Source: Chamaea fasciata (Eukaryota > Chordata > Aves > Passeriformes > Sylviidae). From it: a stretch of 64,000 nt of DNA. Position numbers and translations under genes: made by a program. Of the stretch, positions 1 through 64,000 are shown piece by piece (position 1 is the stretch's first letter; each line of letters starts with the position of its first letter). Below the pieces are notes generated by a model, which worked only from the letters and a program-made list of their open reading frames with translations, was not told where the DNA came from and did no database searches. The stretch is taken from the NCBI GenBank assembly GCA_029207755.1, contig JARCOQ010000006.1, positions 69,786,093 through 69,850,092 on the forward strand. Reading direction: 5' to 3'.

Positions 1-3000
1 TTCCTTCCTTTTGTTTCTGGATGTAGATTTTCTTTTGCCTTTGAGTATTTGTGATTTGATGATGAAGATTCTTTGTGGGGTTTTTTTTTCCCCTTGCTTA
101 GCACAGAAAGGAAGCTCAGGGCCAGCCCACAGTGAAACTGCATTCTGATCTTCCATGTTTCTTCACAACACAGAGGAAATATCTCAAATTTTACTTAAAA
201 TTCATGTTGTTGAACATGAAAAATTCAGCTGGTGCTTCTAGACTGAGAGCAATTCCGAGTAAATCTCTTTGCTTTCATTTGATATGAGGCAAAACCAGTT
301 TTGAAAACTCCTGAGAAGTACCTTGGAGTGAAAGGGTTACTCATTTCACCCTGTGGCTTATGAAGAAACTCTAATTGATATCATCACAGATGATGTAACT
401 AGTAGCATAATAGATTTTGTTGGCTTTCAGCAAAAGCCCTGTATTCCATAGATCTATGATAGCAATAAAAATCCAGTCCACAAAATAATTTATCACCTTA
501 TTTATTTACTTTTTGAATGCTGAGTTCTAACCAACAGGCAGTGAATATCCAAAAACCGTGTAATTAATTTTGGGAACTGTTTTAAATAGTTTGTCCTGAC
601 CAGTCCTTGAAAATGCACTGCCATATCCCTGGGGTCTGCTCAGGTTCTTCCATAGCCAACTCCATGTTCTTTTTATTCCTGATCACCGCTGAATTTGCAA
701 ACAGATGCATTTGTGCCTCTGCTTTGGTATTTTAATGGTATTTTTCAATTTGCGTTTGTGGGGTTGATTCTTGATTTATTTCAAGGCCCTTTTCTTAATC
801 AGAGTTTTCCCTGCCAAGAATAAGTAGCAGTATAGTTTCATTACTTCCAGTACTTCAAAGCTTCCAAGTTTCTGATGCTGAGAACACTTAACTACTAGAA
901 GTAAAAATCAGTCTTCCTTTAGTTAACGGTGCTCTTTAAGAGGGAGCACAAGGGGAGGTAAATCAATAAAAAGTATCTGTTCTTGGAGGGCTCGGCTGCA
1001 CAGTGCCATGTTGTGGGGGTTGATTAGACACTTGGTTTAATTGGAGGAGGGCTGATGAAGTTCTGACCTCCTCAGAGCTGCTTCGTTTGCTCTTTGTCAG
1101 ACATGCTCTTTTTTTTGGTTTGGTTTTTTTTTTCTGGAGAGACAGAATCATTCATTTTTTTACATCTGAAGTTTTTCAGGCCGCTTGGAAAAATGGGACA
1201 ATGAAAGCCATCTGGGCATCCCATCCACTTCCATTTGGAAACATCTGCATTGTTATTAGGAACATCTCACCAGCACTGCAGTGAGCAGATGTGTTCTCTT
1301 TCCATCTCTAGGCTCACTTAGAATTTCTGATATTGAGAGAAATTTGTTAGGCACCGAACCCCAAATGCCTGTTTCTTGATCAGGCCCTCTAATACCACTT
1401 AGGATGTTTGTTCCCGTGTGAAGAAGAAACCTGTGGCATTTGAGGAAGGAAGCGATGGAGGAAAGCCAGCAATGTCTCCTGCAGGTCATTCCATGCCTTT
1501 ATTTGTAGGATTTAAAGCTGAGCACTTGTATTCTTGAGCCTTTGCCACGCAGGTCGACTCACAGCTGTTCATCAGATGTGAGATGCTTCATGGAAATCCA
1601 GAGTCCTCTGCCTCCAGCTGCCCTGCCTCCATTCTCAAAGCCTTAAGAAATTAGACTTTAAACTTCTTTAAAGAGAGAGAACCCCCTGCGTTGAATTTAC
1701 CATCCTATTTCTGAACCTCGCAGGTGATGGCACAGTGTACAGGTGTTGCAGCTGCCAGCATCTCCATATAACTCCGTATTCTGCAGTCCCTGTGCAAGTT
1801 CCCAGTGAGAGTGGTGAGGCACTGGCACAGGTAAACGATAAGATTGTGTCTGCAATGGCAGGGAAGCTGAGGCAGAATCTGGAAAGCCACGCCGCTGGAC
1901 AGTGAGGTCCCTCAGGTGCTTTTCTGTGGAAGAGCAGAACTGAACAGCCAAGAGCATCCGTGAAACCTTTTCGGTACTTGGGACATAATAAGCTGCTTCC
2001 AGCATCTTCTGTGAAGGCTTATTTGGGATGCTGATTATATTTACAGCTTGAGTGGGATATTCAGAGACACTGCAGGGTATTACCCCCAGCTCGAAGTGGT
2101 TAGGTTGATGCCCACAGTTTGGAAGTGGCTGTTCCACAGTGGCAGAGCTTCTCTCCAAATCACACTTTGCAAATCCCAAGAAGATGCTCTGTCTCGGTAG
2201 TGACTTGGATGTTATTTGTTCTTCAGGATTTTCGGGTCAGCAGTATGGTGATCTTCGTGCTCAGCTGGGTTTTTGAAGCTGTTCGTTGTCCCAGCCCAAG
2301 ACCCCCTTGGTGCAGATCAGCCTGGGGTTTTGGGACACCCCCTTCCTCTGCTCATGTGGTCTCTGGGTAGGATGGCCTTGTGCATATTTTTGCTGTTATC
2401 TTGGACACTCTCGTGGTCCGTGGACTGTTGGGAAATAGCTTGGGCTTGGAGACATTTGTTGCTCTTGGAATGCTGACTTACACTGCGTTCATGGAAAAAA
2501 AGGCAGGAGCCCGAGTTCAACAGCATTCAGTGACAGTTTATAGTTGGAGCTTTTCCTTTATATTTATGCCAGTGGAATTTTGAGAAATGGCTGAAATTCC
2601 ATGTGGCGAGAAAGAGAGGCTTATTATCCGTGACTAATGCTTGGATACACTTTTTCAATTTGGTATTATTTGCTGTTGTGCCACTTCTGCTCTTGTGCTC
2701 CATTGGTTGATTCTATTGTCTCCTAATTTTGAGCAGCCTTTCTCCCACCTTGGCCTGCCACTCTTGCGTCATTCCCGCTGCCACCTTCCTTTGGGAGTTC
2801 AGCCACCGCAACCACACTGTCAAACTGGGGTCCAGAGGCAGGATAAGCTCGCCGTGAGGGCTTAGTTAGTTAGTTAGGGGTTGAATCCAAGATCAGGGCT
2901 GTATTTTTGGATGACAGGATTGAAAATTGTACTCGTGATTGCTTTTGGTGCATAGGACTGTCTGTCTTGCTGCGTTTTCTGCCACACAATATTTGACTAA

Positions 3001-4730
3001 GCATTGTCTTCTTTGTAATTCTAAGTCATTAAATTTATTTATTTATTGAGGTCCCTTTATGTGCCTAAACTGAACACGTGGGCTGTTTTCTCCCCTTTTG
3101 CAGAGGAGAACTGTTTCCTTTTTGTCATATTTCTAGTCAGACCCATCGTATATTCAATGGAAAATTCTTCCTAAATCTTCTCCCCTCTCAGGTTCTTCTC
3201 CTTTTTATTATTATGCTTTTTCTCTCTGTCTCTGTTAGCTTTCCACCAGACTGGAGGGCTCATTAAAGCAACACTGTGCAGGAAATGGAGAGAGGTGCAA
3301 GAATGGGACCCAAAGAGGGAAAGTTGGCAGCTCTCCTCTCACAGGAAAATTCCTTGGATTTGAGGAGCAGCTTCATTGAGAGAGTGCTACTGAAGGGGCA
3401 GGAAACACTTGGTGAAGTGTCATTCCACAAATAAACGGCATTTTGGATACTCACACATTGTGATGAGGTCCTAGCAATAATGTTCCAATTTACTTGAAAT
3501 AATTTGCACCGAGGAGTTGGAAACTCATGTTTTATCTGAGTGCTCTTGAGTGTCGGGAGACAGAGAAGGTGAATTCTGGATAGAAAGAATTAATAATTCA
3601 CTACGGAAGATGCTTCCAGCAGGCCTCACCTCCCATGGCACACTGCAGGGATGAACCTTGCCGAAAAACTCCTCCTTAGTCACAGCTTTTTCAGGAGAAA
3701 TAGTCTTTGAAAGAATGGTCTTTCAGGTCAGAACAGGAGAATTTATGATTATGACTCTGTGCTATTTTGGACGGGATTGGGATGGGGAAAAGGAGAGATC
3801 AAAATATCCTGTGTGGAAACAGTGCGAGTTAGATTCATAACACATCTGTGCGAGGTGCAGGAGAGGCTGGCACGCTCACAGGAATTTGGTGAGGTGGAAA
3901 GGAAAAAAAAAAAAAGTGCTTCATTGTGTAAGAGTCTATATGAAAAAAGGAAAGTATCAAGGGGGAGGTGGATCCATAATGAAAAAAATCTGTGTCAGTT
4001 TCTGAGGGCCAGTGTTCGGGCCTTGCAGAAAATTCTTCCCCCTCCCAAATGGCCACAGGAAAGTGTAGATGGCACTCTCATGTTTGCAAAGCAGTTCTGT
4101 GGGGTGACAGTGAAAATCAACCCTCCTGAGCTGCCTAGTTGCTGTGTTTTTTCACTAAAAATAGTGTGATGTCAGTATGTCCAGTGTCAGGCTGTGTGGT
4201 TTTTGTAAGTGCATCACAATTAATTACACTTCCTCTGCGTAATTATAGACAGAGCTGCGGGTAGGTGAGGTTCTGCTCCGTAAGGAATTGTGAGAATTGA
4301 GAGCTAGCTTTTACTTCAGGACTGTTCTCTCCCTGTCAGCCCTTCCAGTTTTAAAATCCTTCCTTCCAGAAAATGCTTGACTGGGAGACAGCTTTGACCG
4401 ACTTTCTGTGATTTCACAAAATCTGCATGTGTGACGCTGAATACTATTTTTCAACGGAGAATCAGAATTTGTTGACCCAGCACAGCTAGCTGGAATGTAT
4501 TTATAATCGCTCCCTTCATGTATTTTCTTTTTATTCCTCCAAAAAGAATTGCTACTTCAGAACCATTAATTCAGCCAGTTCTTGTGTACAAGCTCATTAA
4601 ACAATTAAGGATTTCAGGTTGAGATAGGTTTGATGGGCAAATGAAACTCTGCTAAACTTCAGGTTTACATACCTTAATACCCAAATACTGTACTCCGACG
4701 TACGTGTCCAAATGTAGTTTGTGTGTATCA

Positions 4731-4775
4731 TGGGATTGCGGAATGCCGGGATGTTTGGGGTGGGAAGGGACCTCT
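4731..4775 (-). mobile_element. Possible CR1 tail
   Basis: GGAATGCCGGGATGTTTGGG and GTGGGAAGGGACC resemble an antisense CR1 start; similarity is lost afterwards. Confidence 0.4.
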
Positions 4776-6834
4776 CACGTAGGCAGACGTGGCTCTGCTG
4801 CAGCCTGGCAGTCGGCTCAGTGGTGGAGCAGCCCTGCTTCGGATGTGGCCAGTGTCACTGCAGGTGCACGGGCTCATCGGAACGCTGGGCTCCAAAACCC
4901 AGCTGCTGGACTTTGTCCTCTCGGAAGGTTGGAATCCACTTAGTGCCAACTGAGCAATTAAGGACAATTACGCTTTCAGCTACATTATCGGGTAGCTGGG
5001 GAGAAAGACGTTGGAAGGAAGTGACCCGTTGTCTCACACCCGCACACTTTGTGACTCACTATCACTGGCAGGTCATTTGAAGTTCTCTTTGTCTCGATAA
5101 TATGGGCTGCATAAATACTTTCCCGCATTTTTTTGCAAGTTGTACACACTCAGTTATTCCTTTTATGTGAGTGATTACCGAGAATTCCATTCTCCTGTCT
5201 CCTTTAAACACTGACCTTGGCAGAAGCCATGGGATATCTGAGTCTGCCCATGGTGTTCACGTCCCTGGTTTCCACCTGTGCCAGTGGCCACGCGAGGGAA
5301 TCGCACTGCGGGTGCTGAAGAGTAATTTTGCCTTCTGTGCCCGTAAAGAGGTTCATTCAGTTTAGAATGGAACCAGGCCCAGCTGTTCTTCCTGTTCTGT
5401 GTCTTCTGTGAACCTTCTGTGAGAGGTGGACAGAAGTGGCTTAAGGCCCGATAAATTCAGAAATCTCTTTGATTTCTTTATGTCCAGAACTTCTGGCTTT
5501 GGCACTTGGTCAGAGCTTAATCTCTTCCCTCCTCGATGTCTAATTTGGCCTTTTAGACTTCAGGTGTCCGATGAAAGGACTTCCCAACCTGAACAATTCA
5601 GTGATTCCGTGTTTTGTTGTAACAGGGCACGTGTTCCCTCCAGCCGGTGACCTCTAGATGGATTATTCAGACTCCGGAGCTCCGTCACATGTACAGGCCA
5701 AGGGAGGGCTGCCAAGGCGGCAGGCAGGACCCAGATCCCAGTGTTAACTGGTCCTTGATTTCTTGTGGTAGTGGTCTTCTCTGTCTCTCAGGGGTTCAGG
5801 AGAACGTGGAGCAAGTCAGTGAGAAGTGCGTTCGTGTCTCTTTCGTGTACGGAATAAAACACTTAAGGTCCCTTTTTGCTTTTTCCACTGTTGCCATCAC
5901 AGTGTCCTGCAGCATTTTTGTAGTAGCAGGTTGCTGTGCCCCACCTTGCCGCCACTAGCCTTCTTCCCTTGGGTTTTTACAATGTGTTTTCACTGTTGCT
6001 CATTACTCTCATGGAAAAGCTTAGCTGCCTCAGCTGCTTGTGGCTCTGCTCTCCAGCTGGACAGCAGTTCTGGCTGTCCAGACAAGCCCCTCTTTGGCTT
6101 CTCCACAGGCAGGAGAAAGCAAACCTGTACTGGAAAGGGGCAAAGATGCTTCCCTGAGATTTCCCCCTGCGTAGATCATGGTGCGAGAGCTTTCTCCTTC
6201 GCACGGATCAGAGTGGCAGGCCTCTGACACGGGGATTTTACATCATTTGTGGGGCTGGTCCAGAGCACACATTTAGGATATTTAGACGAAGAATTAAATT
6301 GTACATTGGTGGCTTGTACACATCCTTCCTCAGCCGCTGTCAAGCTCCGTGCCTCATTCCCAAGGGCTCCCCATCACCCAGGATGATGACTGTGAGAGCA
6401 AGGCACAGCTCCCTGCTCGAAATAATCCCCTTCTAAGGAAACTGGGCTCTGTCCCCATGTCCCGCTGCTGTGTCTGGACAGTGTAGCAGGCTTTGCTGAC
6501 TTCCAGAGGCTTAGGGCAGATAATCAGAGGGTAATTGCTGTTGACAGTGGGCAGTGGGCTGCTTGCTGATGAAAAGGGCTGTGGCTGGGCCTGCAGAGGA
6601 TCACCAGCCCGGCTGTGTCCTCTTGCACAGTTCCTGTGGCAGTAAAAGGTCCCACGTGTTTAGGAACGCATTCCTTGCACAGCTTTCCAAAATAAGCAGC
6701 TGCATGTAAACACAGCTCTCCCTTTATCCCAAAGAAACGAAAAACCCGGGGAGTAGTTAGTGCCCTCTGTGGAAAGTGCTCCCATTTGCCCCAGTCTTTG
6801 CCGCTGAAAATTCATGTACTGTCTTTTCCCTGAA

Positions 6835-6982
6835 AGCTGTGGCTGCCCCATCCCTGGAAGTGTCCAAGGCCAGGTTGGACGGGGCTTAGAGCGACCTAGT
6901 CTAGTAGAAGATGTTCCTGCCCGTGGCCAGGAGGCAGAAGGAGATGGGCTCCAAGCTCCCTTCCAACCCAAACCGCCCCATG
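6835..6982 (+). mobile_element. CR1 LINE 3' fragment
   Basis: Contains CCATCCCTGGAAGTGTCCAA and ends CTTCCAACCCAAACCG, the CR1 3' end in sense orientation. Confidence 0.85.
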
Positions 6983-9862
6983 GGTGAAGTAGGAAGCTTG
7001 GCTTCTCCGTGCTTTCAGCCAGCTGGCAGAAGCTGGGTCAGATGCCAGCGAGTAAGAGAATTTTAAGGCCTTGCTAAAATGACTTAGTTAATGAGCACTG
7101 TGGGGACTGCATCTCTGCCAAAGCAACTTCCTCGAGCTTTGGAAGCTCACAGTAGTGTTCTGCTGCTGAAAATACCTGCCTGAGGAGTTTAGACCCAGAA
7201 ATTCCTGTGAAGACTGTTGGCATCTCGGGAAAGCTTCCCAAAAATGCGGACAGCTCAGGCCATCCAGCATTTCTTCTTCCAGTAAGTTCTGAGTTAGCAG
7301 ATAAATTATGAATGCAACCTGTGCTTTCAGAACGTAGTGGGTACCCCCTTTTCTGGATTGTTCTGTCCTTTTACAGTGCACTATTCCAGTTAGGAATCCA
7401 AGGGTGCTTTAAGAGTGCTCCTTTGTGAAGTAAAAATGATTTTTGGGTTGATGTAATGATACATGAAGGCATGAGTGCTTTTAAGGTTGTTAATGCAGAG
7501 CTCTCTCACGTTCCTAGGTGAGTGTGTGACTTGGAAAGTCATGGATTCGGTGCTCTTAAGAGCTGGAAACTTTGGGAGTAAAGCCTGGCCATTCTGAGCT
7601 GTAAAATCAAGCCCTCCCGTACCCAAACTGGGATGGGTTCCAGCATCCCAGGTACCCAGGTGTGCACCTCGGCAGTGGGCCAGGCTGCACACTGTTGCTG
7701 AGTTACTTTTTCTCATCTGCAAACGAAGTTTCAGAGCCTCCATAGGTGTTTTTTCCATACTTTTGGACATTGATCCAGATGATGATTTTGAAAAATCGGA
7801 CATGTTTTCCTTTTTACTTTTCACCTTCTGTTGCAGCTGTGTTTAAAGGGCGCCACTGATATTGAAATGAAGAGCTTGGTGTGGTGTTAAGTGACAAAGG
7901 GATGGCTTTGCTTGGTTTAGTGTGTCCAATGACCCAAATGCTGCAGTCTTCCTCACATGTCCAAGAAGACTCTGGCCTTTACTCAACAGAATATTCTCCT
8001 GGGATTAAAGTAGAAAAATTTGGTTCATTACTATTAAAGTCTCTGAGCTACATTTGTAAGTTGCTAAACTGAAGGAAGAGTGACAGCTTGTAATAATGTC
8101 TTGGTAAAAGACCTGGAATTGTCAAGAGACTGTTTTTAATACATTTTCATGCTTCAAAATTCAGGGTCAAAGCCAGACTCCAGCCCTACCCATAATTAAG
8201 TTTTTTTGAATAATGACATGTAGTAAATATATATTTTTAACCTGCTCTAAAAAAAAAAAAAAAATTTCACAAACAAAACTAACCACCAAATCACCTGTAC
8301 CTCCAAAATAAAATTACGATGGAATTCTTGCTATATATATAGAGAGAGCCAAATAATTAAAGAAATGGGGAATGGGAGGATTTCTTGCTACTAGGAAAGC
8401 AGGAATTCCAGGGGACATGGTTTGTAGTTCTAGGATAGCTACCTTTTGGCTAAGTTGGCTGTTAGGGCTAAAGCCCAGCTAAAAATAAGGCGCAGAGCAG
8501 ATGAGCCAGGGCAAGGCCGGGCAAGCCCTGAGGCCGTGTTAAGCCAGCGCGGAGCTGTGATCTGGTATTAGTGGTGGCCAGGCAGGGTGCTGTGCAGAGA
8601 GCAGCAGCCTCTGTGGCTTCTCCTCTGCTTGCCCAGTGTCCTCCCTCAGCTTTTGATTATCAGAGGGCAGTATCTTTATTCCAAACCAGCTCGGCTTGAT
8701 CCCGAGCCTTATTCCTCTGCTTTTGATTGTATGTTAAGAGCCTCACCGCAACTGTTCCACCAGCACCATCCCTACTGAATTTCCACAGATCTAAAAGCAC
8801 TTTCCCCATGGATCAGGTGAGTGCAGAGCTGTTGCAGACTGTCCAGGAAGTGTTCTCGAGCACTGAGATCTCTGGAACAGGCTGGCATTCCTCCTTGCTG
8901 TTTGTTTCTGGTCATGGGATGGAAAAAGAACAGTTAATAGTTGACCTAAATTCAGGCCTATTTAATTATAGTTTCCTTAAGTTCTGGCTTTGTTCTGTGT
9001 GTGTTTGCTGCCAGGTAAGGATAACCTGCAGTCCTAGAAAGCCTCATGCCAGGGAGGGAAGTGATGACAAGAAAATTACAGGGTAAAATTCCAGCCTTTT
9101 TCTACTGGAAAAGTTTATCCTGAGTTGGCTCTAAACGTGATTCAAATACACAGAGGATTATGCGTTTCTACGTGGCTCCCTGAGTGTGTGGCTGGCATCG
9201 AGCCCTGGTGCAAAGGAGGGCTAAGAGCTGTTTTCGCTGACGGTGCGTCGAAGGGAAGAGCCTTCCCGTGATGTCAGCACAAGGAATATGGTGCAGGAAA
9301 TCTTCCATCCTTCCCACAGTCACCCTGCAGCTGCAACTGCTCAGGTACCAGAGAAGCACATATTTCATGGAAGCAGAATGTTTCCTTTGCTCTTTTAAGT
9401 GTAAGAACAAAGTAAGATGGGGGCTTTGTTTGTGGCCCGTGGGGTTCGTGACTAATCCTGCAGCCTTGGGATTCAGACCTTCCTTTAATTCCTGTTTGTT
9501 TGTCGTTCTGCCAGTCACTATCACTCCAAAGGTCCCAGTGGAAGAGAACATAAACAGAGGTAATTCTCCAAGCTTCATCATCTCAGGAGGTCTGCATGTG
9601 TAGTCACAAGAACTTTTTCTCTGTCTTTTCTTCATTCCTTAGTATGGTGAAACTGTTCTGAGAGTGGAGCTGTGTCTGAACCTGGTTGCTGGCATTTTTA
9701 TTTCCATTAGGAAATGCTTTAGTGTCTTTGTCCTCTGCTAACACCTCCTGTGACACCAAGACACCTTTACAGGAGGTGACACCGCCACCAAACCTTATCT
9801 GCAACGTCCCGAGACTCACGGATGCGGCAGCACTTCCATCCTCGTGTGGTGGATGACATCCA

Positions 9863-9932
9863 GGTGCTGGGGGAACAGTTGGACTTGATGCTCGGAAGGG
9901 CCTTTTCTAACCTTGGTGACTCTGATTTGCAG
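9863..9932 (+). mobile_element. CR1 LINE 3' fragment
   Basis: GGTGCTGGGGGAACAGTTGG, then ACTTGATG and TTTTCTAACCTTGGTGA, a diverged CR1 tail. Confidence 0.65.
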
Positions 9933-11125
9933 GGTGTTCCGAGTTTTTCTGGTTTGGTTTTTGTTAGTGCTCAAGTGATTTCTTCCATCTGCCCTGAGGG
10001 AAATGTTAAATCCAACGTTCTCTTTTGTGTAACTGCACTGTGTTTCTGCAGCAGCAGCAGCAGGGCTGGCTTGCTTTGTGTTATCAAAAGTTCATAGATA
10101 ATATTTATTCGTTGTGAAATATCCCAGAGAGACGCTCTGCAGGGGCTTCTGGAAGCACTTCATGGATATAGCCTTGAACATACAGTGAAACAACAAGTAA
10201 AACTGTGTATTTTTATGGCCAGCTGGCTCAGCTGGGGTTGCTGCAGAGACAAACTCTTCCCTCAGCCCCCAAAAACAAACAAGCAGAAGTTTTTGGCAGC
10301 GGTTAAGCAAACGACCAACTCTCCTACAGAGACAGTGACAATATTAAGGATCCAAATCATGGAGTCAAGACTGCAGGTCCCGGTGTCGGTGCGGGAAGGG
10401 TGTTTGGGGCAGGGGCCTTGGAATAGGACACATTCTTTTCATGCCACAAAACTGTTGTGGTAGTGGTAGAAAGTCATTTGGTGCTTCTGGAGTAAAAGGC
10501 AATTTCAGGCAATTCTTCAAGAAAAGATAAGGGAGAATGTGTAGCTTGCCAGAATTTTGTTTTTTAAGGACCTTATAAATCAAAGCACACAAGTTCCAGC
10601 ACATCCCAGAACCTAATGAGAACATCCTGTCATCGTATCTTAGCCCTGACGGCCTGGGTGGTTGCTGCTGCTGATCCCTCACAATTAGGCAGTTCCGGCG
10701 GTGCCACAGAAATGCTGCGTGTACACAATCTGTGTGGAAATCAGTGAGGATTATATTGGAACTGTTAGGAATGTGGGTTTGAACTCAATGATTCTTTTTT
10801 TTCTTTGCTGGTTTTTCAAAAGGCACACTTCAAAATAAGGCTCAGGAGGCGGTGACAGGATGGACTGGCCTAGTTTCTTTACTTTGAGAATAGCAGAATG
10901 GAATTTTTTAGTAGCTGCAGAATACCTCTGTCCCTGGGGACATTTTGTACATTAACACGCCCTTTGGAGAAGGACTTAGATTGATCTCAATTGGTTCCAT
11001 ACTGATTTCTCATTAGTTTAATTTTGAATCAGTGAACCTGTGGATCTTCCCTAGATACCTTTCCTAGCTGTATATTCAGAAAAAGGCTAAATTAGGCAAT
11101 TGAGCAAGAGAACATATGGGAGAAA

Positions 11126-11149
11126 CATGGATGGATGGATGGATGGAAG
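11126..11149 (+). repeat. ATGG tetranucleotide repeat
   Basis: About five ATGG copies, then an AAGG-rich tail. Confidence 0.8.
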
Positions 11150-11640
11150 GCAGGAAGGCTTCTATCACTAGCACAGAATTCAGCCCATGTATTTTAAAAT
11201 GTTTAAATGTTTTAAATGTTTATTTATAAAATAAGATGGTAGGAATCTCCCATGTGAGTGATGCTGAGGGTTCTCTTCAGGTACACAGAGGGTTGGTTGA
11301 TCACAGCATTGATGAAATGAGATTTGGGCAGATCACAGCTTTATTTGATTGATAGCAGGGAAAGAGCTGTAGTTCCATTCTTTTACAGGTACACTCTAGG
11401 ACAAGCACATGCTGTAACCCAGAATAACCGTTTCTCTTGGCACAAAAGTATGGGCTGACATGTTCCTACAGGTAAGATCGGGATGTAAGTGATGCAGGTG
11501 ACTAGCAAATTAAAAAAGGAAGAGGTAACAAACCGGCTAATTCCAGAATGAGATTAGGATGGATTAGTCTGTCTAGCTCAAATCCCTGAACAGCCAGACT
11601 GGTTCTGTGTGTTTCTTCGCCGTGGCTCATGTGTTATCTT

Positions 11641-11865
11641 TCTCCCAAGTAACAAGTGATCGGACAAGAGGAAATGGCCTCAAGATGTGCCAGGAAAGGT
11701 TTAGGTTGAACATTAGGGAAAATTTCTTGTGGAACGGGTTGTCCAGCCCTGAGACAGGCTGCCCAGGGCAGTGATGGATTTCCCATCCCTGGAGAGATTT
11801 AAAAGCTATGTGGATGTGGCACTTGGTGGCCTTGGCAGTGCCGGGGGAACAGTTGTACTCAATGG
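11641..11865 (+). mobile_element. CR1 LINE fragment
   Basis: Sense CR1 sequence from GACAAGAGGAAATGGCC through GGCTGCCCAGGGCAG and CATCCCTGGAGAGATTTAAA to GTGGCACTTGG. Confidence 0.85.
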
Positions 11866-12928
11866 ACTTCGGTCTCGTATGTTCTGTTAAGTGCTTGGCC
11901 ACCGATGCAGACTGCATCCTCTGAAACACCAACTGGCAGTACCTGTAACCTCGGATTGAGCCTGATTGTATGACTCTGAGATCACTCAAGTGCTGCATTA
12001 TGGAAAGCAGACAAGAAAATAGATAACGGTCATGCATGTGACCCAGTATTTTTTGGACTGGGCACAGCAGTTACGGAGAGGACCCACTGCCTGACTTCCC
12101 AGCAAGGTGTGGGAAACTGGCACCGTGGGCACCGCAGCGTGACAGCGTTCCAGCCGGGTTTCCTTGTGTGCTACGCTTGGCAGCTTTGCCAGCTGGAGCG
12201 GTTTTTGGAGTTGGAGTGGGTGTATGATTTTCCCACTGTCGTGCTGTCCTGGGGTTGGCATACTTGAGAGTGCCTGAAGATACAGGAAGGGCCACTTTGT
12301 GGACTTGCAGCCTTGGCATTCAGGAATTCCAGCACGTAGGAGAAGGGCTGGAAGTTTGTCATCGTAAGGGAAAGTGCCCTGGTAGAATGTGAGTGGAAAG
12401 CAGAACAGGTCTCTCCTGTCCACCCACTGGATGCTGGTTGCTTCTAGCTGGCATTGCAGAGCAGGGAGATCCCTGTAGGTTTTTGGGAAGAGTGGGGTAG
12501 CAGGGGTGCTCCTGACTGTCACAGGGACACAGGAGCCATAGTAGGCAGCTCACTGTGTGCCCTGTGAGATGTTCCTCACTGATGGCTGGACTACTGGTGT
12601 AGATTTGGGAAGAGCCAAGTATCCTACGGCTCTGAGGTTTTACCTGTCAAAATCCCTGGGCGTGTTTTGTTGTACTGGTATAAGTGGAAGTAACAGCTTT
12701 GGGTTTTGTGTGCAGAGTAAGAACCGTGATCAATTACAGACCCATGTGGTTGAATGAATTTTTTTTTTTGGTTTTCTGGTGATTTCTCCCAGTCCTACAC
12801 TATGAGAATAATTTCTTCAGGTCACTGATGTATTTTCTCCGGATAAATGGTGGCTCTGCAGGTGAGGATGCTTTGTCGGAAGATGTTTCTGAAATGCAAC
12901 TGGAATTCCATTGGTCATATAATGGAAT

Positions 12929-13072
12929 CACAGAATGGCTTGGGTTGGAAGACACCTCAAAGACCACCTGTTCCCAACCCCCTGCCACGGGCAGGGACAC
13001 CTTCCACTAGCCCAGGTTACTCCAAGCCCTGTCCATCCTGTCCTTGAGCACTTCCAGGGATGAGATGGGAAT
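12929..13072 (-). mobile_element. CR1 LINE 3' fragment, 34 bp before ADAMTS3 exon
   Basis: Antisense CR1: CACAGAATGGCTTGGGTTGG, GGGCAGGGACACCTTCCACT and CACTTCCAGGGATGAG. Confidence 0.9.
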
Positions 13073-13105
13073 CAGGACTCCACTGATGGCAGGCTGTCCT
13101 TGCAG

Positions 13106-27565
<14,460 letters not shown>

Positions 27566-29200
27566 GCGGGAAGGCTTGTGCAGGACAGCCACGGAGAGAG
27601 GCGGTTTGGCACTCTGTGTGTGACTCCGACCTCTGGACGCTGCGGAGCGCCCTGCGTGCCCCGGGCAGGGCAGTGCAGGGCACAGGTTGTCCCCTGTAAA
27701 TACAAAGGACAAGAAGTGCTGGTTCACTTTCTGGGTGCTCCCGGCCTCCTTCTGCCCCTCATTTCCTGGCCGGCTGGGACACGCAGAGGAAACACTGAAG
27801 GAACCTTCCTGGCAGTGAGTGGGAGTCGCAGAGGGCTCTGTCCAGCTCTGGGCCCAAAAGTCAGCCCTAGCCTCAGCAGCCGCTGTGGTTTTGGGCTCTA
27901 AACACCCCCATTGTAGAAAACGCCCCACTGCAGGCAGGACCAGGCATGGACACTCTGTGAAACACTTGCCACATGATGAATGAACCCTCAGGACTCCCTG
28001 GAAAGAGACCTTGCACGAGCACCATTGCAGCTGCTGGGTAAATGCAGGAATTGGGCAGGTTATTGTAAGAGTTTTGTGCTGTCCCACAACTGTTTACCTG
28101 TATTGCTCCACTGCCAGGTGCTGGCCCTCCTATGAGCATTCCAAGGGCTGGTGTTGAAAGCAGCATTAGCATAAAAAGTGGACTTCCATTTGCACAGGAA
28201 TTCCATCGCTGGCGCTAGGAAAGGGTTGGGGGTGTTTTGGGTATCATCAGTGCGATGCTTTTTGCAGACCCTGTAGGTAGTGCAAGTGCTGTCCTGGTCC
28301 CAGTCCAGGCAGGTTCTGGTTCCCAGCTGCTCCCTGTGTCCGTGCCCAACCAGCATCCCAGAGACACAACAGGCGCCAACAACACTCCAAATAGAGGATT
28401 TTTTTTTTTCCCAACGGGAAGCGTGGATTTCAAGGTGTGAGAGATATTTATATTTCCAGCATGGATCAACTCCAAACCTCCCGCCCACGGCACATCCGAC
28501 TGCAATAATTAATTTATGTCCATCCCCACCTTGTCCCAGCCCAGCCGGCCGCGCTCTCCCCAGCACGTCGCTGTAAAGTACTTGTGTATAGGAGTGAGAA
28601 CTACAGATATTTATTAAAAGTGGGGTTCCTGACAGTATTTTATGTACTCAATATTCACGCTGAGGGCAGGTGACTCTTTCCTTTTGCCAAGATCAAATCG
28701 GGAGATGGAATTAGATGCTGTGTCTTACGGATAGAATGGAAATTGAAGCTGCTCAACTGCTGTAGAGAAATTGTGGTTCTTATTCTTTAAAAAAGGGGTT
28801 TTTTATCACAGGTCTCTCTCATTTCTCAGTGGTCATCAAAGTTTCACGTGCAGTTGCTGCTCTCCTGTAAAGTCCCCAGGATCAAGCTGTGAGGGGACTG
28901 GGGCCCCAAACATCCTGGGAGCCCTGTGGGGTGCGTCGGAGGAAATAAGGGTGGCACTGGCCAGCAGCAGAGGTTTCAAGCCCTGGGGCTGCCAGACAGG
29001 ATGGGCATCCCATGCAGGAGCACAATAAATGTGCTAAAAAGTGACAATAAAACAAACCTTCCACATCCCGAGGCTTTCCCTGCTTTGACTGACATGGCAG
29101 CATCGGGTTTGGGGATTTTTAAGTTTCCTCTTTTTTAGCCAGTTCCATCCCAGGCAGGACCTTCCCTGACTTGAAATAAAGATGAAATATTTTAACGCCA
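27566..29200 (+). other. ADAMTS3: ADAMTS3 3' UTR (end approximate)
   Basis: Non-coding sequence after the stop. Candidate poly(A) signals AATAAA occur at 29024-29029, 29046-29051 and 29175-29180. An A/T-rich stretch around 28580-28640 may mark a more proximal end. The exact cleavage site cannot be read from sequence alone. Confidence 0.55.
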
Positions 29201-29814
29201 TTTTTATAAATAGAAGTTTTGCCACTGGAGAGTGTGAGTTGCAGAGGAATTGAGGGAGAAGAAGGAGAGCATCAGGTCTCACCTGGCAGCTGTCACCTAA
29301 GCTGCACCTTATTTGTGGCAGGGAAAAAGTGGCTGTTTGAAATTCCCTAAGCTCCAAAGGCACGAAGGGCAGGAAATGGTGAAGCCAGAGATGGGACCAG
29401 CCCGTGCTTGGACCCACGGCACGGGCAGTGGTAGCTCCTAGACCGCGTGTGCTCCTTTGGCCGTCCAAGGACGGGGACATGGAGGGACGGACAAGGTCTG
29501 GCTTTCAGAACATCGGAGGCACCAGAGAAACATCGCTGTCACCGTTCTGAGCCCTGGCTCCCCGCGGCCGGAGCTGGACCGTGCCCGGATCCCCGGCGGG
29601 GCCCTGGCCCCGGGCCGCCAGAACCGGAGCAGGAGCGGCGGCGCCGAGCTGGGCTCCGGTCCAGCCGCGGCCTCGGGGGTGGCGGGGCCGGGCCGGGAGC
29701 GCTCTGGGGCTGCGGAGCCGGCCCTGGCCGCGCCCCGTGTCCGCCAGAGGGCGCCCTGCGGGGTCCCGGGCCCAGGCGGGGCCCCGGGGAACCGCCCCAT
29801 CCCGATCCCGGTAC
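29201..29814. promoter_or_regulatory. CpG-rich flank of the macrosatellite
   Basis: From about 29480 the sequence becomes extremely GC- and CpG-rich. It ends in a short remnant resembling the array minisatellite (CATCCCGATCCCGGTACC, about 29799-29816) just before the first repeat unit. It contains a CTCF-like motif at 29741-29754. No conserved coding sequence recognised. Confidence 0.6.
29741..29754 (+). promoter_or_regulatory. CTCF-like motif in left flank
   Basis: CCGCCAGAGGGCGC matches 13 of 14 positions of the CTCF core CCASYAGRKGGCRS. Motif only; binding not shown. Confidence 0.5.
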
Positions 29815-29980
29815 CACAGAGCGCGGGGCGGGGCCGGCACAGGTGCACCGGGCGCCAGGGCGGCTGCGCGGGGCGGGGCCGAGGGCATTTAAACCCCGAA
29901 AGCAGCCGCAGGTGTTATTCTCCACCCAGCGCCCGCAGGTGTCGGCAGCAGCGGGTCCGGGCTCCCCAGACGGGGTTCAG
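29815..29980 (+). promoter_or_regulatory. Promoter-like cassette, copy 1
   Basis: Two GC boxes (GGGGCGGGGC type), TATA-like ATTTAAA at 29887-29893, then about 90 bp without ATG ending TTCAG|GTGAGG, a consensus 5' splice site at 29980/29981. Reads as a TATA promoter with a non-coding first exon. Transcription is not shown. Confidence 0.6.
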
Positions 29981-29985
29981 GTGAG

Positions 29986-30135
29986 GCGCTTCTCTCTCCT
30001 TCTCTCTCCTTCTCTCCTTCTCTCCTCTCTCCTCTCTCCTTCTCTCTCCTTCTCTCACCTTCTCTCTATCCTCTCTCCTTCTCTCTATCCTCTCTCCTTC
30101 TCCCCGCTTCTGCTTTTCTCCCCTTTTTCCCCGTC
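29986..30135 (+). repeat. Polypyrimidine tract, unit 1
   Basis: A TCTCTCCT-type C/T-only stretch directly after the splice donor; the longest of the four copies. Mirror-like C/T tracts can form triplex DNA (general knowledge). Confidence 0.85.
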
Positions 30136-30580
30136 TACCGCCCGCTCCCCGGCTCCCCTCCTTGCTACGCACGCCGACCACCCCCCGCCCCTCGTGCTGC
30201 TCCCTCCTCACCTCACTACCCAGCCTGGCTCTTCGCTCTGTTCCCTTCTATCCCCTCTACTTTCTCCTACTCTTCTCCCTCTCCACCGTCCCATCTCCCC
30301 TACGCAACTCCTTATCGCCCCTCTGTCCCTCTCCCCTCTCACGCGCCTTCCCTTTGTCCCTTCTCTGTGTCCCTTCTCTGTGTCTCTCTGTCTCTTCTCG
30401 ATGTCCCGGGGGCTCCGGGGGGTCAGGGTGGGCTCCCTCCTCAGGACGGGGCTCCGGGGTGCCAAGGGTGGGGGGTCCGCCCCGCTTAGCCCCTCCCACC
30501 TCGGGCCCCGCTCGCACCTGTGTCAGCCCCGCGCCAAGCACGCGCTCCGTGGCCCCGCGGCCCGTAGCGCTGCCCCGGGG

Positions 30581-30594
30581 CCACGAGGGGGCGC
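30581..30594 (+). promoter_or_regulatory. CTCF-like motif, unit 1
   Basis: CCACGAGGGGGCGC, 13 of 14 matches to the CTCF core, in the CpG-rich part of the unit just before minisatellite M. Confidence 0.5.
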
Positions 30595-30626
30595 CACGCT
30601 CGCTCCGGGGAACGGGGAACGTGCCG

Positions 30627-30946
30627 CGATCCCGGCCCCATGCCGATCCCGGCCCCATGCCGATCCCGGCCCGATGCCGATCCCGGCCCCATGCCGATCC
30701 CGGCCCGATGCCGATCCCGGCCCCATGCCGATCCCGGCCCGATGCCGATCCCGGCCCCATGCCGATCCCGGCCCGATGCCGATCCCGGGCCCATACCGAT
30801 CCCGGCCCCATGCCGATCCCGGCCCCATACCGATCCCGGCCCCATGCCGATCCCGGGCCCATGCCGATCCCGGCCCCATACCGATCCCGGGCCCGTACCG
30901 ATCCCGGCCCCATGCCGATCCCGGGCCCGTACCGATCCCGGCCCGA
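30627..30946 (+). repeat. 17-bp minisatellite M, unit 1
   Basis: Tandem CGATCCCGGCCCCATGC with 17/18-bp variants (CATACC, CCCGTACC, CCCGATGCC). Very high CpG content. Confidence 0.95.
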
Positions 30947-31118
30947 TTCCCTTCCACCCTCCCGCCGGAGGGGCGGCGGCACCCGGCGGGACCCCCCGGC
31001 AGAGCCCAGCAGCGCTCGGCCCCCGACCCCCCCAAGGTCGCGGCCCCGCCGCGGCGCCCCGGGCTCCAGGTGTGAGGGGCGGGGCCGTGACCGAGGGCGG
31101 GGCTGCGGGGCCCAGAGC

Positions 31119-31789
31119 TGCTGGCGATACGCGGAAGACTTTAGAACTGAGAGTTTCAGAGTAGGCGTGTCGTTTATTCGCCAGCCGGGCGTACGGGGGA
31201 TATTTTCTCCACAGGCGTGCGCGCCTTCTTTTATCCTCTAGATATCCCATCTTCTTTTATGCTCTAGAACGTTACTCATGCATCAAGTTTGGCAACGCAC
31301 CCATGCATATTGATTCCCTGGCTCCACCCCTCCCCGCTGCTTCTGCTAATCGTCTTATCAGTCCTTTGCGCCTGCGCAGTTGTCTCTGTTGGTCGTCTCG
31401 GGGGTCTCGGGGCTCCCAAAGGATGAAGTAAAGTGGTCCTCCTCGGAGCTGACCTTATCCTGTTCTCTTGCTCATGCTCACTGATCCTTTGGCCACAGTC
31501 CAAGCCATAAGGCCAGTTTCACCTGGTTCCAGGGGCCCCAGGACCCCCGATATCCCAGCAACCTTGGCAGTTTGCCACAGTTGAGTCCTATTCCTGGTAA
31601 GCATCCTTTCCGTTATCAGGCATCCTTGCATTCCTTCTTGGTGGTTTTGCACGTAGTCCTGTCTCTTTCCTTCCCTAGCAATTAATACAGTACAAGACGC
31701 AGCAACTATTAAGCAATACACATCATCTAAATGCCTATTCTTAGTCAATACCTACTAATTGCTGGGATAAATATCCTCTAGCTTCTAGC
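31119..31789 (-). mobile_element. Solo-LTR-like segment, unit 1
   Basis: On the - strand, two CATAAAAG/GATAAAAG TATA-like boxes (31267-31226 region) are followed about 80 bp later by AATAAA at 31178-31173 and a short tail, the order expected for U3-R-U5 of an avian endogenous retrovirus LTR. An NRF1-like TGCGCCTGCGCA lies at 31367-31378. No gag, pol or env seen. Ends are approximate because no target-site duplication could be fixed. Confidence 0.6.
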
Positions 31790-31852
31790 GCCGTGGGGGT
31801 CTGCTGGGGGTCCGGGCGGGGCCGCCTCTCCTCTGTCCGGAGGATGGAAGCG

Positions 31853-32496
31853 GCATGGGCCCGGGATCGGTATGGGGCCGGGATCGGTATGGGGCCCGGG
31901 ATCGGTATGGGGCCGGGATCGGTATGGGGCCCGGGATCGCTATGGGCCCGGGATCGGTGTGGGGCCCGGGATCGGTGTGGGGCCCGGGATCGCTATGGGG
32001 CCCGGGATCGGTATGGGGCCGGGATCGGTATGGGGCCCGGGATCGGTATGGGGCCGGGATCGGTATGGGGCCCCGGATCGCTATGGGGCCGGGATCGGTA
32101 TGGGGCCGGGATCGGTATGGGGCCCGGGATCGGTATGGGGCCGGGATCGGTATGGGGCCCCGGATCGCTATGGGGCCCGGGATCGGTATGGGGCCGGGAT
32201 CGGTATGGGGCCCGGGACCGGTATGGGGCCCGGGATCGGTGTGGGGCCCGGGATCGGTGTGCGGCCCGGATCGGTGTGGGGCCCGGATCGGTATGGGGCC
32301 GGGATCGGTATGGGGCCGGGATCGGTATGGGGCCGGGATCGGTGTGGGGCCCGGGATCGGTATGGGGCCGGGATCGGTGTGGGGCCCGGGATCGGTATGG
32401 GCCCGGATCGGTATGGGGCCCGGATCGGTATGGGGCCCGGGATCGGTATGGGCCCGGATCGGTATGGGCCGGGATCGGTATGGGGCCCGGGATCGC
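31853..32496 (-). repeat. Inverted minisatellite M', unit 1
   Basis: Tandem GGTATGGGGCCGGGATC, the reverse complement of the M consensus, with 17/18-bp variants. Confidence 0.95.
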
Positions 32497-32560
32497 GGCG
32501 CTTTCCCGCTGCGGACGCGGCGCTCCCGCGTGGCCCCGGCACAGGTGTGAGGGGCGGGGC

Positions 32561-32726
32561 CACAGAGCGCGGGGCGGGGCCGGCACAGGTGCACGGGGCG
32601 CCAGGGCGGCTGCGCGGGGCGGGGCCGAGGGCATTTAAACCCCGAAAGCAGCCGCAGGTGTTATTCTCCACCCAGCGCCCGCAGGTGTCGGCAGCAGCGG
32701 GTTCGGGCTCCCCAGACGGGGTTCAG
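32561..32726 (+). promoter_or_regulatory. Promoter-like cassette, copy 2
   Basis: Same layout as copy 1: GC boxes, ATTTAAA at 32633-32639, donor TTCAG|GTGAGG at 32726/32727. Differs from copy 1 at very few bases. Confidence 0.6.
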
Positions 32727-32734
32727 GTGAGGCG

Positions 32735-32835
32735 CTTCTCTCTCCTTCTCTCTCCTTCTCTCTCCTTCTCTCTATCCTCTTCTCTATCCTCTCTCCTTCT
32801 CCCTGCTTCTGCTTTTCTCCCCTTTTTCCCCCTCT
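32735..32835 (+). repeat. Polypyrimidine tract, unit 2
   Basis: C/T stretch after the donor, shorter than in unit 1, followed by more C-rich pyrimidine sequence to about 33140. Confidence 0.85.
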
Positions 32836-33321
32836 ACCGCCCTCCCCGTCTCCCCCTCTACCGCCCGCCCCCTCTCACCCCTCACCTCGCCGGCTCCCCT
32901 CCTTGCTACGCACGCCGACCACCCCCCGCCCCTCGTGCTGCTCCCTCCTCACCTCACTTCCCAGCCTGGCTCTTCGCTCTGTTCCCTTCTATCCCCTCTA
33001 CTTTCTCCTACTCTTCTCCCTCTCCACCGTCCCATCTCCCCTACGCAACTCCTTATCGCCCCTCTGTCCCTCTCCCCTCTCACGCGCCTTCCCTTTGTCC
33101 CTTCTCTGTGTCCCTTCTCTGTGTCTCTCTGTCTCTTCTCGATGTCCCGGGGGCTCCGGGGGGTCAGGGTGGGCTCCCTCCTCAGGACGGGGCTCCGGGG
33201 TGCCAAGGGTGGGGGGTCCGCCCCGCTTAGCCCCTCCCACCTCGGGCCCCGCTCGCACCTGTGTCAGCCCCGCGCCAAGCACGCGCTCCGTGGCCCCGCG
33301 GCCCGTAGCGCTGCCCCGGGG

Positions 33322-33335
33322 CCACGAGGGGGCGC
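33322..33335 (+). promoter_or_regulatory. CTCF-like motif, unit 2
   Basis: Identical motif CCACGAGGGGGCGC at the same place in the unit and in the same orientation. Confidence 0.5.
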
Positions 33336-33367
33336 CACGCTCGCTCCGGGGAACGGGGAACGTGCCG

Positions 33368-33600
33368 CGATCCCGGCCCCATGCCGATCCCGGCCCCATG
33401 CCGATCCCGGCCCGATGCCGATCCCGGCCCGATGCCGATCCCGGGCCCATACCGATCCCGGCCCCATGCCGATCCCGGCCCCATACCGATCCCGGCCCCA
33501 TGCCGATCCCGGGCCCATGCCGATCCCGGCCCCATACCGATCCCGGGCCCGTACCGATCCCGGCCCCATGCCGATCCCGGGCCCGTACCGATCCCGGCCC
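33368..33600 (+). repeat. 17-bp minisatellite M, unit 2
   Basis: Same repeat as unit 1 with about five fewer copies. Confidence 0.95.
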
Positions 33601-33774
33601 GATTCCCTTCCACCCTCCCGCCGGAGGGGCGGCGGCACCCGGCGGGACCCCCCGGCAGAGCCCAGCAGCGCTCGGCCCCCGACCCCCCCAAGGTCGCGGC
33701 CCCGCCGCGGCGCCCCGGGCTCCAGGTGTGAGGGGCGGGGCCGTGACCGAGGGCGGGGCTGCGGGGCCCAGAGC

Positions 33775-34445
33775 TGCTGGCGATACGCGGAAGACTTTAG
33801 AACTGAGAGTTTCAGAGTAGGCGTGTCGTTTATTCGCCAGCCGGGCGTACGGGGGATATTTTCTCCACAGGCGTGCGCGCCTTCTTTTATCCTCTAGATA
33901 TCCCATCTTCTTTTATGCTCTAGAACGTTACTCATGCATCAAGTTTGGCAACGCACCCATGCATATTGATTCCCTGGCTCCACCCCTCCCCGCTGCTTCT
34001 GCTAATCGTCTTATCAGTCCTTTGCGCCTGCGCAGTTGTCTCTGTTGGTCGTCTCGGGGGTCTCGGGGCTCCCAAAGGATGAAGTAAAGTGGTCCTCCTC
34101 GGAGCTGACCTTATCCTGTTCTCTTGCTCATGCTCACTGATCCTTTGGCCACAGTCCAAGCCATAAGGCCAGTTTCACCTGGTTCCAGGGGCCCCAGGAC
34201 CCCCGATATCCCAGCAACCTTGGCAGTTTGCCACAGTTGAGTCCTATTCCTGGTAAGCATCCTTTCCGTTATCAGGCATCCTTGCATTCCTTCTTGGTGG
34301 TTTTGCACGTAGTCCTGTCTCTTTCCTTCCCTAGCAATTAATACAGTACAAGACGCAGCAACTATTAAGCAATACACATCATCTAAATGCCTATTCTTAG
34401 TCAATACCTACTAATTGCTGGGATAAATATCCTCTAGCTTCTAGC
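33775..34445 (-). mobile_element. Solo-LTR-like segment, unit 2
   Basis: Reads identical to the unit 1 copy over about 670 bp, so it was copied with the unit and not inserted independently. Confidence 0.6.
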
Positions 34446-34508
34446 GCCGTGGGGGTCTGCTGGGGGTCCGGGCGGGGCCGCCTCTCCTCTGTCCGGAGGA
34501 TGGAAGCG

Positions 34509-35136
34509 GCATGGGCCCGGGATCGGTATGGGGCCGGGATCGGTATGGGGCCCGGGATCGGTATGGGGCCGGGATCGGTATGGGGCCCGGGATCGCTATG
34601 GGCCCGGGATCGGTGTGGGGCCCGGGATCGGTGTGGGGCCCGGGATCGCTATGGGGCCCGGGATCGGTATGGGGCCGGGATCGGTATGGGGCCCGGGATC
34701 GGTATGGGGCCCGGGATCGCTATGGGGCCCGGGATCGGTATGGGGCCGGGATCGGTATGGGGCCCCGGATCGCTATGGGGCCGGGATCGGTATGGGGCCC
34801 CGGATCGCTATGGGGCCCGGGATCGGTATGGGGCCGGGATCGGTATGGGGCCCGGGACCGGTATGGGGCCCGGGATCGGTGTGGGGCCCGGGATCGGTGT
34901 GCGGCCCGGATCGGTGTGGGGCCCGGATCGGTATGGGGCCGGGATCGGTATGGGGCCGGGATCGGTATGGGGCCGGGATCGGTGTGGGGCCCGGGATCGG
35001 TATGGGGCCGGGATCGGTGTGGGGCCCGGGATCGGTATGGGCCCGGATCGGTATGGGGCCCGGATCGGTATGGGGCCCGGGATCGGTATGGGCCCGGATC
35101 GGTATGGGCCGGGATCGGTATGGGGCCCGGGATCGC
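34509..35136 (-). repeat. Inverted minisatellite M', unit 2
   Basis: Same as in unit 1 with a slightly different internal order. The last third is identical to unit 1. Confidence 0.95.
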
Positions 35137-35200
35137 GGCGCTTTCCCGCTGCGGACGCGGCGCTCCCGCGTGGCCCCGGCACAGGTGTGAGGGGCGGGGC

Positions 35201-35366
35201 CACAGAGCGCGGGGCGGGGCCGGCACAGGTGCACGGGGCGCCAGGGCGGCTGCGCGGGGCGGGGCCGAGGGCATTTAAACCCCGAAAGCAGCCGCAGGTG
35301 TTATTCTCCACCCAGCGCCCGCAGGTGTCGGCAGCAGCGGGTTCGGGCTCCCCAGACGGGGTTCAG
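35201..35366 (+). promoter_or_regulatory. Promoter-like cassette, copy 3
   Basis: GC boxes, ATTTAAA at 35273-35279, donor at 35366/35367. Reads identical to copy 2. Confidence 0.6.
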
Positions 35367-35374
35367 GTGAGGCG

Positions 35375-35475
35375 CTTCTCTCTCCTTCTCTCTCCTTCTC
35401 TCTCCTTCTCTCTATCCTCTTCTCTATCCTCTCTCCTTCTCCCTGCTTCTGCTTTTCTCCCCTTTTTCCCCCTCT
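35375..35475 (+). repeat. Polypyrimidine tract, unit 3
   Basis: Same as unit 2 at the equivalent position. Confidence 0.85.
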
Positions 35476-35961
35476 ACCGCCCTCCCCGTCTCCCCCTCTA
35501 CCGCCCGCCCCCTCTCACCCCTCACCTCGCCGGCTCCCCTCCTTGCTACGCACGCCGACCACCCCCCGCCCCTCGTGCTGCTCCCTCCTCACCTCACTTC
35601 CCAGCCTGGCTCTTCGCTCTGTTCCCTTCTATCCCCTCTACTTTCTCCTACTCTTCTCCCTCTCCACCGTCCCATCTCCCCTACGCAACTCCTTATCGCC
35701 CCTCTGTCCCTCTCCCCTCTCACGCGCCTTCCCTTTGTCCCTTCTCTGTGTCCCTTCTCTGTGTCTCTCTGTCTCTTCTCGATGTCCCGGGGGCTCCGGG
35801 GGGTCAGGGTGGGCTCCCTCCTCAGGACGGGGCTCCGGGGTGCCAAGGGTGGGGGGTCCGCCCCGCTTCGCCCCTCCCACCTCGGGCCCCGCTCGCACCT
35901 GTGTCAGCCCCGCGCCAAGCACGCGCTCCGTGGCCCCGCGGCCCGTAGCGCTGCCCCGGGG

Positions 35962-35975
35962 CCACGAGGGGGCGC
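35962..35975 (+). promoter_or_regulatory. CTCF-like motif, unit 3
   Basis: Identical motif at the equivalent position and orientation. Confidence 0.5.
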
Positions 35976-36007
35976 CACGCTCGCTCCGGGGAACGGGGAA
36001 CGTGCCG

Positions 36008-36360
36008 CGATCCCGGCCCCATGCCGATCCCGGCCCCATGCCGATCCCGGCCCGATGCCGATCCCGGCCCGATGCCGATCCCGGGCCCATGCCGATCCCG
36101 GCCCCATGCCGATCCCGGCCCCATGCCGATCCCGGCCCGATGCCGATCCCGGGCCCATACCGATCCCGGCCCCATGCCGATCCCGGCCCCATACCGATCC
36201 CGGCCCCATGCCGATCCCGGCCCCATGCCGATCCCGGGCCCATGCCGATCCCGGCCCCATGCCGATCCCGGGCCCATGCCGATCCCGGCCCCATACCGAT
36301 CCCGGGCCCGTACCGATCCCGGCCCCATACCGATCCCGGCCCCATGCCGATCCCGGCCCG
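36008..36360 (+). repeat. 17-bp minisatellite M, unit 3
   Basis: Longest M array, same 17-bp consensus and variants. Confidence 0.95.
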
Positions 36361-36533
36361 ATTCCCTTCCACCCTCCCGCCGGAGGGGCGGCGGCACCCG
36401 GCGGGACCCCCCGGCAGAGCCCAGCAGCGCTCGGCCCCCGACCCCCCCAAGGTCGCGGCCCCGCCGCGGCGCCCCGGGCTCCAGGTGTGAGGGGCGGGGC
36501 CGTGACCGAGGGCGGGGCTGCGGGGCCCAGAGC

Positions 36534-37204
36534 TGCTGGCGATACGCGGACGACTTTAGAACTCAGAGTTTCAGAGTAGGCGTGTCGTTTATTCGCCAGC
36601 CGGGCGTACGGGGGATATTTTCTCCACAGGCGTGCGCGCCTTCTTTTATCCTCTAGATATCCCATCTTCTTTTATGCTCTAGAACGTTACTCATGCATCA
36701 AGTTTGGCAACGCACCCATGCATATTGATTCCCTGGCTCCACCCCTCCCCGCTGCTTCTGCTAATCGTCTTATCAGTCCTTTGCGCCTGCGCAGTTGTTT
36801 CTGTTGGTCGTCTCGGGGGTCTCGGGGCTCCCAAAGGATGAAGTAAAGTGGTCCTCCTCGGAGCTGACCTTATCCTGTTCTCTTGCTCATGCTCACTGAT
36901 CCTTTGGCCACAGTCCAAGCCATAAGGCCAGTTTCACCTGGTTCCAGGGGCCCCAGGACCCCCGATATCCCAGCAACCTTGGCAGTTTGCCACAGTTGCG
37001 TCCTATTCCTGGTAAGCATCCTTCCCGTTATCAGGCATCCTTGCATTCCTTCTTGGTGGTTTTGCACGTAGTCCTGTCTCTTTCCTTCCCTAGCAATTAA
37101 TACAGTAGAAGACGCAGCAACTATTAAGCAATACACGTCATCTAAATGCCTATTCTTAGTCAATACCTACTAATTGCTGTGATAAATATCCTCTAGCTTC
37201 TAGC
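36534..37204 (-). mobile_element. Solo-LTR-like segment, unit 3
   Basis: Same segment with 8 substitutions relative to units 1 and 2 and no indel seen. Confidence 0.6.
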
Positions 37205-37267
37205 GCCGTGGGGGTCTGCTGGGGGTCCGGGCGGGGCCGCCTCTCCTCCGTCCGGAGGATGGAAGCG

Positions 37268-37806
37268 GCATGGGCCCGGGATCGGTATGGGCCCGGGATC
37301 GGTATGGGGCCGGGATCGGTATGGGGCCGGGATTGGTATGGGGCCGGGACCGGTGTGGGGCCCGGGATCGGTATGGGGGCCCGGATCGGTATGGGGCCCG
37401 GGATCGGTATGGGGCCGGGATCGGTATGGGGCCGGGATCGGTGTGGGGCCCGGGATCGGTATGGGGCCGGGATCGGTATGGGGCCCGGGATCGGTATGGG
37501 CCCGGGATCGGTGTGGGGCCCGGGATCGGTATGGGGCCGGGATCGGTGTGGGGCCCGGGATCGGTATGGGGCCGGGATCGGTATGGGCCCGGGATCGGTA
37601 TGGGGCCCGGGACCGGTATGGGGCCCGGGATCGGTGTGGGGCCCGGATCGGTGTGGGGCCCGGATCGGTATGGGGCCGGGATCGGTATGGGGCCCGGATC
37701 GGTATGGGGCCGGGATCGGTATGGGGCCGGGATCGGTATGGGGGCCGGGATCGGTATGGGGCCCGGGATCGGTATGGGGCCGGGATCGGTATGGGGGCCG
37801 GGATCG
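37268..37806 (-). repeat. Inverted minisatellite M', unit 3
   Basis: Same 17-bp repeat; more diverged variant order than units 1 and 2. Confidence 0.95.
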
Positions 37807-37871
37807 CGGCGCTTTCCCGCTGCGGACGCGGCGCTCCCGCGTGGCCCCGGCACAGGTGTGAGGGGCGTGGC

Positions 37872-38037
37872 CACAGAGCGCGGGGCGGGGCCGGCACAGG
37901 TGCACGGGGCGCCAGGGCGGCTGCGCGGGGCGGGGCCGAGGGCATTTAAACCCCGAAAGCAGCCGCAGGTGTTATTCTCCACCCAGCGCCCGCAGGTGTC
38001 GGCAGCAGCGGGTTCGGGCTCCCCAGACGGGGTTCAG
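37872..38037 (+). promoter_or_regulatory. Promoter-like cassette, copy 4
   Basis: GC boxes, ATTTAAA at 37944-37950, donor at 38037/38038. This is the copy nearest the unique sequence with further splice-like sites at 39.1-39.3 kb, so it could drive a transcript towards SLC4A4 (inference). Confidence 0.6.
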
Positions 38038-38045
38038 GTGAGGCG

Positions 38046-38160
38046 CTTCTCTCTCCTTCTCTCTCCTTCTCTCTCCTTCTCTCTCCTTCTCTCTATCCTC
38101 CTCTCTATCCTCTCTCCTTCTCCCTGCTTCTGCTTTTCTCCCCTTTTTCCCCCTCTACCG
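38046..38160 (+). repeat. Polypyrimidine tract, unit 4
   Basis: As in the other units with an extra CTCTCCTT repeat and small indels. Confidence 0.85.
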
Positions 38161-38646
38161 CCCTCCCCGTCTCCCCCTCACACCGCCCGCCCCCTCTCTC
38201 CCCTCACCTCCCCGGCTCCCCTCCTTGCTACGCACGCCGACCACCCCCCGCCCCTCGTGCTGCTCCCTCCTCACCTCACTTCCCAGCCTGGCTCTTCGCT
38301 CTGTTCCCTTCTATCCCCTCTACTTTCTCCTACTCTTCTCCCTCTCCACCGTCCCATCTCCCCTACGCAACTCCTTATCGCCCCTCTGTCCCCCTTCTCC
38401 CCTCTCACGCGCCTTCCCTTTGTCCCTTCTCTGTGTCCCTTCTCTGTGTCTCTCTGTCTCTTCTCGATGTCCCGGGGGCTCCGGGGGGTCAGGGTGGGCT
38501 CCCTCCTCAGGACGGGGCTCCGGGGTGCCAAGGGTGGGGGGTCCGCCCCGCTTAGCCCCTCCCACCTCGGGCCCCGCTCGCACCTGTGTCAGCCCCGCGC
38601 CAAGCACGCGCTCCGTGGCCCCGCGGCCCGTAGCGCTGCCCCGGGG

Positions 38647-38660
38647 CCACGAGGGGGCGC
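38647..38660 (+). promoter_or_regulatory. CTCF-like motif, unit 4
   Basis: Identical motif at the equivalent position and orientation in the partial unit. Confidence 0.5.
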
Positions 38661-38692
38661 CACGCTCGCTCCGGGGAACGGGGAACGTGCCG

Positions 38693-38870
38693 CGATCCCG
38701 GCCCCATGCCGATCCCGGCCCCATGCCGATCCCGGGCCCATGCCGATCCCGGCCCGATGCCGATCCCGGGCCCATGCCGATCCCGGCCCGATGCCGATCC
38801 CGGGCCCGTACCGATCCCGTACCGATCCCGGGCCCGTACCGATCCCGGGCCCGTACCGATCCCGGCCCGA
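38693..38870 (+). repeat. 17-bp minisatellite M, unit 4
   Basis: Shortest M array, ending in CCCGTACC-type variants. Confidence 0.95.
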
Positions 38871-38970
38871 TTCCCCTTCCACCCTCCCGCCGGAGGGGCG
38901 GCGGCCCCGCCCGGCGGACTCCGGCGGCGCTCGGCCCCGCACTCGGGGCCCCGCCGCAGCGCCCCGGGGA

Positions 38971-40034
38971 CGGCGCGGTCCCCACGTGGGCAGGGGTCGG
39001 CCCCGCAGCCCCGGAGCATCGCCCCCTGTGGAACCTGGGGGGTTGGAGCGCCCTGAGCGGGAGGAGCCGCCGTGACCTTCCTCTCCGTGGTCTCCACCTG
39101 CTGCATTTTCCCAATGCCCACTGCCTGCTTCTTGGAATAGGTGAGACCTGTCGGACCCCGGGCTCATCTACACCCCCGGTCCCCAGGGAGCTGGGTGAGT
39201 GCTCTGCCCACAGTACCGGCTCCAAAGCTTCCAGAGGCGCCAGCGCTGACCAGCAAAGAGCTAAGGGGTAAGGAGGTGGCTCTCCATACCACCAGGTGAG
39301 TGGTACTGCTCTTGTCCAGTTTACAATCCCAGAATAGAACCATCTAGATTAGAAGAGACCCCTAAGATTGATCGCTGATCTTTCCTTCTCCCTTGATTCA
39401 GTGCTTGAGGAGATGATCTTCACCTGCCTCACAGGTACCAACCCCAGGGGCTGGGCAGGTGCCAAAAGCAGCCCGCAGCCCATTCACCTCCAATGCTGCC
39501 CTCTGGCCAGGCCCTGCTTTTCCAGGTGAGCTCAGAGCTGGGAGAGGTGTGCAAGTAGGGATAGCACCTGCAGGTGCAGGGGCCCAGAGGGGAGTGGCTG
39601 GTGGGGGGGGTCCAGTGGACACACGGGTACGTGCACTTTTAACGCTGGTGGAGCCAGAGAGGCCCCAATGGTTGCTGTGTCCTCGAGTCCTCCAAGGGTT
39701 ATTCCTGGCCAAGGACCGTGGTCAGAGAGCAAATTTGATCATGGCAAATTTCAGCCCAGAAACCAGAGGTTCTGTGGAGAAGCCCAGGTACATTGGCCTC
39801 ATCCTCGCTGTGCGCAGGCAACAGGAGTTGGACAGCGATGCTGTGCCACCCCCAGACCCTCTGGCCACTCACCAGATCCAGCCACTTCCCCCAGGTATCC
39901 CAGAATAGGCATCAGTGGGTCCAGCACTAGGGTGTCAGGAGCCCCTTTGTGTCACCGCACTGCTTCTGGGATCTTTATTCTGGAATAGACAGACAAGACT
40001 TGGCACATAACGAGGAAAAACACACGTGAACTCT
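38971..40034. other. Unique sequence between array and SLC4A4 3' end
   Basis: Moderately GC-rich. Holds splice-like sites on the + strand (AATAG|GTGAGA at about 39150, a TTCCCAG-type acceptor and GG|GTGAGT near 39195, GG|GTAAGG near 39270) but no recognisable protein. A CR1-like remnant lies at about 39327-39375. Confidence 0.5.
39327..39375 (-). mobile_element. CR1-like remnant
   Basis: AATCCCAGAATAGAACC, then AGATTAGAAGAGACCCC, resembling a diverged antisense CR1 tail. Confidence 0.45.
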
Positions 40035-42861
40035 CCCATAAATGCATAAAGTTACTTTATTTTCAGTATACATTTATTTAATTTTGAAAAATATAAATGC
40101 TAAAATATCTCATCATCTTCATCTTTTGATTCCATAAAAGTCACAATAGAAAGCTTCATAAAACTGTAAAATACTATAATGTTATAAGGAATTTCATGTT
40201 TTAAATTACTGGAAAAAAAATCATTTTAATATGTTTGAAATGTTTTCTGCTTTTTTTCCTTTTAGTTCCACCATCTGATCCACTTCATTTACATCCTAAG
40301 TCCTTGTTCTCTCCTCCAAAGCAAACTCAGACTTACGAGAATTAGAAACAATAATGGAAGTATCTGAAAGTGCGACTCGATTTCAATACAGATGCCAAGA
40401 TGTATCAGCCCCGGGGAGGGGCAGCGCAGGCTGGCGGCCGCTGCGCAGCCCGCCGTGAGCAGCTGGGACCTTGCCTTTGCTGGGGGAAGGAAATTTTTGA
40501 CGGCTGCCTCTGACCTTGGAGGGCTTTGGGTCAGTCTCCACACTTATTCCCTGAAGTCCCCACCCAGGCTTTTCCGACAAAATACCTAATATTTGGATTG
40601 AAAGGACGTTTCAGTTATTTTCAAAGGCATACGGCGTGCGGAGAACCACCTTTCCTTGTCATGCTGCTGGCTCTTCCCTGCCACCAGAGGTGGGTGTTTC
40701 TCATGGTAAGCTGCAGAACCCTGTGTCCTGGCGGCAGCGCCGCCCTCGGCACACCACAGAAAACACAACACAGAGAGAGAAAGATCTGGAACAGCAGTCG
40801 GGACACTTCACGTGTATTTAACACGGTTCAGAAGCAAAGACCCAATTTTTGGGGAGACACGTCACCAGGCACCAGCAGATGGAAGCTGTGCCCACGAAGG
40901 GAGCAGGACAGCCCCTGCGACCCACCTGACAGCACCTTTCCTCTGGGATTGCTACACATCCACGGCCTGGGCAGGATGTACGGAAATCCCACAGGCAACG
41001 CGCGAGCCTGCGTCCCCGCTGGGAGCCAGGACTGGTGTTCGCCAAGGGATGGAGAGCATTGGCTAAAGCTGGCGTCACACTTCTCAAGTTACCTGTCCTC
41101 CAGCAGCAGAAGGGATCCCGGAGCTGCTCCTCTTCAGGCCTTTCCCAAGTCTCCCCAGCATTTTCAGAGCAGGTTTCAGCTGGGTTCCTGGGATACCCAA
41201 CACAGACTTCACGGAAACTGAAGGGGAGACGCCTCAAGAGCGAGCGGGGGCTGTACAGAGGTGGTGGTTCCTATGTGGGAGGCAATGCTAAAATTTGGCA
41301 TTTAAGGTCTCAGCACCATCAGAAAATCCTCGACTTCACCAATCCAGACTTTGGTTTCACAAGGACCAAGTGGCAGCATGTGCCCATCTGTGACGGGATT
41401 GTCTCCATCGGGGAATTCGCCTCCAGAGCTTGGGTACGTCTTCTTGTTTTGTTTTTCATTTTTGGATGAAGCCTTTAGTGTCTTCCCCCACGTCCTGGTG
41501 AAGCCCCGTTTCCCAAATGCATGTTTAGATGCACATACCAGTACAAACGTGCTGCAGAGAGGAAAAACCTCTCTTCTGATGTGATGTTCACTCGCTTGGT
41601 TCCAGCCCAAAATCCTGGGATGCCCATGCCTGGCCTGCTTAGTCTTGCTGCATTGCTGGCTCTGGGGCTGAGTAGCCGTGGTTTAGGGTAAATTCTGTAG
41701 GTGATGGGAGACGGGTGGGATGCAGGAGGATGCAGATGTCTGCAAATCTGCGTGTCGGGACAAACGTCCCAACAGGCCGCCTTCAGCTTCCTCCTCACCC
41801 TCTGTGCCTGACACTTCGGGTCTTCTCACTGCACACACACCGGTGTTCCATGGAAATCATGGAGCAATCCCATGCCAGAAATCAACAACAGGGATACAGC
41901 CAGCATCTGTCTGCAGCCTTGGACCAAGAACCCGTTTAAGCCTCTTCTAAGATCACAAGAGATTTAAGTCTCCTTCACAGCAGGGATCGCTCATTAAAAA
42001 AACTCCAAAAACCAACATAACCCTAGGAAAAACAGATGCTTCGGAGCAGAAGGTGTTAATTGAACTGATCCAGCCCTATGCCACGTCCTGGAGATTGTGG
42101 TATGATGTCGTGGGTTTGTTTTTTGTAAAAATCACATTATATATGGTACAATACATCTTTTACAGAAAGCCTGGCATCTAGAAATAAGAGGTAGAACTAC
42201 TCATAACTATATGTTTCCTGCTGCAGGAAAAAAATTCATTTTTCTTTACAGTAATTAAAAAAAGGTTAAAAAAATTGTCAAAAAAAAAAAAAAAACAAAC
42301 CAGAAGTCGTAGGTTAGGCCCCCATAGTTTAAACAAAATAATCTAGGAAAATAACACTCTTCCATGTACCTGATGGATTAAGTCCATTAAAGTGTTTCTT
42401 TAAAAAAAAAATTGCATAGGAAAGGGACATTTCCAAACATGCTACAGCAATGGCAATGGTCTGTCTGTGCTGGGAGTGAAGTACCTTCTCTTTCATCTAC
42501 AGGTGAGCGCACGTGAGGGTTAGCAGCACATTCCGGCACCTCTGAGCAGCGGGAGCAGACGTGGAATTAGCCCGGAGGTCAGCTCTGTTCTGCCAGGCGA
42601 ACAGCGGCTCGCAAGCGCCAGTGCCTCTGGCGTTCCCACAGGTGTGATGCGACATCCGTAGCGCTCCTGCCCTTGCTGCGCTTGGGGGCCAAGGAGAAGG
42701 CAATCCGAGCCCTGGGCAGCCTGGGCGCCCAGAGAGGCCGGGGGCGTGGGCAGGGAGGGGCAGCGGGGTGGCTCAATTACCTTCGCCGGTGGGAGCAGGG
42801 AGCCGCTTAACATTTGGCTAGTGACAAAATGGATTTGTAAAAGATTGGACAGACAGACAAA
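40035..42861 (-). other. SLC4A4: SLC4A4 3' UTR (end approximate)
   Basis: Reads on the - strand from the stop into A/T-rich sequence. Two AATAAA signals on the - strand lie at 40078-40073 and 40061-40056, just before GC content changes, so cleavage near 40035 is likely. The length (about 2.8 kb) fits a long 3' UTR as known for this gene. A 19-nt A-run at about 42278-42296 (+ strand) is inside it. Confidence 0.6.
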
Positions 42862-42967
42862 TTACAAAGTAGTTTCTGTTCCCTTGCTCCTCCAGAAATA
42901 ACCATTGTCTTCAGGCTCAAGTTCTATTCTAATTTGAGGCACGACTTTTACTGGAGTTCGTGGAGGG
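42862..42967 (-). CDS. SLC4A4: SLC4A4 last exon, coding part (NBCe1-C PDZ-ligand tail)
   Basis: Acceptor CTTCTTTGCAG. Encodes [20 protein letters not shown], then [14 protein letters not shown] and TAA at 42862-42864. ETTL is the PDZ-binding C-terminus known from the brain variant NBCe1-C. Confidence 0.95.
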
Positions 42968-45900
42968 CTGCAAAGAAGCAGACAGACAAGGTCAGTGCAG
43001 TACAAATGCCAGGCTTCGGGAAAAGAGCTGGAATTAAGGTAAAGCCCACACACAGATAACGTGAATGAGAAGAATCTGGTCTGAACACCACTCACAGCAG
43101 CAGGCTAAACCACTCATTCCACTGACCGAGGAGCTCCAAGTGTCCAGCACTTGTGCCTCACAGAATCCCAAAATGTTTGGGTTGGAAGGGGCCTTAAAGC
43201 TCATCCAGTTCCATGCCCAGCCACGGGCAGGGACACCTTCCACTATCCCAGGTCGCTCCAAGACCCGTCCAACCTGGCCTTGGACACTTCCAGGGATGGG
43301 GCGTCCTGGTGCTTCACCCCAGGCTGTGACAACGCCCCTCAACTGCCATTGAAAGAATCCGGGCATCGCCACGGGGATGAATGTCAGTGTCTGTCTGACA
43401 CCTGCAGGCACAGACACATCTTCGATGGTTCGGAGGAATAACCTTGCTTTGGCCCACATCCCACCCCAGACTGGCCCCAGGGGGCTGGACTCTCAGCAAG
43501 TATTATTTGCTCCAATTTAAGATTATTATTTACTCTATTTTCCACCACAGATACGGAAAAGTGGATTATTTCCCCTTGGCAGCAACCGCCCAGGCTCCTC
43601 CCCGTAGCTCCACATCTTTCTCCTAGGCTGATTCCCAAACCAGTCCTCCGTGCTGCAGCCAGGAAGGCCAGTGGAGCCTTCAGGTCTCTCACAGGTTCTC
43701 CACTCCCCATCCCAAGCACTGCCAGGGGCTGGAATAACTACGGAATCAATTTGTTCATAATCACCTTGGGGAGCAGCGACCCAGTGTACGGAATGTTCTC
43801 CGAGTGCTTTTTAAAAATTCCCTGTAGGAACTGTGTTCTGGGGGGGGGGGGGTGCATTTCCCAAGTGCTTACCTTGGCATGGCGTGTGATTGAAGGAAGG
43901 GAATTGTATCAGCACGATGTGTGGCGTTCAAGGAATGTTGGTGATTTTTCTCCTGCGGGAGGAAAGCCTCGGTGTCATTGCTGCAGCCCCCACAGAGCAC
44001 CCTGCCTCATCTCCTCCAACCCACATCTACGGGTCAGGCTCTTTTCCTGTTAGCTGCCAGATGGATTTACAGCTTGTGAGGAAACACTCCATTCCCATCT
44101 CTCCTCTGAAAACCCCCTGGCGTACCAACAGGCCCCGTTCCCCAGGAGCTCCCCCCTCCTTTCAGGCTCGACACTTACCTCAGACCTCAGTTACCCCACA
44201 CTCCCACTGCCACACCCTGAGTCCTTGGGAGAAACAGGGTGGCTTCTCTCTCCTGACCCTATGGGAGGCACGTTCTCTGGGAATAACAGTCCTCTCCCTG
44301 CTCTGGCTGCAGGAAGGCTGATGTTAGTGGTACTATCAGGAATACACTCTGCATCGCAGGGTTACATTCATGCACAATCCCACAGTGGTGCTGGATTCCA
44401 GGTTTTGTGGGGTTTTTTTTTTGTTATTCCAGTTTTAAATTTTATTTTGCGTTGTTTCTAATTAAAAACCAGCGAATAAAATACTGGATTATAAAAATGT
44501 GTAAATACACAAACCAACTACAGCTCAGCCCATGGCTGATTTTCTCCGTGCCATCTCCAAGGGCATCCCAACAAGCACGCTGATGCCTGAACTACCTTCT
44601 CCTTAACTGTTTGAGCCCTTAAGACGTTGGGGAAAAAGCATCTGATCCCAAAATCCCGAGTAACAACATTTAGGATGCAATTTGCTTTTAGCTCACCAGG
44701 AACGTACTGAAAACATGGAATGAGGGGGATACGTGGTTGCCTGTGGCTGATTTTGGATGACGTGCTGACATCAGCAAAGCACTGAGGATATCCAGATAGC
44801 CAAGAAAAGGTCTCCTTTCCAATGGTCTTACTTTATCATCCCAATAATCTCTAAGTGTTTCTGTATCTAAAAGCCACAGGGTAATGCCCTGAGGCCTCTA
44901 TATGCCACCCAAAGGAAAGGGACCTGGCTCCCAGCTCTTACGTTCCATGGATAATTTCAGGATCTAAAGATCTTTCGATCCTTCGGTGTTGGAGTCCAGG
45001 GCACGGGGAGAACCCCTCAAAGTGCCCTGGGGGGTCTGGGACCCCAGGAAAGCACTGTCTTTGACCTGAGCCCGTGGGAAAAATTGCCAACACTTAAGGG
45101 AGGAAAAGAGGACAACAAAAATTTACATGAGATAGTAGTTCGGTTTGTCACAGGGTGAAAATTTGTAGTTTGGGGTTTTTTAGAATGGAAGTAGAGGCAA
45201 GATCCGCTCTTCTTTCTAACTCGGGCACGGGGCTTTGAAAAGGAAAAAAAACCCTAATTAGGAGAATCTTAGACTCAAAATCCAAGACTTAGGGAATCTT
45301 TAGATCTTTAGGGGGTTTAGGTCCTGTTCCTAGGAAGCACTAGCCCTAATTTATTGCTTTAGGTTGTATTTCTCCCTTCCCACCTCAGAAGAAAAGGGCG
45401 TATGACACCCTTAGTATGGTAAAAAGTCATCCCAAAGGCAAAACCACCAAGGTCAGCTGTGATTCCTCACTTAAAGGAGGAAAACGTAAAGTGGGAATGA
45501 CTGAAAATAAAGATTAAATTCATCAATTACAGCTATTAACATGAGAAATTAAAACCAAAAAGGAGAGCACAAACCAGCGAAGAAGGGAAATACGTTACTG
45601 TCCAATTGATCTCTGCCTGTGCAGCTTAATGACACAAATAATTAATTACTCTGTTATATGCTGATTTTTGCAACTGCTTGGCACCTAAGGGAACAAACAG
45701 TGACAGGACAGCGCTGCGAATCCAAAACACCAGGCTCAGTGGAAAAAAAAATAAATCCCACCATCAGCAGGTTAACACCGGGGGGAGAAGGAGAGGAGAG
45801 GAAGAGAGAGTGGGTGGCCAGGAGACCTGTCAGGAGCTGGAGAAAAGCACTTAAACTGGAGGCACCAGAAGGAACAACACTGGTTTTCTAACCAGCAAAG

Positions 45901-48900
45901 GAAAAAAAAAAAAAAAAAGCTCACAAAAGCAAAATCTGTCATAAAGCAGGGGCCTGGAAATTAAAAAGGAGAGGGAAAGAAAAAAAGAAAAGAACAAGAG
46001 AATACTTCTGAAGTAAAAGGAAAGATTAATTTTTTTTAAATCACTCTAAATAGACATAGATATATTCTTGTAGTGCAAGTCAGAGTCAAGCAGGCATGCA
46101 AGAGCTTAGTTCTACTCACTGTCGGCAGGTTTGCTATCACTTAGGAAAGGTTCCTGCTCCATGATGTCCATTGGTATTTTAATACTTGGGACTTTTTCTG
46201 AGTAGGGGCAGTCAGACTGTGAAAGAAACGTGTAAAAGGTCTTAGAACATTCCCACTGCTCTCTCTTATCATCCCCCACACATTAAAATTATCCTTCATA
46301 TAGATCCGTAGGAATGGGTAAAAGAAAAGAAGGGAAAAGAGAAAAGCGTCCTCCAGCTTAGCTGCCTGATGGATTCCACTGGTTCCCCACTGCACCCCAC
46401 TTCCCTTCATACCCTCACACTCCAAAAATAAAACAGATTGAAAGAATCATCTTGTGGAATTGGAAATTGTAATAAATCTCCTCCTTTCCCACCCCGTCAT
46501 CTTAAAAGACACCATCCTGCTCTGCCTGGAGCCGGCTGCAGGAAACAGAGATGGGAAATGCACTTGTGGGCAGACACAGCAGGGCACTGGCTGCTGGAAA
46601 AGCTCATCCAAACCCTTTGTCCTGCTGGGATTTTTGGAAAAGCCCTTAGCTGTTCCCGACTGCTCTGCAGGGCCCAGATGTGACACGGCAGAGGGTCCAT
46701 CAGACTGGCTCAGCTCCCTCTTTAACGCAAGTGGAGTCAAACCCAGTCTCAGTTACACCTCTGGCTCATCAACTCCAGAGCCCTTGGAAGAGTTCTGTGA
46801 CTCTGGCCCAGGCAGAGAAACAGCAACCAAGTCGGGATGAGGCAGAGGGAAAAGCCAGGGTTCCCTGGAGCTGAGGTACCAGCAGGATTTTACACCCACT
46901 GCCTTCTATCAGCCACCTGCTTCTGCTCAATAGAAGGTGCTTGGAATGGTTCTGCTTTTTTAAAAATAAAGGGAACTCCTCATAGCCAGGAAAAGCTGAC
47001 ACTGCCTCACCTGGCAAAAGCAGAAAGGTGGGATTTGCCAGAAATGCTGGGACATCTTGGTTCCTGAAGAGAACCAGACCCACAACACTGGGGTGGAGGG
47101 AGGAGACCTGCCAGTCAGAGCAGGAAAACACTGCGGAAGCCAGAGAACGGCTCTCCCTGGATTATTATTATTTTAAATTTATTTTTTAACATAACTGATA
47201 TCCAACAGCAAGACGTTTCCTCAGGACTATTTTTATGAGGCTGAGGGACAAGCATAACCCAAAGAAAGCACAAGCAACACCCAGCAGTTCCCTCGGCTGA
47301 ACTCAGATCCATGTATTGCCCCCTAGATCCCACAGGATTAACTCTGGGGGTGGATATTTCTGGAAGGGAAAGTGCGAAAATAATCCAACCAGTAATGCCC
47401 AGTGCTGTATGTTCAGGAAGCTGGTAAAAGCAAGTGCTGAAAAAAACCAGCAGGAGTTAAGAACCAATACTTTGCATAAAACGTCTTATCCATTAGATTA
47501 ATTACTGTACCTGGAATTCGGGAAAAGCCTGGGAAGAGAGGAAATATCTTTAAACACACTGGAGGGAGGGAAGCCGTGGCTCGGGATACGACGCTGCTGG
47601 ATTCACACCAGTCAGGAGAAGCGGATGGAGTCAAACCTTTGCTGATTCCTCAGTAGGGCCTCTGCTAATCTCATCTGGGTTTGCTCAGAGGTGCTAAGGA
47701 AAACCCTTGTCCTGGGAACTGGAGGAGTGATGGGACAGGGCAGGTTGCTGCCTGAACTAAGAGCCAATTCTCCCAGCTGCTTTTCTTGCTGTGCTAAAAT
47801 GGGAATATTTCCCAGCTTTGGGTGAGCTCACCTCTCCCTACTCCCCAGGGAAGGCCCTTCTTCATGGACGTGAGCAGAGGTGACACCATGCTTAGAACTC
47901 ACCACAGAAATGTGTTCAGCACTTCAGTATACATCTAAAGGTTCTGAGTTAGACCTGAGCAGGAGAACATTTAAAGGCACCGAGACTGCATTTCTTCTTC
48001 TTATATATACAGGAGGAAAGAGAACAGTCAAAGGCACATGGGTCTGGTCTAGCTGGGTCACTTTTCACTATTTAGGGCATGCTGCCACCTGAGGTAGGAC
48101 CAGAGCGTACTGCAGAGGGCACGGATGCTCGGGAAGCATTTAGGTGATGAGTTTTACCAACACAAAGCAGTTTTTCCTGCAATATGACAAATCACATCTG
48201 TTTTGTGCTTTCCAAAAGAGCCATTACAAAAATATTAATAAAAAAAAGAAAAAGAAAACCAGTAGGACCAGAGCTGCTGTGAAAAGCCTTCACCTCCTAA
48301 AATGTAAGAGACAACGAAGGGGAGAAAGGCGCAGGAGGGAAGCTGGAGGAGGCAGCGTGGTGAGAGGCATTCTAGCAAGGGGCATGGCATCTCAGCAGGC
48401 ACCTGGTGCTCTCACAAAGTGTGATTTCATTCCTAGCAACGCATCAATTCCACCACAGGCTGGAAAAGGGAAGGCAGTGTGGGAAGTAAGTTTTCTCTGG
48501 GACCCATTTGCTGCAGCAGCAAAAGACTGAGCTGTCAGCTCCACAAGTGGCTGGAAAATGTCCAGCCTCAGCACTGGGCAGGGCACAGAATGTGCCGGGG
48601 CTTAGCTACCTAGGAAGGAGGAGTGTGACAAGAGCAGGAAGCTGCTTACATCATCGTTGTCACTGTCCATACTGCCCTTCTTCTTTTTCTTCTTCTTCTC
48701 ATCCTCTTTCTTCTTCTTGTCCTTTTCTGGAATGACGTCGTCAAGAAAACTTAAGTCATGCTGGGAAAAGAGGTAGTCCATGGCTTTTCTGACTGCCACC
48801 AGGGCCAAGATCTGCAAAGGCAGAGAGGGATTCCCAGTCACATTTTACCTTACATCTGGAACAGTGCATTCCTCTCAGTTCTGCTTCTAAACCCACACTC

Positions 48901-51900
48901 TTGAATTCTGGCTGTAAATGAACATACAAAGAAGGTGGTGAACACCTGGGACGTCTCTGTCAGCTTAAAAGGTTGTGCTGTGACTGCCTCGTATCAGAAA
49001 AAAAACAGAGGCAGTGGACACAAAACGGTATCGTGATCACTCAGTACTCCTGTATTAGTAAATAAAAAGAAAAAAAAAAATAGCACTTTCATTTATTTTT
49101 GAAGGCAGATTCACAGGACAGCCTGAATAATAAAACCTTATTTCTCACCACTTGCCCAGCTGAACTCTTAAGAAATCAGACAAGTGCCGATCCATGCCGC
49201 CAGGGTTTGCAGAATAAAGTGTACTGGGATTGTGGCAGCAGGAAACTGGAGTAAAAGCTTGTTGTGTGCAAGACTGCAATGAAAACACTGGAGAAAAAAG
49301 GAAGGGGCATGTCTGAAGAGGGTGCGTGGATGGACGCTGGGTCTGACACCCCCAGCAAAGGCCACTCAGATCCTAAGCAGGCTTTGCCAGTGGGTGCATC
49401 AACAGGCTGGAAGCTGTAACCTAGTCCCAACAGGCTGCCTTTAAGGACAACTTTGTCCCAAGCAATCATGATCCACAGCACAAACAATTCCCAGGAAAAG
49501 ATCTCGAGCTTTGACTTGCATAACTTAAGACGCGATTACAGACGTGAGGAATTACTCAGGGGTGGAAAGATGCCATGCAGACACCCGTGACCATCCCACT
49601 ATGAGCTTCAGTGTTGAAAATGCCTTTCCTCCAAATCAACAGAGAGCTGGCTATTGGCCAAATCCTCACAGACTGGAAGCTTGCAGTTTTTTGCTCACGA
49701 GCGCAGAAAATTGAGCTTCTGCCATCATGTCCAGCTCCATCAAAGCTGTGGCTGTGCCTTTCCTGAGTCTGCGCCATTCTAACAAACTTTGTCAGCCTTG
49801 GGTTTCTCTCAGATTCCAATAAGGGCAAAGAGATTTTAGATTCAGCTTCCTACTTCAGTGCAGCCATCTTTAACAGGAGCATGTGTCTCAGCAGGAACAT
49901 TTGGAGCATTTTTTTACTTGCATCATCTTTTCTCCTTTCACCATCTTGTTCTTCTCCTGTGTTCTGCCCTCCCTCTTTCTCTCCCTTAAATAAGCACTGC
50001 AGCTCCTACCTGCGCCCACAACTGAGATTTTACTTGTCCATACCTGAAATTAGGTGACCTGGGGCCAAGATTTATTCAGGAGTTTCAAAAAGCTTTGCCT
50101 TTGCACAGCTTTGACCCCTATCCAAGCCAGGGCGCCAAACTGTGTCTATAGCTCTAGTAATAATATGAATAATCACCCATTAATGGTAAACAACATTAGT
50201 GTCTTCTTACTTGAGTTCAAGGAAAAGAGACATTCCCTTTCCCTCCCTTTGGCACCCCTCTTGACACTGAGCCTCCTTCTTGCTTTTGTCGGTTTGTGCT
50301 GTTTAAAGGTCAGGGAGGCATTCCGTATCTGGTAGCTAGCGTGGACTAGAACAGAAAAAACTATGCCCCTCTCCTTGGTTCATGCAGCTCCAGGGGAAAC
50401 CACGGCAAATCTAACCTTGGCAGCCAGGAATGGTCAACGCATAACTACACCTTCCTGGGAAAAAATTAACTTTGAGGCTCGTTTTCCTCCAGAGGGTTTA
50501 TGTCAAGGCAGCCACGGCCACACTGACCCCATGCCGTCCTACATGAGCGCCACGAGTGGAGCACTGAGCCAGAGACTCGCCAGGGAGAGGCTGGGTTTAC
50601 ACACTCACTGCAGTGTGCAAGCTGGGAAGGAGCAGGCTGGGGTGAAAGCGAGGCATGGGAAGGGGAGCAGCACCTACCATGACAGGGAATATGATAGCAG
50701 CCACGGTGGACTTGAGGATCCAGAGGAGGGCCAGGCACACCACCTGCAGGAAGGTGAAGAGGTGGACCCTGCGCAGCGGGACGTGGCGCAGGTAGATAAA
50801 GTCAGGCTGGTGTTTTAGAGGCATCAAGAGCAGCTTCAGACGATCCATGAACTGGAAAGGAAGACGAAGAGACGGTGACGTGAAACCCAGGATGCATAAA
50901 AAAGAGAGAAAACAAGACGAATGCCAAGACCAGGGTCATCATCAGACTCTGGGGCATTTTTGCTGTCCTCTCCTTCCCTGCTCCTGCTGAGGAAAGACAT
51001 TCAGCCTTTAGGAACAATGCTTTTGTTTCCCCCAAACAAATCAGGAGCAGAGGTCAACGGAGGCGAGGGCAGACATTGCACTGCCAGAAAACAGAACAGC
51101 ACCTCACTGAAGAGCAAGGAAGATGGGCAGCTTTCCCAGCGCTGTCCCTTTGCCCTGTGCTGGACCGGATGGACTTGGAGTTAAATCAAAATGCATTTCT
51201 CATTGAGTAAAAAACACTCTTGATCCCGGTCCCCCACCACCTGGGTCTGGAGCAGGGGAAATCCCCGACAGGGAGCCGGCCCCAGGGCCAGCAGGGACAA
51301 TCCCCTCGTTGTCCCCTGCTGGAGTGTGGGCTCAGTGCCCACTGCTGGGACCAGACAGGACCCACAGCACTGAATGGAAGCTGGAGCTGTTTTACAGAAC
51401 GCCTGAGGCAATTCTAGGGCTCACAGAACAGGCAGTCCCTTCCCCTTGGGGCACAACCCGGCACGAAAAAGAAAGGCCACAGTTAACAGGGTGCCAGAAA
51501 GCAACAAAACCACTTCCAGCCTCCTTGGGCCAGCTACAGACGCTGGGCATGAGAATGGCTCCTTACGTAAGATTTCCTCAACGACAAAGAGAGGGGCTTG
51601 GCTTCCCCTCCCTGGAGAACAATGTTCCTGCTCGTTAGCATTGAGGAATAACCCTGCTGCCATAAATCATCGTCCCTGTTTGCCTTCAGTCTGTGCAGAG
51701 GACCCAAACTACCCCGGGAGCGAGCCCAAGCTGGGCAAGAAGCCCGTAGAATCCTGGAGGGGTTTGGGTTGGAGGGGATCCTCTTGCTCCATCCCCCTGC
51801 CACGGGCCAGGCTGCTCCAAGCCCCATCCTGGCTGTCAAAGATGGACCCAGGTCTTCACAAAGCACCCCCGGCACCGACAGTGCCCACCTGGCCACTCTC

Positions 51901-54900
51901 CCTTGCTCTCCCACCTCGGGCTAGTGGCAAAGTTTGTCAACAGCCGCCACCCTCCATGGGTTTCTTGGGAAGGAAGGGCAGGCAGCAAAGGAGAAGGGCA
52001 AAGCTGGAGGATTGTGGAAGAGGCCCTGTGCTGGTTGATGACTCACCTGCACGCCGTTGAGGGATGCAACTCCCATGTAGAGGAAGACACCGTAGAGCAC
52101 GGGCATGGGAATGAACTGCAGGACAAGAGCAGGAGAGCCCAGGTGAACAACCTCCCCACACGCCACGCACCGCTAACACACGGTGGGACAACGTTCCCAG
52201 ACAGACAGCAATTCAAACTGCACCCAGGAGTGGATGACACGGAAGAATGAAGCCATAGAAATAACAAAGCAAAATAAAGCTGAATAAACAATAAATCCTT
52301 CCGCTGTGTTTTGAGAGATGCAAGGACAGTTGTGCAATCACACTCGCCCACTTCACCAGGACACGGACACCTTGTCAAAAACCAGAGGGGATGATGCCAG
52401 TCACTCAGCAAGTTAAGGAACAGGTGGGCAAACGTGTTCCAGTGAGCTTCAAACTGCCTTTCACCTCTGATTTGTGGTGAAGAAGCAGCAGGCAGAGAAG
52501 AAGAAAAGGCAGCGTGATCCTGTAGTTCGTGTTACATCCTGTTTTCTCAGATAACAGGTGACAGAACAAGAGTAAACAGACTCAAGTTGTGCCAGGGGAG
52601 GTTTAGGTGGGATCTTAGGAAAAGGTGTTCCTAGAAAGGGTTGTCAAGGCCTGGCACAGGCTTTCCAGGGCAGTGCTGGAGTCACCATCTCTGCAGGAAT
52701 TGAAAAGCAGCACTTGGGGACATGTTTTGGCAGTGACTTTGGCAGTGCTGGTGGGACTGGGTGATCTTAGAGAGCTTTTCCAACTGAAACAATCCTGTGA
52801 TTCCATGTCCAGCCCAGCTCAGTAAGCCATGCCAATCCATGCAGAAAGGCTGTTCTCTGGAGTCCCAACTCAGTGACAACAGTCATGCCAACCCAACCTC
52901 TACCCACTCCATCCCTCGCACACAGTAATCCGGAATTATTCCCAAATGCAGGACAATGACTTCCCTTCTTTGCCGCCAGGATGTGTCCTTTCAAACATCA
53001 CTTTCTGCTCCCTCCAAGTGCTGAGTGCTGCCCGTTCCTCCACACTGGGCACATCTCTGGGAGTGAGGAAGGTGCAGGGGAGCACCAGACAGGCTCCCAG
53101 AAATGAGTCTCTGTCCCTCACCACACAAGGGGGCAGCCAGCCTGGCAGGACAGGAACAGGGATGCTTGGGACAAACCACAGGCAGGAGCTGAATAACAGC
53201 CTTTGTGGGATTTCCTGGCACCCAGGGAGGATGGAGTGAGCTCCAAAGGACAGTCCCTCCTGCAGTGCCAGGGGGCCGCCACTGAATGGCAGCCACAGCC
53301 AGGCCATGGCACCCACTGTTCCCAGCACTCCCGCCCGGGAGCCCTCCCCTTTCCCAACCTCTGCGCTGAGCTCATTAACGCGGCAAGTAACACGGCAGCT
53401 CTCCGGTGTTTTAGCATACTCCCCGTCACCTTGCTCATCGTTTCTGGCAGGCGTTTCCCTGCGGGCACATGAGCACCCAAGCTGCCCAGCTACCCAAAGC
53501 CTCCCTGCCTGCGTTTTTCCTTCCTTCCTGAGTCTCACCGCCCATCACCTCCCGCGAGCTTCCTAACTGGTAACTCATCTTTCTCCTGGATTTATCTGCT
53601 CCTTCGAGTGAGCTGCACTGATACTCCCCATTTGAAGGCAAATGCTTTTTCTGCAGCATGGGGTCTGCCACCACCGTTGTGAGAGGGACGGGGACCCGGC
53701 AGGTGGTTCACAAAGCTGGATTCAAAGCCCTCCCTGGATCCCAGGGATGAGACAGGACGCAATAGTGGCTACAGTAAGCAGGAGTTGAGCTTTCTAGCTC
53801 ATTTTCACTGCTCTCTTCTCTGCCCCTTCTATTTATTTCCATGGGGGTTTTTAAAAGTAAGAAAAATGTCTGAATATTATTTCACCATTCCATGATGATT
53901 AATCCTGGAGATCATCCTGAGGTGACACCTCAGTACCTTAGCCTGCAGAGCAGCAAGCGGTGCTGTCATTTTGGAAGACTTTCTCCTGGCAAATTATTCC
54001 CTAACGATGGGGGGGCTGGCTTCGGCACTCCAAGCAAAGCTGCTGCAGGCCAACAGGACTAAAACTGTATTTATAGGAAAGTACCTGTCACCCTCCCATC
54101 AGGGCCAGGGATGTTTCTGTGGGAATTTGCCTTGGCTGAGCGGAACCGCCACCACCATCCAAAACCAGCACAACCACTGCAAAGCCCTCAGAAAACAAAG
54201 CTGGGATTATTCCGTGGATTTCCCGGTTTATTAAATTTGGGATTGTCAGCGTTCAGTTTGCCGCTGGCAGGAGAAGACTGAGATGTTGTGCAATGCATTT
54301 AGCAGTGCAGCGCTCTCCAGCAGGACCCTGCCACTGGAATTTGCCAAAGGTCCTGAAATCCTGCCAGGTCCTTCCCGCTGGCACGTGGGCCAGCAGCGTG
54401 CTGACTTATCCTCAGGCATCCTCCAGTGAGGATCTTCCCCACACATTGGCTTAGGGGAAGCACAAACAAATAATTAACGACTGAAGCAATAACAGGGGAA
54501 GAAACAGACCCCAGGGGAATAGAGGGAGAGGGATCTTGCAGGGAAAGGTCACATAAACTAAAAACCAGGATTATCACAATCAGGCGTTAAATTTAAGGCA
54601 TGGAAACGCCTGTCGGTGTGGAGGTGGAAAGTGCTACCCAAGACACCAAAATTCAAGCTGTACAAACAGCCGTAGAAATGAAGAACAGGAACACGCTGGC
54701 TTGGAAAGCCGCTGTCTCCACTCGTGGCTGCTCCCTGCCTGCCTCCTCCCCTCAGGCTCACTGCAGTGTGCCTCAGAGCCCCTGCAGAAACGCTCCTCCG
54801 GACACCCATCCGCTCGGTCGCGCAGTCACGACGCACGGTGCCGCTGGCGTGACACCCTCTGCTCGCACCATCGGCTGTGGAGCCATGGACGAGGGCCCCT

Positions 54901-57900
54901 GCAGCTGACAGCTCCTGTTGGACAGGACGTCCGTGCTTGGCACCACTATCCCCAGAGAAGGCAGCATCCTCCACAAGGCAGGCGCAAGCAGGTTTTCCAA
55001 TTTCCTTCTACAATCTGATGATCCACTAAGGACGCGTTTCTCTATGGCTACTTGCCACCAAATTTCTGGTCTCAGAAAATAGCAACCTAGCTAGATCCAA
55101 CGGTTCATCAGCACCACATCTGCCCAGAGCCTGTGCTAAACTCACAGGTAAAAAAAGGTTCAGGAGGTGAAGAAATGCTGTTTAATTGCACTACTTCCCC
55201 CGGAAACATGTCTTCCATACTCTGAGCTTTATCCAGAATATGTTTTCCATAAAACACAGGCTCAGCAGAGGTATAAAAGAAATCATAAAAGAAAAGGGAA
55301 CTTAACTTTATGAAAACATGGAGAAATAATCTTAAAATTAAAAAGACCACAGTGCCCAAGAACGCCAGCCCTGATCTGGTCACTATTCCAGCACGCTACA
55401 ACCGCGTCGGTGTTTCCTTCCAAAAGCTTTCAAAGAACCGTAAACATTCCTTACCTTCAGGATGGGAGCCATGAAGACAGACACCCCAGTCAGGATGAAA
55501 ACGATGACTCCGGTGACTCTCTGCTCCCTGAAGCAATATCACTGAGTCAGGACCACACGTACTTAACACCAACAGGAATCCCCCAAAACTCATTTTTGCA
55601 GCCACGTTCTTCATCCAACAGCATCAGGCAGGTGGCTGGATCCTGACCAAGACCTCTGTTTTAAACCCCCAGATCGTTTTGTTACGCTGTTTGGGGATCA
55701 ACACAGTACTGCAGCTGAGCCTGGGGCAGTGTGTTGACACGGTAAACGCTACAAACCGTGAGGCACAGCCGTTACTCAGAGCGTGCAGAGAGGCAATAAA
55801 TCACCAGCCCTCCACACTGAGATCAGCGACACGCTGTGAGCCCTGCCCAGAGCACTCCAGCAGCCAGATATATCATTCAGCCCTCCATGGGGTGCTGAAC
55901 ATGTGCCTTCAGCAGCACCCACAGGGCTTCCCACATCCAAAAACACCTCGGCCACTGATATTTCGGAACACTGAAAGTCAGGCCATAAAATTTCCACTTA
56001 GTTACCTAAACAAGCAGCCCGATTTCCAGGAGCAATCCCATCGGAAGCACTTCAGACCACTTAATTAAGGCAACCAAACACAGAAAAAAAATGCTTCATT
56101 AAGTAGAGCCGGTTGCACAACAGGTTTGAATGTTTGACCAGTACATTTGCTAAGGAATTTGCCCTGTTTTCCTGGACAGGAGAAACCTGCAGGAAATTTA
56201 TTTCCTTTAACACTGCACCTGATGTGGCCAAATAAACTTTGGAGGAGTCACATGGAGGCTGGCCCAAGGAACTGGCTTTGGAAATAGGGAGAAAGTAGCA
56301 CAAAATTGTTGGTACCAAAAGATTTTGCAGGCAAACAAGGTAATTAAGTTTTCCTGGTCAGACATACCTCACTCCCAAAAACTTGGGCTGTTCTCCAGGG
56401 GCTGAAGTCTCCGTCTCCATCTTCAAGCTGTCGATGTGAGCGATGGAGATGACGGTGGCAGCCACGTACCAGGGCAGCCCCATAAAGGAGCAGACAATCA
56501 TCAGAATGGCCACCCAGAACAAATCCAGATGATATCCAGCACCTTTCTGTGTAGGGAGACAAGCTCCATTATTCCAAATGCCTACGGAGCAGGGCAGAGG
56601 CACACCAGACAGGCAGCATTTCCTTCTGCAACAACCATGCCAACAGAGCCCAACACCAGAGACACATCGGATCTTGTGAACAGACGGGAAGGAAGCATCT
56701 CTCTCATGACACAGCCAGGCTCCTTCAGGAGTACAGCAGGAATGGCTGAAGCCTCGTTCCCTACCCAAAGGAGAAAGCTGCCCTCATTCTTGACTCCTTT
56801 TCAAACACCTCCGATCCTCTATTTTTAAAATCCTTTAGTAAAAATACAACAGGAAATCCAGGAGTCAAAAGTGCCAAGAGAAGTGAAGAAACAAAAGAGC
56901 CACCAAGAAAAGGGATCTTCAGAAAAACAGTGGACAAACCTCTAAGGTTTGCTATTTTAAAACATATTAACCTTTTTTAAATCCCATTCAATTTGATTTT
57001 ATTGGAAAAAACAAATGATCCAGGCCTAGGATGACCCAGGAGTGAGAGCAATCCAGCTTCTCTTGAACAATCCTCACTGTTTTCCTCACATATGTGCTGC
57101 TTACCTTGGCTGGCTGGGGGCCCTGGGATGGGCACCCAGCAACACCCTGCCAACACTTTAGCAAGGGATGAGCAGAAAAAAACCCCACCTTTTATCCTAC
57201 ATTAGAGGATACAGGCCATACTCACGCCATTACAAAGGAATTATTATTACAAATAAATCAAACAGTACTTTGCTGGAGTGTTTGCAACTTTATCTAAACC
57301 AAGACAGTTACTTAAAAAGTACAGCCAGCACTGAAAGCAAAACCACGTTCAGTGGTTCACAAGCCGCAGAGCTGAGGGTCCTCTTCCTCATGAGGGAAGA
57401 ACTGCAAATATTTTCATACAGTGTTTAAGAAAATGCTCTGTCTGTGTCGTTAGGTGCAGCAGACACACCTAAAACTGTTTAGCCATCTCCAAGGAACACA
57501 AGGGCCCAGTATTGAATTTACCTGCCCAGATCCAGGTGGCAAACAAGGAGGGGTTTTTTTAAACCACCAGCCAGCAGTCATCCCTGTGCACAAGAAACCT
57601 TTCCCATTCCCTGGTACTTCAACTCTCTCCTCCAGGCTGTGCTCAGGATGGTCTTAAACCTTACTTGTCTAATGTTTACAGTGACCACGTGAATTGAAGC
57701 ATCCTCCTCTTTTTCCAAGCAGAAACTCCCGTCCCGTTTCTAACAGCTCTGCTGATAACTGACGAAGCAGGTGTCTAAATAATGACCCACTAGCACCTGT
57801 GTTTTGAGGGAGCCATTACTCCCATGGGTTGGACCCCTTGAAACATGCCCCGTTAGCAGGAAGGGACAGTCTTCTCTTACAGGAATTTAATATTTTTCAA

Positions 57901-60900
57901 TAGAACTGACGGTGCCGAGAAAGGAAAAGAACCCTACAGGCATGAAAAACTGCATAGCACTGGTCTGGAAAAGTTTGCTTTAAAAACATGACTACATCTT
58001 AGGCTGTTACATATCAGCTCTTCTTTAAATAACATCCAACTGTGGCTATGCCCTCGGTATGCCCCAGACCTCTCCAGCTTATTGCTGGTATTTGACAGCA
58101 CCGTGCACTTTGGGCCACAAAGCCACTCTCCCTGCTTAGAAGCAGCAGCCGGTGACAGGGAATAGGCTCGTGTCCGCGAGGGAGGAAGGAGGCAGGAGGA
58201 AAAGCCCCTGCAGGTGCTCCAGGCACAAGGCACACTCACCTTGAGCTTGTGCTCCTTCCTGTTGACGATGACGGCGGTGATCTGCTGGTCCATGAAGATG
58301 AGGATGGTCACCAGCAGGGCAGGGATGGCTGCTGCGAGGTACACCCACCACGGGTTCCCTCCGAAAGGTGGGATAAACCAGCCCCTCTCGGGACTGGTTG
58401 GCTTTGAAGGGCAAGGAAAAGAAAGCTGGTGTTAGAGGCGCAATGCAGGGGTGATGACATCCCAAAGCCAGGTTTGCTTCCAGCAGTGGAGCTCCAGGGA
58501 GACACTTGGGGTTTGTGGCAATTTCATCCTTCCCATTAACACTAATCCGAGGCTCCAAGTACGGAGGCTGAGTTTAGGAGATAAATCAGCCAGCTAATAC
58601 GATGCTAACACAAAGCATCCTAACCCTCTGAGCAAACCGGCCCTTTTCAGACCACTGACTACATTCCCATTCTGAGGGCAGGTCACTCCACACACGGCAG
58701 GTGTCCGGGAAAAGGAACCTCTTCCAAAAGCCAGCAAACAAGCTGACAACAACGTACCTTGAATTCACTTGGCACAATTAGTTTTGGTGTGTCCACACCA
58801 ACGAGGGCATCTATTCCACAGAAAATCAAAATGGACAGGATAATGGCAAAGTCACTGATGAGCTTCCGGGCCTGGAAGAGACGCAGTATCACAACCACAG
58901 GAGTTAGCACCACAAAACGCCATTTCACCCACGCTTCAGTGTCTACATGAGAAACCCCGACAAGAGAAGCTCATCGTTTCTTCTCCCACCAACATGCCCA
59001 TCATCATGTCCAGTGTCATTTGCCTCACATGCCTCGGGACTTTCCTGTGTTCTCTGAAAGCCTATGTGGAAGCACAAAAACACAAACTTCCACAAATGAG
59101 ATACTCTGAAGAACTGGCAGAGATTACATTGTTTGTTCTTCGAGCAGTAAGTCAAACTAAGCAGACAGGAAAACAAACCAGCCTTCTCAGCTAAATCCCT
59201 AAGACTGCAGCTCTCCTGAAGTCATTGGAATGTAACAGCTTAGAGCTGCCACTGATCAGAGCCCAGAATTTAACCCGACAGGAGCTACTGCGCTAGCCTG
59301 GAATTGTGTGAGCTTTCCAGAGTTGTTGTTCCTTCCAGGTTTCCTGGGTTCGCATGGTTACAGATAAATTGAGCTGCATTCCAGCCCAGATGGAATGTGG
59401 TTCCTTTTTATTAAAAATAAGAGAGGTTCAATTGCAACGCAGTGGAACAGTAAACATCCATGCAGGATAAATCCCTGTGTGTCAGAATGCCAAAGACAGG
59501 GCAGTCTCAGAGTGAAATGGCTTTGGCACACACAGGAAGAGCTGGCCTGGGAGCCTCTCCAGGGGACAAAACAAGCAGATGCACCCGAGATGTGCCTGTA
59601 AGCTTGGAAGGGTTGCCTTCAGCACCTTTAAAATCCCTGCCACATTACCCAGACAGGTTACGGCTCCTCTTGGCTCTTCTGCTGCCCTACCTGTGCTCTC
59701 CAGAACCACTGGGAGCAATCCCAGGCATACCTTTGATTTCCAGATCCAACAACCAGCTGCACTTTCATCCCAACCAGTGCAACCTGGCTTCCCTGCAGAG
59801 CATCCTTCCCTGTGTGCAACTCCAAAAGGAAGGCTGACCTGTGCCCTCAGGAAGACTGATGGAGTGACAGGAGATACTTACAGTGGTGGGAAAATAGCGA
59901 CTGGTCTTGAATTTCTTGAGGGCCATGGAACAGGTGTAAGTGCCGAAGAAGAGGATGAAAGACATGAGGGTGATGTCAGGGACATAGTCACAGTTGTTGC
60001 CCACCAGTTGACCCCCATACTTCAAGCACTCCTTGGCTGTCAGCGCTGCCCAGTCAATGGTGGCGTTGTCCTGCAGAAAAAAGGGAACATTCCCATAAGG
60101 CCGCGCACGCTCTGCCCACGCTGGGACAGCACTGGTGACAGAGTATCTGAGAGCAACAGGGAGGCATCGTGCAGAGGCTAAAAACCGCGGAATCACGGAA
60201 CGGTTTGGGTGAGACCATTTTCCTGCTTGTGTTCCTCTGTGTCCCAGCTTCCTTCCCCCACATGCAGATGTCATCCATCGAGCTCCACTTCTTTCTCCTC
60301 ATTATGCGGAGCTCGCCAGCAGAGCGGCACCGCAAGACTCTGCAGCCCATGTGATCCCTGCCTTCCCAAGGGGAACTCACCAGCTCAGAGGAGGGAGAGA
60401 CCAGCTCATAGTCTGACGGCACCATTGTCCTGTTAAGTAATGAGCTATTAACTGCAAGAGAAAAGAAAAAAGGCAAGATGGTGAGCAGGATGCAGGAAAC
60501 AGTTAGGAAGGAGAGCCAATTACAATTATTAAATAATCTCTTGACTCCGTCAAGCTGTTTGCCACCTCTTTGCTCCAGTAAAGTGAGTCACACAAGTGTT
60601 TCAGAGAGACTCAAAAGCCTCAATCATCAATCACTCACAAAACAGAAAAAGAAAAGGTTAAGCAAAATATAACCCAAACCCAACTGGGATTGTATTTTGA
60701 GTTCATGGTAAAAAAAAAAAAAAAAGCCAGACAGACAATATAGTATTTCATAGCTTTCCAATATTTTTCTAATGATTTCTGGATTAAATTAAATAAATAC
60801 CCACAGAACACTCCTAATAACTAATTTCAAATGCAAACACAGTGCCAAAGATATCCAGAAAAGCAAAATACATTTCAGTGTCCAGCATAAACACAGTTTT

Positions 60901-62316
60901 GAATTAAAAGAGAGAAAAAAGAGAGCAAGCAATTGAAATCAACAGGATGGGGATAATTTCTTCTAAAGAAGGAGCAGCATTCTCAGTGGCTTCTGCAGCA
61001 TTAGGAATCGTGAATTCGAAATTCCATTTAGAAATGCAATCCTTCCTGCAAACGGGCTCGTGGGCCCCGTCCTCATGGCATACCAAGGTTTTGCATAAAT
61101 AAACTTTTTTCACTTGGATGTCTGGAGAGTCTCAGGTGTTTCAATGGGAACTGGAGACTTCCAGATTGGCACTGACCATTCCCATCGTTCTAGTTTCAAA
61201 AAGGAAACCACTCTGCCATTCCAGAGGGGGCAGAACCAGCGCAGCATCCACGTGCTCACCAAGATCCTGTGTTTAACAGGGAAGGCAGGCACCCAGCCCC
61301 CAGGGAACCGGCTCCTGACACCTTCGAGGAGCAGCCAGCAGCTTTTCCTGTTGGACAGGTGTGCCGAGATAACCTGTGCTTTACTTTGGGCACAGATCAA
61401 GTTTCTTGCTCACTCCCCATTGTTTGTGGGATCCTAGGAGTGGTCCCCGGTTCCCTAATGGTACGGCCAGCATCGCTCAGTTTGGATTTGGGTTCCCAGA
61501 GCCATAGGTACACTGGCTCTACCTGCCACACAGCCCACGCTCCAGAGATAGGCTGCCCTGTGGATACACTTCCCTTCTTGGAAGGGAAGGAATTGTTTGC
61601 TTTCCCTCTCATCCATGCAGTCAGGAGGTGGGAACCACCCATGTTTGGGTAACACCTTGAATAAATCCAGCTCCTGAAACGGGAGTGACCTGAGCTCCAT
61701 GGCAGTGACCCGGCCACCACTTCCGCCCCTTTGTGGAATTCTTGGAGGAATGCCACTTGGAACTGACAGCCACAGGGATACAAGGAGACAAGGTTGCAGA
61801 AACAGCCTCTCCACTGGTCACGATGCTCTCCGGAGGAGTTCCAGGAAGGCCAGCTATGCTGACATCCCACTTGGGATGCAGGGTGAAATTTACCTCTCAG
61901 CTTCCTGAGGCTAAGATAGGATACCCGAAGGCAACCGATAAAGGAGGAACAATCTACCTATTATCTGGGCTGCAGCACAAGGGAAAAGGAGAGCAAAGGC
62001 CACCTCCTACCTGCAACCTGGAGAGGTAATGAACACTCCCTTACCTGGATCTAGTGGTTGACAGGCACAAGAGTAATGTGTGATGTAGTCCACCTTGAAC
62101 TGGGAGTTGATGGGATAATGATCTGCCAGCTTAATCATCTTCTTGAAAGCATCATAGATGAAGATGAAGCTGATCAGGGAGGAGAATCCTTCTTCGGTGA
62201 AGCGGGTGAAGTACTTGACCAGGAAGCTGGCGTCGGTGGCCACGAGAATGAGACACTGGAAGGCTGACCAGAGGCCAATCCAGAGGCGGAACTCCAGGTA
62301 GTCAAAATCATTGTCC
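42862..62316 (-). CDS. SLC4A4: SLC4A4, electrogenic Na+/HCO3- cotransporter NBCe1 (13 exons, C-terminal half)
   Basis: NBCe1 moves Na+ with bicarbonate/carbonate across the plasma membrane (basolateral in kidney and pancreas). Exons in transcript order: 62316-62045, 60451-60381, 60070-59882, 58871-58758, 58401-58240, 56546-56368, 55527-55455, 52115-52047, 50851-50678, 48811-48650, 46216-46120, 43952-43873, 42967-42862. All are GT-AG and in frame. They encode the second half of the transmembrane domain, a large extracellular loop with sequons NSS, NRT and NAT, and a Lys-rich cytoplasmic tail with the KKGS site and DNDD. Two ends are possible. With the 97-nt exon, the frame stops at TGA 43909-43911 after ERHTSC (A/B). 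Skipping it changes frame, reads through the 80-nt exon, and ends ETTL at 42862 (C). The match is to SLC4A4 rather than SLC4A5/A7 because of HTSC, ETTL and [17 protein letters not shown]. The N-terminal cytoplasmic domain and first membrane helices are beyond 64000. Confidence 0.96.
43155..43312 (-). mobile_element. CR1 LINE 3' fragment
   Basis: CACAGAATCCCAAAATGTTT, GGGCAGGGACACCTTCCACT and CACTTCCAGGGATGGGGCG. Confidence 0.92.
43840..43852 (+). repeat. G13 homopolymer
   Basis: Thirteen consecutive G on +, a C13 tract in the SLC4A4 transcript about 20 nt downstream of the donor of the dual-frame exon, followed by AG. Confidence 0.9.
43873..43952 (-). CDS. SLC4A4: SLC4A4 80-nt dual-frame exon (A/B stop; C read-through)
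   Basis: After the 97-nt exon it reads [14 protein letters not shown] and stops at TGA 43909-43911. After skipping, the same bases read [20 protein letters not shown] and QSHAMPS with no stop, and splice to the last exon. Acceptor TCCCGCAG, donor CAAG|GTAAGC. A 13-nt C-run lies about 20 nt into the following intron. Confidence 0.94.
46120..46216 (-). CDS. SLC4A4: SLC4A4 97-nt alternative exon (NBCe1-A/B tail)
   Basis: Exactly 97 nt: [20 protein letters not shown], then [12 protein letters not shown]. It carries the PFLS basolateral-targeting motif described for NBCe1-A. Acceptor AGACTGTGAAAG-side CAG, donor GACA|GTGAGT. Because 97 is not a multiple of 3, skipping it switches the downstream frame to the NBCe1-C tail. 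Confidence 0.96.
48650..48811 (-). CDS. SLC4A4: SLC4A4 exon: cytoplasmic tail with Lys-rich stretch
   Basis: 54 codons: [20 protein letters not shown] and [11 protein letters not shown], then a run of Lys, then GSMDSDNDD. The KKGS serine corresponds to the PKA-regulated serine described in NBCe1, and DNDD to a proposed carbonic-anhydrase contact (both from family knowledge). Donor GAT|GTAAGC. This is the branch point for the A/B and C tails. Confidence 0.96.
50678..50851 (-). CDS. SLC4A4: SLC4A4 exon: membrane segments near the C-terminal end
   Basis: 58 codons: [37 protein letters not shown] and [18 protein letters not shown]. Acceptor CTTTCCAG, donor ATG|GTAGGT. Confidence 0.96.
51742..51840 (-). 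mobile_element. CR1 LINE fragment, eroded
   Basis: AGAATCCTGGAGGGGTTTGG, CCCCCTGCCACGGGCCAGG and CTGCTCCAAGCCCCATCC, with an internal deletion. Confidence 0.7.
52047..52115 (-). CDS. SLC4A4: SLC4A4 exon: membrane segment
   Basis: A small 69-nt exon of 23 codons encoding [20 protein letters not shown] and GVQ. Acceptor GTCCTGCAG, donor CAG|GTGAGT. Confidence 0.95.
52551..52806 (+). mobile_element. CR1 LINE fragment
   Basis: Sense CR1: GACAGAACAAGAGTAAACAG, GGTTTAGGTGGGATCTTAGG, CAGGGCAGTGCTGGAGTCAC and CAATCCTGTGATTCC. Confidence 0.9.
55455..55527 (-). CDS. SLC4A4: SLC4A4 exon: membrane segment
   Basis: A 73-nt exon encoding [19 protein letters not shown] and APILK. Acceptor TTGCTTCAG, donor AAG|GTAAGG. 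Confidence 0.95.
56368..56546 (-). CDS. SLC4A4: SLC4A4 exon: membrane segments
   Basis: A 179-nt exon: [35 protein letters not shown] and [17 protein letters not shown], with a split Arg codon AG|G. Donor GAG|GTATGT. Confidence 0.96.
58240..58401 (-). CDS. SLC4A4: SLC4A4 exon: membrane segment
   Basis: 54 codons: [20 protein letters not shown], then [20 protein letters not shown] and VNRKEHKLK. Acceptor CCCTTCAAAG, donor AAG|GTGAGT. Confidence 0.96.
58758..58871 (-). CDS. SLC4A4: SLC4A4 exon: membrane segment
   Basis: 38 codons: [20 protein letters not shown] and [18 protein letters not shown]. Acceptor TCTTCCAG, donor AAG|GTACGT. Confidence 0.96.
59882..60070 (-). CDS. SLC4A4: SLC4A4 exon: loop end and next membrane segment
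   Basis: 63 codons, phase 0: [20 protein letters not shown] (sequon NAT), [20 protein letters not shown] and [14 protein letters not shown]. Acceptor TTTCTGCAG, donor ACT|GTAAGT. Confidence 0.96.
60381..60451 (-). CDS. SLC4A4: SLC4A4 exon: extracellular loop 3
   Basis: A 71-nt exon encoding [20 protein letters not shown] and SEL after a split Val codon. Two N-glycosylation sequons (NSS, NRT) fit the known glycosylated loop of NBCe1. This is the least conserved part of the protein; its identity rests on frame continuity with both neighbours. Confidence 0.9.
62045..62316 (-). CDS. SLC4A4: SLC4A4 exon (first in window): transmembrane segments and loop
   Basis: A 272-nt exon, acceptor TTGTTGCAG, donor CCAG|GTAAGG. 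Encodes [54 protein letters not shown] and CACQPLDP at the start of the large extracellular loop. Confidence 0.96.
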
Positions 62317-62379
62317 CTGCAACAAGACAAGGGTGTCAAGAAAGGAAAACATCGGGTTAGGTAAGATCGGGAAGTACCA

Positions 62380-62640
62380 AGCAGATGTTACAGGGAATGA
62401 AGCTGAGTCAGGGGAAGTTGAGACTGGACATAAAGGAAAAATCCTCTCCCAGAAGGTGGCTGGACACTGGAACAGTCTCCCCAGAGAAGCGGTCACGGCA
62501 CCTAACCTGACAGAGTTCCAAGGATCACCTGGACAGTGCTCTTAGTCACATGGTTTAGTTTTAGGTGGTCTTGCCAGGTGCAGAGAGTTGGATTTGCTGA
62601 TCCTAATGGGTCCTTTCCAGTCTGGGATATTCTGTGACAA
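62380..62640 (+). mobile_element. CR1 LINE fragment, diverged
   Basis: ACTGGAACAGTCTCCCCAGA, GTTCCAAGGATCACCTGGAC, TTGGATTTGCTGATCC and GATATTCTGTGA, a sense CR1 copy of an older subfamily. Confidence 0.7.
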
Positions 62641-63275
62641 ACCCTGGTGCCAGGAATGGCAGGGTGTGGAGAACCACGCACCCAGCTGCATCATTCCCTG
62701 CAGGGAACGATGGCCCCTTGTTTGCTGCTTGAGGCTGAGGTGCTGCGTCGGCACAGAGCCCAAAGGTGGGATTTTAGGAACGAAAAAGTGCCTAAGGCTG
62801 GTGAGGACGTGCCAGAAGGCCCCTGCCTGTTCTAGGGAAGGAGGCAAGAGGCGGTGGGATTGGCAGGCTCAGCCAGCTGCAATTCTCTGGAAGCCAGAAG
62901 CCCTGACCTGGAAGAAGGCAAGGAGCAAGTAGGAAACAAAGTGATTTAGAAAAAGGGGAAAAAGAAAAATACAAGATCCAAGTGACAACTCTGAAATATC
63001 TGCAGTCAGTGCCTGAGGGGGCGGGAGGTCCCATCCATCTGAAGGTAGCTGGCAGAAACCCAGGTACGCCAACTCCACACCATTGAAGAACTTAAAAAAA
63101 ATTTAACTATATTGTTTTGGCTTTTACTCCTCAACTTCCTGCAGTTCTTCTGAAGCCGACAGAGCAGGTGGCAAAGCCCCATGTCCTGTAGGATTGGTCC
63201 CTGGTGCCAGCACCACAGAGCACCCAAGGCCAGATGCATGGCTGGGTCTCCAAGGCGTTTTTAGGGATCTTTTCA

Positions 63276-63293
63276 GACACACACACACACACA
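63276..63293 (+). repeat. CA dinucleotide microsatellite
   Basis: About nine AC units in an SLC4A4 intron. Confidence 0.85.
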
Positions 63294-64000
63294 GAGTCAC
63301 CCTTTAAATGAGTCAGGAGATGGGAAGTTTTTTCTACTTTTGCTTCTAGCAGGGAACAGTGTGTTGTGAAAATGAACAACCACAAAGGCATTACTGAAAA
63401 ATCAAAGTACTTAGTTCCAATTTCCTCGTAAGAAAGGCCTCCTTTGAAAACTCCTGCCTTTCTGCTCTGGCAGGTTGTTAGGACAATGGCTTTTATAACC
63501 ACCACTTCCTCCTCAGGTTAAAAATAACCACCTTCTCCCTCCCAAAACAGTACAAAGCGCTTTTCCATCTTGCTTTTTTCCTGCTGCGTGCTGCACCTGG
63601 GCTTTGTCATGCCTGCCAGACGCCAACAGGTGCAGCACGTCCATTTCTGACTCTACTCATTTATTCCAGATGAAGGGAGAAAAGAAAGGTGCCCCCCTCT
63701 TGCTCCACTATCGGACTCTCACCCTTCGGTAGCTTCCAGTTTCCCTCCCCGGGATAATCTAATTTTTCAGCCGTTTTTTCTAGCCCCCATCCCTCCTTAC
63801 ATGTAGGAACACAAGTCCTGCACAACCTGCCATGCTGAGAACACAGACTACAAGGGATTTGGGGTGTATTCTGTGGAACCTAAACCGACCTCCTTGCAAA
63901 ACACCAGCCAAAGGATCACCAGCCCCATGGGTGCAATCATCCATGACACTGCTGATTCCTCTGGGGATTCCAGCTTATCTTCCTAGCATTGCAGTTGTGA

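Follow-up and report, generated by a model that had tools for sequence, protein, structure and literature searches.

Most known macrosatellites in which CTCF sites are combined with internal promoters are mammalian, and they have been tied to X inactivation and to muscle disease. Those of the DXZ4 type, on the mammalian X, comprise tens of copies and have a paired YY1 site at the promoter, D4Z4 repeats a GC-rich unit of ~3 kb in tandem, and in birds the MHM locus, located beside DMRT1, consists of tandem units of ~2.2 kb. In the available parts of two reports, DXZ4 is described as a CpG-rich tandem repeat with a unit of ~3 kb and an internal promoter element containing a CTCF site, and the CTCF sites of mouse Dxz4 as being of a single polarity (PMC6985041, PMC3491370). 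Additionally, excerpts from further sources place a DUX4 retrogene in each D4Z4 unit (PMC5849414), ascribe a non-coding RNA and control by methylation to MHM on chicken Zp (PMC2375040), and describe CpG islands that lie close to chromosome ends, embedded in repetitive DNA, as human TERRA promoters (PMC6600276).

The locus considered here comes from Chamaea fasciata and lies in a window (the whole stretch of DNA that was analysed) of 64 kb, of which positions 29815-38970 form a ~9-kb tandem array of GC-rich units arranged head to tail. The assembly holds ~3.4 units, three full and a partial fourth. The features, in window positions, are:

24660..25154, plus strand, left neighbour, ADAMTS-type thrombospondin domains (PF19030)
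29738..29756, plus strand, CTCF-like motif in the left flank, score 18.6
29815..32560, plus strand, unit 1, 2746 bp
29887..29893, plus strand, TATA-like ATTTAAA of unit 1 with GC boxes upstream; in the other units at 32633, 35273 and 37944
29981..29986, plus strand, splice-donor-like GTGAGG of unit 1, preceded by CAG; in the other units at 32727, 35367 and 38038
29987..30400, plus strand, C/T-rich tract of unit 1
30476..31016, left arm of a large inverted repeat in unit 1, interpreted as what remains of a minus promoter arm whose TATA was lost
30578..30596, plus strand, CTCF-like motif of unit 1, score 20.0
30627..30944, plus strand, 17-mer minisatellite of unit 1 in C-rich orientation; also 33368-33600, 36008-36359 and 38693-38868
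31126..31787, minus strand, truncated antisense LTR of unit 1; also 33782-34443 and 36541-37202
31787..32628, right arm of the large inverted repeat: spacer, minisatellite and region upstream of the next promoter
31857..32495, minus strand, the same 17-mer in unit 1, G-rich on the plus strand; also 34513-35135 and 37266-37806
32561..35200, plus strand, unit 2, 2640 bp
33319..33337, plus strand, CTCF-like motif of unit 2, score 20.0
35201..37871, plus strand, unit 3, 2671 bp
35959..35977, plus strand, CTCF-like motif of unit 3, score 20.0
37872..38970, plus strand, unit 4, partial, without LTR; homology decays past ~38900
38644..38662, plus strand, CTCF-like motif of unit 4, score 20.0
48602..48841, minus strand, exon of the right neighbour SLC4A4, best PDB match NBCe1 (6caa)
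62007..62384, minus strand, exon of the right neighbour SLC4A4, best PDB match NBCe1 (6caa)

The original prediction of three units of 2746, 2640 and 2671 bp and one partial unit was borne out to the base. Each of the four units contains GC boxes, ATTTAAA, the splice-donor-like site, the C/T tract and, always on one strand, a CTCF-like motif, in agreement with the promoter-like cassette, tract and motif that had been proposed, and the three full units add a 17-mer minisatellite in two orientations flanking the truncated antisense LTR. The LTR and inverted minisatellites expected in every full unit were present (3/3), and the opposite orientations were correctly described; the two minisatellites are a single 17-mer running both ways. 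The LTR is a dispersed repeat lying on the minus strand with its 5′ end apparently truncated, and the minus-arm remnant can be aligned with the sequence upstream of the following promoter, as far as the point where the TATA stands. On the plus strand, neither AATAAA nor ATTAAA occurs between 29.7 and 40.6 kb.

Identity between units reaches 92.6-98.8% in the main self-BLAST alignments, so their repetition is no chance likeness. The differences concern mainly minisatellite length and, for unit 1, also the C/T tract, with only 0-2/170 differences in the promoter segments and 0-1/217 in the CTCF segments. No difference separates the LTRs of units 1 and 2 (0/680), and that of unit 3 differs at 8/680, which indicates that at least one duplication is young. 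In unit 4, homology is strong to ~38900, fades out by ~38970 and gives way to unrelated sequence, and its GC spacer, compared with units 1-3, has 42 gap columns and differs at 26 of 129 aligned bases. When a 2001-base query (30000-32000, part of a unit) was searched against the bird's own genome, with 40 of the 67 first-look candidates scored, end-to-end matches were obtained only at the three full units of the window. The CpG observed/expected ratio is 0.81 in the array versus 0.33-0.34 in the flanks. The LTR copies of the array contain 25, 25 and 29 CpG (0.64-0.73), and seven dispersed copies that were fetched, with lengths of 467-667, contain 4-13 (0.17-0.52). GC-biased conversion is an alternative source of high CpG.

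Like DXZ4, the array has GC-rich head-to-tail units of about 3 kb and one CTCF-like site of a single polarity per unit, a likeness at motif level drawn with a hand-written matrix. Its units also carry a conserved promoter-like sequence, a candidate internal promoter. Unlike DXZ4, it has 3.4 copies in the assembly and not tens, it lacks the word CCATTT, which we take to be YY1-like, in the start region, the part examined, and its relatives are dispersed, some of them in convergent pairs. It resembles D4Z4 in the GC-richness and the ~3-kb length of its tandem unit, but the six array ORFs searched gave no Pfam family, hence no double-homeobox match (one searched at E≤0.1, five at E≤0.01, including the antisense LTR ORF). 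The analogy with DXZ4 and D4Z4 drawn in the original prediction found no clear support, considering the low copy number, the neighbouring genes, the ORFs and the presence of TTATTC instead of CCATTT. As with MHM, a bird locus of tandem units is involved; in contrast to MHM on Zp, this one adjoins an ADAMTS-type gene and SLC4A4, with GC and DCTN6 on the same contig about 0.85-0.9 Mb away, near a paralogue. TERRA promoters share with it a CpG-rich promoter-like sequence within repetitive DNA, whereas the array is interstitial and without telomere repeats.

The flanking genes are convergent, as had been stated, with the ADAMTS-type gene on the plus and SLC4A4 on the minus strand. The former would be ADAMTS2-like, its domain assignments being computed; a PLAC domain match in it fell below its cut-off. 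The window lies 3.4 Mb inward from the end of a 73.3-Mb contig, and no TTAGGG array was found among its tandem repeats. By synteny, SLC4A4, GC and DCTN6 presumably point to a chromosome-4-like autosome, and sex linkage of the array is unlikely.

What is new beyond the first observation is that the putative promoter of the array, as far as its sequence tells, is a member of a family dispersed in the same genome. A promoter search of that genome gave 27 matches, four being the array units and 23 lying outside the window, while a core-pattern search returned 14 sites (none in the reversed control) and an exon-2 pattern 48 (none in the control). Across 21 aligned arms, with a median pairwise identity of 60%, 20 of the 23 GC-box columns and all six columns of ATTTAA are conserved at ≥90% (at least 19 arms), values that carry a bias towards conserved promoters since most arms were found via promoter similarity. 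Outside the window, 10/25 match clusters are two-stranded, all ten of them convergent and between 0.36 and about 20 Mb away from a contig end, and the other 15/25 are single arms. Below the TATA, the array units have TTATTC where 10/21 family arms have CCATTT. In the relatives, AATAAA comes soon after the acceptor; an exon 2 of this type was not found in unit 1 by pattern search, and the exon-2 word is missing in 8/21 arms within the stretch read. Of four exon-2-pattern loci that were read, three show a GC-rich block followed, with the expected spacing, by ATTTAA: the L069 arm is well kept, and L066 and L067 are decayed copies of one repeat. L068 lacks this arrangement. One identical exon-2 variant accounts for 22/48 sites, on contig ends or small contigs. 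The array unit contains the family core of GC boxes and ATTTAA, with only a remnant of the convergent partner arm, its TATA lost. The predicted makeup of the unit stands; the unit is not isolated, its promoter belonging to a dispersed family, partly in convergent pairs. The array very probably represents local amplification of a wider promoter-like family on several chromosomes, apparently undescribed.

The four unit motifs, all on one strand, are the four best CTCF-like scores in the 64-kb window, where the hand-written matrix allows a maximum of 26.0. Five sites scoring at least 15 were counted in the array, compared with 0.27 on average over 100 dinucleotide shuffles; as four of these sites repeat the same motif, the five amount to two independent motifs, and one such site alone is not decisive because the best single shuffle site scored 19.9. 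The left-flank 19-mer has identical copies at two family loci of the same contig (L009 and L010), and a site of at least 15 lies near an arm in only 4 of 16 other family loci (these two, L059 and L060), some of the stretches being short.

The array is very probably a short tandem run of a rearranged promoter module from a dispersed, GC-rich and apparently non-coding family, partly made of facing TATA-type promoter pairs. One arm of the window module would have retained its GC boxes and ATTTAAA, and the opposite arm would have lost its TATA and kept the upstream region with CTCF-like motif and minisatellite; an LTR would have inserted between the arms, followed by head-to-tail duplication of the 2.7-kb unit. 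Plus-strand non-coding transcription may start ~30 bases below ATTTAAA in each unit, the units may be unmethylated in the germ line, and one CTCF-type site per unit, four on one strand, could make the array a promoter-active, one-way CTCF/cohesin barrier, placed between the ADAMTS-type gene and SLC4A4, its effect scaling with copy number. This working model of a transcribed, germ-line-unmethylated, one-way CTCF/cohesin barrier is put forward tentatively, as possible rather than probable; taken as a whole, the module array plus barrier function is our best explanation, at just under even confidence. In favour of this explanation are the same-strand CTCF-like motif in 4/4 units, the raised CpG ratio of the array and of its LTR copies, the near-invariant promoter and CTCF segments, and the conservation of the family's GC-box/ATTTAA block. 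The missing exon-2 acceptor and AATAAA in the unit, the presence of only 3.4 copies and the few CTCF-like sites at the relatives are points against the barrier.

A strong rival, somewhat less likely in our view, is that the array is a functionless by-product: a GC-rich promoter fragment with minisatellites in a recombination-prone CpG island, where a few copies arose by unequal exchange and were kept alike by GC-biased conversion, without selection. To our knowledge, birds lack PRDM9, and bird crossovers concentrate at CpG islands. The unit differences, mostly in minisatellite length (plus the C/T tract for unit 1), the LTRs with 0/680 and 8/680 differences and at least one young duplication, the loss of the exon-2 part of the module and the mere 3.4 copies are all in agreement with this. 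However, a by-product alone leaves unexplained the GC-box/ATTTAA block conserved among arms of 60% median identity, as well as the convergent pairing. The conserved block and the pairing speak for the family and not for the array. It is improbable that the window holds a displaced copy, further inward, of a subtelomeric promoter family that resembles TERRA promoters and transcribes toward telomeres: the 73.3-Mb contig extends 3.4 Mb beyond the window, whose tandem repeats include no TTAGGG array, the distance of the convergent pairs from a contig end ranges from 0.36 to about 20 Mb, and the C25 copy faces the near contig end whereas the C10 copy faces away. This relic would nevertheless account for the identical variant at contig ends or on small contigs (22/48 exon-2 sites) and for the decayed promoter arm of L066 and L067, the two end copies read. 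It also has a parallel in a class of human TERRA promoters that PMC6600276 describes as CpG islands within tracts of repeats.

Tandem copies created by haplotype or repeat duplication in the assembly would fit the near-identity of units 1 and 2 over long stretches, but minisatellite lengths and point differences vary among units, the 64-kb window has no N anywhere and unit 4 runs into unrelated sequence, which leaves such an artefact very improbable. Equally slight is the chance that an unrecognised protein-coding gene has its promoter and first exon in the units, a reading suggested by the donor-like CAG|GTGAGG after the TATA promoter in every unit and opposed by the AATAAA that relatives reach soon past the acceptor and by the six array ORFs without a Pfam family.

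Returning to the rearranged module, the term undescribed is consistent with the open-access literature, where no description of the array or promoter family appeared among the matches listed, as far as their accessible text goes, nor in the available parts of PMC6985041, PMC3491370, PMC7757076 and PMC2375040. Since one genome contains the tandem array alongside convergent modules, single arms and degenerate copies, the ancestry of the array becomes readable and the route from promoter module to macrosatellite testable, including whether CTCF polarity and CpG retention arose before or after amplification. If transcribed, the family would constitute a class of bird non-coding loci, maybe hidden by GC-rich assembly gaps. 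It is conceivable, though rather doubtful, that birds carry an undescribed dispersed family of palindromic non-coding transcription modules, with two convergent GC-box/TATA promoters, each reading across a C/U-rich stretch to a conserved AATAAAGCCC, very stable centre-facing 100-nt GC-rich hairpins (C5/C7), a short conserved middle and some upstream CTCF-type motifs, locally amplified (11-kb period on C7, 2.7-kb array) and with one arm spread to contig ends, serving as promoter-boundary elements or sources of structured RNA.

Regarding such hairpins, one 110-nt stretch folded in the window for a ~100-nt hairpin gave a z of +0.51. Nine hairpin stretches were folded, of which one, L056:595-704, is not clearly better than its shuffles (z -1.60, 16/200 as good). 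Six of the nine had been selected for being the most stable among many windows, so their z-scores are flattered, and the hairpin alignment is of too low complexity for counting covariation (mean column identity 62%). In the window, Rfam returned nothing at gathering threshold and the tRNA scan no tRNA. At E≤0.1, Rfam gave 30 miRNA-family matches on L059, L046 and L009, all below gathering and all on two L059 hairpins, which were taken as generic hairpin matches.

When the 1.19-Gb assembly (1341 contigs) was searched with a 2001-base query (30000-32000 of the unit), end-to-end matches were found only at the three full window units, a count that is a lower bound because 40 of the 67 candidates were scored; the remaining matches listed fell on copies of the LTR, on 17-mer-like minisatellites and at two related loci of the same contig (C6), at 70.56 and 70.70 Mb. 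The 171-base promoter/exon-1 piece gave 27 matches spread over contigs C5, C6, C7, C9, C14 and C203, four of them being the window units. The core pattern occurred at 14 sites (four in the window) versus none in the reversed control, and the exon-2 pattern, an acceptor followed by an AATAAA-type end, at 48 versus none. This dispersed family, some of whose promoter copies (arms) face each other in convergent modules, may represent a larger find than the array itself.

Alignment of the 21 arms with sequence in hand, most of them found through promoter similarity, demonstrated that the promoter core is conserved: for 20 of the 21, identity to one another stays below 90% (median pairwise identity 0.60), and at least 19 arms agree in 20 of the 23 columns of the block GGCTGCGCGGGGCGGGGCCGAGG and in all six of ATTTAA. 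The nearest of these arms to that of the window lies at C6:70.56 (0.74). An exact CCATTT, plausibly the transcription start point, is found 25-27 bases below TTAA in 10 arms; the other 11 bear variants permitted by the search expression, so that the 21/21 spacing is partly circular. A small independent check consisted of reading four loci that the exon-2 pattern had located: the promoter block was well kept in L069, decayed but with ATTTAA in L066 and L067, which are copies of one repeat, and absent from L068. The exon-2 word was present in 13 of the 21 arms, as AATAAAGCCC in seven (C5, C6 71.81, C7, C14) and altered in six (C4, C6 70.56 and 70.70, C9 and both end copies). Among the eight arms lacking it, two were fetched too short, the site being present by the exon-2 pattern search, and the other six, in the stretch searched, include the window unit. 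Nine arms, among them each of the six C6 arms examined, have a donor word. Additionally, 22 of the 48 exon-2 sites, namely L066 (C25:6906700-6909500), L067 (C10:156600-159400) and 20 others, are identical copies of a single variant located at contig ends or on small contigs, possibly a subtelomeric repeat; the two copies read bear a decayed promoter arm. On C5, an endogenous-retrovirus-like stretch (L058:1-830, by eye) adjoins a promoter arm.

Clustering at 4.2 kb of the 23 promoter matches outside the window and the 26 exon-2 matches other than the end variant resulted in 25 clusters, of which 15 are single arms and 10 are two-stranded, all 10 convergent:

C5, 54.32 Mb: convergent cluster
C6, 70.70 Mb: convergent cluster
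C6, 71.81 Mb: convergent cluster
C6, 72.83 Mb: convergent cluster
C7, 0.36 Mb: convergent cluster
C7, 10.37 Mb: convergent cluster
C7, 0.82-0.86 Mb: four convergent clusters at an 11-kb period

These ten correspond to about six independent loci, since the C7 tandem counts as a single array and the C6 loci at 71.81 and 72.83 Mb belong to one duplication. The TATA-to-TATA distance is 1.2-4.1 kb in the seven pairs with both TATA words located. The C7 tandem is a second array of the same family, with four convergent modules at a period of about 11 kb, covered by L064 and L070 (C7:821500-833300) and known from pattern hits at 835-857 kb. The C6 pair (L046-L049) is a module-bearing duplication whose two copies are separated by about 1 Mb and match at 94-97% outside the module.

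The array in the window presents the following features:

29815, plus strand: start of unit 1, 2746 bp
32561, plus strand: start of unit 2, 2640 bp
35201, plus strand: start of unit 3, 2671 bp
37872, plus strand: start of unit 4, partial
30578, plus strand: CTCF-like motif, score 20.0/26.0
33319, plus strand: CTCF-like motif, score 20.0/26.0
35959, plus strand: CTCF-like motif, score 20.0/26.0
38644, plus strand: CTCF-like motif, score 20.0/26.0

The three full unit lengths and partial fourth unit of the original prediction were borne out by the unit starts and by the main self-alignments of the window, which contains no N; unit-versus-unit identity in those alignments is 92.6-98.8%. The two predicted 17-bp minisatellites do run in opposite orientations, and both proved to be arrays of one and the same 17-mer. 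Between units, the LTRs of units 1 and 2 show 0/680 differences and that of unit 3 shows 8/680 from both; promoter segments differ at 0-2/170 and CTCF segments at 0-1/217 positions, while the C/T tract is identical in units 2 and 3 and differs at 52-53/418 positions in unit 1. Therefore, the LTR predates the duplications and homogenisation was uneven across the unit. Among seven dispersed LTR copies compared, the best matches at 83%, three reach the same 3' end, and six share a TG-containing start (by eye) missing from the window copy. No target-site duplication was readable.

Regarding its origin, 30400-30626, when reversed, aligns with the region upstream of the next promoter up to the TATA, which this remnant lacks, and 30476-31016 mirrors 31787-32628, minisatellite and spacer included (77-87% in six alignments shown). 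The left flank, with a CTCF-like motif at 29738, is 80% identical to C6:70.56 over 132 columns. In the simplest reading of these alignments, the window unit would derive from a convergent module that lost its minus promoter and its exon-2 parts and took up an LTR, the LTR-bearing unit then being duplicated.

The predicted CTCF-like motif was recovered as a motif-level match in all four units, on the same strand, and these are the four best scores in the window. The motif at 29738 (18.6) recurs at C6:70.56 and 70.70, and at C7:0.36 and C7:10.37 sites scoring 19.4-21.6 precede an arm by about 0.7 kb. Overall, a site of at least 15 was found near an arm in 4 of 16 other loci scanned and in none of the remaining 12, where the fetched flank was short for some. 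The array has a GC content of 0.67 versus 0.49 in the flanks and a CpG o/e of 0.81 versus 0.33-0.34. Its LTR copies retain 25, 25 and 29 CpG (o/e 0.64-0.73), compared with 4-13 (0.17-0.52) in the seven dispersed copies fetched, as would be expected of an array free of germ-line methylation; part of the effect may also come from GC-biased conversion.

The window corresponds to C6:69786093-69850092. Its array lies between a plus-strand ADAMTS-type gene to the left, with thrombospondin domains and a PLAC match below cut-off, and SLC4A4 on the minus strand to the right, for which NBCe1 was the best PDB match in three exons, with bits about 1.7 to 2 times those of the next. The contig also carries GC (vitamin D-binding protein) and DCTN6, some 0.85-0.9 Mb away. 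By synteny, this gene set suggests a chromosome-4-like autosome, and repeat and contig-size features point to a bird.

The sequence shows the structure of the array, a conserved promoter core, the polarity of the motifs and the retention of CpG; the array may be transcribed, bind CTCF and act as a boundary. Neither AATAAA nor ATTAAA occurs on the plus strand from 29.7 to 40.6 kb; therefore, any array transcript would lack the usual end of its family. That the array is a by-product of recombination is a tentative alternative, somewhat less probable than not, which accounts for a young, small array nearly as well as the functional reading. Among known systems, DXZ4 is the nearest in architecture, but the array departs from it in copy number and in the YY1 word. 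Compared with D4Z4, MHM and TERRA promoters, the array in each case lacks a feature that was tested. The array is filed as a variant of the macrosatellite kind.

In the C5/C7 modules, a 110-nt stretch between AATAAA and the module centre has a very stable fold: eight such stretches, from four modules, have energies of -78 to -115 kcal/mol, with z of -4.0 to -9.6 in seven and -1.6 in one, values flattered because six stretches, those listed here, were preselected as the most stable windows:

L059:1582-1691: GC-rich hairpin of about 100 nt
L060:2758-2867 and 3086-3195: GC-rich hairpins of about 100 nt
L056:391-500: GC-rich hairpin of about 100 nt
L070:978-1087 and 1302-1411: GC-rich hairpins of about 100 nt

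All six fall within z -4.0 to -9.6. For the C10 end copy, z is -3.9. Less stable are the C4, C6, C9 and C14 arms, with best windows of -34 to -71 kcal/mol. Convergent modules also share, by eye, a short conserved centre around CACGTCACTCTGCAGCGT, located as follows:

L059:1757-1806: conserved module centre
L056, about 530-580: conserved module centre
L060, about 2930-2975: conserved module centre
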